DNA from: Actinoallomurus spadix
GTDB lineage: Bacteria > Actinomycetota > Actinomycetes > Streptosporangiales > Streptosporangiaceae
Reading direction: 5' to 3'
Assembly: GCF_024055725.1 (NCBI RefSeq)
Contig: NZ_JAMXMX010000004.1
Location: forward strand, 62,001 to 126,000
Length of the DNA: 64,000 bases
Part shown: piece by piece, positions 1 to 64,000 of the stretch
Layout: the number at the start of each line of letters is the position of its first letter
Position numbering within the stretch: the first letter of the stretch is position 1
The notes under the pieces: generated by a model
Seen by the model: the letters and a program-made list of their open reading frames with translations, nothing else
The model's database searches: none
Told to the model about the DNA's origin: nothing
Program-made: the position numbers and the translations under genes

Positions 1-23
1 GGGGGTGACGAGACGGCCCGCGG

Positions 24-1067
24 TCACGGGGTCACGGGACGGCCCGCGTTGACGAGGACGACCCAGACCTGGCCGGGAGCGAACGTCATCGGCCGTCCCG
101 ACGGGGTGGTGAAGGTCGTGCCCCGGTCCTCGGAGGCACGGGACCAGCGGACGTCGTACGCCTTGCCGTCGCGCAGCACCGTCGCGGTCCCGGTGCCCAC
201 CGTCCGCAGCAGCGGCGTGTAGTTGCCGAGGAAGTCGTGAAACTGCGACCGGGTCGTCCGTACCCGCTGGATCACGATCGTCCGCCCGCCGAGCCGCCCG
301 CCCTCGGCGGCCTGGTCCGGGCGGCCGTCCTGGGAGACGAGCCAGCGGTGTTCCCCTGCCGACCAGTGGAAGACCAGCGTCGAGGACGGGTAGCGGGCGG
401 TGTAGGACGTCGTCGCCGTGCCACCGGGCGGCGCGGCGCCGAACCGGAAGCCGATGTCCCGGGCCTTCGTCGCGCCGGGGGCCTTGGCGAGCAGCCGCCG
501 CGGCGACGCGTACAGGTTGTACGGCGCCGGGTGCGGTCCCCCGCGCGCGTAGGCGCCGGACGCCGTGTCCGGGGAGACGTCGACCAGCGCTGTCCGGGCG
601 AGATAGGGCTTCATCTTGCTCTGCACGCCGGAGTAGGCGAAGGCGGGCCGGCCGAACTGCGGCAGGAGGTGCAGGTCCGAGATCCGGGCGCTGCGGACCG
701 GCCCGATCTGCGGCGGGAGGGTCGAGGAGTAGACCGCCATGATCCGGGACAGGCCGCCTTCGACCTGTTCGACGTAGACGATGTCCGCCGAGCGCAGGCC
801 GCGCTGCGGCTTGGCGGACCGGGTGTTGTCGATCTTGACGGCCAGGACCGGGCCGTTCCGCGCGCCCGGGCGGCCGGTGAAGGGGTGGACCGGCCGCGCC
901 GACGGGGACGGTGTGGCCGACGGTGCCGGCGTGCCCGCGGTTCTCGGCGGGGCCGCCGTGTTCGGTCCGCTGGAGCACGCCGAAAGGGTCAGGGCGGCGA
1001 GCGCGACGGCGCTCAGCACGGCTGTGCGTGGGCTCTTGTGCGGCTTGTGCGGCTGGAGAACGGACAT
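24..1067 (-). CDS. DUF3048 domain lipoprotein
   Basis: A 347-residue exported lipoprotein. The N-terminus has Lys/Arg residues, a hydrophobic stretch and a lipobox ending LSAC near residue 31, so the mature protein should be diacylated on the outer face of the membrane. After a Pro/Ala/Thr-rich linker the rest matches the DUF3048 (YerB-like) family: a segment with VLAVKIDN, VEGGLSRIMAVY and GPVRSARISD is characteristic. Family function is unknown. ATG is preceded by a GGGAGAG ribosome site. It is the last gene seen in the minus-strand block that starts with thrS, but about 90 bp separates it from the LemA-like gene, so it may have its own promoter. Confidence 0.85.
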   Translation of the reverse strand: MSVLQPHKPHKSPRTAVLSAVALAALTLSACSSGPNTAAPPRTAGTPAPSATPSPSARPVHPFTGRPGARNGPVLAVKIDNTRSAKPQRGLRSADIVYVEQVEGGLSRIMAVYSSTLPPQIGPVRSARISDLHLLPQFGRPAFAYSGVQSKMKPYLARTALVDVSPDTASGAYARGGPHPAPYNLYASPRRLLAKAPGATKARDIGFRFGAAPPGGTATTSYTARYPSSTLVFHWSAGEHRWLVSQDGRPDQAAEGGRLGGRTIVIQRVRTTRSQFHDFLGNYTPLLRTVGTGTATVLRDGKAYDVRWSRASEDRGTTFTTPSGRPMTFAPGQVWVVLVNAGRPVTP

Positions 1068-1153
1068 GACGCGTTCTCTCCCACTAATCCGGAAAGGGCC
1101 AGACTAACCGAACGGCTCGCCGGCGGGCGGCGTCACCCGCGCATCCGGGCCGG

Positions 1154-1711
1154 TCAGCGAGGTCGGGCGGCCTCGGCCGAGGTCTCCGGCGGGGCGTCGT
1201 CGATCTCGAAGAACTCCGGGAGCGGCGCCCGGCCGGCCAGGTGCAGCAGGCGCGGCAGGAGCTTGCGCCGCGCGGCGCGGGTCGCGGTCACCGCGTTGTT
1301 GTAGAAGCTGCGCGCGTACGCGACCTTCCGGACGGCGGCGTCGAGCTCCTCCAGCAGCGCCGCGCCGTCCTCACGCCCGGCGAGGGTGTCGCGGAAGCCG
1401 GGCTGCTCGACGACGGCCCGCAGCGCGCGGGACAGGTCGCTCTCGGCGAACTCCCGGTTGTCGGCGTCGGCGATGCGGGCCTCGTGCGCGGCCGCGGCCA
1501 GCAGCAGGCTGGTCGCCGGGTCGAGCAGGCGGGAGGCGGCGAGCTCCAGGGCGACCGCCGCGCGCCGGACGAGCGCGACGTCGAGTCCGGCGCGCGCGGT
1601 CTCGAGGCGTACGTGCAGCCGGTCGATCCGGGTGGCGCGCCAGGAGACGTAGACGCCGAGCAGGAGGAGGACCGCGGCGGCGAGTGCGACGTTGAGCAGG
1701 GTGTGGTACAC
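1154..1711 (-). CDS. LemA-like membrane-anchored protein
   Basis: A 185-residue protein with one N-terminal membrane helix (about residues 8-26) followed by a long helical region. The C-terminal half contains ARSFYNNAV and a PEFFEID-type ending, which resemble the conserved end of LemA family proteins. GTG start lies 2 bases after the pimA stop, so it is almost certainly translated from the same mRNA as pimA. A gene of this kind commonly follows pimA in actinomycetes; role unknown. The LemA assignment rests on these short motifs and is an inference. Confidence 0.7.
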   Translation of the reverse strand: MYHTLLNVALAAAVLLLLGVYVSWRATRIDRLHVRLETARAGLDVALVRRAAVALELAASRLLDPATSLLLAAAAHEARIADADNREFAESDLSRALRAVVEQPGFRDTLAGREDGAALLEELDAAVRKVAYARSFYNNAVTATRAARRKLLPRLLHLAGRAPLPEFFEIDDAPPETSAEAARPR

Positions 1712-1713
1712 GG

Positions 1714-2844
1714 TCAGCCCGCCGACGTCTCGACGACGGTGCTGTCCCCGGCCACGGTCTCGTACACGCGGACGACGTCACGGGCGACCGTCGACCAGTC
1801 GTAGGCGCGCACGGCGGTCCTGGCCTCCGCCGAGAGCTGCTTGCGGCGGGCCGGGTCGTCCAGCAGCTCCGCCGCCGCGGCGGCCAGCGCCTCGGCGTCG
1901 CCCACCGGGAACAGCGCTCCGGCCCGGCCGTCGAGCAGCACGCGCCGGAACGCCTCGATGTCGCTGGCGAGGATCGGCGCGCCGGCCGACATGGCCTCGG
2001 CGAGCACGATGCCGAAGCTCTCCCCGCCGGTGTTGGGCGCGACGAACACGTCGACGGAGTGCAGGGCGCGGACCTTGTCGGCCTCGCTGACCAGGCCGAG
2101 CAGGACGACCCGGTCGCGAAGGTCCGGGGAGACCCGGGCCAGGACCTCCTCCTCGTCGCCGGGCCCGGCCACCAGCAGGCGGAGGCCGGGACGCCGCCGC
2201 GCGAGGATCTCGAAGGCGGCCAGCAGGATCGGCAGGCCCTTGCGCTGCTCGTCCATGCGGCCGAGGAAGCCGAGCGCGCCGTCGTCTCCGGGCCAGCCGG
2301 GCAGCGGCTCGGCCATGGCGTAGCGCTCGGTGGTCACGCCGTTCGGGATGAGCACGGCGTCGCCGCCGAGGTGCTCGACGAGGGTCTTGCGGGCCTTCTC
2401 CGACACCGCGATCCGCGCGGTGATCTTCTCCAGGGCGCTCTGCAGGATCGGGCCGGCCGCCGACAGCGCCCGTGACCGCTCGAACGAGGCGTGGAACGTC
2501 CCCACGATCGGCCCGTCGGCGGCCCAGCAGGCCAGCAGCCCGAGCGAGGGCGCGGCCGGCTCGTGCACGTGGAGGACGTCGAACCCGCCCTCGCGGATCC
2601 AGCGGCGCACCCGGCTCGCGGACAGGAACCCGAAGGCCAGCCGCGCCACCGAGCCGTTGTACGGCACCGGGACGGCGCGTCCCGCGGACACGACGTACCA
2701 GGGCAGCGGCGAGTCCTCGTCGGCGGGCGCGATCACCGACACGTCGTGGCCGAGCGCGACCAGCGCCTCGGCGAGGTCACGGACGTGCTGCTGCACACCG
2801 CCGGGAACGTCCCACGTGTAGGGACAGACGATTCCGATCTTCAC
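1714..2844 (-). CDS. pimA: Phosphatidylinositol alpha-mannosyltransferase PimA
   Basis: A 376-residue GT4 (GT-B fold) glycosyltransferase that transfers the first mannose from GDP-mannose to phosphatidyl-myo-inositol on the cytoplasmic face of the membrane. The N-terminus MKIGIVCPYTWDVPGGVQQH is typical of actinobacterial PimA, and the C-terminal nucleotide-sugar site includes GESFGIVLAEAM with the expected acidic residues. Length is normal. It follows patA by 47 bp and is 2 bp upstream of the LemA-like gene; with pgsA and patA it forms the PIM lipid operon. Confidence 0.93.
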   Translation of the reverse strand: MKIGIVCPYTWDVPGGVQQHVRDLAEALVALGHDVSVIAPADEDSPLPWYVVSAGRAVPVPYNGSVARLAFGFLSASRVRRWIREGGFDVLHVHEPAAPSLGLLACWAADGPIVGTFHASFERSRALSAAGPILQSALEKITARIAVSEKARKTLVEHLGGDAVLIPNGVTTERYAMAEPLPGWPGDDGALGFLGRMDEQRKGLPILLAAFEILARRRPGLRLLVAGPGDEEEVLARVSPDLRDRVVLLGLVSEADKVRALHSVDVFVAPNTGGESFGIVLAEAMSAGAPILASDIEAFRRVLLDGRAGALFPVGDAEALAAAAAELLDDPARRKQLSAEARTAVRAYDWSTVARDVVRVYETVAGDSTVVETSAG

Positions 2845-2891
2845 CGGCCGCCCGTCCTTCCCGCCGCCCGCGCCGTCTCGGTCATCTCAGC

Positions 2892-3779
2892 TCACCGGAG
2901 ATCCTCGAGCCAGACCCGCTGGAGCATGTGCCAGTCCTCCGGGTGGGCGGCGATGCCGCCGGCGAAGACGTCCGCGAGGGACTGCGTCATCGTTTCGACC
3001 TTGTCCCGCCGGTCTCCCTCGTCGGGCACGGGGATCTCCTCGTGGACCTGGACGGCCCAGTCGGCTCCTTCGTACCACAGGGTGACCGGGCGGAGCGCGG
3101 CGCCCGTCTCGACGGCCAGCGCGGCCGGGCCCGCGGGCATCTTCGCGGTGTGGCCGAAGAACTCCACCTCCACGCCCGACGCGGTGAGGTCACGGTCGGC
3201 GACCAGGCAGACCAGGCGGCCTTCGCGCAGCCGGGCGGCCAGGGTGCGGAAGACGTCGCCGTCGCCGCCGGTGGCCGGGAGGACCTCCATGCCGAGGCTC
3301 GCTCGATACGCGATGAACCGGTCGTACAGCGACTCGGGCCGCAGCCGCTCCATGACGGTCGTGAACGGCACCCCGGTCAGCGTGATCCAGGCGCCCGCGT
3401 GGTCGTAGTTGCCCATGTGCGGGAGGGCCGCGACGACGCCGCGCCCCGCGTCGATGTCCTTGCGCAGGTCTTCGATGCCGGTGATGCGCATGCCGGACAG
3501 GATCCGCTCCCGGCTCGTCGCGGGCAGCCGGAACGCCTCCATCCAGTAGCGCAGGTACGAGCGCAGGCCCCGGCGGCTCAGCGCGCGCAGGTCCTCATCG
3601 GAGACCTCGGGGCCGACGACGCGGCGGAGGTTCTTCTCCAGCTGCCGTACGCCCCGGCCGTGCTGCCGCCACGTCCGGTCGGCGATCAGCATGAAGATCT
3701 CCCGGGCGACCGGCTCGGGCAGCCGCCGGACCGCCGCCCAGCCGAGCGCGTACGCCGCGTCGGAGACCTCGTCCCTCAT
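2892..3779 (-). CDS. patA: Phosphatidylinositol mannoside acyltransferase PatA-like
   Basis: A 295-residue member of the LpxL/HtrB lysophospholipid acyltransferase superfamily. The catalytic HX4D motif is visible as HMGNYD (His121-Asp126). By family and position between pgsA and pimA it acylates the mannose of PIM1/PIM2. The start used here is the second of two ATGs made by a 17-bp tandem duplication: the first ATG (3794-3796) overlaps the pgsA stop but opens only a six-residue peptide, and its TGA overlaps the ATG at 3777-3779. Translational coupling is therefore probably indirect. Confidence 0.9.
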   Translation of the reverse strand: MRDEVSDAAYALGWAAVRRLPEPVAREIFMLIADRTWRQHGRGVRQLEKNLRRVVGPEVSDEDLRALSRRGLRSYLRYWMEAFRLPATSRERILSGMRITGIEDLRKDIDAGRGVVAALPHMGNYDHAGAWITLTGVPFTTVMERLRPESLYDRFIAYRASLGMEVLPATGGDGDVFRTLAARLREGRLVCLVADRDLTASGVEVEFFGHTAKMPAGPAALAVETGAALRPVTLWYEGADWAVQVHEEIPVPDEGDRRDKVETMTQSLADVFAGGIAAHPEDWHMLQRVWLEDLR

Positions 3780-3799
3780 GACACCTCGTCCCTCATGAC
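3766..3799. repeat. 17-bp perfect tandem duplication making a mini-cistron between pgsA and patA
   Basis: ACCTCGTCCCTCATGAC occurs twice head to tail (3766-3782 and 3783-3799). On the minus strand each copy carries ATGAGGGACGAGG. The upstream copy gives ATGA overlap with the pgsA stop but then encodes only MRDEVS followed by TGA (3776-3796); this TGA overlaps the patA ATG in the second copy. Because 17 is not a multiple of three, the duplication moved patA out of direct stop/start overlap with pgsA and inserted a six-codon cistron. Confidence 0.95.
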
Positions 3800-4416
3800 G
3801 GCTCGCTCACCTCGAGGACGTCGAGCTGACGGCGCACGGCCACGAACCGCTGCACGACCGTGATGGCGCTGGCCAGCGAGAGCAGCCACAGCCCGATGGC
3901 CAGGACGTACGGGACGCCGAGCCCGTCGAGGCCGATCGCGACCAGGCTGACGATGAGCCGCTCGCCGCGCTCGGCGATGCCGACGGTCGCGCCGACGCCG
4001 ATGCCCTCGGCGCGCGCCCGCGCGTACGAGACGAGCGCCCCGGCCACGAGGCAGAACAGCGCGAGGCCGATCATCAGCAGGTCCTGGTGGTCCTGCCGGG
4101 CGAAGTAGAAGATCAGGCCCGCGAAGATCGCCGCGTCGGACACCCGGTCCATGTTGGAGTCGAGGAAGGCGCCGAACCGGCTCGTCCTCCCCGTGACCCG
4201 CGCCACCGCGCCGTCGAACATGTCGAAGAACACGAAGACCGTGATCACGACGGTTCCCCAGAAGAACTCGCCGCGCGGGTAGAAACCGAGCGCGCCGCCG
4301 ACGACACCGCACGTGCCGATGAGAGTGATCGCGTTCGGGGTGAGACCGGTGCGGGCCAGCGCCCGGCCCACCGGCGTGATCACACGCGAGAGCGCCGGCC
4401 GCAACTGGTTGAGCAT
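3793..4416 (-). CDS. pgsA: CDP-alcohol phosphatidyltransferase (phosphatidylinositol phosphate synthase)
   Basis: A 207-residue integral membrane enzyme, first step of PI lipid synthesis, joining CDP-diacylglycerol and inositol phosphate. The full CDP-alcohol phosphotransferase signature is present: Asp65, Asp68-Gly69, Ala72-Arg73, Gly82, Asp86 and Asp90 with exact family spacing. Start is ATG at 4416 (MLNQLRP), which has an AGAGG ribosome site and the usual N-terminus; an ATG 36 bases upstream would add 12 atypical residues. Followed by patA and pimA. Confidence 0.92.
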   Translation of the reverse strand: MLNQLRPALSRVITPVGRALARTGLTPNAITLIGTCGVVGGALGFYPRGEFFWGTVVITVFVFFDMFDGAVARVTGRTSRFGAFLDSNMDRVSDAAIFAGLIFYFARQDHQDLLMIGLALFCLVAGALVSYARARAEGIGVGATVGIAERGERLIVSLVAIGLDGLGVPYVLAIGLWLLSLASAITVVQRFVAVRRQLDVLEVSEPS

Positions 4417-4649
4417 TGCCATCCTCTGATCGTGTTCTGGCCGCGATTTCATCGCCCCGTGGCCGTAGCCGCGCCACCCCCTGGGCGGGCCAATCGTAGT
4501 GCGTGGCGTCGGTGCAGGTGGGAACGGCTGATATCAGGCAGGCCTCAACCCGATCCTGGTCACCCCTTGTGATATGAGGCCGGGGCGGTAATGGTGGTGA
4601 CCACGGGTGTGGCACCCGTCACACCCATCCGTCCTTTGGAGGTGGGCAC

Positions 4650-6794
4650 GTGGCGGACAAGACAGCTCCCCAAGCCGCCGGCAGGGCACCAGCGGTCGAC
4701 CAGCCCGACAAGATTCGCAACATCGCGCTGGTCGGCCACTCCGGAGCGGGTAAGACGACGCTCGTCGAGGCGCTGCTCGCTGCGACCGGTACCATCCAGC
4801 GGCCCGGTCGCGTCGAGGACGGCTCGACGGTCAGCGACTACGACGAGGTCGAGATCCGCCAGCAACGCTCGGTGAACCTCTCGCTCGCCTCGTTCCTGTA
4901 CGGCGGGACCAAGGTCAATCTGCTCGACACCCCGGGCTACGCCGACTTCGTCGGTGATCTGCGGGCCGGGCTGCGGGCGGCCGACGCCGCGCTGTTCGTG
5001 GTGTCCGCGGTCGACGGCGTCGACGGCCTCACCCGGATGCTGTGGGAGGAGTGCGCGCTGGTCGGCATGCCGCGCGCGGTCGTCATCACCAAGATCGATC
5101 AGCAGCGCGGCGACTTCGACGAGGTCCTCACCGCCTGCCAGGACGCCTTCGGCGACGGCGTCCTGCCGTGCTACTTCCCGTGCGAGGCCGGCCTGATCGG
5201 GCTGCTCACCGGGCGGTGTTTCGACTACTCCTCCGGCGAACGCGTCGAGCGCGACCCCGACCCGCAGTTCCTGGACCGTCTCGCCGAGCAGCGCGGCGCC
5301 CTCATCGAGGGGATCATCCAGGAGAGCGAGGACGAGACGCTCATGGATCGCTACGTCTCCGGGGAGCAGATCGACGTGAAGGTCCTCATCGAGGACCTGG
5401 AGAAGGCCGTGGCGCGCGGCAGCTTCTATCCCGTGCTGGCCACCTCGGTCCCGCACGGGGACCATCCCGGGCCGGTGATCGGGATGCGCGAGCTCCTCGA
5501 GGTGATGACGCAGGCGTTCCCGTCGCCCATGGAGCACGGCATCCCCGCGGTCACGCGGGTGGACGGCTCGCCCGCGAAGGACCTGACCTGCGACCTGGAC
5601 GGCCCGCTGGTGGCCGAGGTCGTCAAGACCACCTCCGACCCGTACGTCGGCCGGATCTCGCTCGTCCGGGTGTTCTGCGGCACGCTCCGGCCGGACGACA
5701 CCGTGCACGTCTCCGGGCACGGCATGGCGGACCGCGGCCACGAGGACCACGACGTCGACGAACGGGTCGGCGCGATCACCTCCCCGCTGGGCAAGGCCCA
5801 GCGCACGATGGCCTCCTGCATCGCCGGTGACATCTGCGCGGTCGCCAAGCTCACCCACGCCGAGACCGGCGACACGATCTCCTCCAAGGACGCCCCGCTG
5901 CTGATGGCGCCCTGGTCGATGCCGGACCCACTGCTGCCGACGGCGATCCGCGCCAGGTCCAAGGCCGACGAGGACAAGCTGTCCCAGGCGCTGGCGCGGC
6001 TGGTGGCCGAGGACCCGACGCTGCGGCTGGAGAACAACTCCGAGACCCGCCAGCTCGTCCTGTGGAACATGGGCGAGGCGCACGCCGACGTGCTCCTGGA
6101 CCGGCTGCGCAGCCGGTACGGCGTCGAGGTGGAGACCGTGCCGCTGCGGGTCCCGCTGCGCGAGACGTTCAGCGGCAAGGCGCGGGGCCTCGGCCGGCAC
6201 GTCAAGCAGAGCGGCGGCCACGGGCAGTACGGCATCTGCCACATCGACGTCGAGCCGCTGCCGTCGGGCGGCGGGTTCGAGTTCATCGACAAGATCGTCG
6301 GCGGGGTCGTCCCGCGGCAGTTCATCCCGTCGGTCGAGAAGGGCCTGCGGATGCAGATGGAGCGCGGGGTCCTGGCGGGCTACCCGCTCGTCGACATCCG
6401 CGTCACCCTGCACGACGGCAAGGCGCACTCGGTGGACTCCTCCGACATGGCGTTCCAGACGGCCGGGCAGCTCGCGCTCAAGGACGCCGCCGGGAAGACG
6501 CAGATCCTGCTGCTGGAGCCGGTCGACGAGGTATCGGTGCTCATTCCGGACGACTACGTCGGCGCGGTGATGTCGGACCTGTCGTCCCGGCGCGGCCGGG
6601 TGCTCGGCACCGAGACCATCGCCGGGGGCCGTTCGCTGATCAGAGCGGAGGTCCCCCAGTTGGAGATCACCCGGTACGCCATCGACCTGCGGTCGATGTC
6701 GCACGGCACCGGGACGTTCAGCCGCTCGTTCCTGCGGTACGAACCGCTGCCGTCGCACCTGGCCGAGAAGGTCGCCGCCGAGTCGAGGGAGTGA
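4650..6794 (+). CDS. Elongation factor G-like translational GTPase
   Basis: A 714-residue translational GTPase of the second EF-G type common in actinomycetes. GHSGAGKT (P-loop, residues 29-36), DTPGYADF (G3) and TKID (G4) are intact, and the C-terminal EF-G domains IV/V can be followed. The G4 is TKID rather than NKxD and there is no fusA/tuf/ribosomal neighbour, so it is the paralogue, not the housekeeping EF-G. GTG start has a clear GGAGG site 7 bases upstream. Divergent from pgsA. Its precise ribosomal role is not established for the family. Confidence 0.88.
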   Translation: MADKTAPQAAGRAPAVDQPDKIRNIALVGHSGAGKTTLVEALLAATGTIQRPGRVEDGSTVSDYDEVEIRQQRSVNLSLASFLYGGTKVNLLDTPGYADFVGDLRAGLRAADAALFVVSAVDGVDGLTRMLWEECALVGMPRAVVITKIDQQRGDFDEVLTACQDAFGDGVLPCYFPCEAGLIGLLTGRCFDYSSGERVERDPDPQFLDRLAEQRGALIEGIIQESEDETLMDRYVSGEQIDVKVLIEDLEKAVARGSFYPVLATSVPHGDHPGPVIGMRELLEVMTQAFPSPMEHGIPAVTRVDGSPAKDLTCDLDGPLVAEVVKTTSDPYVGRISLVRVFCGTLRPDDTVHVSGHGMADRGHEDHDVDERVGAITSPLGKAQRTMASCIAGDICAVAKLTHAETGDTISSKDAPLLMAPWSMPDPLLPTAIRARSKADEDKLSQALARLVAEDPTLRLENNSETRQLVLWNMGEAHADVLLDRLRSRYGVEVETVPLRVPLRETFSGKARGLGRHVKQSGGHGQYGICHIDVEPLPSGGGFEFIDKIVGGVVPRQFIPSVEKGLRMQMERGVLAGYPLVDIRVTLHDGKAHSVDSSDMAFQTAGQLALKDAAGKTQILLLEPVDEVSVLIPDDYVGAVMSDLSSRRGRVLGTETIAGGRSLIRAEVPQLEITRYAIDLRSMSHGTGTFSRSFLRYEPLPSHLAEKVAAESRE

Positions 6795-6800
6795 GCGCGC

Positions 6801-6839
6801 GCCGTGTCACCCGTACCCCTGCCGTGCGGGTGACACGGC
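6801..6839 (+). terminator. Terminator hairpin after EF-G-like gene
   Basis: Thirteen-base perfect arms (GCCGTGTCACCCG / CGGGTGACACGGC) at 6801-6813 and 6827-6839, starting 6 bases past the stop codon. No U-run follows, as is usual in high-G+C genomes. Confidence 0.75.
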
Positions 6840-6851
6840 CGTACCGGACCC

Positions 6852-6882
6852 TCCCGGAGGACGGAACGATCATCCTCCGGGA
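6852..6882 (+). terminator. Second hairpin ahead of the deacetylase gene
   Basis: Arms TCCCGGAGGA / TCCTCCGGGA (6852-6861, 6873-6882) with an 11-base loop. Could be a back-up terminator for the EF-G-like gene or a leader structure; it ends 38 bases before the deacetylase ATG. Confidence 0.5.
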
Positions 6883-6920
6883 TGACGCATTGTTAACCGC
6901 GCGTTTGAGATGATCCCGGT

Positions 6921-7748
6921 ATGGCTGATACGGGGGCTGAGGAGCACGGCAGGCGCGGCGTTCTACGCGCCGTCGCTCTCGGCGGCGCGGGTACGGCGGT
7001 CGGGCTCGCCGCGGGAGCGGCGATCGACTCGGCGGAGGCGGCGCCCGCCACGCCCCGCTCGGCGATGGGCGTGCCCTCGGCGGGGCCCTGGCGGCCGGTC
7101 GACGGGCACGTCGACGTGACCTGGGCCGTGAACACCTCTCAGAAGCTGGTGGCCCTCACGTTCGACGACGGCCCGATGCCGAACTGGACACCCATGGTCC
7201 ACGACATCCTCGACGAGGAGAACGTCAAGGCCACGTTCTTCCTCGTCGGCCAGCGCCTCGTGCGCAACGCCCGCCTCGTGCACGGCCGGATGGACCGGCA
7301 CGAGGCCGGCAACCACACCTGGGCGCACCAGAACCTCGCCCGGCTCGACCACCGGGCGGCGCTGGCGCAGATGCAGCGCGCGCACGCCGCCATCACGGAG
7401 ATCACCGGCCGGGAGCCACGGCACCTGCGCCCTCCGTACGGCAACATCGGCGGCACGACGCTCAGCGCGGCGGGCGTCCTCGGCTACAACCTCGTCCTGT
7501 GGTCGATCAAGATGCTCGAGAAGACCTTCGAGAAGCACCCGCCCAAGCTGGTCGACTACATCGTCGGCAACACCGCGCCGGGCACGATCCTGCTCGCGCA
7601 CGACACCGGCCACCCGGACCGCCTCGTCGCCCTGAAGAACCTCTCCGCGATGATCCGCGGACTGCGCGCGAAGGGCTTCGAGTTCGTCACCGTCTCCGAA
7701 CTCATCGAGGCGGGCGCCGCGGCGCCGGGCACGCACCCGGCGCGCTGA
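6921..7748 (+). CDS. Tat-exported polysaccharide deacetylase (NodB domain)
   Basis: A 275-residue secreted carbohydrate esterase family 4 protein. A twin-arginine signal (GRRGVLRAVALGG, residues 10-22) is followed by AEAAP. NodB motifs are intact: TFDDGP with Asp82/Asp83, the metal-binding HTWAH (His132, His136), RPPYG, and LLAHD. Expected to N- or O-deacetylate a cell-wall polysaccharide using a divalent metal. ATG lacks an obvious ribosome site; GATGAT ends 6 bases upstream, so a leaderless transcript is possible. Confidence 0.87.
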   Translation: MADTGAEEHGRRGVLRAVALGGAGTAVGLAAGAAIDSAEAAPATPRSAMGVPSAGPWRPVDGHVDVTWAVNTSQKLVALTFDDGPMPNWTPMVHDILDEENVKATFFLVGQRLVRNARLVHGRMDRHEAGNHTWAHQNLARLDHRAALAQMQRAHAAITEITGREPRHLRPPYGNIGGTTLSAAGVLGYNLVLWSIKMLEKTFEKHPPKLVDYIVGNTAPGTILLAHDTGHPDRLVALKNLSAMIRGLRAKGFEFVTVSELIEAGAAAPGTHPAR

Positions 7749-7775
7749 CCCCGACGCGCGGAACCGGCCGCCGGC

Positions 7776-8189
7776 TCAGCGGGCGCCGGGGCGCTCGGCG
7801 GCGGGCAGCGCCCAGGCCGGGGTGCCGCCGGGCAGCCGGTGGCAGTTGTTCGCGATGAGGCGATACAGCCCGTGCGCGGCCCAGCGGAACGGCGGGACCC
7901 GTGTGAGGAGGCCGAGCGGCCGCCAGAACCCGCCGGCGCGCATCAGCAGCCGGGCCACCGCCTGCGCCCCGCCGTGCACCCGGCCGTCCTCGACCCAGAG
8001 CACCTCGTGCTCGGCGCGTTCGGCGGTCGTGCCGAGCGCCGCCAGATCCGCGTGCTGGAAGGGGATGACCTCGGCGTCCGCCGGCACCCGCGGCCACCGC
8101 CGCCCGGAGGGCGCGGTGTCCCCGACGAGCCGCACGGCCTTCGTGCAGATGCCGCAGTCCCCGTCGTACACCAGAACCGGTCGCGTCAT
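7776..8189 (-). CDS. DCC family (DUF393) thiol-disulfide oxidoreductase-like protein
   Basis: A 137-residue protein beginning MTRPVLVYDGDCGIC: the DxDCGxC signature of the DUF393/DCC family is at residues 9-15. Remaining residues, including a VPPFRWAAHGLYRLIANN stretch, fit the family. A redox role is presumed from the CxxC, not proven. ATG at 8189 is preferred over an ATG nine bases upstream because GAGG sits at the right distance. Convergent with the deacetylase gene. Confidence 0.82.
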   Translation of the reverse strand: MTRPVLVYDGDCGICTKAVRLVGDTAPSGRRWPRVPADAEVIPFQHADLAALGTTAERAEHEVLWVEDGRVHGGAQAVARLLMRAGGFWRPLGLLTRVPPFRWAAHGLYRLIANNCHRLPGGTPAWALPAAERPGAR

Positions 8190-8271
8190 AGGCCCCATCC
8201 TCGCCGAGCCTGATCACCGCCGGCGACACGGGGCCCCCGCGTCATGCCACCGGCAGGACCGCGGTTGCGCC

Positions 8272-8475
8272 TCAGCCGATCTCCGATCCCTGTGACCGGG
8301 CGAAATGCGACTGGAGGGCGAGGAAGACCTCACGGCGGTCCCGTCCGAGCAGCGCCGCCGACTCCGCGGCCAGATGGGCGGCTCGTAGTCGCCACCGAAC
8401 CGCCGCGTGATCGCGCGCCTGCGCAGCGTCCTGCGACGACCGTTGAGCACCGAAGTGCGGGTGTACGGAACCGGG
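8272..8475 (-). pseudogene. Possible coding remnant downstream of the HIT gene
   Basis: Directly after the HIT stop the same frame stays open for 67 codons and ends in TGA at 8272. It reads like real protein in its last 40 residues (RLRAAHLAAESAALLGRD, then REVFLALQSHFARSQG) but has no ATG or GTG. It may be the 3' end of a lost gene. No family recognised. Confidence 0.25.
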
Positions 8476-9027
8476 TCAGTCGTGCGGCCAGGCGTCCGCG
8501 ATGATCTGCCGGGTCTCACGGAGCAACTGGGGCAGCACCTTGGTCTGGCCGATGACCGGCATGAAGTTCGTGTCACCGCCCCAGCGCGGCACGACGTGCT
8601 GGTGGAGGTGAGCGGCGATGCCCGCGCCGGCGACCGTGCCGAGGTTCATGCCGACGTTGAAGCCGTGCGCGCCGCTCGCCTTGCGCAGCGCGGTGATCGC
8701 GTCCTGGGTCAGCCGGGCGACCTCGGCGGTCTCCGCGTCGTCGAGTTCGGTGTAGTCCGCGACGTGCCGGTACGGGCAGACCATGAGGTGACCGGAGTTG
8801 TACGGATAGAGGTTGAGGACGGCGAACGCGCTGTTCCCGCGCCGGACGATCAGTCCGTCCTCGTCGCTCATCTTCGGGATCTCGCAGAACGGGCAGCCGT
8901 CGCCCGCTCCGGCACCGGTGGGCTTGCTCTCGCCCTTGATGTAGGCCATCCGATGCGGCGTCCACAGGCGCTGGAACTGGTCGGGCTCCCCGACTCCGTA
9001 CTGTTCCTCATGGTCGGACTCGGTCAT
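8476..9027 (-). CDS. HIT family nucleotide phosphorylase/hydrolase (Ap4A phosphorylase-like)
   Basis: A 183-residue histidine-triad protein. The triad is HLHQHVV (His140, His142, His144) and there is a CPFC pair at residues 45-48. The actinobacterial relatives next to pgsA (Rv2613c type) act on diadenosine tetraphosphate, so that substrate is likely. ATG at 9027 has no ribosome site; TATGCT ends exactly 6 bases upstream, indicating a leaderless mRNA. In many actinomycetes this gene is adjacent to thrS; here about 1.2 kb of decayed genes separates them. Confidence 0.88.
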   Translation of the reverse strand: MTESDHEEQYGVGEPDQFQRLWTPHRMAYIKGESKPTGAGAGDGCPFCEIPKMSDEDGLIVRRGNSAFAVLNLYPYNSGHLMVCPYRHVADYTELDDAETAEVARLTQDAITALRKASGAHGFNVGMNLGTVAGAGIAAHLHQHVVPRWGGDTNFMPVIGQTKVLPQLLRETRQIIADAWPHD

Positions 9028-9033
9028 GCCAGC

Positions 9034-9039
9034 AGCATA
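9034..9039 (-). promoter_or_regulatory. -10 element for leaderless HIT transcript
   Basis: TATGCT on the minus strand with 6 bases to the ATG of the HIT gene, matching the TANNNT-N6-ATG pattern of leaderless actinobacterial transcripts. No convincing -35. Confidence 0.5.
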
Positions 9040-9264
9040 GGGCCGATGCGGGACCTGACCACCTGCGGGTGCCGACCGAGCGCTCGGTCACCGCGGCTGT
9101 GGCGGTCACGTTGCTGCCGCAGTGGTCACCTTGTCGCCGCGATGGTCACGTTGCCGTCGACGGTGACCGCCAGATGACCGGTTCGCCAGGCTCGCCACGT
9201 CAACACCGACGTCGAAGTAGCTGATGTGGTTCCCGGCGAGCAGCGACGACCAACGATCAAACCG

Positions 9265-9339
9265 TCACTCGACGCAGTTGCCACCGCCATTGGAACTGTA
9301 GGTGCTGGTGCGCCAGACGACCGCGGTGTTCACGCTCAC
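9265..9339 (-). pseudogene. Truncated DUF397 gene
   Basis: GTG at 9339 overlaps the TGA of the regulator remnant by four bases (GTGA), the usual arrangement for Scr1-type regulator/DUF397 pairs. The reading starts with WRTSTYSSNGGGNCVE, the conserved start of DUF397 proteins, but hits TGA after 24 codons, where family members run to about 60-70. No downstream frame restores the rest, so it is a remnant. Confidence 0.7.
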
Positions 9340-9998
9340 TCGAACTCCTCCGCCAGGGCCGCCACGAAGCCGACCGACTCGCTCTCGGTGAGGGCGGCCT
9401 TCTCCAGACGATCGTACATACCGGCGATTCGCTCGGCCTCCACCGATTCGACGTACAACGCACCGGCGGGCCCCTCCACGTAAGCCACCTCCGGGAAAGG
9501 ATGAAAGGATCCGACATCTTGAGTAGTTGGAACCCGCCGTTGGGACTCGCATGCGCGCCGACGCTGAACGGCAGTACTCGGAGTGCGATGTTCTCTCGCT
9601 CCGCCTGGACACCGATGTGGCGGAGTTGCTCGGCCATGACCTGGGCACCCCCGACCGGGCGGCGCAGGACCGCCTCGTCGAGAATGACGGAAAGACGTAC
9701 GGAAGGGTTGCGGTCGAGAATTCCCTTCCTTGACATGCGCAGATCCACCCAGTGCCGTACTTGCTCTTCCGAGGCGTCTGGATCCACTGCCCGGATCATC
9801 GCCTGTGCGTACTCGCGCGTCTGCAGGAGGAACAGCAGCGCCGCCTGACTGTACGCCCGCATCGTCTCGGTTCGGCTTTCGAGCCAGACGAGGTCGATGA
9901 GGGAGTCGTCGACCTGGCCGGAGTACTTGTCCCACCAGCCCTTCTGCCAGACCTCGGTGGCGAGATGGAGGAGGATCTCGCTACCACGGCAGGGGGAT
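9336..9998 (-). pseudogene. Scr1/DUF5753-type regulator, N-terminally truncated and frameshifted
   Basis: Reading from about 9998 the frame gives EILLHLATEVWQKGWWDKYS and continues through the DUF5753 ligand/effector domain typical of Scr1-family helix-turn-helix regulators. The N-terminal HTH is missing: a stop lies just upstream and unrelated coding sequence of opposite strand begins there. Near 9500 an 8-bp tandem duplication shifts the frame; removing one copy restores SDPFPEVAYVEGPAGALYVE, the expected family sequence, and the gene then ends ALAEEFE at 9336. Two independent lesions make it a pseudogene. Confidence 0.8.
9495..9510. repeat. 8-bp tandem duplication causing frameshift
   Basis: GAAAGGAT at 9495-9502 is repeated at 9503-9510. 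On the minus strand this makes ATCCTTTC twice inside the DUF5753 coding sequence; one copy fewer restores a continuous and family-like frame. Confidence 0.9.
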
Positions 9999-10215
9999 CA
10001 TCACCCGGCTCAGGGCACGGCTTCGCCGCCGGCCGGAGGTACCCCGGCTGTTCGCGCTCGTGCGCGAGGACGACGGGGACGGGACCGAGTTCGTCGCCTG
10101 GGGCATGGCCTTGCCCGACGGGCGGGCGGTCACCTTCGGCAGGGGCAATGTCGGAGAGTGGTCGGGCCCGGCGAGCGCCGCCCGGCTGATGTTCGCCGAC
10201 CTGCGGTGGCTGTGA
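9997..10215 (+). pseudogene. 3' remnant of an unrecognised small gene
   Basis: The plus strand encodes 72 residues with strong coding character (RLFALVREDDGDGTEFVAWG, then LPDGRAVTFGRG) ending LRWL and TGA at 10213-10215. No credible start codon is present and the sequence abuts the point where the DUF5753 regulator loses its HTH. It looks like the C-terminal part of a small accessory protein joined by a deletion. Family not recognised. Confidence 0.55.
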
Positions 10216-10232
10216 GCGGCGAAGAAAAATGA

Positions 10233-10275
10233 TCCCTGGCGTGTGCTGCGCTCTTGGCACAGCACACGCCAGGGA
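10233..10275 (-). terminator. thrS terminator
   Basis: Perfect 16-bp arms (TCCCTGGCGTGTGCTG and its complement, 10233-10248 and 10260-10275) with an 11-base loop, 13 bases past the thrS stop. On the minus strand it is followed by ATCATTTTTC, a genuine U-rich tract, so this is a classical intrinsic terminator. It could also stop the plus-strand remnant. Confidence 0.9.
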
Positions 10276-10288
10276 ATCACAGGCGGTC

Positions 10289-12265
10289 TCAGACCTGGGT
10301 GCGGCTCTCGACGGCCCTGGCGATCTCTTCGACGGCCTCGTCGATCGAGACGCCGTTCTTCTGCTCGCCGTTCCGATAGCGGAACGACACGGCGTCCTTG
10401 GCCACGTCGTCGTCGCCGGCCAGGAGCATGTACGGCACCTTCTGCTTCTGGGCGTTGCGGATCTTCTTCTGCATCCGGTCGGAGGAGGTGTCGATCTCGA
10501 CCCGGATGCCCCGCTCGCGCAGCCGGTCGGCGACCTTCTCCAGGTGCGGGACGTGCGCGTCGCTGATCGGGATGCCGACCGCCTGCACCGGCGACAGCCA
10601 CGGCGGCATCGCGCCCGCGTAGTGCTCGACCAGCACGCCCAGGAAGCGCTCGACCGACCCGAACAGCGCGCGGTGGATCATCACCGGGGTCTGCCGGGTG
10701 CCGTCGGCCGCCTGGTACTCCAGGCCGAAGCGCTTCGGCTGGTTGAAGTCGAGCTGGATGGTGGACAGCTGCCAGGTCCGGCCGATCGCGTCCTTGGCCT
10801 GAACGGAGATCTTCGGCCCGTAGAACGCGGCGCCGCCCGGGTCGTCCACCAGGTCCAGGCCGGACTCCCCGGCCGCCTGGCGCAGCGCCTCGGTCGCCTC
10901 GGCCCAGTCGGCGTCGTCCCCGATGAACTTGTCGGAGTCGTCCTTGGTGGACAGCTCCAGGTAGAACTCCGAGAGACCGAAGTCGCGCAGCACGCTGAGC
11001 ACGAAGGTCAGCAGCGACTTGATCTCGTCGCCCATCTGCTCCTTGGTGGTGTAGATGTGCGAGTCGTCCTGGGTCATGCCGCGCACGCGGGTGAGCCCGT
11101 GCACCACGCCCGACTTCTCGTACCGGTAGACCGAGCCGAACTCGCACAGCCGCAGCGGCAGCTCACGGTAGGACCGCCCGCGCGCCCTGAAGATCAGGTT
11201 GTGCATCGGGCAGTTCATCGGCTTGACGCGGTACTCGACCTGGTCGACCTCGAAGGGCGGGAACATGTCCTCGCCGTAGTACGGCAGGTGGCCGGAGATC
11301 TCGAACAGCGACGACTTGGTGATGTGCGGGGTGTTGACGAACTCGTACCCCGCCTCCTGCTGCCGCCGCCGCATGTAGTCCTCCATCTCCTTGCGGATGA
11401 TTCCGCCCTTGGGATGGAAGACGGGCAGGCCGCTGCCCAGCTCCGGCGGGAAGGAGAACAGGTCGAGCTCGGCACCGAGCCTGCGGTGGTCGCGCTTCTC
11501 GGCCTCCTCCAGGAACTTGAGGTACTCGTCCTGCTTCTCCCTGGACTCCCACGCGGTGCCGTAGATGCGCTGCAGCTGTGGGTTCTTCTCACTGCCCCGC
11601 CAGTAAGCGCCGCCGGACCGCATCAGCTTGAACGCGGGGATGACCCGGGTGGTGGGCAGGTGCGGGCCGCGGCACAGGTCCTTCCAGCGCAGCTCTCCGC
11701 TCTTGGCGTCGAGGTTGTCGTAGATGGTCAGCTCGGCGCCGCCCACCTCGACGTTCGCGCCCTCCGCCTCGGCCTCGACCGGGCCGGAGCCCTTGAGGCC
11801 GATGAGCTCCAGCTTGTACGGCTCACCGGCCAGCTCGGCGCGGGCGTCGTCGTCGGAGACCGGGCGGCGGGAGAACCGCTGGCCCTGCTTGACGATCTCG
11901 CGCATCCGCTTCTCGATGCGCTTGAGGTCCTCGGGGGTGAAGGGCTCGGCGACGTCGAAGTCGTAGTAGAAGCCGTTCTCCACGGGCGGGCCGATGCCGA
12001 GCTTGGCCTCGGGGAACAGCTCCTGCACGGCCTGGGCCATGACGTGCGCGGTCGAGTGCCGCATGATGGCCCGGCCGTCGTCGGAACCGATCTCCACCGG
12101 CTCGACGATGTCGCCGTCGCTCAGCTCGGCCGCCAGGTCGCGCAGCTCACCGTTGACACGGGCGGCGATGACGGTGCGGCCGTCGGCGTCGAGCGCCGCT
12201 CCGGCGGTGGTGCCGGCCGCCACCACACGCTCGCTTCCGTCGAGGGTGATGCGCAGCTCAGACAC
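10289..12265 (-). CDS. thrS: Threonyl-tRNA synthetase
   Basis: A 658-residue class II aminoacyl-tRNA synthetase. In order: TGS domain ([10 protein letters not shown] start), second additional/editing domain with [13 protein letters not shown], class II catalytic core with [10 protein letters not shown] and the [11 protein letters not shown] region, and the anticodon-binding C-terminus. GTG at 12265 has GAGGAG five bases upstream and gives the usual N-terminus. A second in-frame ATG at 12343 also has a strong AGAGGAG site, but the extra 26 residues use rare codons and look non-coding, so that signal may belong to the leader mRNA. Preceded by a leader peptide and hairpin. Confidence 0.95.
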
Positions 12266-12363
12266 GGGAACTCCTCGATGGTCAGGGATGTCGGGATCGA
12301 ATGCTATCGATTGTGCGGGTCCGGGGGACGCCGTCGACTCCATGGTCGCTCCTCTCGCGTGGC

Positions 12364-12413
12364 GGGAGCGAACCGGGACAGCAGCGAGGCCCCGGGATCG
12401 CTCCCGGGGCCTC
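12364..12413 (-). promoter_or_regulatory. thrS: Putative attenuator hairpin in thrS leader with alternative pairing
   Basis: Twelve-base arms GAGGCCCCGGGA / TCCCGGGGCCTC (12386-12397, 12402-12413) with a 4-base loop lie 12 bases after the leader-peptide stop. A mutually exclusive 8-bp pairing exists between TCGCTCCC (12398-12405, loop and arm) and GGGAGCGA (12364-12371) closer to thrS. Competing structures after a threonine-codon leader are what transcription or translation attenuation needs. There is no U-run, so the mechanism is open. Confidence 0.5.
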
Positions 12414-12424
12414 GGCCGTGCAGG

Positions 12425-12487
12425 TCAGTGCAGGCGGCCGTCGCGCCGGGACTCGCCCGGCGTCGTCGTCTGGGACATGGCCGCCAT
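12425..12487 (-). CDS. Candidate thrS leader peptide with three consecutive Thr codons
   Basis: A 20-codon ORF starting MAAMSQTTTPG: three ACG threonine codons in a row, then a run to RLH and TGA. It starts at the predicted transcript 5' end (TACCAT ends 6 bases before the ATG), so it would be translated from a leaderless mRNA. A stable hairpin follows 12 bases after its stop and thrS begins 160 bases downstream. The combination suggests ribosome-mediated attenuation responding to charged tRNA-Thr. Conservation in relatives is untested. Confidence 0.5.
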   Translation of the reverse strand: MAAMSQTTTPGESRRDGRLH

Positions 12488-12493
12488 GCGGTC

Positions 12494-12499
12494 ATGGTA
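12494..12499 (-). promoter_or_regulatory. -10 element of the thrS leader transcript
   Basis: TACCAT on the minus strand, immediately after the stop codon of the PIG-L gene, 6 bases before the leader-peptide ATG. No good -35 hexamer is seen 17-18 bases upstream. Confidence 0.5.
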
Positions 12500-14395
12500 T
12501 CAGCGCCCGATCGCGCGCCACGCGGCTTTCCGGGCGGCGGAGCGCGGCGCCACGTGCAGCCGCCCGTCGGCGCCGAGCGCGCACACCTGCGTGCCGTCCG
12601 GCAGCGGCGCGGGCACCCCGATCAGCCGGGAGGGCGGCAGGACGCCGATGACGGGCGCCTCGCCGTCGAGGTGGGCCGCGGCCCGTACGGGCACCGTGCC
12701 CTCCCAGGCTCTCGATCTCATGGGCCGGGAGATCGCCAGGGTCCGGGCGGTCCACGGCTCGCGGAACATGACCTGGACCCGGCCGCCGACCGCCTCGGCG
12801 GCCAGTGGCGCGATCGCACCCGCCACCGGCAGGACCCCGGCGAAGACGGGCGCCCTGCCCGGCCGGCGCTGGCGCCACCAGAGGACCTGCGAGCGGGTCG
12901 CGGCGAACAGTTCGACCAGCCCGTCGTCGGTGACGACCGCGGCCAGGCCGTCCTGGACGTCGCCGTACCGCCGGTGCCTCTTCTTCGGCTGCGGCGAGAC
13001 GACCTGCCTCATGTCGACGCCCGGCAGGTCCGTCCACGCCCGGGTCCAGCCGCCCGGGCCGAGGAACCGGGCACTCACTCCCCCGCGCCCGTTGCGCACG
13101 AAGACGGCGACCGTGCCGGAGCCGTCGACCACGGCCACCGGGGCCCCGGCCTGGTTGTGGATGTTCTTCGGATCGGGCCGGCCCAGCGACCGCCAGCCCC
13201 CCTGGTCGTACGCGACGACCTCGCCCGTGTCGGTGCGCAGGCCGAGGACCACCGGCCCGGCCGCCGCCACGGCCGGCGCCAGGGGGCCTCCCGGGTCGCC
13301 GAGGGAGCGGGGAGCCGACCAGTGGCCGCCGGTCCGCCGCCAGACGAGCAGGCGGCCCGCGCCCACCGCGTACACGGCGTCCGCGGCGGTGAAGCCGGTG
13401 CCCCGCGGCCAGCGGTACACCATGCGCGCCTCGTAGGCGTCCCAGTGGGGGTTCTCGGAGCTGATGCGGTAGTCGTGCGCGGAGTAGGCGGCGAACACCC
13501 GCCGCTTGTCCCGGTTGTCGGCCTCACCGAGGTTCACCGCCAGGTTGCGGATGTTGTAGTCCCGGTAGTTCACCTGCAGGAGCGGCTGCTCGGGATGGCG
13601 CGCGGCGTGGCGGCGCACCGCCTCTGCGGCGAAGTGCGCGGCGGCGATGTGATCGGGGTGGTCCGCGCTGTACCTCTCGTCCGGCGCGACGTCCTGGGAG
13701 CGCACGACGGTCGGCCGGAAACTCTGGATCAGGCCCCCGAGCGCGGTCAGGACGTCCTCCCGGCTCAGGCAGCGCCGGTACGGCGATCCCTCCGGGGCCT
13801 GCGTCCATCCGCACACGTCCGCGTGGCCGGTGGCGCTCCACAGTCTTCCCAGCGTGTGCCATCCCAGGCTGGCCCGCGGGTCGCGCCCGTCCGGCACGAG
13901 CAGGAACACCAGCCGGACGTCCGGCCGGTCGACCAGGGCGTACGACAGCAGCCGCAGCGTCCCCACGGTGAGGGTCTCCCGCCGCCACCGGTTCCGTACG
14001 CCGAGCATGAGGGCGTACGCCGTCCGCACGCCGGTCTCCCGGTCGGCGGTGTAGGCGTTCACGTCGTGGGTGTCGGGCGGGATGCCGGCCTTGCTCTCCC
14101 CGGCGCTCAGGTAGACGGTGAGGTGCGGCGAGCCGGCGCGCAGCGACTCCGAGAGGTCGGGGGTCATGAAGAGCAGGTCGTCGTCCTCGTGCGCGACGAT
14201 CTGCAGGTAGCGCGCGCGGGCGGCCGGTGTGCCCGGCGCCGCCGCGCCGTGCCGGTCCGCCGGCCGGCCACGGCCCTCCGACAGCAGGCCGAGGCCCGTT
14301 CCGAGCCCGGCTGCGGCGACCGCTCCCACCAGGAAGAACCGTCGCCGCCCGAACCCGGGCGAAACAGGCTCAGGAGCGGGCGGTTCGGTGGGCAT
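12500..14395 (-). CDS. Secreted PIG-L/LmbE family deacetylase with beta-propeller C-terminus
   Basis: A 631-residue exported protein. A Tat-like signal (FGRRRFFLVGAVAAAGLG, about residues 16-33) precedes a PIG-L/LmbE N-acetylglucosaminyl deacetylase domain with AHEDDDLLFM, a variant of the AHPDDE zinc motif, and HPDHIAAAHFA. The last 300 residues are repeats with short DG/TG turns, consistent with a sugar-binding propeller. Start is ATG at 14395, as further upstream sequence is occupied by the opposite-strand riboswitch. Substrate unknown; a surface or environmental amino-sugar polymer is plausible. Confidence 0.82.
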   Translation of the reverse strand: MPTEPPAPEPVSPGFGRRRFFLVGAVAAAGLGTGLGLLSEGRGRPADRHGAAAPGTPAARARYLQIVAHEDDDLLFMTPDLSESLRAGSPHLTVYLSAGESKAGIPPDTHDVNAYTADRETGVRTAYALMLGVRNRWRRETLTVGTLRLLSYALVDRPDVRLVFLLVPDGRDPRASLGWHTLGRLWSATGHADVCGWTQAPEGSPYRRCLSREDVLTALGGLIQSFRPTVVRSQDVAPDERYSADHPDHIAAAHFAAEAVRRHAARHPEQPLLQVNYRDYNIRNLAVNLGEADNRDKRRVFAAYSAHDYRISSENPHWDAYEARMVYRWPRGTGFTAADAVYAVGAGRLLVWRRTGGHWSAPRSLGDPGGPLAPAVAAAGPVVLGLRTDTGEVVAYDQGGWRSLGRPDPKNIHNQAGAPVAVVDGSGTVAVFVRNGRGGVSARFLGPGGWTRAWTDLPGVDMRQVVSPQPKKRHRRYGDVQDGLAAVVTDDGLVELFAATRSQVLWWRQRRPGRAPVFAGVLPVAGAIAPLAAEAVGGRVQVMFREPWTARTLAISRPMRSRAWEGTVPVRAAAHLDGEAPVIGVLPPSRLIGVPAPLPDGTQVCALGADGRLHVAPRSAARKAAWRAIGR

Positions 14396-14495
14396 GCGGC
14401 ACTGACTCCAAGATCGGGACAAGGGTGCGTAACCGAACGAGTATCGCGGAATCAGGGCACTCCTGCGGGTGGAACCGAAGCCCTTCCTGGTCGAG

Positions 14496-14604
14496 TAAGC
14501 TGGGCGCCGCGAAGGGGAGTAGTCCCGCCGGCCGGTCGTCGACATACTGGAGCGCTCCAGCTCCCGGTGCCCGGGCCCCACGACAGGGGTGGACGAGACC
14601 TTCG
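14496..14604 (+). ncRNA. yybP-ykoY (manganese) riboswitch with upstream -10
   Basis: The sequence carries the conserved blocks of the yybP-ykoY aptamer in order: GAAGGGGAGTAG (14511-14522), GTCGTCGACATACTGG (about 14537-14552) and GACGAGACCTTCG (14592-14604). P1 forms between CGAAGG (14510-14515) and CCTTCG (14599-14604). A -10 TAAGCT at 14496-14501 puts the transcript start near 14508, just at the aptamer. The class binds Mn2+ and normally switches on Mn exporters, which fits the exchanger gene 75 bases downstream. Confidence 0.9.
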
Positions 14605-14609
14605 GCCGT

Positions 14610-14659
14610 CGGTGACCCCTGTCACCGTGAGCCGAGGTCGTCTCTCTGTCTCACGGTGG
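14610..14659 (+). promoter_or_regulatory. Expression platform of the riboswitch
   Basis: Two mutually exclusive stems: CGGTGAC/GTCACCG (14610-14616 with 14621-14627) and CACCGTGAG/CTCACGGTG (14623-14631 with 14651-14659). They share the CACCG segment. The second ends 11 bases before the GAGGAA ribosome site of the exchanger, so ligand binding could swap one hairpin for the other and change termination or translation. Confidence 0.65.
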
Positions 14660-14678
14660 CCCGATTCTCGAGGAACAC

Positions 14679-15749
14679 ATGCTTCACGTCGTGATCCTGC
14701 TGGCCTGCGCCGTTGCGATCTACCTGTCCTGTGAGTGGTTCGTCAACGCCGTGGAGTGGCTCGGTGTCCGCCTGAAGGTCGGACCGCTCGCCGTCGGAAC
14801 CCTGCTGGCCGCGTTCGGCACGGCGCTCCCGGAGAGCGTCGTCACCTTCGTCGCCGTGGTGTTCGGCTCAGGTGCCCAGCAAAAGGACATCGGCGTCGGC
14901 GCGGCGATGGGCGGTCCCCTGGCCCTGGCCACCGTCGCCTATGGCGTGACGGGATTCGTGCTGCTGACGAGGCGGCGGAAGGTCCAGGCCGCCGCCCGTA
15001 CGGCCGCGCCCGTCGGCGGCGGGGTCATGACCGCCGCGCCGCCCGAGACCCCGGCCGGCGGTACGGATCGGGACGACCTCGGCGACATCCGCAAGCTCGC
15101 CCGCGACCAGCGCTGGTTCCTCGCGATCTTCGTCGTGAAGGTGGCGCTGGGACTGGTCGCCTTCGCGTTCAAGCCCTGGCTCGGCCTGGTGTTCTTCGGC
15201 GCGTACGCCGTCTACTTCTGGCGGGAGCTGCGCGACGGCGGTGAGGGCGGCGACGGCGCCGACCTCGAGCCGCTGCTCCTGCAGCGCCGTCGCGAGGTGC
15301 CCGCGACCTGGGCGGTCGTCACGCAGACCCTCGTGACCCTGATGATCATCTTCTTCGCGTCGCAGCTGTTCGTCCACCAGCTCGACGTAATCGGCCCGAT
15401 GATCGGCCTGCCGGCGGCGGTGACCGCCCTGCTGCTCTCCCCCATCGCCACCGAACTGCCCGAGATCATGAACGCGATCATCTGGGTCCGCCAGGGCAAG
15501 ACGCCCCTCGCGCTGGCGAACATCAGCGGCGCGATGATGATCCAGGCCACCGTGCCGTCCGGGCTGGGCATCCTGTTCACGCGCTGGCGGTTCGACTCCG
15601 CGCTGCTCCTGGCCGGCGTGGTGACGATGGCGGCCATGGTCTACCTGCTGGCGATGCTGCGGAGCGGCCGGCTGAACGCCCGGTCGCTGACCGTGGCGGC
15701 CGCCTTCTACGCGGTCTTCGGCCTCTGCCTGATCCCGATCCTGTCCTGA
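14679..15749 (+). CDS. CaCA-family cation antiporter (sodium/calcium exchanger type)
   Basis: A 356-residue membrane protein with about ten helices and two alpha-repeats of the calcium/cation antiporter family: FGTALPESVV in the first half and SPIATELPEIMNAI in the second, each with the essential Glu. A polar linker of about 55 residues separates them. ATG follows GAGGAA by 3-4 bases. The Mn2+ riboswitch upstream suggests it exports Mn2+ (or Ca2+/Mn2+) in exchange for Na+ or H+; this is inference from regulation. Confidence 0.88.
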   Translation: MLHVVILLACAVAIYLSCEWFVNAVEWLGVRLKVGPLAVGTLLAAFGTALPESVVTFVAVVFGSGAQQKDIGVGAAMGGPLALATVAYGVTGFVLLTRRRKVQAAARTAAPVGGGVMTAAPPETPAGGTDRDDLGDIRKLARDQRWFLAIFVVKVALGLVAFAFKPWLGLVFFGAYAVYFWRELRDGGEGGDGADLEPLLLQRRREVPATWAVVTQTLVTLMIIFFASQLFVHQLDVIGPMIGLPAAVTALLLSPIATELPEIMNAIIWVRQGKTPLALANISGAMMIQATVPSGLGILFTRWRFDSALLLAGVVTMAAMVYLLAMLRSGRLNARSLTVAAAFYAVFGLCLIPILS

Positions 15750-15764
15750 TCGGCGGACCGCGGC

Positions 15765-15793
15765 GGAACGCCGGCCGGCCCGGCCGGCGTTCC
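15765..15793. terminator. Bidirectional terminator between exchanger and trxA
   Basis: Thirteen-base arms GGAACGCCGGCCG / CGGCCGGCGTTCC (15765-15777, 15781-15793) with a 3-base loop between two convergent genes. Confidence 0.8.
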
Positions 15794-15804
15794 GTCCGCC
15801 TGCG

Positions 15805-16164
15805 TCAGGACTTCTTCGCCAGGCGGCTGCGCACGTCGTCCATGTCGAGGGCGCGGACCTGCTCGATCAGGCTCTCCAGCGACTCGGCGGGAAGCGCGCC
15901 GGGCTGGGCGAACACGATGACCCCGTCACGGATCGCCATGATGGTCGGGATCGACCTGATATCGAAGCGTTCGGCCAGCTCCTGCTCGGCCTCGGTGTCG
16001 ACCTTGCCGAAGACGACGTCCTCGTGCTTGACCGAAGCCTCCTCGTAGATCGGCGCGAACATCCGGCACGGCCCGCACCAACTCGCCCAGAAGTCGACCA
16101 GCACGATGCCGTCGCCGCTCGCCGTCTTGTCGAAGTTCTCGGCCGTCAGTGTCGTCGTGGCCAT
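15805..16164 (-). CDS. trxA: Thioredoxin
   Basis: A 119-residue thioredoxin with the active site WASWCGPC (Cys30, Cys33) and the cis-Pro loop SIPTIM. Cytoplasmic dithiol-disulfide exchange. ATG is preceded by GAGGAG. It carries a C-terminal extension of about 10 residues (DMDDVRSRLAKKS), seen in some actinomycete thioredoxins. Stands alone, convergent with the exchanger. Confidence 0.94.
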   Translation of the reverse strand: MATTTLTAENFDKTASGDGIVLVDFWASWCGPCRMFAPIYEEASVKHEDVVFGKVDTEAEQELAERFDIRSIPTIMAIRDGVIVFAQPGALPAESLESLIEQVRALDMDDVRSRLAKKS

Positions 16165-16382
16165 TGAAGCTCCTCGTCATTGGATACCGGCGACCCGTCG
16201 GGCCGCCATGTCACTCGACAACACCGCGGTGGGGACGGTGATTCCAGCACGCCCGCACGACCCGGCCCGTGGAGCGGCATCACCTGGAAGCCTTCGGATT
16301 CGCGGGGGCGACCACCCGGCGGATCGCCCCCGCCACGAATCCGAACGTTCCGCTCGTCACTCAGAACGCGGTTCGACGCCGG

Positions 16383-16556
16383 TCAGCAGCACACGAGACC
16401 GCCCGGTGCCGGTATGGCCAGCGCCACCGCTACCGAGGCCGCCGACCCGGCCGACGCGGCGGACTCCGATGTAACGGAACCGGCCATCCCGCTTACGATC
16501 AGTGACCCAACAGTTGAAACAACTACCAGCGCTATGACCCTGCGCAGACGTGACAT
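16383..16556 (-). CDS. Small secreted peptide, candidate pheromone precursor
   Basis: A 57-residue ORF, not previously obvious because it lies opposite other frames. It starts MSRLRRVIALVVV, a basic N-terminus plus hydrophobic core, then SGMAGS as a possible cleavage site; the mature part is small-residue rich and ends IPAPGGLVCC. An AAAGGA ribosome site is 9 bases upstream. Its ATG is 52 bp from the divergent start of a HTH-TPR regulator. This is the layout expected for a secreted signal peptide and its cytoplasmic receptor. The ORF is supported by start signals and signal-peptide form only; function is inferred. Confidence 0.6.
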   Translation of the reverse strand: MSRLRRVIALVVVSTVGSLIVSGMAGSVTSESAASAGSAASVAVALAIPAPGGLVCC

Positions 16557-16608
16557 TCTTTCTTATCCTTTCCTGTGGCAGTGTCATTTTCTTCTAGAGG
16601 CGGGCGAG

Positions 16609-17907
16609 ATGCCAGAGCAAGAATCACTCGGTGAACGGATTCGGTCTTTGCGGCTGCGCAAGAACCTCTCTCAGGCACAGCTCGCCTGGCCGGAACTCTC
16701 CGACAGCTACGTCTCACTCATCGAGAGCGGCAAGCGCACGCCGGCGCCGAGTATGATCGCGTTGCTGGCGCGCAAGCTCGACTGCTCTGAGTCATATCTG
16801 CTGACAGGAGTCAGCGAGGAAGCGATCGCCGGTCTCCGGGAAACCCTGCGTTACGCGCACATCGCTCTGGAGAACGGCGCGGCCGACGAGGCACGCATCC
16901 GTTTCGCCGAGGTATCGGCGCACCCCGCCGTGACCGATATTCCCGGGCTCGAACACGAAGCGTGCTGGGGGCACGCCCTCGCGCTGGAGGCGACCGGCGC
17001 ACTGAAGGAGGCGCTCGGCGAGCTGGAACGCGCGGCGAGGATGATCTCCCCCACCACCGAGCCCGACCAGTGGGCCAAGGTCCACACCGCGCTGATCCGC
17101 TGTCACCGGGAGCTCGGTGACCTGACGACCAGCATCCAGGTCGGCGAGAAGGCCCTCGATCAGCTCACCGCGATGGGCGGCCAGTGGACCGACGCGATGG
17201 TGATGCTCGGCTCGACGATCCTCGGGGCGTACATCTATCGCGGTGATCTCGCCTACGCGCGCCAGTTCGCCGACATGCTGACCGTGCGGGCGGAGGCCAT
17301 CGGCACGCCCAAGGCGCGGATGGCCGCCTATTGGAACGCCGCATGGGCGGCCGAGCTCAGCGGCGACGCGCCGGGCGCGCTCAAGTTGGCCGAGCGCGCC
17401 ATCGCGCTCCTGGGCGAGGAGGACGACGCCCGGAACCTGAGCCGGCTCCGGGGGGCCTACGGTCACTTCCTGCTCTGCGCGCGGCCGGACCGGGCGGAGG
17501 AGGCACTCAAGGTGCTCCGGCAGGCGCAGCGCGAGATGGAGTCCACCGCGACGAGCACCGTCGACCTCGCCTCCTGCCTGCTGCACCAGGCTCGCGCGGA
17601 GATCATCCTCGGCAACCCCGTGGAGGCGGCGAGCCTGGCCCGGCGGGCGGCCGATCTGCTCAGTGACACCGCCGGCCAGGACATCGCGGAGGCCTACACG
17701 GTGCTCTCGGAGGCGCAGGCATGCCTCGGCCAGCGGGAGGAGGCGGTGGCCGCCCTGTTCCAGGCGGTCGACTACCTGGAGAAGATGGAGGCGCACCGGC
17801 CCGCGGCGCGCGCCTGGTTCGACCTGGCGGAGCTGCTGGGCGCGGCGGGCCAGGCCGACGGCCAGAAGGTCGCGTTCCAGCGAGCCCTCGCCTGCATGGG
17901 GCTGTGA
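16609..17907 (+). CDS. HTH-TPR transcriptional regulator (RRNPP-like architecture)
   Basis: A 432-residue protein. Residues about 7-62 form an HTH_3/XRE domain (ERIRSLRLRKNLSQAQLAWP, SYVSLIESGKRTPAPSMIAL). The rest is helical repeats with TPR-like A/G patterning (for example ENGAADEARIRF, EATGALKEALGELERA, LGQREEAVAALFQAVDYLEK), roughly eight units. This is the domain order of RRNPP peptide receptors (Rgg, PlcR, PrgX, NprR). ATG at 16609 has AGAGG 8 bases upstream. A secreted peptide gene is divergent and a His-rich lipopeptide gene lies downstream. RRNPP kinship is inferred from architecture, not sequence comparison. Confidence 0.8.
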   Translation: MPEQESLGERIRSLRLRKNLSQAQLAWPELSDSYVSLIESGKRTPAPSMIALLARKLDCSESYLLTGVSEEAIAGLRETLRYAHIALENGAADEARIRFAEVSAHPAVTDIPGLEHEACWGHALALEATGALKEALGELERAARMISPTTEPDQWAKVHTALIRCHRELGDLTTSIQVGEKALDQLTAMGGQWTDAMVMLGSTILGAYIYRGDLAYARQFADMLTVRAEAIGTPKARMAAYWNAAWAAELSGDAPGALKLAERAIALLGEEDDARNLSRLRGAYGHFLLCARPDRAEEALKVLRQAQREMESTATSTVDLASCLLHQARAEIILGNPVEAASLARRAADLLSDTAGQDIAEAYTVLSEAQACLGQREEAVAALFQAVDYLEKMEAHRPAARAWFDLAELLGAAGQADGQKVAFQRALACMGL

Positions 17908-18084
17908 CCGCGACATCACGACCACGGAACGCCGGCACGACCGCGAAACGCCGGGAGGGCGCCGGCCGATGAGAGATCGACCGGAACCGATCAGCGCCAC
18001 GGCACGTCTGTGTTCTTGTTCATGAAGGGTTCCTCCGGGAAAGCCGGACGGAACCTGAGGGCACGACTCTCGGAGGAAGACGTG

Positions 18085-18231
18085 ATGGTTCGGCGGATCC
18101 GGCTGGCGACGGTGGTGGTCGTGGGGCTCGTGCCGGCGTTGCTCGCGCTGTCGGCCTGCGGCCACTCTCACCACCACCACACGGTGGTGCACCACCACGT
18201 CGTCCACCACCACGTGGTCCACCACCGCTGA
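18085..18231 (+). CDS. Histidine-rich small lipoprotein
   Basis: A 48-residue product. Basic start MVRRIRL, hydrophobic core, lipobox LSAC at residues 22-25; after cleavage only 24 residues remain, of which about half are His arranged as HHHH-TVV-HHH-VV-HHH-VV-HH. A GGAGGAAG site lies 5 bases before the ATG. The mature peptide would be a membrane-anchored metal-binding tail. It is 177 bp downstream of the HTH-TPR regulator on the same strand and ends in a strong terminator, so it could be part of that locus. No family recognised. Confidence 0.72.
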   Translation: MVRRIRLATVVVVGLVPALLALSACGHSHHHHTVVHHHVVHHHVVHHR

Positions 18232-18238
18232 CGACCGC

Positions 18239-18269
18239 GGGGCGGGCCGGGCGTCTCCCGGCCCGCCCC
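18239..18269 (+). terminator. Terminator after His-rich lipoprotein gene
   Basis: Arms GGGGCGGGCCGGG / CCCGGCCCGCCCC (18239-18251, 18257-18269) with a 5-base loop, 7 bases past the stop, then GGCCTTGTTC. Confidence 0.8.
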
Positions 18270-18329
18270 GGCCTTGTTCACCGCGTCTCCGGACCATCGG
18301 GAGGCGACCACCGGGCGACGGCGGTCCGG

Positions 18330-20438
18330 TCAGCGGGCTCCCGGCGCGACGCCCGTGCGCCTGAGCGCGCCGATCGCCTTGGCGGCGCCCGCGGCCCTCA
18401 CGTCGACGAACGCCGGGGTCACGTCCAGCGGCACGCGGTAGCCGCGCAGGGTCGTCGGGCCCCGGACGACCCTGCCGCGGTTGACGTCGAACCACCTTCC
18501 CGTCGGCAGGAACACGTCACGGGTCGCGCCGCTGCTCAGCTTTGGCGCGGCGAGGACGGCCGGGCCGAGCATCCACTCGTCCTTCACCGTGTACGCCGCC
18601 GCGTCCCTCGGGAAGTCGAAGAACAGCGGCCGCATGATCGGGTCGCCGGTGGCGACGCTGTGCTTCACCTGGTCCCAGATGTAGGGCGCGAGCCTGCCGT
18701 GCGCGCGAACGGCGTCGCGGTACCGGTCGATGGTCTCCCGGTCGTAGGAGACCGGCTTGCCGGTCGTCGTGTCGTTGGTCCCGGCGGGTGATGTAGAGGA
18801 GTACATCAGCGGCATGAGCGAGGACGCCTGCGCCCACCGGATGAGGACCTCCTTGGCCGGGGCTGGCTGACCCAGCGAGCCGCCGACCATGTCGGTCTCG
18901 ACGAACGGGTAGCCGATCGTGGAGATCGCGAGGTTCTGCGACACCGCGGCGGCGAGGGATTCCCAGCCGGTCCCCTTGTCGACCTGGCGGATGACGAAGC
19001 CGGTCTGCTGCGACCCGCTCCAGTGCACGCGGATGCCGGCGCCCTGCAGGTCGAACTGGTCGGCCAGTTGCGCGCCGAGTCGCTGGTAGTCGGCGCGCCC
19101 GTAGCCTTCGTCGGGCGCGCAGGAGTCGTCGAAGAAGCGGGTGTCGAACTTGAAGCCGTCCACCCGGTAGGTGCTCATCAGCTTCTTCAGGTTCCCGACG
19201 TACCAGGCCTTGGCCTCGGGGTCGGCCAGGTCGACGATGCCGGCGGTGCCGTTCCACCAGCTCACCGTGCACGGCCTGGTCGGGTCGGCCTTGTCCTTCA
19301 GCAGGTAGCCGTGGTCGGCGGCGTACCGGTAGTTGGTGGAGTCCAGGTTGATCCACAGGGTGACCCAGATGCCGAAGTCGTAGCCCATCGCGTGGATCCT
19401 GTCCGACATCGCGCGGGCGTCGGGGAAGGTCCGCGTGTCGAAGGTCAGGTTCCCGTAGTTGGACTCCCACCGGTCGTCGAGCTGGATGGTGTGCCCGGGG
19501 ATGCCGTTGTCGTGCAGCCGCTGGGCGTAGTCCAGGAGCTTCGCCTGGTCCACGTTCGTGTAGAACTGCGCCCAGGAGTTCCACAGCGGCTCGGCGAACT
19601 GCCTGTACGTGGCGTCGCTCTTGGCCGGCCTGCCGACGACGCCGGTGTGGTCGCGGTACACCTCAAAGGGGTTCGCCTCCACGAAGACGGTGGCGTTGTA
19701 GGTGCCGCCCGAGTCGACGGTGAAGCGGCCGAGGCCGTCGTTCGCGTCGTTGATGGCGACGTCCATGACCTCGCCGGTGTCGACGAGCAGCCCGGTGGCG
19801 CTGGAGGTGTACCAGAACGGGTCGACCACCTCGTACGACGCCGGCCCGAAGGCGTCGTCGTGCACGTTTCCGGCGTCGAGCGGCCACGGCTGGTCGGTGT
19901 ACGGGCCGCCGCCCGGGGTAGCCGTCTCGCCGTGGCCGTACCAGTGACCCGCGGATCTCAGGTCGAAGGCCAGGCCCAGCCGGTCGGCGCCGCCGCCCTT
20001 GACGTCCCAGGACAGGGCGTAACGGTCGGACTTCGGGGTGATCAGCGCCTCGGCGGTGACGCCGTCCCGCGTGGTGGCGGCGTCGAGGCGCAGCACGCCG
20101 TTCTTCCAGGACCAGCCGGTGACCTTGGTGGCCCGCTGCCAGGCGCCGTCGGCGCGGAAGCGGAGGCCGCCGGTCGTACCGCCCGCGGTGGCCAGGACCG
20201 TGTGCCCGCCCCGCGTGGTCGTGATGGACAGGGAATCGGTGGCGACCTTGACGGAGTACCCCGGCGCTCCGGCCGATGCCGGCACCCTGAGGGTCACCGA
20301 GCGGGCATCGTGGGTCACCCGCGGACGGGCGGCGGCGTTCGTGCCGGCGTCCGCGGCGGGCATCGCGGCGAGGGAGCCCAGCGTCAGCGTTGCGAGAGAG
20401 ACGGCGATCGCGACCGGTCGGTCACGCCATGACAGCAC
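18330..20438 (-). CDS. Secreted glycoside hydrolase family 31 enzyme
   Basis: A 702-residue secreted alpha-glycosidase-like protein. After a signal peptide (hydrophobic SLATLTLGSLAAM, then AADA) come an N-terminal beta-sandwich and a TIM barrel with GIWVTLWINLDS, DGFKFDTRFFDD (Asp nucleophile) and FVETDMVGG. Closest known types are alpha-glucosidase/alpha-xylosidase or related GH31 members; exact substrate cannot be told. GTG at 20438 is chosen because GGGAGG lies 6 bases upstream; an ATG 57 bases earlier has no ribosome site. A palindrome overlapping the promoter suggests sugar-responsive LacI control. Confidence 0.85.
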   Translation of the reverse strand: MLSWRDRPVAIAVSLATLTLGSLAAMPAADAGTNAAARPRVTHDARSVTLRVPASAGAPGYSVKVATDSLSITTTRGGHTVLATAGGTTGGLRFRADGAWQRATKVTGWSWKNGVLRLDAATTRDGVTAEALITPKSDRYALSWDVKGGGADRLGLAFDLRSAGHWYGHGETATPGGGPYTDQPWPLDAGNVHDDAFGPASYEVVDPFWYTSSATGLLVDTGEVMDVAINDANDGLGRFTVDSGGTYNATVFVEANPFEVYRDHTGVVGRPAKSDATYRQFAEPLWNSWAQFYTNVDQAKLLDYAQRLHDNGIPGHTIQLDDRWESNYGNLTFDTRTFPDARAMSDRIHAMGYDFGIWVTLWINLDSTNYRYAADHGYLLKDKADPTRPCTVSWWNGTAGIVDLADPEAKAWYVGNLKKLMSTYRVDGFKFDTRFFDDSCAPDEGYGRADYQRLGAQLADQFDLQGAGIRVHWSGSQQTGFVIRQVDKGTGWESLAAAVSQNLAISTIGYPFVETDMVGGSLGQPAPAKEVLIRWAQASSLMPLMYSSTSPAGTNDTTTGKPVSYDRETIDRYRDAVRAHGRLAPYIWDQVKHSVATGDPIMRPLFFDFPRDAAAYTVKDEWMLGPAVLAAPKLSSGATRDVFLPTGRWFDVNRGRVVRGPTTLRGYRVPLDVTPAFVDVRAAGAAKAIGALRRTGVAPGAR

Positions 20439-20509
20439 CCGGTACCTCCCGAGAGGAGTCGGCGGGCCGGCTCCCCCGTTCCGAACCCTGATCATGATCG
20501 ATCGTGCTC

Positions 20510-20544
20510 AGTTTTGGCCGCAAACGCTCACATGTCAACGTTTG
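20510..20544 (-). promoter_or_regulatory. Promoter and LacI-type operator of the GH31 gene
   Basis: On the minus strand TTGACA (20533-20538), 17 bases, AAAACT (20510-20515). The -35 sits inside an inverted repeat CAAACG-N12-CGTTTG (20521-20544). An operator across the -35 is typical of a repressor; the regulator is not encoded beside it. Confidence 0.6.
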
Positions 20545-20568
20545 AGGTGATGACGTGTGCTCCCTCGG

Positions 20569-21501
20569 TCAGGCCGACTCGGGCAACGTGTCGAGATGCC
20601 GCAGGATGACGCCCTCCCGCAGCGCCCACGGGCAGATCATGACCTCGGACAGTTCGAACAGGTCCATCGCGGCGTCCGCGACGATCGCGCCGGCGACCAG
20701 TTGCGGCGCCCGGCCCGGCGACACCCCCGGCAACCCGGCGCGCTCGGCCACGCTCATCCCGGCCAGCCGCTCGGCCCACTCGATGAGGTCCGCGTGGCTG
20801 AGCACCCGCTGGACCAGCGGCCCCTGACCGGTCGGCGCCGCGCCGGCGATCCGGGCGAGCTGCTTGAACGTCTTGGAGGTCGCCACCGCGTGGTCCGGCA
20901 TGCCACGCCGGGTCACCCCGGGGACCTCGCGGGCGATCGCCGCCCGGACGTACTTGCGCAGCGCGCGCACCTCATCGGGCGGCGGCGGATCCGCGGTGAA
21001 CCAGTCACGGGTCAGCCTCCCCGCTCCCAGCGGCACGGACGTCGCGAAGTCGGGGTCCTCGTCGGCACCCGCGGCGATCTCCAGCGAACCGCCGCCGATG
21101 TCCAGGAGCAGCAGCCGGCCCGCCGACCAGCCGAACCACCGGCGGGCCGCCAGGAAGGTCAGCCGCGCCTCCTCGTCCCCGGGAAGCACCCGGAGGTCCG
21201 CGCCACTCTCGGCCCGCACCTTCGCGAGGACGTCCTCACCATTGACCGCCTCGCGGACCGCCGAGGTGGCGAACCCGATGAGCCGTTCGACCCCCTTGTC
21301 CTCGGCGACGCGCACGGCGTCCGCGACGAAACTCTGCAGCAGCGCCGCGCCCTCCTTGGACAACCGGTCGCCCTCCAGGTGCGCGGCCAGCCGCATCTCG
21401 ATCTTGTGGGAGAAGGCGGGCAGCGGCGCCGCGCCGTGATGCGCGTCGACCACCAGCAAGTGAACGGTGTTCGATCCGACATCCAGGACACCGAGTCTCA
21501 T
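20569..21501 (-). CDS. Ppx/GppA exopolyphosphatase-family protein
   Basis: A 310-residue member of the ASKHA phosphatase group. The first loop [14 protein letters not shown], the central [14 protein letters not shown] and [11 protein letters not shown] are diagnostic. Expected to hydrolyse polyphosphate and/or pppGpp. It is the short two-domain form common in actinobacteria, which lacks the C-terminal HD domain of E. coli Ppx. Monocistronic in appearance. Confidence 0.9.
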
Positions 21502-21584
21502 GGCCGCACGTTACCGGCCCATCGCCCCGGCACGCCCGGCGGCGTCCGGCCGGACCCGGCCGGGCGCCGATCGACCGTGCCCGC

Positions 21585-22211
21585 TCAGCGGCCGATGCCG
21601 CGCAGTACGGCGGTGACCACGGCGTCGATCTCGTCCTGCGGAACGGGAGCGGCGTCCGGGTCCTCGGAGCGGCGCAGCAACAGGGACAGGATCGCCTCGT
21701 GGCAGACGCCGACCATCATCCGCACCGCCGGCTCCACCGGCGCCTGCGGGGCCAGGCGCCCCAGGTCCCGCTCGGCGCGCAGGTAGTCGATCAACCGGTC
21801 CCGCCAGTCGTCATCCGGCCTCGTCAGGTCGGCGAACCTCGCCAGGACCTCGGGCTGGGCGAGCAGCCCGGCGAACGCCGGGAGGATCGCCCGGTGTAGG
21901 TCCAGACCGTGAGCGAGGTAGGTGCGCAGGTTGCCCTCGATCGTGCCGCTGCCCGGCTCGGGCAGTTCGCCGAGACCGCGCTCGACCGCCCGCACCCGCG
22001 CCCGCAAGGCGTGGGCCAGCAACTCCTCCTTGTCGGCGAAGTGGTTGTAGAGCACCCCGTCGGCCACCCCTGCCGCCCGGGCGATCGCGCGTACGGTGAG
22101 CCCGGCGGTGCCGCGCTCGGCGATCAGACGCTCGGCCGTGACGATCAGGTGTGCGCGCAGGCTCTGCTCTCCGCCGCCGCCGCGGAGCGCCGCCGCTCTT
22201 CTCGGTGCCAT
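21585..22211 (-). CDS. TetR family transcriptional regulator
   Basis: A 208-residue TetR repressor: HTH with TVRAIARAAGVADGVLYNHF at about residues 38-57 and a helical ligand domain. ATG at 22211 follows TACGAT by 8 bases, so a leaderless transcript is possible in addition to read-through from the methyltransferase gene 40 bp upstream. The twin palindromes at 23116-23145 ahead of that gene are its likely operators. Confidence 0.86.
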   Translation of the reverse strand: MAPRRAAALRGGGGEQSLRAHLIVTAERLIAERGTAGLTVRAIARAAGVADGVLYNHFADKEELLAHALRARVRAVERGLGELPEPGSGTIEGNLRTYLAHGLDLHRAILPAFAGLLAQPEVLARFADLTRPDDDWRDRLIDYLRAERDLGRLAPQAPVEPAVRMMVGVCHEAILSLLLRRSEDPDAAPVPQDEIDAVVTAVLRGIGR

Positions 22212-22250
22212 CGGCACGCATCGTAGTGAGCCGCCGGGCCGGGCGGCCGA

Positions 22251-23090
22251 TCAGGCGGGGCGCCGGGCGGTCACGAGCCATGCCGCGCCGCGGAGCCGTA
22301 CGCCGCCGGGCCCGGCGAAGGGCCGCAGCGCGGTCGTGAGGGCGTCGCTCGCCCGGGCGGCGGCCTCGGGGCTCGCCTGGCGCAGGTGGTGCCTGACCGG
22401 TCCCCAGCCACGGATGAACTCGGCGGCGTCGGCGACGTCCCGGCCCCAGGTCTGGTCCGCCTCGACGCGACTGCAGCCGATCTCTCCGAATCCGGCGTCG
22501 GTCAGCACCTGCCGTACGCGCGCGGGGTCCGCGAACGACGTCGGGCCGGTGCCGTCGGGCCCGGTGGGCCGCGGCAGATGAGGGGCCATCGCCCCGAAGA
22601 CGGTGCCCAGGTCGGTGCCTTCGAGCCCGGTCATGCACACGAAGGCGAGGCGCCCGTCCGGCCGTAGTGCGCGGCCGACGTTGGCGAACGCGGCGACCGG
22701 ATCGGCGAAGAACATCACGCCGAACCGGCTGATCGCCGCGTCGAAGCCGTCCGCCGGAAACGCGTGGACCTGGACGTCCGCCCGCTCGAACGTCACGTTG
22801 GCCAGGCCCTCCTCGGCCGCGCGGGAGCGGGCCCTGGCGAGCATGGGGGCGGACAGGTCGATCCCGTGGACCCGGCCGGACCGGGCCGTACGGGCGGCGA
22901 GTCGTGTCAGCTGCCCGTTGCCGCAGCCGATGTCCAGCACGCGGTCCCGCTCCCCGATCGCCGCCGCGTCCAGGATGAAGCGGTTGACTCCGCTGTTCAC
23001 GGCGTCGTACCGGTCGTCGTGATCGGCCCAGTGCTCCCCCTCGTACCCGTTCCACGCCTCGGCCTGGGCGGTGTTGACGATCCGTGACAT
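22251..23090 (-). CDS. Class I SAM-dependent methyltransferase
   Basis: A 279-residue Rossmann methyltransferase. VLDIGCGNGQLTRLA is motif I, and GIDLSAPMLARARSRA and DAAISRFGVMFF follow as expected for the UbiE/MenG-like Methyltransf_11/25 group. Substrate unknown. GAGGGAG precedes ATG by 8-9 bases. Twin TetR-type operators overlap its promoter and the TetR gene follows, so the pair is probably a self-repressing operon. Confidence 0.85.
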   Translation of the reverse strand: MSRIVNTAQAEAWNGYEGEHWADHDDRYDAVNSGVNRFILDAAAIGERDRVLDIGCGNGQLTRLAARTARSGRVHGIDLSAPMLARARSRAAEEGLANVTFERADVQVHAFPADGFDAAISRFGVMFFADPVAAFANVGRALRPDGRLAFVCMTGLEGTDLGTVFGAMAPHLPRPTGPDGTGPTSFADPARVRQVLTDAGFGEIGCSRVEADQTWGRDVADAAEFIRGWGPVRHHLRQASPEAAARASDALTTALRPFAGPGGVRLRGAAWLVTARRPA

Positions 23091-23115
23091 CAGCGCTTCT
23101 CCCTCTTCCGACGTT

Positions 23116-23145
23116 ATGAACGCATGTTCATGAACACATGTTCAT
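23116..23145 (-). promoter_or_regulatory. Two overlapping palindromic operators
   Basis: ATGAACGCATGTTCAT (23116-23131) and ATGAACACATGTTCAT (23130-23145): ATGAAC-N4-GTTCAT twice with 14-bp spacing. A -10 TAACGT overlaps the downstream edge on the minus strand. Cooperative TetR dimer binding is the simplest reading. Confidence 0.75.
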
Positions 23146-23421
23146 GGTGGACCGGCCGACGACACGCGTCAAGGCCGCAAGGCTCGGGAGACGCCGGGGG
23201 GTCCGGGCGGAGACGGGCGGCGGGATGCGCGAAATAGCGCGATGAACACCACCGCATCCGAACGACAGCTCCCCCAACAAGCAGCATTTCCCCGCATGTC
23301 GGGTCGCTCCGCCGAGCATCTCGTCCGGCCTTCCGTCCGCACTGCCAGACGATGATCGCGACGAACGGGAGGAACCGGCAGGATAAGGACCAGGCCCATC
23401 GGACGGCAGCGAGGGACGCCC

Positions 23422-24237
23422 GTGAACGAGAGCTCCACCAGCCCCGAACCGGCGCCGACGCCGGAGATCGACACGAGCGTCCCGCACTCCGCCCGGGTGT
23501 GGAACTACTGGCTGGGCGGCAAGGACAACTATCCGGTCGACCGCGCGGCCGGCGACCAGTACCGGGAGATCTTCCCCGGCATCGTCGACACCGCCCGCGC
23601 GTCCCGGCACTTCCTCGCCCGCGCCGTACGGCACCTGGCGGGCGAGGAGGGCATCCGGCAGTTCCTCGACGTGGGCACCGGTCTGCCGACGGTCGACAAC
23701 ACCCATGAAGTGGCGCAGCGCGTCGCCTCCGGCTGCCGGATCGTCTACGTCGACAACGACCCCCTGGTCCTCGCGCACGCCCGCGCGCTGCTGACGAGTT
23801 CCGCCGAGGGCAGGACCGACTACGTCGACGCCGACATGCGCGAGCCCGAGAGGATCGTCAAGGCGGCGGCCGCCACGCTCGACCTGACCCGCCCCGTCGC
23901 GCTGATGTTCATGGGCGTGCTGGGCCATCTCGACGACTACGAGGAGGCCCGGTCGATCGTCCGGCGGCTGATGGACGCACTCCCCTCCGGCAGCTTCCTC
24001 GCGCTCGCCGACAGCATCGACGTCGGAGCGGACCATCGGGAGGCGAGCCGGCGCTACAAGGACAGCGGCGCGATCCCCTACCACCTTCGGACGCCGGAGC
24101 AGATCAGCGGTTTCTTCGCCGGCCTCGAGCCGGTCGAGCCGGGCATCGTGCCGATCCAGCGATGGCGGCCCGAGCCGGACCCGTTCGGCCCGCCGCGCGA
24201 GGTCGCGACCCTCGGCGGCGTCGCCCGCAAGCCCTGA
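23422..24237 (+). CDS. SAM-dependent methyltransferase-like protein (DUF574 type)
   Basis: A 271-residue member of the actinobacterial SAM_Methyltr/DUF574 family, recognisable by SARVWNYWLGGKDNYPVDR near residue 25 and FLDVGTGLPTVDNTHEVAQ as the nucleotide site. These occur in many copies in actinomycetes; function unknown. GTG start has GAGGGA six bases upstream. Confidence 0.9.
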   Translation: MNESSTSPEPAPTPEIDTSVPHSARVWNYWLGGKDNYPVDRAAGDQYREIFPGIVDTARASRHFLARAVRHLAGEEGIRQFLDVGTGLPTVDNTHEVAQRVASGCRIVYVDNDPLVLAHARALLTSSAEGRTDYVDADMREPERIVKAAAATLDLTRPVALMFMGVLGHLDDYEEARSIVRRLMDALPSGSFLALADSIDVGADHREASRRYKDSGAIPYHLRTPEQISGFFAGLEPVEPGIVPIQRWRPEPDPFGPPREVATLGGVARKP

Positions 24238-24350
24238 GCCTTACACGAACCCTGAGCCTCGCGAACCCGACCGTCGGATTCCGGCAGAGCCGCCCGGCCG
24301 ACGGCCTTTACGTAGTAAGCCCCGTCCGGCGTCCGCTACCGTGACGGGCG

Positions 24351-25224
24351 ATGATCGCTCTCGCCTCCCTCGCCGGGCTCTCCGTCGGCGACGCGTTCGG
24401 CGCCCAGTTCTTCGCCACCGAGAACCGGCCGCTGCTCCTCGACGAGACGGCGGTGCCGCCCGGCCCGTGGCCGTGGACGGACGACACCGAGATGGCCTGC
24501 AACCTCCTCGACGTCCTGCGCCGGCACGGCGAGGTGGACCGGGACGCCCTCGCCGCCGCCTTCGCGACGCGTTACGACCCCTACCGCGGGTACGGGCCGG
24601 GCACTGTCGTCCTCCTGCGCGCGCTGCGCGACGGCGAGTCCTGGCGTACGGCCTCCCCCGCCCAGTTCGGCGGCCGGGGATCGATGGGCAACGGGGCCGC
24701 CATGCGCGTCGCTCCCCTCGGCGCCTACTACCCCGGTGACCTCGAACGCGCCGCGCTGGAGGCGGCCGCCTCGGCCGTCGTCACGCACGCGCACCCCGAG
24801 GGCATCGCCGGCGCGGTCGCCGTCGCCGTCGCGGCCTCGTACGCCGTGCGCGGTGACGCCGACGGGCTGCTGGACGCCGTCCTCGAGCACACTCCGCGCG
24901 GGTCCGTGCACGACGGCGTCCGCCGGGCGGCCGGGCTGCTCGGCCGGACCCGCGAGGAGGCCGCGTACGAACTCGGCAACGGGTCCCGCGTCCTCGCCGC
25001 GGACACCGTTCCATTCTGCCTGTGGGCCGCGGTCCGTCATCTCTCCGACTACGAGCGGGCCGTGCGCACCTGCGTGGCCGTCGGCGGAGACATCGACACG
25101 ACCGCCGCGATCACCGGCGGCATCGTCGCGGCCCATACCGGGGCCGGGGGGATCCCCCCCGGCCTGGCGGACGGCCCGCGAGCCCCTGCCCACCTGGGTC
25201 GCGGAGCCCGGCGCGGGCCGCTGA
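24351..25224 (+). CDS. ADP-ribosylglycohydrolase family protein, frameshifted near the 3' end
   Basis: A DraG-type hydrolase of about 290 residues. Metal-site motifs are present: GLSVGDAFGA, WTDDTEMA and VGGDIDTTAAITGG. At 25151-25158 a run of seven C follows GGGGGGAT; in the frame used upstream the protein would run into thousands of bases of antisense sequence. With six C the frame continues IPPAWRTAREPLPTWVAE and stops at 25224, exactly like relatives. So there is a one-base insertion in a homopolymer: a real mutation or a sequencing error. TACCGT ends 8 bases before the ATG and no ribosome site is seen (leaderless). Confidence 0.8.
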
Positions 25225-25316
25225 AGCACCACGGCCGTCACCGGACCGAATCCTCCGGCCGGCCGCCCGCACGGGCGTCGGTGCCGGGACGCGCCCCGCT
25301 GGGGCGTGCCGAGGTA

Positions 25317-25488
25317 GGACGCCGGGGCCACCCGGCGCTCCCACACCGTTCGGTGGCGGCCCCGGCGTTCTATCCCTCCAGTCGCCCCAGGTTCGCGAAA
25401 GGTTGCCGCCGGATCGGGGAATTCCGGAAACGACGAAAGGGCGCCGGGGTCACGGCGCTCCCACCGTTAGGTTCCGACCCCGGCGCCC
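25317..25488. repeat. Two related long palindromes
   Basis: Two structured elements: 25317-25370 with arms ACGCCGGGGCC/GGCCCCGGCGT, and 25439-25488 with arms GGGCGCCGGGGTC/GACCCCGGCGCCC. Their loops are also alike: CGGCGCTCCCACACCGTT versus CGGCGCTCCCACCGTT. They fill the 405-bp gap between the ADP-ribosylglycohydrolase and GH6 genes together with the GH6 terminator. Likely a repeated hairpin family or tandem terminators. Confidence 0.7.
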
Positions 25489-25547
25489 AGTCCATCGATC
25501 GCCCTGAGGAGGTCCTCCCGGGCGAATATCGGCTCGTCGTGTGGTGG

Positions 25548-25586
25548 GCCGGGCGGAGGCGGCATGAGGCACCGCCTCCGCCCGGC
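25548..25586 (-). terminator. Terminator of the cellulase operon
   Basis: Fifteen-base arms GCCGGGCGGAGGCGG / CCGCCTCCGCCCGGC (25548-25562, 25572-25586), 42 bases past the GH6 stop. Confidence 0.8.
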
Positions 25587-25628
25587 GTCGGTGGCGCGGG
25601 TCAGGCCCGCGTCATGGCGGCCGGGGTC

Positions 25629-27356
25629 CTACTGCACCGGCGGGTAGGCGTTCTGCAGGAGCTGGTGGAACATCGCGGAGAACCAGTGGCCGGACAGCGG
25701 CGCGTTCGGCATGGCACCGGACGGGTTGTTGTTGTTGCGCACGTTCCCGCCGTAGCTCGGGTCGCACATCTGGTCGAAGCCCTTGCCCTCGTCGTTCGGG
25801 ATGCTGCTGCTCGCCCCGTCGGACTCGCCCGGCGGCTTGACCCACGCGTAGGCGTCGAAGCCGGAGGCCGGAGCGGCGGTCGGCCGGGCGCCCAGACCGG
25901 AGCCGGCCTGGTTGCACCAGTCGCCGACGTGCGGCCGGCGGTCGACGCGCTCGGCGTTGACCTGGGTGTTGATGTCACTCGCCGTGCTCGGGCCGGTTGG
26001 CCGGTTCGCGCCGCCCCAGCCATTGCGGGAGGTGTCGATCACCATGCCAATGCTCGACGGGAAGCCGTCGGAGATCAGCTGCTGCCGGAAGGCCGCGCCG
26101 AAGCTCGACTCGTCCACGTAGTAGTTCCAGTCCACCCAGGTCGACGCGCGGGTCTGGGAGTTGACCGGCAGGTACGGCTCGGTGGTCGGCGAGTAGTTGG
26201 CGGTGTTGATGACGAAACCGTCGACGCTGTTGACGCCCGCCGTGGTGCCCTTCGCGACCGTGGCGAACAGCTGCGCGGCGGGGCCCAGGTTGCTATCCCA
26301 GCCGAGCCAGCCGTGGTGGCCGGCGTCGATGTAGGTGTAGACGTTGCTGATCGCGTGCAGCTTGTTCAGCGCGTACTGGACGCCCTTCACGTAGTTGCCG
26401 TTCTGCTGCATCGTCTGGCACTGGGTGGTCGCGGTGTTGCCGCTGACGTTCGTGACCAGGTTCGGCAGCGAGTCGGGCTCGATGTAGGTGATGATCTTGA
26501 GGTTCTTGTACTTCGAGTCGCTCATGATCGAGGCGATCGGGTCGATGTACTCGGTCTGGTAACGGCCGATGTCCGTCGGGCCGAGTTCACCGTTGGAGGC
26601 CAGCGCCGCGCAGTCACGTCCCGGCAGGTCGTAGATGACGAACTGCGCGTAGCTCGCGCCCTGCGCCACCGCGGCGTCGAGGTGGGCCTTCAGCCCCATC
26701 CCGCCGTTCACCCCGTTGATCGCCGCGATCCGGTCCAGCCACACGGCGGTCGGCTGGTTGGCGATCGCGCTGCCGCCGTCGTTCTTGGCCTGGTCGGACC
26801 ACTCGGAGTTGACGTAGCCCTTGCCGCCGGAGAACGGGTTGTCGGCGTGCGGTCCGCCCGACCCGGGGTCGGTAGGCGTCACGGTGGGCGTCGGCGTGTC
26901 CGTCGGGCCGCCGCCACCCGGAGTTCCGTTGCAGGTGGTGCCGTTCACCTTGAAGGACGTCGGGGCGTCGTTCGTCCCGGAGTAGGAGGCGTTGAAGCCG
27001 AGCGACGTCGACGCGTTGGTGGCGAGGCTGCCGTTGTAGGACAGGCTCTTCACGGTGACGTGCTTGCCGGACTGGGAGTACGTGCCGCTCCAGCCCTGGG
27101 TGACCTGCTGGTTCCCGGCGAAGTCCCACTCCAGCGTCCAGGAGCTCAGCGAGTCGCCGAGGTTGGTGAGCCCGATGTTCGCGGTGAAGCCGTTGCTCCA
27201 CTGGTTCACCGAGTAGGTCACCTTGCAGCCGGCGGCCGCGTGGGCCCGGCCCATGCCGAACAGCACGGATACGAGGCCGAGCAGGAGCGCGGCGATCGCC
27301 ACGCCCACCCGGTCCATCCGCAGCGCGACGCCGCGGCGGGGGTTGAATCTCAACAA
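25629..27356 (-). CDS. GH6 cellulase with N-terminal CBM2 (internal start)
   Basis: A 575-residue secreted cellulase if started at TTG 27356, which follows GAGGAGGA by 6 bases (a second TTG is adjacent). Signal peptide with FNPRRG and a hydrophobic core ending GRAHA (about residue 40), CBM2 cellulose-binding domain ([19 protein letters not shown] onward), Pro/Thr linker, then a GH6 domain with [14 protein letters not shown] and [11 protein letters not shown] carrying catalytic Asp residues. It has its own signal peptide, ribosome site and CebR-like box, so it was built as a separate gene, although the frame is now continuous with GH48 upstream. Confidence 0.9.
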
Positions 27357-30300
27357 GGGTTGTCCTCCTCGGACGGTTCGGGAGCGCTTCCGGGGGTCGG
27401 AACGGCTCCGGGGGCGGGGCAGAGGGTCGATGAGGAGTACGGCTCCGGGGGCGCGGGACGGCGCCCCCGGAGCGGTGGATCTCTGGTTGAAGAGCTGGCC
27501 GTAGGTCGCCATCGCCATCGCGATGTCCGCCTGCGCCCAGAACCGGTGGTAGGTGAAGACCGGCGCCGCTCCGCCGTTCAGGTACGACTGGACCTTCGAC
27601 CAGGAGGGGTCCTGCTTGTACCAGGAGCGGATCGACAGGAACGTCGCGTTGCTGTCGATCTTGTCGCCGTTCGGCATCGTGCCGGTCCAGCCGGAGGGCA
27701 CGTACACGCCGTCGTGGTTGGTGTTGGAGGTGCTGTACGGCTGCGTGAACCGGTTGTAGTCCGTACGGGTCTCCGGCACCGCGATGCCGATCCCGTCCTG
27801 GTTGTTCGTCCACATGTCGTCGAGCAGCGTCTGCGCGGTCGACCGGGCCGTCGTGTCCCCGGACTTGGCCGCGTAGTAGGCCAGGGTCTTGGCGTACGCC
27901 GCGGCCACGCCGACGTCGTTGGTGTAGTCGGCGATCGTGACGTGCAGGCCGGAGTTGGAGCCGGGGCTGGACGCGTTCCAGGTGTCGGGCTGGCCGCTCC
28001 AGTGCAGGGTCGAGGGGATCTGGAACGTCCCGTCGGGGTTCAGCGTGGTGTTGGCCGTGGCCCACGCCACCCACTTGTCCAGCACGGTCTTGGCGGTGGT
28101 GTCACCGCTGGCGTAGTAGTACTCGGCGACCCGCTCCATCGACCACGCCTGGAAGCCGAACCACTGGTTGCTCGGCGGGTCGTGGTAGACCGGCTGCCAG
28201 TCGTAGGCCATGCCGTAGAAGGTGGAGTCGCCGGACGGCGGTGTGCCGTACGCGCCGCCCCAGCTGTTGGTCGCCCCACCGGCGATGGCGCCTTCGGAGG
28301 ACTGCAGCCAGCGGTAGAACTCCAGCTGCCGCTGCAGGCTCTTCTTCCAGTCGTCCGTGCCGGTCGTGGACTTCGGCGCCATGGCCGAGTCGTTCGTGAG
28401 GGCGTACGCCGCCATGGGGTTCTGGTAGCCGGAGTGCGAGGCGCTGTCGCCGATCCGCCAGGCCCAGCCGGCGCTGGTGTCGGTCGCGCCGCCCCAGGCG
28501 TAGTACCACGACAGCAGGTAGTGGGCGCTGTCCTTGCCGGTCCCGGCCGGGCAGCTCGGGCTGGTGCAGTTACCGATCTTCTTGAAGTACTTGTCGAAGA
28601 AGGAGTACCGCAGGTAGTCGCCCATCTTCCCCGCCTTGGCGACCGTGGCGGACACGTCCGAGCCCTTGTTCTGCTGCTTGGCCCAGGTGTCGGCCCAGTA
28701 CGCGGCCTGGATGGCGCGCGCGTCGGCGTCCGGGGCGTCGGTGTACTTCCACTGCTTGGCGTAGCTGGAGTCCTTGATGAACAGGTCCAGGTAGCCGTTC
28801 TTGCCGCCGTAGGCCATCTTGTCGCAGGTCGGCTGCGGGATCGTCTCCCACACCGACTCCTGCGGGCCGCGCTGGTAGGTGTTGATGAAGGACGGCGCCT
28901 TGGTGTTCGGGCCCTCCTCGCAGCCACCGCCGGGCGTGTCGCCGTAGCCGTAGACGTTGTCGACGTCCTGCAGCCAGTGCATGCCGTAGACGTCGTCGGT
29001 GCCGTAGGCGGACTTCAGCTCCGCGGCGATCGGGTCCTTACCGGAGGTGACGCCCGAGTCGATCTGCGAGGGGTACTGCTCCGGCAGGTCGTGCTCGGCC
29101 GCGTACGTCGCCGGCTTGCTCGGGTCGTAGTAACTGTTGGTCGGCTGGTCCGCGTGCGACGGGATCATGTACTTCTCCATGACCGCCCACGCGTTGTTGA
29201 ACTTGCTCCAGTCGCCGGTGACCTTCCCGTACACCGCCTGCAGCCAGATCAGGTAGCTGTACGCCTCGGAGGTGGTCTCGTGGCCCTGGTCCGGCGCCTC
29301 GACCATGAGCGTCTCGACCGAGTGGTACGGGATGCCCTCCTTGCTGAAGTAGCCGTTGGCCGGGTCGGTGATCTTGTTGTAGAGCGTGAGGAAGCGGTCC
29401 TCGTACGCGCCGTTGGACTTCATCTCGGTGACGGTGACGCTCGCGGTGTCGTACCCCGTCGCCTTGGCGGTGAAGGTCGCCGCGCCCGTGCCGGAGGAGT
29501 CCGCGCTGATCGTGACGTTCTGCGCGGTCGACCAGTTGGACGGGGTGAAGGTCAGCGTGCCGCCCGAGGAGACCGTGAGGCCGGTGTTGCCGCTGTCCCG
29601 CGCGACCGTGACGGTCACGTTGCCGGACGGCTGGCTGGACAGCTTCACGCCGAACGTCCCGGTCTTGCCCTGCTGGACGGTCAGCGCGGTCGGGCTCGCG
29701 ACGACGGCGGGGCCGCTGGCGACGTGCACGCCGACCGGCGTGGACTCGGCGGTGGCGCCCTGGCTGTCGTACGCCTTGGCGTACAGCGAGTAGTCCCCGG
29801 CCGGCACGTTCGTCCAGCTGAAGGAGTACGGCGAGGAGGTGTCGGTGCCGAGCAGCGTCGTGTCGCTGTAGAACTCGACCTTGCTGATCGTCGCACCGTC
29901 ATTGGCGCTCGCGGTCGCGGCGAGCGGGATGGTCGCGCCCGAGCTGTACGTCGCGCCGGCGGCCGGGCTGGTCAGCGACACGGTCGGCGCCTTGTGCGCC
30001 CCGTTACAGGCGGTCCCGTTGACGGAGAAGGACGTCGGCTTGGCGTTCGTGCCGCTGTAGGTGAAGTTGCCGCCGAAGCTGACGGAGGCGTTCGTGGCGA
30101 GCGCGCCGTTCCAGCTCAGGTTGGTGACGGTGACGTCCTGGCCGGACTGCGTCCAGTTGCCGCTCCAGCCCTGGCTGAGCTTCTGGTTGCCGGCGTAGGA
30201 GTACTTCAGGGTCCAGCCGTTGATGGCGGGGCCGAGGTTGGTGAGCGTGATGTTGGCGGTGAAGCCCGAGCCCCAGTCGTTGACCGAGTAGTCGACCTTG

Positions 30301-30401
30301 CACTGCACGTCGGCGGCGTGCGCGCCGGTGCCGGCGGCGAACATGCCGGCCAGAAGCGACAGGACGACCAGGAACGGTCGCCACCTCTGCCGTCTCTTCA
30401 T
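25629..30401 (-). CDS. GH48 cellulase with CBM2, open frame running on into GH6
   Basis: As read, one frame of 1590 codons. Residues 1-29 signal peptide; 32-133 CBM2; 138-227 Ig-like domain; 231-327 a second beta-sandwich; 332-972 GH48 reducing-end cellobiohydrolase ([34 protein letters not shown] with the acid Glu). GH48 proteins normally stop right after the YGQLF-type end. Here codon CAG at 27483-27485 stands where TAG would end the gene, and the frame passes through the intergenic hairpin, ribosome site and signal peptide of GH6. Start ATG 30401 has GGAGGAA 7 bases upstream; the cebR-like gene lies 80 bp upstream in the same operon. Confidence 0.88.
27379..27392. promoter_or_regulatory. 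CebR-like box ahead of GH6
   Basis: CGGGAGCGCTTCCG matches the CebR palindrome TGGGAGCGCTCCCA at 11 of 14 positions and lies 23 bases upstream of the GH6 start, after the intercistronic hairpin. Confidence 0.6.
27442..27473 (-). terminator. Hairpin between GH48 and GH6
   Basis: Thirteen-base arms GCTCCGGGGGCGC / GCGCCCCCGGAGC (27442-27454, 27461-27473) with a 6-base loop, just after the end of the GH48 domain. It looks like an ordinary post-stop terminator although no stop codon precedes it now. Confidence 0.7.
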
Positions 30402-30481
30402 AAGGGGGTTCCTCCTGACGGGGAGCACCACCGGCCCGCCGGGGCCGGCTGCTGAGGGGGTCGGCCTGCGCGGCCGGGTGA

Positions 30482-31531
30482 TCACGCGGAGTCGCGGATG
30501 ATGAGCTTCGTGTTGAGCACGACGCCCTGGCCGGAGGACGCGTCCCCGGCGATGCGGCCGAGCAGCTCGCGGGCCATCCGGACGCCCATGTCCTCGATGG
30601 GCTGGCGTACGGTCGTCAGCCGCGGGCGGACGCGGCCGGCGATCGGCGAGTCGTCGAAGCCGACGACCGCGACGTCCTCGGGGACCCGGCGCCCGGTCCG
30701 GCGCAGCGCGCGCAGCGCTCCGACGGCCATCTGGTCGGACGCGCACAGCACGGCGTCGATGTCGGGCCTGCGGTCCAGCAGGCGGTTCATCGCGTGCTCG
30801 CCCGACGCCTGGTGCAGGTCACCGTAGGTGATCAGGCCGGCGGTCGGCAGGCCGGCGTCGCCGATGGCGGCCCGGTAGCCCGCCAGCCGGTCGACGCCCA
30901 CGGCCCGGTCGGGCGGCCCGGCGATCGTCCCGATCGTCTGGCGCCCGCACCTGAGCAGATAGTCCACGGCGGTACGCGCACCGCCGCGGTTGTCGGCGTC
31001 GACGTACGGCAGCGGGGTCGTCCACAGCGGCCGCCCGGCCAGCAGGACGGGCACGCCCGTCTGCCGGAGGGCCATCGCGGGTGCGCCGTGCGCGCTGATC
31101 AGCAGGACGCCGTCGGCACGGCCGCCGCGCAGGTACTCCGCGACCGTGCCCCAGCGGCCGGATCGGCCGACGACCAGGACGACGAGTTCGCGGTCGTCGC
31201 CCAGCTCGCGCCGGACGCCGGAGAACAGGCGGGCGAAGAACTGATCGGTGAAGACACGGGCGTCGTCCTCGCACACGACCGCGGCGATCGATCCGCTGCG
31301 ACGGTCCGCGGGGGCGGCGCGGTGTCGCACGTACCCGAGGCGTTGCACGGCCTCTTCGACGCGGGAACGGGCGCGCGGGCTGACCCGTGCGGTTCCGTTG
31401 ATCACACGGGATGCGGTGGCGGGCGAGACTCCGGCGAGAGCGGCGACGTGCGCGAGAGTGGGGGTCTCGATGTGCGCGAGTGTCGGCGTCTCCATGGTGC
31501 AGGAGGGTGCGGAGAGTTCCCTTCCGTTCAC
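30482..31531 (-). CDS. cebR: LacI family repressor, CebR-like
   Basis: A 349-residue LacI/GalR regulator. The HTH reads [20 protein letters not shown], followed by [20 protein letters not shown] and a periplasmic-binding-like domain. The CebR-type palindrome at its own promoter and the downstream cellulases indicate control by cello-oligosaccharides. GTG at 31531 is chosen since AAGGGAG is 8 bases upstream and the promoter (31589-31618) rules out farther starts; an internal ATG at 31495 lacks a site. The N-terminus holds an imperfect 24-base tandem repeat ([16 protein letters not shown]) doubling residues ahead of the HTH. Confidence 0.85.
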
Positions 31532-31574
31532 GGAAATGACTCCCTTCGGGCGCTGTGGCTCGAGTGGCGGGGGT

Positions 31575-31618
31575 GTGGGAGCGCTCCCACAATCCAAGGC
31601 GCGCGAAAGGGTTGTCAA
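31575..31618 (-). promoter_or_regulatory. cebR promoter with perfect CebR box
   Basis: Minus-strand TTGACA (31613-31618), 18 bases, GATTGT (31589-31594). GTGGGAGCGCTCCCAC (31575-31590), a 16-base perfect palindrome containing the CebR consensus, overlaps the end of the -10 and the start site. The whole cebR-GH48 operon should be repressed from here. Confidence 0.85.
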
Positions 31619-31772
31619 GGGGAATGTATCGCCCGTGTAAACGGCGAGTTTCACGCCGGTGATCCCGGCGCGTCCGTCCGCGCTCGCGAGCAGGCCGGTT
31701 GCCCGCCCGGCCGCCGGACACGCCCCGTACGGGGCCGTGAAAACCGATGAAAGGGGAAGAAAGGGATGGCGT

Positions 31773-32549
31773 TCAGGGCAGCCAGGCCACGTGCCCGTGC
31801 AGGAACGTGTATCCGACGAACGTCACGGCGTCGATCAGCGTGTGCGCGACGATCAGCGGGGCCGCCCGCCCCCACCGCTGGTACAGCCGCCCGAAGATCA
31901 CACCCATGATCACGTTCCCGGCGAACCCGCCGAACCCCTGGTACAGGTGGTACGACCCGCGCAGCACGGCGCTGACCGTCAGCGCCCGTCCCGGCGACCA
32001 TTCCAGCTGGGAGAGCCGGTGCAGCAGGTAGCCCGCGACGATGACCTCTTCGAGGACGCCGTTCTGCGCGGCGGACAGCAGCAGCACCGGGACGCGCCAC
32101 CACACGTCCGGCAGCCGGGCCGGCACGACGGCGAGGTTGGCCCCGGAGTAGTACGCGGCGAGGTAGAACCCCAGGCCCGCCCCGCCGACGACCGCCGCCA
32201 GCGCCGCGCCCCGGACGCCGTCCCGCACGGGTTCCCGCCCGTCCACGCCGATCGTCGCCAGGGACTCCCCCGAGCGGAGCAGCAGGTAGGCCACGAGCGC
32301 AACCGGCGCCAGGGCGCTCGCGACACCGAAGACCTGGAACGCCAGATCGATCCAGGGCCGTCCGGGCGCGTACGAGCCGACGATCAGTGCCTGCTGGTGC
32401 GACAGCGCCTTCGGCGCCGTGAGCGAGGCGATGAGATGCAGCAGCGCCTGGACGCCGCTCGCGCCCAGCGAGACCGCGAAGACGACCCAGATCTCTGCGG
32501 TGAGCAGCCGCCGGCTCACCGGCTCGGCACGAACGTCCACCACCGTCAC
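31773..32549 (-). CDS. CPBP family intramembrane metalloprotease
   Basis: A 258-residue membrane protein with about seven helices and the CPBP/Abi motifs EEVIVAGYLLHRL, a His in GSYHLYQG and HTLID. Substrate unknown. GTG at 32549 overlaps the enoyl-CoA hydratase stop by four bases (GTGA) with GGTGG upstream; a GTG nine bases earlier is possible. The second motif lacks the usual Arg of EExxxR, having Ala-Gly instead, as in some subfamilies. Confidence 0.82.
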   Translation of the reverse strand: MTVVDVRAEPVSRRLLTAEIWVVFAVSLGASGVQALLHLIASLTAPKALSHQQALIVGSYAPGRPWIDLAFQVFGVASALAPVALVAYLLLRSGESLATIGVDGREPVRDGVRGAALAAVVGGAGLGFYLAAYYSGANLAVVPARLPDVWWRVPVLLLSAAQNGVLEEVIVAGYLLHRLSQLEWSPGRALTVSAVLRGSYHLYQGFGGFAGNVIMGVIFGRLYQRWGRAAPLIVAHTLIDAVTFVGYTFLHGHVAWLP

Positions 32550-33298
32550 GGGATCCACCGGGGATCGCGCTTCTCCAGGAACGCCGCGATCCCCTCCCGG
32601 GCCTCCTCCGACGCGAACCGCTCCGCGGACAGCTCGGCCATCCGCGCGAAGTCCTCCGCCACCGACGCGCCCGGGACCAGGCGCGGCAGCCGCTTGGCGA
32701 CGGCGAGGGCCTCCGGCGCGCCGCGCAGCAGCATCCCCGTGTAGTGAGCGACGGCCGCGTCCAGCTCCTCCGGCGGCACGGCGCGGTTCAGCAGCCCGAT
32801 CTCCTGCGCGCGCCGCGCGTCGAACACCTCCCCGGTCAGGAAGTACTCGGCGGCGGCGCGCGGATCCATGCGGCGCAGGCAGGTCACCGCGATCATGGCG
32901 GGCACCACGCCGAGCCGCACCTCGCTGAACGCGAACGTCGCCGTGTCCGGCCCGATCGCGATGTCACAGGCGGTGACCAGCCCGAGCCCACCGGCCCGCG
33001 CGGGCCCGTTGAGCCGCGCGACGACGGGTTTCGGGCTCTCCCAGATCAGCGTCAGCAGCCCCGGGACGTCCGGCGGCGCCCCGCCCGCCCGTTGTTCCTT
33101 CAGGTCCGCGCCCGCGCAGAAGACCGGGCCGGTGCCCGTCAGGACGACGACGCGTACGGAGTCGTCCGCGGTCACCGCGGTCAGCGTCTCGCGCAGTTCG
33201 GCGACGAGCCGGCTCGACAGCGCGTTGCGGTTCCGCGGCGAGTCGAGGGTGACGGTCGCGATCCCGCCCTCGGCGGTGAGACGGACGAGCGGTTCCAT
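32546..33298 (-). CDS. Enoyl-CoA hydratase/isomerase family protein
   Basis: A 250-residue crotonase. NRNALSSRLVAEL and FCAGADLKEQRAGG form the CoA pocket, and ARAGGLGLVTACDIAIG is the second oxyanion segment. AFSEVRLGVVPAM follows. Close in type to methylglutaconyl-CoA hydratases, which would fit the acyl-CoA carboxylase genes a few kb away, but that link is inference. ATG has GGGGAGG just upstream. Confidence 0.87.
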   Translation of the reverse strand: MEPLVRLTAEGGIATVTLDSPRNRNALSSRLVAELRETLTAVTADDSVRVVVLTGTGPVFCAGADLKEQRAGGAPPDVPGLLTLIWESPKPVVARLNGPARAGGLGLVTACDIAIGPDTATFAFSEVRLGVVPAMIAVTCLRRMDPRAAAEYFLTGEVFDARRAQEIGLLNRAVPPEELDAAVAHYTGMLLRGAPEALAVAKRLPRLVPGASVAEDFARMAELSAERFASEEAREGIAAFLEKRDPRWIP

Positions 33299-33496
33299 GG
33301 CCCTCCCCGGACGGCCCGGGAGGCGTCCCCTGCCGATGGCCGGGCCACGGCCTGAGAAGGACCCGTCCCGGCCCTGACAGTGACGGTTCAGGCGCCGCAC
33401 GCTGCCGCGTGATCGGCGCGCTCACATCTTACGCAGCCGCCGTCCCCCTGCAGCGGCGCCCACCGCCCCACCGCCGGGCGGGCCCCGACCATGCCC

Positions 33497-34135
33497 TCAG
33501 GTCACGGCGAGGTGGCCGCGTTGGTGCCGTGGGGTCTCGGCCTCGTCGAGCAGGGTGATGGCGAAGTCGGCGTAGGAGATGCGGGCTGCGGGGTCGCCGT
33601 GGTCGCGGATGTCGTACGCGCCGGTGCGCTCGCCTTCGTGGTCGAAGTCGCCGGCGGGGCTGACGTACACCCAGTCCAGCGCGCCGCCTTCGGCGCGGAG
33701 CACCTCCAGACCGGCGGCGTGCGCCAGGCAGAAGGGCCGGAACTCGGCGGGGAACCCGGGCGCGTCCACCGGCCGGGTCCCGTCGAGACCGGGCAGCAAC
33801 ACCGACAGCCCGACCGCGACGAGCCTGCCCACGCCGGCCTGCGGCAAGCCCGTGACCAGGGCGCGTGCGGCATCGGTGAAGAAGGCGTCCGGGTCGGTGC
33901 CCGCGCCGTACACCGCCGCCGCGTTGATCGCCGCGTCGTGCCCGGCCGCGAGGGCGGCGACGTCCGCCACGTTGGTGACGTCGCCGGCGGCGACCCGTAC
34001 GCCACCGTCCGTCAGGCCGCGGTGGCCGGAGGGGTCGCGCACCACCGCGGTGACCTCGTGTCCGCGCCGCCGCGCTTCGGCGACGGCCTGCCGGCCGGCT
34101 CGGCCGCCTGCCCCGAAGATCACGATTCTGCCCAT
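33497..34135 (-). CDS. NmrA/SDR-type NAD(P)-binding oxidoreductase
   Basis: A 212-residue atypical short-chain dehydrogenase fold: IVIFGAGGRAGRQAVAEA is the dinucleotide site. Shorter than classic SDRs and without YxxxK. Divergent from the HxlR regulator, with inverted repeats between them, so it is the likely target gene. GGGAGG and AAGG precede ATG. Confidence 0.82.
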   Translation of the reverse strand: MGRIVIFGAGGRAGRQAVAEARRRGHEVTAVVRDPSGHRGLTDGGVRVAAGDVTNVADVAALAAGHDAAINAAAVYGAGTDPDAFFTDAARALVTGLPQAGVGRLVAVGLSVLLPGLDGTRPVDAPGFPAEFRPFCLAHAAGLEVLRAEGGALDWVYVSPAGDFDHEGERTGAYDIRDHGDPAARISYADFAITLLDEAETPRHQRGHLAVT

Positions 34136-34171
34136 CCTTGGAATACCTCCCGGTGAGTCGATGCTCCGGAA

Positions 34172-34204
34172 GGTATCCAGAGGGGCGGTTACCTCCTGGA
34201 TACC
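34172..34204. promoter_or_regulatory. Inverted repeat operator between NmrA and HxlR genes
   Basis: GGTATCCAG (34172-34180) and CTGGATACC (34196-34204), nine-base perfect arms, centre spacing suited to a winged-helix dimer; a further half-site GGAATACC lies at 34139-34146 beside the NmrA start. Confidence 0.65.
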
Positions 34205-34245
34205 GAGACCGGACACCGACCACCGCCGCGAGTCAGGAGACCGCC

Positions 34246-34617
34246 ATGGCGCAGCGTCAGCCGCTGCCTCCCGACATGTTCGACGAACTGTGCCCGTCCT
34301 CGCTGTTGCCGTTCCGCTTCGGCGACAAGTGGGCGGCTCTCATCATCCGCTGCCTGGAAGACGGCCCCCGCCGGTTCTCCGAACTCCGCGTGCCACTCCA
34401 GCGCGTCACCCCGAAGGTGCTCACCCAGTCGCTACGCCGCCTGGAGCGAAACGGCCTCGTCTCACGCACGGTGCACGCCGCCCCGAAACCGGCGGTGGAG
34501 TACGCGCTGACGCCGCTGGGACGCAGCATGCTGGAGCCCCTGAAGACCGCGTGCATGTGGGCGGCGGAGCACTGGGACGAGCTACTCGACGCGCGGGAGC
34601 AGGATCCGGCCCTATGA
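34246..34617 (+). CDS. HxlR family transcriptional regulator
   Basis: A 123-residue winged-helix protein: CPSSLLPFRFGDKWAALIIR, RRFSELRVPLQRVTPKVLTQ and LRRLERNGLVSRTVH are the HxlR pattern (the usual CP start is present). AGGAGA precedes ATG by 5 bases. Divergent from the NmrA-like gene; expected to respond to oxidants or electrophiles. Confidence 0.9.
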   Translation: MAQRQPLPPDMFDELCPSSLLPFRFGDKWAALIIRCLEDGPRRFSELRVPLQRVTPKVLTQSLRRLERNGLVSRTVHAAPKPAVEYALTPLGRSMLEPLKTACMWAAEHWDELLDAREQDPAL

Positions 34618-34624
34618 CCGGTCT

Positions 34625-35407
34625 CTAGGGCTGTGACGGCGGCTGCGCGACGAGACGGCGCCGGTGGGCGCGCTGACGGCAGGCCGGGCCGCAGTAGCGG
34701 GGTGGCCGCCCGGTGGCGTTGACCCGCAGCCGCTCGCCGCATTCACCGCAGTACCGCGGGGCGTCCATTTCGTGACGCGGATCCGGCCCGTTACGGAAGA
34801 TTCCATCTTTCGTGACGGGTCCGGGACGCAGGCCGTCCAGCAGCAACCGCACCAGCCGCGTGCCGCGCGCCGGATCCCGGTGCGCCGTACGCACCGCGGC
34901 GCCGCCGACGGCCAGCGCGGACAGATCGTCGACCCGGACGTCGGCACGGATCGCGCCGGCCTCCTTCGCGTCGCGCAGCAGGCGCTCCAGCGCCTCGCGG
35001 AACCGCTGCGCCGCGGCGGCCAGCACGGCGCGCGGCCAGCCCTGGTCGGCGGTGAGCGCGTCACAGATCGGCTGCCGACCCGCCGACTTATCGATCACTT
35101 CGAGGAGGAAACCGAACAGCGCGTCACCGGGTGCGGCGCGGGCGGCCCACCGGTCGGCGGCGGTCGCCAGGCCGTCGATGTGCTCGGCGAGCACCGCCTC
35201 GACGAGGATCTCCTTGCTCGGAAAGTGCCGGTAGACGGTCCCGGCGCCGACCCCGGCGCGCTGCGCGATCCGGCCGAGCGACACTCCCGTCCCCTCCTCG
35301 GCGAACACGCGCGTCGCCGTGCGCAGCACGATCTCCCGGTTGCGGCGCGCGTCGGCGCGCCCGCCGGGCGCGGCCGTCCCGGAGGGGGGTGGCGGTACTG
35401 CTGTCAT
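34625..35407 (-). CDS. TetR regulator fused to a C-terminal zinc finger
   Basis: A 260-residue protein. TetR HTH at the N-terminus (GVSLGRIAQRAGVGAGTVYR) and a TetR_C-like helical domain reach residue about 210; a 45-residue tail then carries a four-Cys motif, CGECGERLRVNATG then RYCGPACRQRAHRRR, ending in a basic stretch. Zinc ribbons of this kind also occur alone in actinomycetes. ATG 35407 is preferred. Divergent from the second NmrA-like gene. Confidence 0.83.
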   Translation of the reverse strand: MTAVPPPPSGTAAPGGRADARRNREIVLRTATRVFAEEGTGVSLGRIAQRAGVGAGTVYRHFPSKEILVEAVLAEHIDGLATAADRWAARAAPGDALFGFLLEVIDKSAGRQPICDALTADQGWPRAVLAAAAQRFREALERLLRDAKEAGAIRADVRVDDLSALAVGGAAVRTAHRDPARGTRLVRLLLDGLRPGPVTKDGIFRNGPDPRHEMDAPRYCGECGERLRVNATGRPPRYCGPACRQRAHRRRLVAQPPSQP

Positions 35408-35441
35408 GTCACGAAACCCTTGTCCGTGTGGTCGAAGCGGG

Positions 35442-35470
35442 TGGAACATTCCGGATCGCCGCAGTATCCA
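35442..35470 (+). promoter_or_regulatory. Promoter of the second NmrA-like gene
   Basis: TGGAAC (35442-35447), 17 bases, TATCCA (35465-35470), 20 bases before the ATG with a GGAGGAG site between. Confidence 0.6.
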
Positions 35471-35490
35471 CCTTCCCCGGAGGAGACACC

Positions 35491-36405
35491 ATGACCACCG
35501 CGAAAGCGGGCGACCCGGACCGTCCCGTCCTCGTCACCGGCGCCACCGGCAAGCAGGGCGGTGCGACCGTCCGCCGGCTGCTCGCCGGAGGGTGGCCGGT
35601 GCGCGCCCTCGTGCGCGACCCGGCCGCGCCCGCCGCCGTCGAGCTGGCCGCCGCGGGCGCCCGGCTCGTGCGCGGTGACTTCGACGATCCCGCGAGCCTG
35701 CGGCCCGCGCTCGACGGCGCCGCCGCCGTGTTCGGCGTACCGCCCGTGGCCTTCGGACCGGCCGGGCCTGAGACACGGCTGGAAGCGGCCCGCGGCCGGG
35801 CGCTGATCGACGCCGCGGCCGAAGCGGGGATCGAGCAGGTCGTGTTCAGCACCGTCGCCTCGGCGTCGGCCGCGTCACGGGTCCCGGAGGGCAAGGCGCT
35901 GATCGAGGAGTACCTGCGCGACCACATCGCGCTGCCCACCGTGTTGCGCCCGGTCCGGTTCATGACCAACTATCTCGCGGACGGAGCTCTCGGCTTCGAA
36001 GGGATCTCCCACGGCGTGCATCGGCACCTGTTCCCTCCGCACGAGCCCATGCAGGTCATCGCGCTCGAGGACGTCGCCGAGTTCGCCGCGCTCGCGTTCG
36101 CGGACCCGGCGCGGTTCGCCGGGCGGACCCTCGAACTGGCCGGCGACGAGCCGACCCCGGTCGAGGCGGCCGCCGCGATCAGTGAGGCGACCGGCATCCC
36201 GGTTCGTTACGAGCGGCTCACCGACGAGGAGGCCGCCGCGCTCGGCCCGCACCCCGCCGAGACGAGGAGACGCTGGGAGGCCGGTTCCCGCTGGCACGCC
36301 GACATTGAAACGCTGCGGGTCATCCACCCCGGCCTGCGCACCTTCGCCGGCTGGCTCGCCGAGTCCGGCGCCGCCGCCCTCCGCGCCCACCTCACCGCCT
36401 CGTGA
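35491..36405 (+). CDS. NmrA-like NAD(P)H-binding protein
   Basis: A 304-residue NmrA/HSCARG-type protein: VLVTGATGKQGGATVRRLLA is the nucleotide fold and VVFSTVASASAASR, LRPVRFMTNY follow. Such proteins are redox sensors or quinone/azo reductases. Under probable control of the divergent TetR-zinc finger protein. Its stop directly abuts the convergent carboxylase gene. Confidence 0.85.
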   Translation: MTTAKAGDPDRPVLVTGATGKQGGATVRRLLAGGWPVRALVRDPAAPAAVELAAAGARLVRGDFDDPASLRPALDGAAAVFGVPPVAFGPAGPETRLEAARGRALIDAAAEAGIEQVVFSTVASASAASRVPEGKALIEEYLRDHIALPTVLRPVRFMTNYLADGALGFEGISHGVHRHLFPPHEPMQVIALEDVAEFAALAFADPARFAGRTLELAGDEPTPVEAAAAISEATGIPVRYERLTDEEAAALGPHPAETRRRWEAGSRWHADIETLRVIHPGLRTFAGWLAESGAAALRAHLTAS

Positions 36406-38334
36406 TCACTGTCCCTCCGTGACCACGGCGAGGACGGTGCCGGTCTCTACCTGGCGGCCGACCTCGGCGTGTAGGGCCGTGACGATCCCGGCGGCGGGGG
36501 CGAGGATCTGGTGCTCCATCTTCATCGCCTCCAGCCACAGCATCGGCTGCCCGCGTTCGACGGTGTCGCCCTCGCGCACCGCCACCCGTACGACGGAACC
36601 GGGCATCGGGGCGAGGAGCGTGCCGGGGGCGACCTGTTCGGCGGGGTCGGGCAGCCGCTCGGCGGGTGTGAGCGTCACGGGCCCGAGGGCGGACTCGACG
36701 TGCACGCGCCGGTCGTACCAGGCCACGGCGAACCGGAGCCGTACGCCGTCGTGATCGAGGACCACCGTGTCCGGCTCCGCGGAGACCAGCGCGACGTCCG
36801 GGTGGCCCTCGGCGGTGAGGCCGTCGCGGGTCAGCCGGTAGGCGACCTCCGCCTCCGCGAAGACGGTGCGCTGCGGCTGGGACGGGACGTTGCGCCAGCC
36901 GCTGGGCAGGGCGCGCAGGACGGGTGCCGCGCGCCGGTTGGCGGCGGCGCGGGCGAGGGCGGCGGCGAGCGCCGACAGGCGTACGGCGTCCTCGCCGGCG
37001 AGCGGCGCGGTGGTCGGGTGCCGGTCGAGGAAGCCGGTGTCGGTGTCGCCGGCGCGGAAGGCGTCGTGGCGGAGCGTGGTGACGAGCTGGTCGCGGTTGG
37101 TGACGAGCCCGTGGAGGCGGGCCCCGGCCAGGGCGGCGGACAGGCGGCGGATCGCGGCGGCGCGGGTGGGGCCGTACGCGATGACCTTGGCGAGCATCGG
37201 GTCGTAGTGCGTCGAGACGACACTGCCGGAGACGACACCGGCGTCCAGCCGCAGCCCGTGTCCAGGGGGGACGGCGAACTCCGCGTCCACCCCTGGGATC
37301 TCGAAGGCGTGCAGGGGGCCGCTGTGCGGGCGGTAGTCCTCGGCCGGGTCCTCGGCGTACAGGCGCGCCTCGATCGCGTGGCCGCGCGGCCGCGGCGGGT
37401 CGCCGAGCGCGGCGCCCTCGGCCACCTCGATCTGCAGGGCGACCAGGTCCACGCCGTACACGCACTCGGTGACCGGGTGCTCGACCTGCAACCGGGTGTT
37501 GACCTCGAGGAAGAAGAACTCCCCGCCGGGGGCCAGCATGAACTCGACGGTGCCCGCGCCGGTGTAGCCGATGGCGCGGGCGGCGGCGGCCGCGGCGTCC
37601 GACAGGCGCTCGCGCAGCGCGGCGTCGACCGCCGGGGACGGGGCCTCCTCGATGACCTTCTGGTGCCGCCGCTGGATGGAGCACTCCCGCTCCCCCAGCG
37701 TCCACACCGTGCCGTGGGAGTCCGCGAGCACCTGCACCTCGATGTGCCGGGCGCCGGTCAGCAGCGGCTCGCAGAAGACCGTCGGGTCGCCGAACGCCGA
37801 GGCCGCCTCGCGCCGGGCTCCTTCGACCGCGCCGGGCAGGTCCCCGGCGGAGCGGACGATCCGCATGCCCCGGCCGCCGCCGCCCGCCGACGCCTTGACC
37901 AGCACCGGGAACGCGCGCACCGTCGCGGGGTCGAGCTCCGGGAGGACGGGCACGCCCGCCTCGGCCATGAGCCGCTTGGCCTCGATCTTCGAGCCCATCG
38001 CGGCGATCGCCGCCGGGGGCGGTCCGACCCAGGTGAGCCCGGCGGCGAGGACCGCCTCGGCGAACGCGGCGTTCTCCGACAGGAAGCCGTAGCCGGGGTG
38101 GACCGCGTCCGCACCGGTGGCCTTGGCCGCCGCGACGATCGCCTCCGTGTCGAGGTAGGTGTCGGCGGGGGCCGCGCCCGGCAGCCGCACGGCCAGGTCG
38201 GCCTCGCCGGCGTGCGGCAGGGACGCGTCGGGGTCGGAGAACACGGCGACCGTGCTGATGCCGAGATCGCGGCAGGTGCGGAAGACCCTGCGGGCGATCT
38301 CGCCACGGTTCGCGACGAGCAGTCGAGAGATCAT
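36406..38334 (-). CDS. Acyl-CoA carboxylase alpha subunit (biotin carboxylase plus BCCP)
   Basis: A 642-residue protein with biotin carboxylase domains (LLVANRGEIARRVFRTCRDL, GGGGRGMRIV ATP-grasp loop, FLEVNTRLQVEHPVTE), a middle BT-like region and C-terminal biotinyl domain with EAMKMEH. Carboxylates biotin for the beta subunit encoded 3 bp upstream in the operon. Type suggests methylcrotonyl-, geranyl- or propionyl-CoA carboxylase; the substrate is set by the beta subunit. Confidence 0.92.
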   Translation of the reverse strand: MISRLLVANRGEIARRVFRTCRDLGISTVAVFSDPDASLPHAGEADLAVRLPGAAPADTYLDTEAIVAAAKATGADAVHPGYGFLSENAAFAEAVLAAGLTWVGPPPAAIAAMGSKIEAKRLMAEAGVPVLPELDPATVRAFPVLVKASAGGGGRGMRIVRSAGDLPGAVEGARREAASAFGDPTVFCEPLLTGARHIEVQVLADSHGTVWTLGERECSIQRRHQKVIEEAPSPAVDAALRERLSDAAAAAARAIGYTGAGTVEFMLAPGGEFFFLEVNTRLQVEHPVTECVYGVDLVALQIEVAEGAALGDPPRPRGHAIEARLYAEDPAEDYRPHSGPLHAFEIPGVDAEFAVPPGHGLRLDAGVVSGSVVSTHYDPMLAKVIAYGPTRAAAIRRLSAALAGARLHGLVTNRDQLVTTLRHDAFRAGDTDTGFLDRHPTTAPLAGEDAVRLSALAAALARAAANRRAAPVLRALPSGWRNVPSQPQRTVFAEAEVAYRLTRDGLTAEGHPDVALVSAEPDTVVLDHDGVRLRFAVAWYDRRVHVESALGPVTLTPAERLPDPAEQVAPGTLLAPMPGSVVRVAVREGDTVERGQPMLWLEAMKMEHQILAPAAGIVTALHAEVGRQVETGTVLAVVTEGQ

Positions 38335-38337
38335 CGC

Positions 38338-39936
<1,599 letters not shown>

Positions 39937-40089
39937 TCCGTCCCTCCGTCACGGTGAGCCGTGCGTCGAGTATGTCCAACCACCGTGGTGCGGCGGAAGC
40001 TCACCGGGCGCGTGAGTCGAATCTCATTCGGAATGCGGACCGGCGAGCCGTCCCGGTGATGCGCCCGGCGCGGGCCGTCCACAGAGCGC

Positions 40090-40133
40090 GTCAACCTGAG
40101 TTGACATCCCCATGGCTGTCAACCTATGTTGAC
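40090..40133 (+). promoter_or_regulatory. Strong promoter flanked by two GTCAAC-N4-GTTGAC operators
   Basis: TTGACA (40101-40106), 18 bases, TATGTT (40125-40130), with start codon 6 bases later, so the mRNA is leaderless. Palindromes GTCAACCTGAGTTGAC (40090-40105) and GTCAACCTATGTTGAC (40118-40133) overlap the -35 and -10 respectively; 28 bp centre to centre. Confidence 0.8.
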
Positions 40134-40136
40134 GGC

Positions 40137-40370
40137 ATGAACGACGGAGTCCAGCTCGCCCAGGCGGCGGGCAGCCGCGACCCGGCGATCGGGTTGCGAG
40201 CGGTGCGCGCACTGCGCGAACTCGCCGAGCGCCTCGAGGGGCTGCAGGTGGAGAACGCGCGCGACCAGGGATGGTCCTGGCAGGAGATCGCCGTCTGCCT
40301 CGGCGTCAGCCGGCAGGCGGTCCACAAGAAGTACGGCGGTGGCCGGCGGATCCTCGGAAAGGAGCGGTAG
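40137..40370 (+). CDS. Small helix-turn-helix protein
   Basis: A 77-residue protein: N-terminal helical part (RAVRALRELAERLEGLQVEN) and HTH WSWQEIAVCLGVSRQAVHKK near the C-terminus. This small regulator typically pairs with a Clp N-domain protein in actinomycetes. ATG sits at the predicted transcript start (leaderless). It is the natural candidate to bind the two operators in its own promoter. The downstream ClpN gene begins 2 bases after its stop. Confidence 0.85.
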   Translation: MNDGVQLAQAAGSRDPAIGLRAVRALRELAERLEGLQVENARDQGWSWQEIAVCLGVSRQAVHKKYGGGRRILGKER

Positions 40371-40372
40371 GG

Positions 40373-40927
40373 ATGTTCGAACGGTTCGCCGACGACGCCC
40401 GGCAGGCGGTTCGGCTGGCCCAGGAGGAGGCCCGGCGCCGGCATCACCGGTTCGTCGGCACCGAGCACCTGTTGCTCGCCCTCCTCAACGAAGGACACGG
40501 ACCCGCGGCGCAGGCGCTGCTCGCCCAAGGCGTCACAGGGTCGGACATCAACCAGCGGATCAGCCTTCTCACTGGGCCGCCGGACAACGGGCTCGACCAG
40601 GAGGCGCTGGCCACGATCGGGATCGACCTGGACGAGGTTCGCCGGGCGACCGAGGCCAGCTTCGGTCCTGGCGCCCTGGCCCCGAAAGCCCATCGTGAGG
40701 CACGAAAGGGCCACATTCCACTCAGCAAGAGGGCAAAGAAGGTCCTGGAGCTGTCACTGCGCGAGTCTCTCGCCCTCGGGCACCGGTACATCGGCTCCGG
40801 GCACCTCCTGCTCGGTGTGATCCGCGAAGGCGACGGAGCGGCGACCCGAATCCTCACCGGCGCCGGCATCGACCTGACCGCCCTTCGCGCCGACGTCACC
40901 CGGCGGATCCCGCCGAAGGCGGCCTGA
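40373..40927 (+). CDS. Clp protease N-terminal domain protein
   Basis: A 184-residue protein made of two Clp-N (ClpA/ClpC N-terminal) repeats: FADDARQAVRLAQEEARRR with TEHLLLALL, and SKRAKKVLELSLRESLALGH with SGHLLLGVI. There is no AAA+ domain, so it cannot be a chaperone itself; it may act as adaptor or decoy for ClpC. Cotranscribed with the HTH gene. Confidence 0.9.
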   Translation: MFERFADDARQAVRLAQEEARRRHHRFVGTEHLLLALLNEGHGPAAQALLAQGVTGSDINQRISLLTGPPDNGLDQEALATIGIDLDEVRRATEASFGPGALAPKAHREARKGHIPLSKRAKKVLELSLRESLALGHRYIGSGHLLLGVIREGDGAATRILTGAGIDLTALRADVTRRIPPKAA

Positions 40928-40934
40928 CGAAGAT

Positions 40935-40982
40935 CGGTCGGGGCCGAAGGTTCCGGTGGCGCCCCGGACCTTCGGCCGACCG
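40935..40982. terminator. Bidirectional terminator
   Basis: CGGTCGGGGCCGAAGGTTCCGG pairs (one bulge) with CCGGACCTTCGGCCGACCG, between the convergent clpN-like and MFS genes. Confidence 0.75.
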
Positions 40983-40986
40983 AGGA

Positions 40987-42516
40987 TCAGACGAGGTCGA
41001 GCGGCTCGGTCCGGCGCGGCATCAGGGCGATGGCGGCCATGCCCAGGACCGCCAGCGCGGCGAGCGTGAGGAAGACGTTGTGGCTCGCGTGGTTCAGCGA
41101 GTTCCGGACGAACGCCGCGACCCCCGGGTCCGTGGCCCCGCCCCGGCCCGCCGAGACCACGCTGGTGGCGTCGACGCCCCGGCCGATGCGGCCGGCGAGC
41201 GCGGCCGGCGGGTGGGCGAAGCGGTGCGCGAGCGTGCCGTTGGCGATCGCGCCGAACACGGCGGCGCCGACGGCACTGCCGAGTGACCGGCCGAACATGT
41301 TGTTCCCCGTGACGACGCCCCGGTGCTCCCAGCCGACGACCGACTGCACGGCGACCAGGGTCGGGCTCGCGGTGAAACCCATTCCGATGCCGATCACGAA
41401 GCACGCGGCGGCGACCTCCCAGACCTTCGCGGAGGTGCTGAGCGGGAGGCACAGCAGCGTCCCGGCCACCGCGACGGTGCCGCCGATCAGCGCGGTGTCG
41501 CGGAACCCGATGCGCAGGTAGATCCGCCCGGCCTGCGAGGCGGCGATCGGCCAGCCGACCGTGAGCGCCGCGAGCGCGAAGCCCGCCACCAGGGCGCTGG
41601 TGCCCAGCACGCCCTCGGCGTACGTCGGAACGTACGAGCTGAGCCCGATCGTCACCGCGCCGACCACGACGGACGTCAGCGTCGCGCCGACCAGGACGCG
41701 GTGACGGAAGACCCAGAGCGGCAGGATCGGCTCGGGCACGCGGCGTTCGACCAGGCAGAAGGCGACCAGGGCGGCCAGGCCGACCGCGAAGATCAGGAGA
41801 CTCGGTGCCGAGGCCCAGCCCCAGGAGACCCCGCCCTCCAGCAGGCCGAGGATGACCAGCGAGCAGCCGATGGTGAGCAGGACCGCGCCGGTGTAGTCGA
41901 TGCGGTGTGAGCGTCGTTCGACCGACTCGGTGAAGCGCTTCGCGAGCATGAACGCGGCGAAGGCGCCCAGCGGCAGGTTGATGAAGAAGATCCAGCGCCA
42001 GGACAGGTAGTCGGAGAACACGCCGCCGAGGGTCGGCCCGACGACGGCGGACATCCCCCAGACGCTCGCGAGGTAGCCCTGCACCCGGGCGCGTTCCTCG
42101 ACGGTGTACATGTCGCCGACCATGGTCATGCTCATCGGCTGGACTGCGCCCGCGCCGATGCCCTGCACGGCGCGGAAGACGATGAGGCTGAGCATGCTCC
42201 AGGCCGACCCGCACAGCACCGAGCCGAGCAGGAACGCTCCGATGCCGAAGAACATGATCGGCTTGCGGCCGAAGACGTCGGCGAGCTTGCCGTACAGCGG
42301 CACGCTGACCGCCTGGGTGAGCAGGTAGATCGAGAACAGCCACGGGAACTGCGTGAAGCCGCCGAGGTCGTGGACCACGGACGGCACCGCGGTGGCGATG
42401 ATCGTGCTGTCCAGGGCGACGAGTCCGGTGCTGAGCATCAGCGCGGCCAGCACGGGTCCCCGCTCGGACCGGAAGCCCACACCCTGGGCGGCCTCGCGGG
42501 AGTTCGTCGTCGTCAC
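40987..42516 (-). CDS. MFS transporter, DHA2/EmrB-QacA type, 14 helices
   Basis: A 509-residue drug:H+ antiporter family protein. N-terminal STGLVALDSTIIATAVPSV (motif D1), GKLADVFGRKP (motif A) and about 14 hydrophobic helices. Proton-driven multidrug efflux in the plasma membrane. GTG start follows GAAGGGA by about 9 bases. No regulator is adjacent. Confidence 0.9.
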   Translation of the reverse strand: MTTTNSREAAQGVGFRSERGPVLAALMLSTGLVALDSTIIATAVPSVVHDLGGFTQFPWLFSIYLLTQAVSVPLYGKLADVFGRKPIMFFGIGAFLLGSVLCGSAWSMLSLIVFRAVQGIGAGAVQPMSMTMVGDMYTVEERARVQGYLASVWGMSAVVGPTLGGVFSDYLSWRWIFFINLPLGAFAAFMLAKRFTESVERRSHRIDYTGAVLLTIGCSLVILGLLEGGVSWGWASAPSLLIFAVGLAALVAFCLVERRVPEPILPLWVFRHRVLVGATLTSVVVGAVTIGLSSYVPTYAEGVLGTSALVAGFALAALTVGWPIAASQAGRIYLRIGFRDTALIGGTVAVAGTLLCLPLSTSAKVWEVAAACFVIGIGMGFTASPTLVAVQSVVGWEHRGVVTGNNMFGRSLGSAVGAAVFGAIANGTLAHRFAHPPAALAGRIGRGVDATSVVSAGRGGATDPGVAAFVRNSLNHASHNVFLTLAALAVLGMAAIALMPRRTEPLDLV

Positions 42517-42851
42517 TCCATGTCCCTTCGCCCGGCAACGCGAGACCGGTCACCCCTCCGCAGGAGACGACCGGCCGTTAGCCGCAACAACCATTTCAGA
42601 CCAGGGACCATTCCGTCGAAGCGTTACAGCCACCTCGTAATGAAACTTTCACGGCATCTGTCAGGGATCCGCCAAGGCGCCGTCACGCGTTCACGCTGGT
42701 GGATCGGGGACGGGCGGCAGGGCCGGCCCGCCCGTGGCAGCGGGGTTGCAGGGACGCGTTGACGGCTTCCGAAAGGCGGCGCGACTCTGCGAGAGGAAAA
42801 CCTTTTCCACCCCGCTTCCACCGCACCACCGACCCCTGGAGGAGGTTCCCC
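42517..42851. promoter_or_regulatory. Divergent intergenic region with candidate operators for the pectate lyase
   Basis: 335 bp with no gene. Holds GAAACTTTC (42642-42650), like the GAAA-S-TTTC sites found before actinomycete hemicellulase genes; a possible plus promoter TTGACG (42758-42763), 18 bases, GACTCT; and an inverted repeat GGAAAA-CC-TTTTCC (42795-42808) in the lyase leader. All are pattern-based guesses. Confidence 0.4.
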
Positions 42852-43871
42852 ATGGGGAACGACACGCAGCGCACGGCCCGGATCCGGCGGCTTCCCCTGC
42901 GCCCCTTGAGCGCGGCCGCGGTCCTCTGCCTCGCCGCCGGCGCCGGCGCGCTGACCGGCACCGGCGCGACCGCCACGACCGGCACCGCGGCCCCGGCGGC
43001 CGCCGCGTACGAGTCCAGCCCCGTCGGCTTCGCGAGCATGAACGGCGGGACGACCGGCGGCGCGGGCGGCACCACCGTCACCGTGACGACCGCGTCCCAG
43101 CTGACCGACTACGCCTCGCGCAGCGGCTCGTACGTCATCAAGGTCAACGCCTCGATCTCCCTGTCGTCGATGACGAAGGTCACGTCCAACAAGACGATCA
43201 TCGGCGTCGGCACCGCCGGGAAGATCACCGGCTATGGGCTCAACGTCACCAACGCCAAGAACGTCATCATCCGGAACCTGACCTTCACCGGCTCGGCCGA
43301 CGACGCCATCAACGTGCAGTACTCCACGAACGTGTGGATCGACCACAACGACCTGTCGAACGCCTATGACGGGCTCGTCGACATCAAGCGCGCGTCCGAC
43401 TACGCGACCGTGTCGTGGAACCACTTCCACAACCACGACAAGACCGCGCTGCTCGGCCACTCCGATGACAACTCGTCCGAGGACCTCGGACACCTGCGCG
43501 TGACCTACGTGCACAACTGGTTCGACAAGACCACCCAGCGCCACCCCCGCGTCCGGTTCGGCAACCCGGTGCACGTCTTCAACAACTACTACGGCGCCGT
43601 CACAAGCTACGGAGTCGCCTCCACCTGCAACGCGGGCGTCTTCGTCGAGAAGAACTACTTCGAGAACGTCAAGAACCCGACGGTCACCCAGACCGGCGAC
43701 TCGCCGGACGGCAACATCAAGGCCGACGGCAACTACCTGACCGGTTCGGGCGGCATCGCGACCCGGAACTCCTCCAGCGTCGCGAGCATCCCCTACTCCT
43801 ACTCCGCCGAGTCCGCCTCGTCGGTGAAGTCCACCGTCACCGCCGGCGCGGGCGTCGGCAAGGTCTCCTGA
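42852..43871 (+). CDS. Secreted pectate lyase, PL1 family
   Basis: A 339-residue protein with a signal peptide (RLPLRPLSAAAVLCLAAGAG) and the PL1 parallel beta-helix. NVWIDHNDLSNAYDGLVDIK (Ca2+-binding Asp residues), WNHFHNHDKTALLGHSDD and RHPRVRFG (catalytic Arg) are intact. Cleaves polygalacturonate by beta-elimination. GGAGG is 7 bases before ATG. Confidence 0.93.
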   Translation: MGNDTQRTARIRRLPLRPLSAAAVLCLAAGAGALTGTGATATTGTAAPAAAAYESSPVGFASMNGGTTGGAGGTTVTVTTASQLTDYASRSGSYVIKVNASISLSSMTKVTSNKTIIGVGTAGKITGYGLNVTNAKNVIIRNLTFTGSADDAINVQYSTNVWIDHNDLSNAYDGLVDIKRASDYATVSWNHFHNHDKTALLGHSDDNSSEDLGHLRVTYVHNWFDKTTQRHPRVRFGNPVHVFNNYYGAVTSYGVASTCNAGVFVEKNYFENVKNPTVTQTGDSPDGNIKADGNYLTGSGGIATRNSSSVASIPYSYSAESASSVKSTVTAGAGVGKVS

Positions 43872-43887
43872 CCCGGACGCCGTGAGG

Positions 43888-43921
43888 AACGGCCGTGGCG
43901 GACCACCCCGCCACGGCCGTT
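43888..43921. terminator. Bidirectional terminator between pectate and rhamnogalacturonan lyase genes
   Basis: Fourteen-base arms AACGGCCGTGGCGG / CCGCCACGGCCGTT (43888-43901, 43908-43921), followed by TTCCCTTGTG on the plus strand. Confidence 0.82.
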
Positions 43922-43930
43922 TCCCTTGTG

Positions 43931-45004
43931 TCAGGGCGTGTAGACGTTCGGCCGGGCGGGCTCGGCCATGCCGTTCCCGATGAAGAAGCCCGGATGCGGG
44001 GGCTGGTTGTACGCGGTGTTCTGCCAGGCGATGGCCGTGCGGTACTGCGTGTCGTGCATCAGCGTGACGATCCGCCGGTCGGTGACCGCCGTCGTCGTGT
44101 AGATCCGCAGCGCGGTGCCGTCCGACGTCCGCCAGACGACCTCCTCGCGCCAGTCGCCGAGGATGTCGCCCGACAGCGCCGGCGTGGACTTGGTGCCGTT
44201 GTCGGACGCGACCCCGGCGCCGGTCAGCAGCCGGGTGTCGGAGCTCGTGCCGTACTTGTCGATGTGCGTCCCGTCGAGCAGTTCCCGTACGGGGTCGGCG
44301 TCCCACCAGACGAGGAAGTTCGTCGAGGACGGTTTACGGCCGACCACGTTGCCGTGGGTGTCACGCAGGCCGTCGGCCGCCGCGGACCACGACTCCGCCC
44401 CGGCGCTGCCGGCGTAGACGTCGTCGGAGACGCCGCGGCCGTTGTCCCCGTTCGGGGAGGTCTGCCAGATGACCTGGCCGGTACGGGCGTCGGCGAACCA
44501 GGAGCTCGGCTTGGACGAGTCCTCGTCGACCTTGAACTCCTCCAGCCCCGGGCGGCTCGGGTCCAGGTCGCCGACGTGCATGGCGTCGCCGTGGCCGTTC
44601 TTCGTGGTCCACAGCCCGGCGCCGTTGTCGTCGACGCACATCGCGCCGTACACGATCTCGTCCCGGCCGTCGCCGTCAACGTCGGCCACCGCGAGCTGGT
44701 GGTTGCCCTGCCCGTCGTAGCCCCTGCCGTAGTTGGTGGAGCTGTTGGTGTCGAAGGTCCAGCGGCGGGTGAAGGCGCCGTTCCGCCAGTCCCACGCGCT
44801 GATCACCGTACGGGTGTAGTAGCCGCGCGCCTCGATCAGACTCGGCCGCTGCCCGTCGACGTACGCCGTGCCGGCGAGGAACCGGTCGACCCGGTTGCCG
44901 TAGCCGTCGCCCCAGCTCGACACCGTGCCGCGCGCCGGGACGTAGTCCACCGTCTGCATCGCCGCGCCGGTCTGCCCGTTGAACATCGTGAGGTACTCCG
45001 GGCC
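43931..45004 (-). pseudogene. 5'-truncated rhamnogalacturonan lyase, PL11 family
   Basis: The frame gives the C-terminal 355 or so residues of a PL11 beta-propeller lyase (DVDGDGRDEIVYGAMCVDDN, HVGDLDPSRPGLEEF, GDILGDWREEVVWR, PPHPGFFIGNGM). Similarity begins abruptly at GPEYLTMFNGQTGAA; the signal peptide and first ~250 residues are missing, replaced by about 45 bp leading to the PhzF-like gene. An ATG at 44986 exists but the product could neither be exported nor form the full propeller. Confidence 0.82.
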
Positions 45005-45048
45005 GGCATCGAGACCACGACGGCGGCACCCTCAACGGGGAACCCGAG

Positions 45049-45690
45049 CTACGCGGGGCGGACGCGGCCGCCCACCTCGACCAGGCCGTCCGGCCTCGGA
45101 GCGGTCACGATCTGGGAGCCGCGGCCCTGGGTGACGGTCAGGGCGCGGCCGAGACGCGCCGTCAGCAGCAGCGCCGCCGCGCCGGTCGCCTCGTCCTCGT
45201 CGATCCCGTCGTCGCGCCCGGGAAAGGCCCGCGCCCGCACCCGGCCGACCGCCTCGTCCTGCCACGCCCACGCGTAGATCCACTCCCCCGGCGGCGGCAC
45301 CGGCAACGCGTCGACCTCCGCCGCCGAGCCGTACTGCCGTAGCGTGCGCGGCGGCGCCCACTCCGCCCGCGCCTCGATCCACGCCCACTCCCCGTCGCGC
45401 CGCGCGCGGACCCGCCCGGCCGGGGTGATCAGCGCGGGGAGCCCGAGCAGCCAGGCCGTGCCGACGCAGGGATGCCCGGCGAACGGCAGCCGCAGTGTCG
45501 GCGTGTAGATGTCGATCACCCCGCGCTCGGGGTCATCCACGAAGACCGTCTCGCTGAACCCGAGCCTCCGCGCGAAGGCCTGCCTCTCGTCTTCCGCGGG
45601 AACGGCGGCCCCGTCCCGTACGACCCCGAGCTCGTTGCCGTCGTCGCCGTCCGGCCCGCAGAAGACGCGCAGTACGTCGTATTCGGTCAT
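45049..45690 (-). CDS. PhzF family protein
   Basis: A 213-residue PhzF-fold isomerase-like protein: GNELGVV (usual Glu-containing GN segment), LRLPFAGHPCVGTAWLL and DEATGAAALLLTARLG are the two halves of the active site. At 213 residues it is shorter than the usual 260-300, with a trimmed second domain. Substrate unknown. Divergent from a methyltransferase gene 46 bp away. Confidence 0.82.
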   Translation of the reverse strand: MTEYDVLRVFCGPDGDDGNELGVVRDGAAVPAEDERQAFARRLGFSETVFVDDPERGVIDIYTPTLRLPFAGHPCVGTAWLLGLPALITPAGRVRARRDGEWAWIEARAEWAPPRTLRQYGSAAEVDALPVPPPGEWIYAWAWQDEAVGRVRARAFPGRDDGIDEDEATGAAALLLTARLGRALTVTQGRGSQIVTAPRPDGLVEVGGRVRPA

Positions 45691-45736
45691 CCGCGAAGTG
45701 AAGCACGCCCTCGCCGCTCCGGCTTACCCTTGGCCG

Positions 45737-46468
45737 GTGTTCTCGCCCCACGGCCCATCGCTGCGTGAACTGGCGATCCAGGCGCTCTCCTCGGTCGAAC
45801 GCGGCTACGACCTGCTGGCCCCGAAGTTCGACCACACGCCGTTCCGCACCCCCGACGGCGTGCTCGACGCGACCGCCGACGCGCTGCGACCGCTCGGGCC
45901 GTTCGGCCGGGGACTGGACGTGTGCTGCGGCACCGGCGCGGGCCTGCGGGTCATCGACTCCCTGTGCCGGGAACGGATCACGGGCGTCGACTTCAGCGCC
46001 GGCATGCTCGCGCAGGCGCGCCGAGCGCACCCGGCCGCCGCCTGCGTACGGGCCGACGCCCGGGCCCTGCCCTTCGCCGAGGCATTCGACCTCGCGGTCA
46101 GCTTCGGAGCGCTCGGGCACTTCCTGCCCGCCGACCGGCCCGCGCTGTTCGCCGGGGTGTACCGCGCGCTGCGCCCCGGTGGGCTGTTCGCCTTCCCTCT
46201 CGGCGCGCCGCCGCCCATCACGTCGGGCTGGTACTGGGCGCTCCTCGGCTTCGACCTGGCCATGCGGGTCCGGAACGCCGTGTGGCGTCCCCCGTTCGTC
46301 ATGTACTACCGCACCTGCCCGCTGGGCGCGGTCCGCGACGACCTGACGGCGGCCGGTTTCACCGTGACGACGGTCCCCCTGACGCCCCTGGGCCGGCGCG
46401 CCGACGGCGCCCCGCGCTACCGGCTCGTCCTCGCGCGAAAACCCACCGCGGAAACCGGTAGGCCGTAA
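45737..46468 (+). CDS. Class I SAM-dependent methyltransferase
   Basis: A 243-residue methyltransferase: GLDVCCGTGAGLRVIDSL (motif I), GVDFSAGMLAQARRAHPA and LAVSFGALGHFLP. The C-terminal part contains a hydrophobic stretch (SGWYWALLGFDLAMRVRNAV) that may be membrane-associated. GTG start at 45737 lies 6 bases after TACCCT (45725-45730), i.e. a leaderless transcript. Confidence 0.85.
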   Translation: MFSPHGPSLRELAIQALSSVERGYDLLAPKFDHTPFRTPDGVLDATADALRPLGPFGRGLDVCCGTGAGLRVIDSLCRERITGVDFSAGMLAQARRAHPAAACVRADARALPFAEAFDLAVSFGALGHFLPADRPALFAGVYRALRPGGLFAFPLGAPPPITSGWYWALLGFDLAMRVRNAVWRPPFVMYYRTCPLGAVRDDLTAAGFTVTTVPLTPLGRRADGAPRYRLVLARKPTAETGRP

Positions 46469-46479
46469 CGTCGTCCGAC

Positions 46480-46668
46480 GTGATCGATCTCCCAGATCTC
46501 GCTGATGCCGTAGAACGGCTCTACTCCGTCTTCGCGCGATATCCACTCCCCGTCGAGATCAGCTACTGCGAGCATTGCGTGACCCCTTCCGAGGTCACGG
46601 CGACGCGGGCGAGACCGCTGCGCCTGCTCAGCACGGACGACCTTCACCCTCTGATGTGGCGCGCGTAA
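46480..46668 (+). pseudogene. N-terminal fragment of an unrecognised protein
   Basis: A 62-codon ORF from GTG: LPDLADAVERLYSVFARYPL, then EISYCEHCV with a CxxC pair, ending DDLHPLMWRA and TAA. It has convincing coding character but stops where a longer protein would be expected to continue. TAACGT lies 8 bases before the GTG. Probably a truncated gene; function unknown. Confidence 0.5.
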
Positions 46669-46777
46669 GCCCGCGCAGCTCCGTAGCGATCGGACCGGCG
46701 GCCACGTTCCGGTCCGGTCCGGTCCGGGCGCCACCGCGAGTGGCAGGCTCCGGCCGATCCTTGTTACGGTCGGCGTT

Positions 46778-46857
46778 GACGCGGGGTGCCCGGTGATGTT
46801 CCGGGCTGAGAACACACCCGTCGAACCTGATCTAGTTCGGACTAGCGAAGGGACGTC
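46778..46857 (+). ncRNA. TPP riboswitch (THI element)
   Basis: Conserved blocks are in order: GCGGGGTGCCC (46781-46791), GGGCTGAGAACACACCCG (46803-46820), GAACCTGATCTAGTT (46823-46837) and ACTAGCGAAGGGA (46841-46853). P1 closes by GACG/CGTC at the ends. A -10 TACGGT at 46765-46770 places the transcript start next to the aptamer. Controls thiamine genes in response to thiamine diphosphate. Confidence 0.95.
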
Positions 46858-46860
46858 ATC

Positions 46861-46920
46861 GTGACCGGATTCCTCCTGGTGCCGTCGAGCGTCCGCGCCT
46901 TGCCGTCCGCCGACCGCTGA
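46861..46920 (+). CDS. 19-codon ORF between TPP riboswitch and tenA
   Basis: GTG ACC GGA ... TGA encodes MTGFLLVPSSVRALPSADR. Its ribosome site is GAAGGGA (46847-46853), which is part of the riboswitch 3' strand, and its TGA is directly followed by AAGGAGA, the ribosome site of tenA. Translation of the small ORF could therefore be ligand-gated and coupled to tenA. Confidence 0.5.
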   Translation: MTGFLLVPSSVRALPSADR

Positions 46921-46931
46921 AGGAGATCCCG

Positions 46932-47612
46932 ATGTTCTGCGACGAGGTGTGGAAGCGCTCGGCCCGGCTGCTCCGCGCGATCCACGAGCACCCGTTCAAC
47001 ACCGCCCTCAGCGCGGGCACGCTGGAGCGTGAGCGGTTCGCGTTCTACATCGTGCAGGACGCCCGCTACCTGGAGGCGTTCTCCCGGGCGCTCGCGACGG
47101 CATCGACACGGGCCACCGACACCGACGACGCCGTCTTCTTCGCCGAGAGCGCGCACGCCGCGCTGGCGGCGGAACGCACGCTGCACGCCGGGTACATCGA
47201 GGAGTTCGGCCTGACCGCCGACGACCTGGCGGGCATCGAGACCTCCCCCACCTGTCTCGGCTACGCGTCGTTCCTCCAGGCGACGGCCCTCGCCGACCCG
47301 TACCCGGTGCTGGCGGCGGCGGTGCTGCCGTGCTTCTGGGTGTACCAGGACGTGGGCACGGCCCTGCTCGAGAACACCGCGGGCGTCGAGGACCATCCGT
47401 ACCGCGCGTGGATCGCGACCTACTCCGACCCGGCCTTCGCCGAGTCGACCGAACGCGCCAAGGACATCACCGACCGCCTGGCCGCGACCACCGACCCTGC
47501 GACCCGCGAGGCCATGACCCGCGCCTTCTTCCGCGCCACCGAGTACGAGTGGATGTTCTGGGACAGCGCCTGGCGGCGTGAGACGTGGCCCACCGCCGGG
47601 TGGCTCAGGTAG
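46932..47612 (+). CDS. tenA: TenA family thiaminase II/aminopyrimidine hydrolase
   Basis: A 226-residue TenA protein: IHEHPFNTALSAGTLERERF (pyrimidine site), FYIVQDARYLEAFSRAL, and AAVLPCFWVYQDVG with the catalytic Cys. Salvages aminopyrimidines from degraded thiamine. AAGGAGA precedes ATG by 6 bases. The upstream TPP riboswitch supports the role. It overlaps the truncated DUF397 gene by 8 bp at its 3' end. Confidence 0.92.
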   Translation: MFCDEVWKRSARLLRAIHEHPFNTALSAGTLERERFAFYIVQDARYLEAFSRALATASTRATDTDDAVFFAESAHAALAAERTLHAGYIEEFGLTADDLAGIETSPTCLGYASFLQATALADPYPVLAAAVLPCFWVYQDVGTALLENTAGVEDHPYRAWIATYSDPAFAESTERAKDITDRLAATTDPATREAMTRAFFRATEYEWMFWDSAWRRETWPTAGWLR

Positions 47613-47724
47613 GCCGCCGCGCGGACAGACCGGCGACCTCCTGAGAAGTCAGCGACGCCACCTCCACGCACGCCTCGTCGTTGACCCCGCCACTAACTGA
47701 GCTCTTGCGCCACTGCATCGCCAT
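47605..47724 (-). pseudogene. C-terminally truncated DUF397 gene
   Basis: ATG at 47724; 39 codons beginning MAMQWRKSSVSGGVNDEACV, the DUF397 signature, but ending SLTSQEVAGLSARRPT where relatives continue for another 25 or so residues. Its stop lies inside the 3' end of convergent tenA, so the gene seems cut off by the junction with tenA. It follows the broken Scr1-type regulator. Confidence 0.6.
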
Positions 47725-48539
47725 TCGGTGGCCTCCAATCGGCGTTCGATCATGACGCGCGAGGCATTCTCGGAGGCCGCCTGGTGCCCGATCCGGTCGA
47801 AGTCCATCTTGAACTCTTCGACCTCGCCGCCCATCTCGATCAGCCGACCGCCTCTCGCCGCTCCAGCGTAGGCGATATCGCGGGAATCGACAGTGATGAT
47901 GCGGAACGGGCCGTCCTTGCCGATATGGGCGCCTGTCGAGCGCGGGATGATGCGGATGGAGATGTTCGGCCGCCGCATCAGTTCGAGCAGGTGCCGGAGT
48001 TGCGCCTGCATGACCTCGGGGCCGCCGATGCAGTCTTCCAGGACCTCCTCGTCCAGCAGCAGCCAGACATAGGGAGGATCCGGCCTGTCCACGATGGCGG
48101 CCTGCCGCTCCATCCTGGCCTTGAGTGTCTCGTCGAGGTCCTTGCCGTCGCTGCCGGCCAGCAGAAGGGCTCGCGCGTAGTCCTCGGTCTGGAACGGAGG
48201 TGGGATGTACTGGCCCTGGTAGATCCTGATCACCGCGGCCATGGCCTCGTACGCGGTGATGGACTGGGCCCAGTCGGGGTTGTGGCCGTTCTGCGCGTAC
48301 TAGAGCAGCAGCTCGAAGAGGCCGCCGGTCTGAAAGTGGCGATCGAGGATCTTCGCCTGCCTCTCATCGATCTTCCTTCGGCCCGCCTCGACGTTGGAGA
48401 CCGTCGACGGAGCAGCGGTGGCGATCCTGCCCCACTGCGCCAGCGACAGGCCGTTCTTCTCGCGCTCCCACCTGAGCAGGTAGGCCAGCATGTGCCACAG
48501 CGAGACCTTCGGGTTGAGCGGGGCCCGGATGACCGACAT
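47649..48539 (-). pseudogene. Scr1/DUF5753-type regulator interrupted by an in-frame TAG
   Basis: One frame of 297 codons with a single TAG at 48300-48302. Before it: HTH domain (LSLAQWGRIATAAPSTVSNV, RKIDERQAKILDRHF). After it: YAQNGHNPDWAQSITAYEAM and the DUF5753 domain (DIAYAGAARGGRLIEMGGEV). Relatives read through this position with a sense codon such as TGG or CAG, so a point mutation is likely; suppression is possible but unsupported. The C-terminal end is unusually long, running past the start of DUF397. Confidence 0.75.
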
Positions 48540-48560
48540 CGGCTCTCCTTGCGCATCCAG

Positions 48561-48578
48561 CGTGAGTGACTACTCACG
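48561..48578 (-). promoter_or_regulatory. Palindrome upstream of the broken Scr1-type regulator
   Basis: CGTGAGT-GACT-ACTCACG, seven-base perfect arms, 22 bases upstream of the ATG; probable autoregulatory operator. Confidence 0.55.
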
Positions 48579-48579
48579 G

Positions 48580-49586
48580 AGAGTAGATGCTCGGGCGACG
48601 TAACGCCGTCGATTCCCGGAAACTCACCCAGACAGGCACGGTGACCCCAGAGCGATACCACTCCAGACGGCTCCATACATCGGGCCGGGCCGCAGGAGTG
48701 CCGGTCGACAGGGGACCATTCGTCTTCCGGATGGGCCGTATAAGCCATGGGGCACTTCCTCACCTTGCAGAGTAAGGCACCTTATCGATGGGCTCAAGCC
48801 ATCGACACCAGCCCACTTAGGCCTCTCAACCAGCACTCCTTTACATCATTAATATGCTCGAGGCCGCAACCGACAACTTCGCATGCCATATGAATGGCAC
48901 CATCTGCTGGAGGGAGCGACTCCGATGGCCCATAATGTGGAGCTCGAAATCCATGCCCAATCGGCAATCCTTGCGCAACGATAGCCGCGGCCGCCAAGGC
49001 CGGTTCGACTCGTGGACTATCGAGGCGGCCGACACATTGCGCCGCCTTAAACAACACGGTCTGTAACGTATCGAGACGGTCCCCCTCAGCGCCCCGTCGA
49101 GTTCATCGACGAAATCCGCAACAGTGTCGTCACCTAATGGCCATAACCCCAGTTACTCATACATTTTCCATCACGTTATCGGTCTCCGCAAATCCACCAC
49201 CAGGACACGACATCGAACAGCGAGGCACCGTCCGACAGTTTCGCCGGCCTCCTCCTAGTTGCCTTGCCGAAGGAGTAAGCATTAATTCACCAGGAAGCAG
49301 CAGGACCTTCATCTGACTTGCAAGTCCGGGCTCATCTACCAGCACCTTCAGTCGGGCTCGGCCCCTGAGACTGCGGCGGGTCAAGCGCATCACGTCGTTG
49401 GCATCGTGGATCACAAGCCTGCGGCCAGGTCGCAGGCCGTCGGGCCACGGAAGGCAAAGGATTACAACACCACCCAAGCCACCAGCCAACCCCGAAAGAT
49501 CAGGCCGCATCCTTAGAGCTCAGGTCGAACGTCACTGCGCGGCGATTCGAAGCCTTATTATCGAGCTCGCAACATGAATGCCGACT
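48580..49586. other. A+T-richer stretch without a confident gene
   Basis: About 1 kb with visibly lower G+C than its surroundings and no strong coding frame. Weak candidates are a 117-codon minus ORF (49157-49510; LRPGRRLVIHDANDVMRLTR) and an 87-codon minus ORF (48794-49057; DGAIHMACEVVGCGLEH). Neither has a good ribosome site or recognised family. It lies just downstream of the RHS tip and may hold remnants of displaced toxin/immunity modules. Confidence 0.4.
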
Positions 49587-49997
49587 TCAGGATTCGACAG
49601 AATCGAACCCGATGCCGGGATCGAACATAGGATCTCCAGACATTCGCACAAAGGGGAGCCGAACCGCCAAATTCAACGCCAAATTCTCAATCTCTGAAGC
49701 ACTGATCCGAGGGAGCTTCGAAAACATGCCGCGCCTCACATCAAGATGCATCCAAACACCTCGATTCCTCTTGCCTATAATAATCAGCGCGCACTTCACA
49801 AAGCCTCGGTGATCGCGGCGTGGAAGTCGAACAAGATAGAGGTGCTCAACATCACCTAGTCGCTCCTCAAGCCATGCCCGATTTCCATGCGCCAAACCTT
49901 TGATGCTCTCTGCGGCTCGCATCGCCTGCACTAGGGGAACATAGTCAATCCTTCGCACACCAGAGAGAGATAGGCCGAACAAGCGACGAGCGAACAC
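49587..49997 (-). CDS. Candidate immunity protein for the RHS toxin
   Basis: A 136-residue protein whose GTG start is 4 bases after the RHS stop, with TAGGCGA as ribosome site. Sequence is mixed alpha/beta (YVPLVQAMRAAESIKGLAHG, LYLVRLPRRDHRGFVKCALI, GMFSKLPRISASEIENLALN) and matches no family I know. Codon use is much less G+C-biased than neighbours. A small, compositionally foreign gene coupled to the C-terminus of an RHS protein is the standard position of the cognate immunity gene; the role is inference. Confidence 0.65.
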   Translation of the reverse strand: MFARRLFGLSLSGVRRIDYVPLVQAMRAAESIKGLAHGNRAWLEERLGDVEHLYLVRLPRRDHRGFVKCALIIIGKRNRGVWMHLDVRRGMFSKLPRISASEIENLALNLAVRLPFVRMSGDPMFDPGIGFDSVES

Positions 49998-50001
49998 TCG
50001 C

Positions 50002-53000
50002 CTACCACCCGTCTACATAGATAGGAGTGTCGTGTGTGATAGATGAATTCGGATCACCGGCACGACGTAGCAGTTCAGCCATGCGATGGCTACCCTCCAT
50101 CATGTGACCATCATGATAGGTCATGTGCACACCGTCGTCCGGAGTGAAGACTGATTTCAAAAGATCATCGTCGTCTAGCGAGCGAGCAAGCCCTCGCTTG
50201 AGCTTGTCTGGGACCCAGTTACCCGCATCATCGACAAAATCGTGGGGAATGCCTCTGAGATCACCAACGGTTCCGTTAGCGGCAGGCGGCTCTGGCTGTC
50301 TTCTACCGAAGCGCTTCCCGAAGAGGCTTGATCCCCTCCCGAGACTCTTCAACGCCCGTTCGGCCGAGCCGACCTCGTTACCGACCTTCACGAGATCCTT
50401 GATCGCCGATACGACCGTACCGACAAGCTTAGACACAGAACCGATAAGCTTGGCCGCTTTAGCCCACTTCCACGGGGCTGCGTACTTTGTCGCGAACTTG
50501 CCCAGCAGGCCGCCGGCGAAGCTGGACAGGACGTTGAGCGCCGTCTCGCCGCAGGCGCCGATGTCTCCCTTGGCGAAGCAGTCGATGCCGGCCGTGATGC
50601 CGAGCTCGTCCGCGGCGATCTTCAGCAGGGAGCCCAGCGCGTTCGCGAGCTTCCGCTTGAGCTGGATCTTCTTCTGCTGTGCCGCCCACAGCCGTTTGAG
50701 GGCGGCGACCTGGGCGGCGCGCTGCCGCGCGGCCGCCGCGGCCTGCGAGTAGGCGCCCTCGTGGTAGTAGATGTCCCCGTACGGAGTGCCGTGCGGGGGC
50801 TTCCAGTCGGGGTACATCCGGTGGAACTGGCCCGCGCCCCAGGCGTTGCACGCCTTAGGGTCTCCGCCGCCCATGCAGATGTCCGGGCGTGTGCCGTCCG
50901 GGTCCGAGAGCGTCGCCGGGTTGTTCTCGCCATAGGAGTACGCGTTCATCTGCTGCGGGTCGCTGCTGTCGATCACCGGGTCCACTGACAGGAAGCGCCC
51001 GTCTTCGGCGTCGTACTCACGTGCTCCGAGATGCGTGGTGCCGACCGAGTCGTCCTTGGTGCCGCCCAGGAACCCTCGCTCGCCCGGCCAGTTCGTCGGC
51101 TGGGTGCCGCGCTGGGCACCGAACGGGTCGTAGTACCGCTTGGTGACCTGGTTGGTCGTGGCGTCGATGGCCCGGGTGGCGGTGCCGTGCTGGTCGTCGG
51201 CGAGGAACTGCACGCCGTTCGCCGTCCGTACGGCCACGGTGTCGTCGCCCAGCGTGTAGTAGCGCGTCCCCGTCACGCTGGAGCCCTCCAGGCGAAGTTC
51301 CATCGTGCCGAGGTAGAGGGTCGTGGCGCCGGGCTCGCGCCGGATCAGCCGGTCGCCGTCGGCGTCGTAGAGGAACGAGGTGGTCTGCCCGCCCTTGGTG
51401 GACGCGGTGAGGTGGCCTTCGGCGTCCCAGTCGAACTTCTGGTCGTCGCCGCCGACGGTCTGAAGCGTGGTGTTACCGGTGTCGTCGTACTTGAAGGTGT
51501 CAACGCTGGTACCGCCGGGGCTGCCACCGGGGATCGGCGGGGTCACCGTGGTGACCGACTGCAGGGCGTGCGGCTGCTTGGCACCGGCCGCCGGGTAGGC
51601 GTACGTCTTGGTGACGTCCCGGCTGGTGTCGCCGTCGAGGTCGTGATCGGTCCGCTTCGTGCGGTTGCCGGTCAGGTCGTACTGGTAGGACTGCCAGTAC
51701 GGCGCGGGTCCCATCGTGTCGACGGTCGTGGCGCTGGGCGCGGCCGCGCAGGCGTCCTTGGCCGTCCAGGCGTCATTGAGCCGCTGCAGGTAGTCGTAGG
51801 TGAAACACTGGTTCTCCGCCGACTGGCCGTTGCCGGGCTGGTCCGCGATCGACTTGACGTCGCCGGAGTCGTAATAGTCGTAGGTGGTGTTCTCGACCCG
51901 GAGCGGGGACGCCTTCTGCCGGTCGGTGACGACGTTCTTCAGCCGGTTGGTGCCGTCCTCATAGGTGTAGGTGCGCTGCACCTTCGCGCCGGTGGTCGTG
52001 GCCATCAGCTGGGTCGACAGGTTCCCGATGCCGTCGTAACCGGTGTCGGCGACGTAGGTGCTGGCGCCCTTCAGCGTCTGGGGACGGCCCAGGTCGTCAT
52101 AGCCGAGGCGGAGCGTCTCCTTCGGCAGGCCGCCGGCGGCGGGCAGCGTCATCGTCGCCATGGACCCGTCGGCGTTGTAGGTCATCGACGTCTCGTACGT
52201 CCCGGCGAGGGCGCCGTTGCCGTCGGCGTTCGGAATCGTCACGCGCGTTCCGGTCGGGCGGTAGGCCGCGTCGTACCCGGTGACGTCGGTCCGGTACGCC
52301 TTGTCCGGGTCGCCGTCGGCGTACCGGATCGATGAGACCGCCTGACCGAAGACGTTCGTCGAACCCATCTTGTCGTAGATCCACTCGGCGAGCTTGGGCC
52401 CGTCGGCGGAGTCGGCGTGCTCGGCGGTCTGACGTCCGAGCAGGTCGTAGTCGAAGTAGAGCTTCTTGCCGCGGGCGTCCTCGGTGGACTCGACCTGGTC
52501 GAGGTCTGTGTACGTGTAGGTGGTGGTTCCCTTGTCGGGATCCTCCGCCTTCGTCTTACGGCCGAGCAGGTCGTAGTGGGTCCGCCAGACGTTCCCCGCG
52601 GGGTCGGTCACGCTGGCCAGGCGACCTGCGGAGTCGTAGCCGTACCGTGTGGTGTCGTAGTCGCCGCCGATCGTCGCGCCGTGATACTGGCGCAGCTCGG
52701 TGGTCCTGCCCTGCGCGTCGACGATCTTCGTGGTCGGCGTCGATCCCTTTGGCGGCACCACGCTGACGCTGTCGCCGGTGTACGTGGTGGTGGTGTGCCA
52801 CTGCTCCACACCGAGCTTCTGGAACGCCTCGACGGTGGGGCGGCCCTGACCGTCGTACGTCGTCACGGTCTGGCCGGGCACCGCGTTGTCGGTGGGCGCA
52901 TAGAGCGTGCCGGACGGCGCGGTCTCGTTGTAGTACGGGTCGTTGGTCTTGAAGACCCGGCCGCTGGAGTCGTAGAACGCGTCGGAGATCATGCGGCCGG

Positions 53001-56000
53001 TCACCGTGCCGCCGGCGTCGACCTTGGCCGGGGCCTGGGTCTGCACCGGACGCAGCAGCCCGTCGAACAGCTGGTAGGAGGTCGAGTACGTCGACCCGTC
53101 CCACATCAGCTGTTGCGTCGACACCACCGCCGGTTCGTCCTTGGAGATGGTGTAGGTGAACTGCATGTGCGGGGACATCGAACTCGTACGGCCGGGCAGC
53201 CACACCTTCGTCAGCCGGCCGAGCGGGTCGTACTGCTGAAGGGTCGTCCTGCCGTTCGCGTCCTGAACCGACGTGCGCGCCGCCCAGGCGGGCTGATACG
53301 TGGTCGTCTCGGTGTGGCCCAGGGCGTTCGTGACGACCGTCTGGTCGACCAGACCTCCGCTGGTGACCTGGTGATACGTGGTGGTCGTCTTGTGGTCGGC
53401 CTTCCCGCCCTCGTACGAGGCGGTGACCCGGCCGTAGTCGTCGTAGTCGGTCTTGGTGTCGGTCTGCCAGTCCGGGGATCCGTCGGTGAATCCGGTGAGC
53501 CGCCGGGTCTCGGTCACGTTTCCGGCGGACGGCGCCGCTCCGAAGTCCTTCCCGTCGAAGAGGTTCTGCACCCCGGAGATGATCTTGTCGTCGGGCAGCC
53601 CGGCGTCCTGTGCCGGGCAGGCTACCGAGGCGGTCAGCGTCCGGCTGACGTAGTTGAACATCCCCGCGCTCTCGTTGCGGGCGTACGTCGTGCGGGTGCA
53701 GGTGTCGTCGCCGGACGTGGACAGGTCGCCGTCGTCCTCGGCCTCGACCCCGAGGCCGTGATCGTCGTAACGCGTGACCGCCTGCGTACGCCGCCAGGTG
53801 CCGTCGCCGAGGAGCGTCCGGACCGCGGTCGTTCCCGGGCGGACCATCGCGGCGGTCGCGGTGCCCCACGACTTGGCGCGCTTGGCCGTCGCGCCGCTCA
53901 CCCACGGCGTGTTCTGCGTCGCCGACTGGATCTGCCCGCCCGGCTTGTCGTAGACGACCTCCTCGCGGACCTGCCCCTCGAGCACGTCGGCGTCCGGGAC
54001 GGAGCGTCCTTCGGAGTCGGTGACGGAGGCATCGCGACGGCCCGTCGGCTTGCCGTTCGAGTCCTTCTGCTCGTCGCCGTCCATGCCGCGGTAGAAGAGG
54101 GTCTCGGACTGTGACTGGATGTCGCCGTCGCGCCCGGTCGTGACCTTGACCCTGGCGTAGCCGCGCCACTGAGACCACGTCTTGTACTTCTCCTCGACGA
54201 GGCCGTCATCGTCGTCGTGGTGCCAGGCAGGCGCGCCGACGTACGTGTAGGCGGTCACGACCGGTGGTGTGCCGGAGATGCGAGGGTCGTTGACCACGGA
54301 GGCGACCGGGTATTTCTGGAAGTACTCCAGCTTCTGGCTGGTCGCGCCCTCCGGCGTCCAGTACAGCGGGAAGCAGCGTTTGTCGTTCTTGTCCTCGGCG
54401 GCCGGCAGGTTGCTCTGCGTGCACTCGGCCGGCATGTAGTTGACCGAGGTGACACCACCGGACTCGGAGGTGATGGACGAGATCCGGAACTTGATCATCT
54501 GCGGGCCCTGCAGCGGATCCACCCGGTTGGACAGTTTGGTGCCCTCGAACGTCACCTCGGGGAGCGCGGCGTCGCCGTTGACCTTCCCAGCGTGCGTGAT
54601 CCCGTCCAGCCACAGTCCGGCGGACGTCCCGTCGCCCGGGTCCTTCATCTCCTGCCGCAGGGTCCAGGTGTCCACGGGGTCGTACTTGGTGCCGTTCCAG
54701 ATCTGCGTGGTGACCCCGGTCAGCCGCTTTCGGCTCCAGAACGTCGGGCTGTTCTTGTTCGCGCAGGAGTCGCCGGACTTGCAGTTCTGATCGACCGGGA
54801 CATCGGGCCAGTACTTGGCGTTCGCCGTGGTGAACTGGGCGTCGGAGCAGGTGATGCTGCCGGTCGGGAAGCAGCGCTCGGCGGTGGTGAAGGTGACCTG
54901 GGAGGGAGCCTTGGACGTGAACAGCGCGTCCTTGCGCTGACCGTAATCGATCCGGGTCAGCGTGCCGCCGCGCGTGTACTGAACCCCGGTCGACTTGAGG
55001 TTCCGCCCGTAATAGTTGGTCTCGGGCGTGTACCAGTAGGTCATCGTGTTGCCGTGCGGATCCACGACATAGTCGAGGTTCCAGCGCCACGCCTGCTGGC
55101 ACCATGACTTGTCGAACGTGTCGGCTGCGTCCGTGCCGGTCTTGTGACACGGCTCCTTGTCGTCGTTGCCGAAGACGGGGACCGTCCACGTCGAGCCGGT
55201 CTCCGCCTTCCCGCTGCTCCAGCCGGGTAGGTGGTTGAGCCCGAAGTAGTACTGCGTCCCGTCGAGCGTGGTGATCCGCCAGTGCTCGCCCTTGTCCGCG
55301 GTGTCGCCGTCGTCGCCGTTTGCGGCCCCGGTCAGCTTCTCGACCTTCGAGCCGTCGTCGTCCTTGGGCTTCCAGACGCCCGTGGCGTCGTCGCGGATCA
55401 GCTCGGTGGAGTTGCCGTTCAGGGACATGGTGGCGTTGTCGTAGCGCCAGCACAGGTCCTGCTTCTTCGGCGAGAGACCGGAGTCGTCACCGCACGAGCG
55501 GTAGCGGCGCTCGATGTACCCGGGCCAGTAGTCGAACCCGGTGCCGATCCAGGACGGCTGGTTGTTCGTCGACGCGGTCTGGCCGTCGACCGCGCTGGAG
55601 GAGTAGCCGAGGCCGATCTGTGGCACCGGACCGCCCAGCGACGGCGGCATCCGCAACGGGTAGGACCAGGAGAAGTTGCCCGTCTGCGCGCTCACCTGCC
55701 AGGTCGAGGACGGCGCCAGCGGTGTCGCCGCGAAGCTGCCCGCCGATCCGGACGCGCCGGCCGCCAGCGCGACGACGCCGGACTCCCCCGACGTGCCCTG
55801 GGCCGCCGGCACGACGACCTGCGCGGTGACCTTGCCGGCGGCGACGTCGTTGGTGGAGGCCAGCGGCGTCTGCGTGCGGCACTCGGTCCGCTCGGGGCTG
55901 GTCAGCGCGCACGCCGGCAGCCGTACCAGTCGCAGCCGGGAGGCCCAGTCGCCACCGACGGCGTACCGGAACTTCGAGTAGTCGACCTCCATCAGCGCCC

Positions 56001-56535
56001 GGCCGCGACGGCCGGAGACGGCCGCCCGGGCCTCCGTTCGGGCACTGCCCGCCGGTGCCGGTGACGCCGTGGCCGGCTGAGATGCCGTCCCCGCCGTCGC
56101 CATGGTCAGCAGGAGACCGTCGACCCCGGCGCGTCGCGCGGCCGCCTGGTCCAGCAGCCGAAGTCGTACATCGCCGGAGGCCATGTCGCCTGCGGAGGCG
56201 GACTTCTTCTTACCGGGAGGAGGGCCGAGGCGTACGGGCAGGCCACCGGCCTGGGTCGAGCCGCTCGTAGGAACCTTGACCTCGGCGGTTCCGGACTTGG
56301 GCCAGCTCACCGCAGGTGCCGGCTTGGGCTTGCCGCCGGTGGCCGCGGGACGTGACCGGTAGCCGCTCGCGTGGCCGGGGACCGACCGCTGCTCCCGGGC
56401 CTTGGCGGGGTTCCATCGCGGAACCGCGTTCGCGGGCATCGCCGAGAGCAGACCGGCCGCCAATGTCACGACGAGCACCGCGGCGATGTGCGGGATGATC
56501 TGCATCCAACGGGATCGCAGCCGACGACGTGTCAC
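50002..56535 (-). CDS. Large secreted RHS-repeat protein with variable toxin-like C-terminus
   Basis: A 2177-residue protein. Signal peptide (IAAVLVVTLAAGLLSAMP, ANA), a beta-rich N-terminal region, many YD/RHS repeats from the middle on (for example YDLLGRKTKAEDPDKGTTTY), and the RHS core end EYDAEDGRFLSVDPVIDSSD with ENNPATLSDPDGT. After the core come a hydrophobic region and about 90 residues of tip: FVDDAGNWVPDKLKRGLARS, MTYHDGHMMEGSHRMAELLR, ending YVDGW. The DGH-x-GSHR pattern recalls ParB/Srx-like folds. The tip DNA is A+T-richer. GTG at 56535 has GGAGG 5 bases upstream; the frame opens 54 bases earlier. Confidence 0.88.
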   Translation of the reverse strand: MTRRRLRSRWMQIIPHIAAVLVVTLAAGLLSAMPANAVPRWNPAKAREQRSVPGHASGYRSRPAATGGKPKPAPAVSWPKSGTAEVKVPTSGSTQAGGLPVRLGPPPGKKKSASAGDMASGDVRLRLLDQAAARRAGVDGLLLTMATAGTASQPATASPAPAGSARTEARAAVSGRRGRALMEVDYSKFRYAVGGDWASRLRLVRLPACALTSPERTECRTQTPLASTNDVAAGKVTAQVVVPAAQGTSGESGVVALAAGASGSAGSFAATPLAPSSTWQVSAQTGNFSWSYPLRMPPSLGGPVPQIGLGYSSSAVDGQTASTNNQPSWIGTGFDYWPGYIERRYRSCGDDSGLSPKKQDLCWRYDNATMSLNGNSTELIRDDATGVWKPKDDDGSKVEKLTGAANGDDGDTADKGEHWRITTLDGTQYYFGLNHLPGWSSGKAETGSTWTVPVFGNDDKEPCHKTGTDAADTFDKSWCQQAWRWNLDYVVDPHGNTMTYWYTPETNYYGRNLKSTGVQYTRGGTLTRIDYGQRKDALFTSKAPSQVTFTTAERCFPTGSITCSDAQFTTANAKYWPDVPVDQNCKSGDSCANKNSPTFWSRKRLTGVTTQIWNGTKYDPVDTWTLRQEMKDPGDGTSAGLWLDGITHAGKVNGDAALPEVTFEGTKLSNRVDPLQGPQMIKFRISSITSESGGVTSVNYMPAECTQSNLPAAEDKNDKRCFPLYWTPEGATSQKLEYFQKYPVASVVNDPRISGTPPVVTAYTYVGAPAWHHDDDDGLVEEKYKTWSQWRGYARVKVTTGRDGDIQSQSETLFYRGMDGDEQKDSNGKPTGRRDASVTDSEGRSVPDADVLEGQVREEVVYDKPGGQIQSATQNTPWVSGATAKRAKSWGTATAAMVRPGTTAVRTLLGDGTWRRTQAVTRYDDHGLGVEAEDDGDLSTSGDDTCTRTTYARNESAGMFNYVSRTLTASVACPAQDAGLPDDKIISGVQNLFDGKDFGAAPSAGNVTETRRLTGFTDGSPDWQTDTKTDYDDYGRVTASYEGGKADHKTTTTYHQVTSGGLVDQTVVTNALGHTETTTYQPAWAARTSVQDANGRTTLQQYDPLGRLTKVWLPGRTSSMSPHMQFTYTISKDEPAVVSTQQLMWDGSTYSTSYQLFDGLLRPVQTQAPAKVDAGGTVTGRMISDAFYDSSGRVFKTNDPYYNETAPSGTLYAPTDNAVPGQTVTTYDGQGRPTVEAFQKLGVEQWHTTTTYTGDSVSVVPPKGSTPTTKIVDAQGRTTELRQYHGATIGGDYDTTRYGYDSAGRLASVTDPAGNVWRTHYDLLGRKTKAEDPDKGTTTYTYTDLDQVESTEDARGKKLYFDYDLLGRQTAEHADSADGPKLAEWIYDKMGSTNVFGQAVSSIRYADGDPDKAYRTDVTGYDAAYRPTGTRVTIPNADGNGALAGTYETSMTYNADGSMATMTLPAAGGLPKETLRLGYDDLGRPQTLKGASTYVADTGYDGIGNLSTQLMATTTGAKVQRTYTYEDGTNRLKNVVTDRQKASPLRVENTTYDYYDSGDVKSIADQPGNGQSAENQCFTYDYLQRLNDAWTAKDACAAAPSATTVDTMGPAPYWQSYQYDLTGNRTKRTDHDLDGDTSRDVTKTYAYPAAGAKQPHALQSVTTVTPPIPGGSPGGTSVDTFKYDDTGNTTLQTVGGDDQKFDWDAEGHLTASTKGGQTTSFLYDADGDRLIRREPGATTLYLGTMELRLEGSSVTGTRYYTLGDDTVAVRTANGVQFLADDQHGTATRAIDATTNQVTKRYYDPFGAQRGTQPTNWPGERGFLGGTKDDSVGTTHLGAREYDAEDGRFLSVDPVIDSSDPQQMNAYSYGENNPATLSDPDGTRPDICMGGGDPKACNAWGAGQFHRMYPDWKPPHGTPYGDIYYHEGAYSQAAAAARQRAAQVAALKRLWAAQQKKIQLKRKLANALGSLLKIAADELGITAGIDCFAKGDIGACGETALNVLSSFAGGLLGKFATKYAAPWKWAKAAKLIGSVSKLVGTVVSAIKDLVKVGNEVGSAERALKSLGRGSSLFGKRFGRRQPEPPAANGTVGDLRGIPHDFVDDAGNWVPDKLKRGLARSLDDDDLLKSVFTPDDGVHMTYHDGHMMEGSHRMAELLRRAGDPNSSITHDTPIYVDGW

Positions 56536-56589
56536 CAATGCCTCCACTCGGCGACGTTTCAGACTCGTGCGTGTACCGCCGGGGCCCAC

Positions 56590-59500
56590 TCAGGAGCCCA
56601 TCTCGCTGATCTCGGTGTCGGTGAGGACACCGGTGAAGGCCTGGACGTCGTCGATCCCGCCGGGCCAGAAGTCGGTCGGGGCGCCCTTGTACTTCGCGCC
56701 GCCGATGTGAAACGCGCCGTTCGCGTGCCATGGCGCGCTGACCGCGGTCTCCCCTTGCAGCGTGCCGTCGACGTACAGACGGATCTTCTTCACCGCGGGG
56801 TCGTAGACGCCCGCGAGGTGATGCCACTCCCCGTCGAGGGCGGCCGGATCCACACTGTGCGCGTGGGCCCACTCGGCGTCGTCGCTGTCGGCGACGGGGA
56901 GCGTGAAGGACCAGTAGCCGACGCCGTTGAAGACCCGGTAGCCGAGGTAGAAGGCACTGCGACGGGATCCGTCCTGAGCCAGCGCCGTGGCGTTTCCGCC
57001 CGCGAGCCTGGACGACCGCACCCACGCCGCGACCGTGAAGCCGGTGTCGGTGCGGATGACCGGCCCGGCCGTCGCGGCCTGCTCCTTGTTCGCGTCGTTC
57101 AGCTCGAGCGCGCCGTCGACCTGACCGTCCGCCGTCCAGGCGGTGGCGGAGCTGAGTGTGGCGTCATGTCCTCGCCCGCTGGAGTCGGCCACGACCGTGC
57201 CGGATCCGAGGTCCCCGGTCCAGTAGCCCTCTCGTACGGGCGGTCGGTCGGCGAGATCGGCGATACCGCCGGTCGACCCGTCGATCGCGTCCGGCTCAGT
57301 GCCGGACACCACGCGGTCGTACACGCGGATGTCGTCGAGGTCCCCTTCGAAGGGGTCGCTGAAGGCGCCCTTCGCCAGGACACGGCCGATCTGCAGGGGA
57401 CCGGTCGCATCCCACGGCGAAGGGACCGAGGCGCGGCCGGACTGCGGCGCACCGTTGACGTAGAAGCTCATCTGGCGGGTCGGCCCGTCGTAGACGCCGG
57501 TGAGATGCGTCCAGACGTTCAGGACGGCGGGCGCGTCCGCCACCACCGGAACATTGGTGGCGCCATCGGCGTCGGTGGAGTGCCGGTTGAAGACCCAGGT
57601 CTTGTACGAGGGCGAGTAGTAGAGCTGGAAGCCGCTGAAACTGCCGCCCGACTGGCTTACCGCCGTGGAGTAGTGGCTCGCATCGGTCAGCCGTACCCAG
57701 ACGGCGACCGTGAAGCTCTTGTCGGTGTGCACCGCGGCGGAGGCGGTGGTCGCGTGGTCACCGTTACCGGTGAGACGCAGCGCCTGGTCCACGCGTCCCG
57801 GCACTCCGGGCATCCCGCCGGTCAGCGTCGCGGTGTCACCGCCCCCCGAGTCGGCCAGGTCCACGCCGCCGGTCTCGTCGAGCGTCCAACGGCCGACCGG
57901 GCCCGCCGGTGAGCCGAGGGCGAACTCGAAGACCCCCGGGTTGGCGCTTCGGTTGTTCGCCTTGTCGTAGCTGAAGGCGTAGAGCCGGAAGGTGATGTCC
58001 TGAGTGAACGGGACGGTCAGCGTCACCTTCGCCGTGCCGTCGGCACCGGGAACCACGGATGGCGCGTTCGCCGCCCCGGCCGCCGCGTCGTCGTTCCAGG
58101 CGTACTGGTATTTCGTGATGCCGGTGGCGTTGTTCGGCGCGAAGGTGAACGTCGCCGTACGTCCGATCGCGTCGTTCGGCTCGCCGGAGTCGAGGTCTTT
58201 CAGGTTCGGCGTCGTCACCGCGGGCGCCGACTCGGGTGCCGTCTTGTCGACGGTGTAGTAGCACCAGCCGCTCGGGGTGCCGGCGTAGGCGGTGTCAACC
58301 GGGGTGACCCGCCAGCGGAAGGTAAGCCCATCGGTGAGCGTGGTGTCCGGCAGAGCCATCGAATGCCGGGTGCCGGACTTGGCACCCGCCGTGGTCCGGG
58401 TGGCGACCTTCGTCCCTCCCGTCGTCCCGCTCCAGACCTCGAAGTCGGCGTGCGGATTCTCCGGATCAGGGTCCAGAATCGTCGCGACGATCGATGGTTT
58501 CGAATTGCCGACGACCACCGGCGCCGTCGTCGTTCCGCAACCGGCCGACGGATTCGTCATGCCCAGCCCGGACACGGTCGGGTAAGAGTCGAAGTTGACC
58601 GTCAGGTGGACGTTGCTGAAGTACTTGTACGAGTGGTTGCTCTCACTGCCGCCCTTCAGGGCGAGGTAGACCGACGACGCGGTGCCGGTGACCGCCTTCG
58701 TGGCGTTCAGCTTGACGTCGTGGGCGTCGCATCCCGGTTCCCCTCCTGCCGTCGACGAGGAGGCGAGCTCGGATCCGCCGGTCAACGCCGGTTTGCTGGA
58801 CCATCGGGTGGAGCTCGAGAACGTTTTGCTCTGCCAGAGTTCCACCGTCGACTTCGTGCAGGTGAAGGACCTGTCGAGGAAGGCGTGGAACTCGGCGGCG
58901 ATGATCTTCTTGTGCAGGGCCTTTGAGACGTTGTACTTGAAGAAGGCTCGGTACGTGTCGGAGCTCGGACTGCCCGGCCAGCCCTCGTAGTGGCCGACCT
59001 TGGCCTGTTTCCACTCGCTTCCGTTGTACGAGTGGAGGCCGGATGATGAGACGTTCACCCATGCGGTGCCCTTGTCGCCGAGCTTGGAGGTCGTCCAGTC
59101 GGGGTCGAGGACGACCGGGAACCGGGTGTCCGGGGAGTTCATCATCGCCTGGTCCGGTGTGACGACCACGTCCTGGCCCGACAGGCTGACCTCCATCGGT
59201 GCCTGACGGGCGGCGTCATCGGGTTCTTCCGCGGCCGAACGTGAGGGGCCTGCCGTCCTCTGCGCCGAGGCGGAGACCGTATCCCCGGTCGAGTCCCACA
59301 TCATGGGTGTCGGGGCATGGAATACCGGCGTGCCCGCGGAATCGACGAACTCGAGATCGCCCTCACCGTCCGCGCGAAGTGATCCGCCACCCTGGATGCT
59401 CGTCGTGAACCGGACCTGCGCCAGCCTGGGGTCGGCCGCGGCTTCACGCGTACGTACGACGACCTGTTCGGAGAAGCCCTGCGCCCCGGCGCGCAGCCTG

Positions 59501-60069
59501 AGGTCGACACCGGTGACCCCCGGGACCGCTTCCGGGTACGTTGCGGTGTCACCGTCGAGGATTGGCGTCGGCAGTTTCCAGGGCCACGCCAGAGACAGTT
59601 CGTCGCCGCCCTTGGCGATGGTGACCAGCGCGTCATCGCCGCCGCCGGAGAAGCTGAGGCCTGCCACTATCGCCTTCGGCTGGAGCCTGCCGTTCTCCTG
59701 GCGCACCAGTGTGGTGTCGATCGGCACCCAGCCCCCGGCTCGCCGGACCCACTTCGGCTGTACGTAGTCCTCGAGCGTGAGGGAGCCGTCCGGGTTGGCC
59801 AGAAGCCGTTGGGTCTCCGAGCGTTCCTCCGTCACCTCCACCGGGTCGCCGGAGGCACGCGCCTCGCGCAGTGCCACGACGCGAGACCGCGCGGAGGGCG
59901 TGCCGGGCCTCTGCCCGAGGCCGGCCGTGGCGCCGGCCGGCTCGGCGGTCGCGAGCGGCAGTGCCGACGCCGTCAGAACGATGCCCAGCGCTCCCGCCGA
60001 AAGCCGCGTCCTCGCGCTCCTCCGGCGTCCAGCGCGTGCGAAAACCCCATGACCGTGTCGGCCGACCAC
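56590..60069 (-). CDS. Secreted LamG-domain protein, partner of the RHS gene
   Basis: A 1159-residue secreted protein. After a signal peptide (LGIVLTASALPLATAEPAGA) comes a long beta-rich segment with DNRF/TRFPVVLDPDWT-type sequence and HLTVNFDSYPTVSGLGMTNP, typical of proteins preceding RHS genes in actinomycetes, then two LamG/concanavalin-like domains (from GRWTLDETGG and from GYWTGDLGSG). GTG at 60069 has TTGGAG upstream. Its TGA touches the region of the RHS start, so both are one operon; it may help export or present the RHS protein. Confidence 0.83.
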   Translation of the reverse strand: MVGRHGHGVFARAGRRRSARTRLSAGALGIVLTASALPLATAEPAGATAGLGQRPGTPSARSRVVALREARASGDPVEVTEERSETQRLLANPDGSLTLEDYVQPKWVRRAGGWVPIDTTLVRQENGRLQPKAIVAGLSFSGGGDDALVTIAKGGDELSLAWPWKLPTPILDGDTATYPEAVPGVTGVDLRLRAGAQGFSEQVVVRTREAAADPRLAQVRFTTSIQGGGSLRADGEGDLEFVDSAGTPVFHAPTPMMWDSTGDTVSASAQRTAGPSRSAAEEPDDAARQAPMEVSLSGQDVVVTPDQAMMNSPDTRFPVVLDPDWTTSKLGDKGTAWVNVSSSGLHSYNGSEWKQAKVGHYEGWPGSPSSDTYRAFFKYNVSKALHKKIIAAEFHAFLDRSFTCTKSTVELWQSKTFSSSTRWSSKPALTGGSELASSSTAGGEPGCDAHDVKLNATKAVTGTASSVYLALKGGSESNHSYKYFSNVHLTVNFDSYPTVSGLGMTNPSAGCGTTTAPVVVGNSKPSIVATILDPDPENPHADFEVWSGTTGGTKVATRTTAGAKSGTRHSMALPDTTLTDGLTFRWRVTPVDTAYAGTPSGWCYYTVDKTAPESAPAVTTPNLKDLDSGEPNDAIGRTATFTFAPNNATGITKYQYAWNDDAAAGAANAPSVVPGADGTAKVTLTVPFTQDITFRLYAFSYDKANNRSANPGVFEFALGSPAGPVGRWTLDETGGVDLADSGGGDTATLTGGMPGVPGRVDQALRLTGNGDHATTASAAVHTDKSFTVAVWVRLTDASHYSTAVSQSGGSFSGFQLYYSPSYKTWVFNRHSTDADGATNVPVVADAPAVLNVWTHLTGVYDGPTRQMSFYVNGAPQSGRASVPSPWDATGPLQIGRVLAKGAFSDPFEGDLDDIRVYDRVVSGTEPDAIDGSTGGIADLADRPPVREGYWTGDLGSGTVVADSSGRGHDATLSSATAWTADGQVDGALELNDANKEQAATAGPVIRTDTGFTVAAWVRSSRLAGGNATALAQDGSRRSAFYLGYRVFNGVGYWSFTLPVADSDDAEWAHAHSVDPAALDGEWHHLAGVYDPAVKKIRLYVDGTLQGETAVSAPWHANGAFHIGGAKYKGAPTDFWPGGIDDVQAFTGVLTDTEISEMGS

Positions 60070-60497
60070 GCCCGCTCCAACGTAGGTAAGACGATCTTTA
60101 GAAAGCGCACGGAACGTAACATTTCCGACCGAACTCTCAACAGCGCGATATAAGTGATGCAAATCACAGGACGCCGCATGACCCCCTGCCCGTCCAGGAC
60201 GACCTGCGATAACCCGATCAGCACCTCAGCGGAACCGGGGATCACGGCCGGGAGTGGCCATGCTCGACCTCCTGCTGGCCACTCGCCGATATCACCGTCC
60301 GTGATCAACGCGTGGGACGGTCCACGCCACCTTTTCGACGGAAGTAACGGCGACCCGCCGCGCGTTTGTTCGCAGCATCGAGGATGTGACAGCAACTGCG
60401 CCGCTTGACCGCTTTGCCCCGATAAGATCGGGCCACGACGCTCCGTGGGGAGGTCGGGTCAGAGTCGCCCTTCGGGCGATGGACGGGAAGGGTGCGC
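60070..60497. promoter_or_regulatory. Divergent intergenic region between LamG-RHS operon and BNR gene
   Basis: About 430 bp with no supported gene, presumably holding both promoters. TAAGAT (60423-60428) is a possible plus -10; minus-strand candidates such as TTACCT near 60090 are weak. An imperfect inverted repeat around GAGTGGCCATGCTCGACC / CTGGCCACTC (60252-60290) may be an operator. Confidence 0.35.
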
Positions 60498-63400
60498 GTG
60501 GCCGGGCAGAAGACGCCGGACGACGATCCGAACGGGGAGCCTCCGTCCGACGATCAGGGGCCACCTTCCCCTCCGTCGCCCCCGGCATGGGCGCCGAACC
60601 CCGCTCAGCCGCCACTGCCGCCCTGGGCCACGCCTCCTGCGTTGCCGTACGGCGCTCCTCCTCCGGGCCTGCCCGGCTCACCACCGTACGCGCCACCGGC
60701 GGAGCCGCCCCTCCCCCACGACCCCGCACCGGGCGGCCCGGCGCAGAGGACACCCGCGGAACCGTGGGCCGAGGCGGAGCAGGCACCGCCCGAGACGCAG
60801 GAGTGGGCTCCGGAGCCGGCCGCCGATCCGTGGCGAATCCCGCCGCAGCCGTTGTGGGATCCGGCCGTCGAATCCTCTCCCGCCGTGTTCCCGCCTCCCC
60901 CGGAGTCGTACGCTCCCGAGGAGCAGGAACCGCCCGGACCACGCTTCGCCGCCTATGACTCAAGGGACCCGGAGACTTCGGCACCGCGTTCGCCGGCTGC
61001 AGGCGGGCAGGGAACCCCCGCGCCACGTTTTCCCGCCTATGACGCGAGTGGAGGCGACCGCCCCACCTCGCTGGACCTGCCGCCGTCGGCGATGGTCCCG
61101 CGATCCACTCCGCGACCGCCCGGTGTGTCCGGGCGCGAGCCGTGGGGCTCCGGCGAGGAGACCGTTCGGTTCGACGAGCCGTGGCGTCTAGAAGCGCCCG
61201 CCAGGACGAGCCGCCGCGTACCGCTGCGGCCGATCCTCATCGCCACCGGTGCCGTCGTCGTGGCCGGCGGCCTGGTCGCCGGTGGCTTCTTCCTGCTGTC
61301 GGACGACAAGACGCCTGCGGACCATGCCGGGCCGCCGGCGCTGCTCGCCGGGTCGGTCTTCACCGCCGACCCGACCGCGGCGGCCGACGGCCGTGACCAG
61401 GCACTCACCGCAGTGACGGCGGTCGGGCCGACCGTGGTGGCGATCGGCGGTGAGGGCGACGGCGTGTCCTACCGGCCCGAGTTCCTCGTGTCCACCGACG
61501 GTGGCCGGTCGTTCCGGCTGGCGGACGTGCACGCCCTGAACGGCGAGGAGCCGCCGAACGGGGACGCACCCAAGATGATCGCCGCGACGAACGGAGCCTG
61601 GATCGCCCTCGGTGACCGGCCGGACGGCACGGCGGTGTGGACGAGCCGCGACGGCCGGTCCTGGATTCGCCAGCCGGACGCGGCCGGCGCCGCCTTCGGG
61701 CATAACGACCGGATCGCGCGAGTGTCGGCCGTCGGCTCCGGGTTCGTCGCCGTCGGATCCACCTCGGCCAAGGGTGACTTCAGCGATCCCACGCCTGTTG
61801 TCTGGCGATCCTCGGACGGGAAACGCTGGGACCGCGTCACCGGTGGGCGGCTGAGCCTGCCTGGGGCGGGCGCGAAGATGTCGCTCGTCGGAGCGGCCGC
61901 CACCGGGAACACCCTCATCACGCACGGGATCGGCTCCACCGGAGGAAAGCGTCCGAAGCCGATCGACGGGTTGTGGCGCTCGGCCGACGGCGGCCGTACC
62001 TGGGCGCAGGTCTCCGTTCCGAGTGCCCCGGGCGGCGGCGGCTTCGGCATCGCGGCCATCCCGTCAGGCTTCCTGATCGCCCGCGAGGCGAAGGACAAGA
62101 GCGGTCGCTTCGCCGCCGTCTACTCCTCCGCGGACGCCGCGCGATGGACGTCGGCCGGAGAGATCCGCGTACCCGGGTATGCCCGGCTGCTGCGTTTCAC
62201 CGGTTCCCCGCAGGGCGTCGCGGCCCTGGCGGCCGCCGGCCGCAAGGCCGCGCTCGTGCACAGTGCCGATGGCCGGAGCTGGCAGAGCTCCGGTGACGTG
62301 CCGCTCCCGACCGGGCGGGTCCCCGCCGAGGTCACGCAGACGCCTGGTGTCACCGTCCTCGTCGGCCGGGACAACACCGGATCGGACGCGGACGCGATGA
62401 TGGTCGTACGGGACACCCAGGGACAGGACGTCCAGGTGCCCGCGATCGCCGGAGGAACGCAGCCGGACCGCACGGTGAACGCCATCGCCCCGGCGAACGG
62501 TCATCTGGTCGCGGTCGGCAGCACGAACGGTGACGCTGCCGAGTGGCTCTCGGCGGATGGCCGTACCTGGCAGCGCGCGCGGACCGTCTCGCGGGAAGGC
62601 AGGCAGCGCCTGACGGCGGTCGCCTCCGGCAACGCCGGCCTGCTCGCGGTCGGCTTCGACGGCACGGCTCCACGTCGTCCCCTGGTCCTCACCTCCCGGG
62701 ACGGAACGAACTGGCAGTCCGCCGACGGCGCCGGTGTCTTCAAACCGTCCGGGAAGGCCGCGCTCACCACCTCCGCGGCGGCGATGGGCCCGGCGGGTTA
62801 CGTCGTCGTGGGAGAGGACGGCTTCTCGGCCGTCACGTGGTTCTCAGCCGATCTGAAGTCCTGGCAGCGCGGGAAGGCACCGGAGAAGAAGGCACTGGAG
62901 GGCACCCGGAACACCGGGCGGTGGATGCGTGATGTGGCGGCGGGGCCGTTCGGGTATGTCGCCGTCGGCGGGCTGAACGACCCGGGGACGCACAGCGACC
63001 GGCCGGGCCGCCCCGCCGCCTGGACATCCGCGGACGGTCGCACGTGGACGTTGCGACAGCTTCCCCTGCCGGCCGGGACGGTGGAGGCCTGGTTCGACCA
63101 CGTCGCGGCGAAGGGCTCCGTGCTCGTCGCGACCGGTACGGCGACCGCGCCCTCCGGGCCTCAGGCGTTCGCGTTCCTGTCCGCCGATGGCGGGCGCACC
63201 TGGCAGCAGACCCCGCTGACCGATGCGACGACGAACACGGCGGTCACGGCCACCGCGGCGACACCGAGGGGATTCGTGATCGCGGGAACCGCGGGCCGGC
63301 CCGGGGCGACCGATGTCATGCTGTGGTCGTCGGGAGACGGCAGGACGTGGACATCGGCCCGGCCCAAGGGCACGGGGCTGTCCGGAAAGGGAGATCAGAA

Positions 63401-63503
63401 ACTGAACGGTCTGACCGCTGTCGGCTCCGATCTGCTCGGGCTCGGCGCCACCTCCGACCACACCGGCGGACAGCCGACCCTCTGGCGCCGCCCCTTGCCG
63501 TAG
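60498..63503 (+). CDS. Membrane-anchored protein with Pro-rich cytoplasmic region and BNR-repeat propeller
   Basis: A 1001-residue protein. Residues 1 to about 230 are Pro/Glu-rich and disordered; a single helix (PLRPILIATGAVVVAGGLVA) anchors it; about 730 residues outside carry roughly a dozen Asp-box (BNR) repeats, for example STDGGRSF, SRDGRSW, SSDGKRW, SADGGRTW, SADGRSW, SADGRTW. This is a sialidase-like propeller shape without evident catalytic residues. GTG at 60498 follows GGGAAGG. Divergent from the LamG-RHS operon. Function unknown; surface sensing or adhesion possible. Confidence 0.8.
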   Translation: MAGQKTPDDDPNGEPPSDDQGPPSPPSPPAWAPNPAQPPLPPWATPPALPYGAPPPGLPGSPPYAPPAEPPLPHDPAPGGPAQRTPAEPWAEAEQAPPETQEWAPEPAADPWRIPPQPLWDPAVESSPAVFPPPPESYAPEEQEPPGPRFAAYDSRDPETSAPRSPAAGGQGTPAPRFPAYDASGGDRPTSLDLPPSAMVPRSTPRPPGVSGREPWGSGEETVRFDEPWRLEAPARTSRRVPLRPILIATGAVVVAGGLVAGGFFLLSDDKTPADHAGPPALLAGSVFTADPTAAADGRDQALTAVTAVGPTVVAIGGEGDGVSYRPEFLVSTDGGRSFRLADVHALNGEEPPNGDAPKMIAATNGAWIALGDRPDGTAVWTSRDGRSWIRQPDAAGAAFGHNDRIARVSAVGSGFVAVGSTSAKGDFSDPTPVVWRSSDGKRWDRVTGGRLSLPGAGAKMSLVGAAATGNTLITHGIGSTGGKRPKPIDGLWRSADGGRTWAQVSVPSAPGGGGFGIAAIPSGFLIAREAKDKSGRFAAVYSSADAARWTSAGEIRVPGYARLLRFTGSPQGVAALAAAGRKAALVHSADGRSWQSSGDVPLPTGRVPAEVTQTPGVTVLVGRDNTGSDADAMMVVRDTQGQDVQVPAIAGGTQPDRTVNAIAPANGHLVAVGSTNGDAAEWLSADGRTWQRARTVSREGRQRLTAVASGNAGLLAVGFDGTAPRRPLVLTSRDGTNWQSADGAGVFKPSGKAALTTSAAAMGPAGYVVVGEDGFSAVTWFSADLKSWQRGKAPEKKALEGTRNTGRWMRDVAAGPFGYVAVGGLNDPGTHSDRPGRPAAWTSADGRTWTLRQLPLPAGTVEAWFDHVAAKGSVLVATGTATAPSGPQAFAFLSADGGRTWQQTPLTDATTNTAVTATAATPRGFVIAGTAGRPGATDVMLWSSGDGRTWTSARPKGTGLSGKGDQKLNGLTAVGSDLLGLGATSDHTGGQPTLWRRPLP

Positions 63504-63521
63504 AGCGGCACGGCGACCGAG

Positions 63522-64000
63522 ATGCTCTCGACCCGCGCCTTTCTGAAGGGGCTGATCGCCTCTTATTGCGCCGTCGTGGTCGCAGGGGTGATCATCCTCG
63601 TCGACTCCACCCTCGGCGCGCGAGGGCCTGGCCCCGGGCCGGTGATGCGGCCGTCCGCACCCGGTAAGGGTTTGGAGCTCGGCGTCGTCAAGAGGCTGAC
63701 CGACCGGGTGTCGTTGTACCCACGGGCGGTACGGCTGGCGCACTCCGGGTCGTACAACGGACGGATCATCGTCTCGGTCGTCTCGCACGACGGCCGGGAA
63801 GGCACCGGGGAAATCTTCGAGAGCGCGGACGGCGGCGCGACGTTCGCCCACCTCGCCACCATCGCCGACCCGCGGGCCGCCGGCGGCAGGGGCCTGTGCT
63901 GTGGGACGCTCTTCGAGGTGCCCCGGCGGACGGGCCGGACCGCGGAGGGGACCCTCTTGTGGGCGGCCTCGGTCGGTCAGAGCGCACGGCCGCGTGCCAT
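63522..64000 (+). CDS. Second BNR/sialidase-like secreted protein, partial
   Basis: ATG 18 bases after the previous stop; the frame is open to the window end (159 codons). N-terminal membrane helix (ASYCAVVVAGVIILVDSTLG), then VSLYPRAVRLAHSGSYNGRI and an Asp box SADGGATF, as in exo-alpha-sialidase-like (BNR) proteins. Likely cotranscribed with the upstream BNR gene. The 3' part is outside the window. Confidence 0.75.
   Translation, partial: MLSTRAFLKGLIASYCAVVVAGVIILVDSTLGARGPGPGPVMRPSAPGKGLELGVVKRLTDRVSLYPRAVRLAHSGSYNGRIIVSVVSHDGREGTGEIFESADGGATFAHLATIADPRAAGGRGLCCGTLFEVPRRTGRTAEGTLLWAASVGQSARPRA

Follow-up and report, generated by a model that had tools for sequence, protein, structure and literature searches.

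Does a divergent gene pair of Actinoallomurus spadix encode a secreted peptide signal and the receptor that reads it? In the accessible parts of published surveys, peptide signalling of the RRNPP type is a trait of the Firmicutes/Bacillota (PMC10075063, PMC9765709, PMC12700828), and signalling in Actinomycetota is typically based on small molecules made by enzymes (PMC10075063). The accessible part of a 2016 review on actinobacterial quorum sensing names TPR proteins, and no such receptor–peptide system (PMC4748050). A sequence-only reading of a 64,000-nucleotide stretch of the A. spadix genome (contig NZ_JAMXMX010000004.1, positions 62,001–126,000; the window) had proposed that a clear actinobacterial version with a cysteine-ended peptide would be new. 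This agrees with those surveys and with the open-access literature (most subscription papers lie outside it), in which no earlier description of an HTH-TPR/CC-peptide pair was found.

Proposed receptor gene and its predicted structure

The proposed receptor is a cytoplasmic XRE-HTH/TPR regulator of 432 aa, encoded on the + strand at 16609..17907 (432 codons, with the ATG at 16609 and the stop codon at 17905–17907) and recognised by translation, a Pfam match and an AlphaFold2 model. Pfam places HTH_3 at residues 11–64 (E 4e-9), and TPR_12 matches with an E-value of 9e-6 but does not reach its curated cut-off. The AlphaFold2 model, with a pLDDT of 90.6, consists of helices throughout. The HTH domain (residues 7–66; 16627..16806, +) was delimited from the predicted structure and shows little variation in the Nonomuraea genus. 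It is followed by eight TPR-like helix pairs (residues 112–429; 16942..17895, +), the helices being taken from the model and the repeat frames placed by eye. The HTH_3 match and the all-helical model with its eight pairs thus bear out the 432-residue regulator with HTH-then-TPR order that had been described from the letters alone.

In a profile search of the PDB with residues 1–354, PlcR comes first (E 1.3e-8) and NprR fourth (E 1.6e-6, spanning residues 118–353); with the whole receptor, PlcR comes sixth, after designed, kinesin-type and G-protein-modulator TPR proteins. Because other TPR proteins score similarly, the matches to PlcR and NprR are support and not proof. Foldseek returns many TPR proteins, with the PlcR–PapR7–DNA complex at rank 42 (E 2.3e-6) as the first RRNPP receptor among the 50 matches listed. 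No RRNPP subfamily or C-terminal domain model of Pfam or NCBIfam is matched by the receptor at E up to 1. A putative assignment as an RRNPP-type receptor is supported by domain order, adjoining propeptide gene and best PDB match (PlcR), but not by the curated RRNPP models.

The nearest receptors among the best 80 of 425 named loci are those of A. soli and A. purpureus, with 94% and 77% identity, respectively. The same genome encodes two further receptor paralogues, 49% and 41% identical to the window receptor, and beside neither of them was a Cys-Cys-ended (CC-ended) secreted ORF found.

The small secreted ORF and the intergenic gap

A 57-codon ORF is positioned divergently from the receptor gene, running from 16556 to 16383 on the − strand (16383..16556). 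Its 57-aa product begins with a signal sequence (MSRLRR..., basic residues and then a hydrophobic stretch) and ends with IPAPGGLVCC; its assignment as a secreted propeptide is based on translation, homologues and a codon test. AGGAAAGGAT is located directly 5′ of its ATG. The divergent ORF 52 bp from the receptor, with its own ribosome site, signal sequence and PAPGGLVCC end, is thus present as first described. Pfam gives no match for the window propeptide, and NCBIfam gives nothing near the cut-off for eight propeptides.

The 52-bp region between the divergent starts (16557..16608) is alignable and partly conserved among the eight Actinoallomurus loci. It must contain both ribosome sites, and the promoters of the two genes probably overlap within it. 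No operator was established in the intergenic gaps of Actinoallomurus and Nonomuraea, which hold short conserved blocks only, namely GTGACA...TGTCAC in the former and the ribosome sites in the latter. GTGACA...TGTCAC was considered as an operator and dropped, since one of its arms overlaps the peptide start codon.

Conserved pairing across actinobacteria

The receptor homologues come from 100 relatives (37 of which match at E ≤ 1e-40), a named genome collection (the best 80 of 425 loci), 16 plasmid records (7 loci taken) and, class-wide, 394 genomes (62 of which match at E ≤ 1e-30). Removal of duplicates by identical receptor starts left 180 distinct loci, which were screened for signal-peptide-like small ORFs by a single fixed criterion. 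In 86 of these 180 loci, from nine families (f1, f11, f16, f21, f22, f27, f28, f29 and f40), a CC-ended secreted small ORF lies no more than 600 bp from the receptor gene. Counted by ORF, the CC end is found in 90 of the 146 signal-peptide-like small ORFs within 600 bp, in contrast to 2 of the 98 further off (1.58 Mb, both strands counted); 19 additional ORFs of this type overlap the receptor gene and have other ends.

The peptide gene is mostly divergent and mostly 25–100 bp from the receptor. It is divergent upstream only in 72 loci, convergent downstream only in 9, in both positions in 4 and upstream on the same strand in 1. Since divergent and convergent orders both occur, the association is independent of any single gene arrangement. 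Among the remaining loci, 2 have a CC ORF only far away and 92 have none; 52 of the latter are Actinomadura/Thermomonospora loci of the named set, in which 24 of 80 loci carry the CC ORF. A looser criterion gives near CC ORFs in two more loci, L049 and L194. Four loci (L156, L166, L169 and L172) possess, besides the divergent ORF, a second, longer CC-ended secreted ORF, which is convergent downstream and ends with GGSDFCC, GGSDYCC or GGSLYCC.

Is the small ORF kept beside orthologues? Its absence or drift there had been set beforehand as the observation that would count against the pair, and this is not the case within the genus, where it adjoins all eight Actinoallomurus orthologues, window included. 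The receptor with a divergent CC ORF is present in 54/54 genomes of the genus g4, 15/15 of g89 and 12/12 of g95 (family f21). We take g4 as Nonomuraea, the propeptide of the N. gerenzanensis locus L133 being the same as that of L255, and g89 as Microbispora, the propeptides of the named loci L123 and L131 being the same as those of L213 and L207. The expected neighbour was thus found in many genera of relatives, with Actinomadura as a large group that is without it. Besides the pair, no gene common across families was found among the neighbours examined.

The pair may be mobile, because linear plasmids of Streptomyces carry PLCC-ended proteins near a receptor homologue. In the S. goshikiensis plasmid (L134), an annotated 71-aa hypothetical protein ending with IPLCC is encoded on the receptor strand, 166 bp downstream of the receptor gene (4601–4816), and in another Streptomyces plasmid (L137) an annotated hypothetical protein ending with DLPLCC is encoded 1.9 kb downstream (6220–6384). 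The CC ORF is thereby present in 2 of 5 Streptomyces plasmid loci, and none was found in L135, L136 and L138. A phage-labelled contig (MT836207.1, 95–1069, −) contains a partial receptor homologue with 37% identity over residues 7–333. Outside the class, receptor matches were found in 8 of 295 genomes (the window's own excluded), three of the loci being partial, and a CC ORF in none of them.

Tail diversity and selection on the terminal cysteines

The 54 Nonomuraea propeptides have 48 distinct seven-residue ends. The N-terminal part, including the signal sequence, is conserved among them, and the entropy is 2.7–3.2 bits at positions −3 to −8 and 0 at both cysteines. Among pairs with a receptor identity of 80–99.5%, the mean identities of tail and leader are 0.17 and 0.81 in Microbispora, 0.33 and 0.72 in Nonomuraea, 0.37 and 0.51 in Actinoallomurus, and 0.58 and 0.83 in f21. 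Two loci of the Microbispora genus (L207 and L208) have receptors that are 95% identical and tails that are unrelated, KYTAACECC versus NIATSLYCC. The tails are not altered at every speciation, because the closest Nonomuraea pairs, with receptors 96% and 99% identical, have the same tails across the six residues compared.

In the codon test (42, 9, 1 and 8 pairs in four groups, gene pairs of unequal length being left out), the CC codons have a pN of 0 with a pS of 0.50 in Nonomuraea and 0.75 in f21, and no change of any kind in the other two groups. In the first two groups, the cysteine codons thus vary synonymously between close relatives and never otherwise; therefore, the CC end is kept as protein and not as DNA. 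The pN/pS ratio is 0.32–0.70 for the leader and 0.61–1.03 for the tail, taken as the six residues before CC.

In contrast to the hypervariable tails of other clades, the heptamer GPRVHCC is identical across several genera (L011, L012, L013, L061 and L063), while the rest of the propeptide differs. In 10 genomes searched with the RVHCC DNA pattern, it occurs as a single copy adjoining the receptor in 3 and is absent in 7, of which 4 have a peptide-less receptor of the Actinomadura type.

Receptor variation at the predicted groove

If the tails are read by the receptor, does its groove vary as well? By convention, positions 2, 5, 9, 12 and 13 of a TPR are taken to line the groove. In the Nonomuraea receptors the mean entropy is 0.07 bits in the HTH and 1.18 bits in the TPR region. 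A set of predicted groove sites, positions 9, 12 and 13 of repeats 3–6, was picked on Nonomuraea and then tested elsewhere by shuffles within repeats, which ignore phylogeny (duplicate genomes and L124, with a short frame, were excluded). In the window receptor these hypervariable sites correspond to G206 I209 Y210, W246 E249 L250, L288 A291 R292 and R329 I332 I333. Variation is enriched at the set in the Microbispora genus (n = 15, p 0.0002), other Streptosporangiaceae (n = 17, p 0.0002), Actinoallomurus clade A (n = 8, p 0.010) and f21 (n = 20, p 0.034).

No enrichment was found, at low power, in peptide-less receptors of the Actinomadura type (n = 51, p 0.19), whose divergence is lower and whose trend has the same direction (0.61 versus 0.47 bits), in the peptide-less Actinoallomurus clade C (n = 5, p 0.54) or in a clade whose secreted ORF lost the CC end (n = 7, p 0.65). 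The replication in four clades is a stronger argument than these small or less diverged controls. With all eight repeats and all five positions, the enrichment is weak throughout (p 0.036 in Nonomuraea, 0.027 in f21, 0.074 in Actinoallomurus, 0.14 in other Streptosporangiaceae and 0.46 in Microbispora); repeats 3–6 are therefore a choice made from the data and replicated only afterwards. A ranking of receptor sites by mutual information with the tail is no more than suggestive, with groove sites making up 4 of the top 5, but 9 of the top 40 against about 5 expected. The variability that had been looked for in the peptide C-terminus and at the predicted TPR groove is seen in both, with 48 distinct ends among 54 and enrichment in four further clades. 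Since tails and groove sites both diversify, recognition of the peptide by the receptor is favoured.

Loss of the peptide and of its cysteines

Peptide presence is clustered on a receptor tree of 140 rows, which was built by a quick method and has many long branches; 12 of the 52 peptide-less rows of the Actinomadura type were kept (40 dropped), and L124 was dropped for its short frame. Because the peptide-less Actinomadura group nests in a clade in which the remaining members, drawn from several genera, have the identical GPRVHCC end, the tree points to a loss of the peptide in Actinomadura. Seven secreted divergent ORFs without CC (L030, L031, L041, L147, L149, L150 and L151) form one group, and the ends of most of its members are Trp/Pro-rich, such as GWGWPG and GPWGYPI.

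Neighbouring genes and alternative explanations

In most of the Streptosporangiaceae loci examined, the receptor gene is directly followed by CopC and CopD/CtaG-like copper genes. CopC follows the receptor in 54/54 Nonomuraea loci, and both genes are present in 14/14 Microbispora-genus loci examined and in 16/17 of other Streptosporangiaceae (at 6364–9005 in L122, for example). The window has a His-rich lipopeptide in place of these genes. This raises the question of whether the secreted peptide is itself an effector, bacteriocin-like or copper-binding through CC and HCC ends that could bind Cu(I), with the HTH-TPR protein merely its transcriptional regulator and sensing something else. We consider this unlikely. 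A tblastn search at 1e-6, in which most flanks extended about 1.5 kb downstream, gave no copper gene next to the receptor in Actinoallomurus clade A (0/8, window included), f21 (0/19) or 20 more distant peptide-bearing loci. CopD is found within about 5 kb flanks of the peptide-less Actinomadura receptors in 46/52 loci, and the clade that lost CC retains both copper genes in 7/7. Copper handling was therefore not adopted as the function, the CopC/CopD synteny being a family-level feature, and the diversification of tails and groove sites speaks for a peptide that the receptor recognises. The other neighbours, among them an aminotransferase, a histidine kinase and further genes, differ by group, and the neighbours point to no single common target. 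A RiPP precursor was also rejected, as the neighbouring proteins examined (9 and 10) have no modification enzyme in common.

The lipopeptide of the window (18085..18231, +) comprises 48 aa by translation and contains a lipobox-like LSAC, and its tail is rich in His (CGHSHHHH...); a longer in-frame start is available at 18010. It adjoins 6 of the 8 Actinoallomurus receptors of the window's clade, a seventh having a His-rich remnant, and was not found outside Actinoallomurus by a strict-motif scan, which missed one of the six. It possibly binds metal. The second tiny exported product that had been noticed downstream is indeed there, but is no part of the conserved pair; as a second signal of a conserved unit it was rejected, being confined to 6/8 loci of one clade (strict scan elsewhere).

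Alternatively, the receptor might read the peptide inside the cell, as a check on secretion or redox state, with no communication between cells. The CC end could report a thiol/disulfide state, and such a check would need neither the release nor the uptake that signalling presupposes. Species-specific tails, which are characteristic of peptide signalling types, would be left unexplained by a self-monitor, and we regard this explanation as improbable.

The ORF ends in two cysteine codons, and in the window a thioredoxin gene begins about 220 bp further on, on the same strand, a neighbour kept in 7 of the 8 Actinoallomurus loci. The ORF could accordingly be a cysteine-responsive leader peptide, whose CC codons, next to the stop codon, make the ribosome stall and so attenuate the downstream gene; the accessible part of one paper reports polycysteine short ORFs as attenuators in mycobacteria (PMC9094748, citing Canestrari et al. 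2020). This explanation is rejected as very improbable, since no same-strand target is constant (outside Actinoallomurus the flanks searched gave no thioredoxin gene; the next same-strand gene is an OHCU decarboxylase 0.4 kb off in L057, and in L122 a xanthine dehydrogenase 1.9 kb off, with a convergent PucR gene in between), the ORF tracks the receptor, even on its far side in 9 loci, the signal sequence is conserved, seven loci have the ORF without terminal Cys, and hypervariable tails are not predicted by it.

Comparison with known peptide–receptor systems

Of the features by which RRNPP/RRNPPA members are recognised, the receptor has the N-terminal XRE HTH with C-terminal TPRs and the profile similarity to known members (PlcR and NprR); the adjoining secreted propeptide gene is present in the window, as in the 86 of 180 loci, and missing in Actinomadura. 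PapR is a small secreted propeptide whose C-terminal peptide is the signal. PlcR–PapR of the Bacillus cereus group resembles the present pair in its XRE-HTH followed by TPRs and in the small secreted propeptide gene that adjoins the receptor; in contrast, the host here is actinobacterial, the peptide gene is mostly divergent and the end is Cys-Cys. NprR–NprX of Bacillus shares the HTH-TPR receptor, but differs in phylum and tail chemistry, and its phosphatase role has no support here. In Rgg–SHP and ComR–ComS of Streptococcus, too, the regulator stands alone and a short signal peptide is encoded next to it, and ComR is a weak match of the receptor HTH (E 4e-4). The short peptides SHP and ComS lack a classical signal sequence, whereas the present ORF has one, together with the CC end. 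NsdA-family proteins are actinobacterial TPR regulators, and the NCBIfam match to them is weak, with 25.8 bits far under the cut-off of 75. A further difference from PlcR–PapR is that the receptor has about eight TPR-like pairs, compared with a core of five in the accessible part of one survey (PMC12700828).

Proposed mechanism and implications

We propose that the locus is, with good probability, a PlcR/PapR-like two-gene system, in which a secreted peptide with a dicysteine end is the signal and the cytoplasmic HTH-TPR protein is the receptor. The proposal builds on the conserved pairing, the coding nature of the ORF, the protein-level selection on its CC end and the diversification of both tails and predicted groove sites. 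The small ORF would encode a propeptide exported by the Sec pathway, with the leader retained for export. Its C-terminal residues, perhaps 6–16 in the mature peptide and closed by Cys-Cys in nearly all peptide-bearing lineages, would be set free outside the cell and would re-enter it, most likely via an oligopeptide permease. The peptide would then bind the concave TPR groove of the receptor, and the bound receptor, with altered DNA binding, would change its action at the divergent promoter of its own gene and at further genes. The residues before CC, together with TPR repeats 3–6, would set the specificity ('pherotype'), and the two cysteines may have been retained for a common chemical role, such as a vicinal disulfide, capping or thiol chemistry. 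To our knowledge, an invariant Cys-Cys end would be new chemistry for peptide signals of this kind.

A far more speculative extension, which we hold to be doubtful, is that the whole class shares an actinobacterial peptide language, with a pair or two per species and dozens of specificities, and that the shared dicysteine makes the peptide's redox or metal state part of the message. The peptide could be active outside as a disulfide or in Cu-bound form and be reset by cytoplasmic thiols, or the reverse.

The results are suggestive of a peptide-signal family in soil actinobacteria that has gone unrecognised. If the proposal is true, a genetically encoded signal would be added for genera such as Nonomuraea, Microbispora, Planotetraspora and Actinoallomurus, and possibly a handle on their silent metabolism. 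The candidate signal sequences are ready for synthesis, and the many species-specific tails would form a natural data set on receptor specificity.
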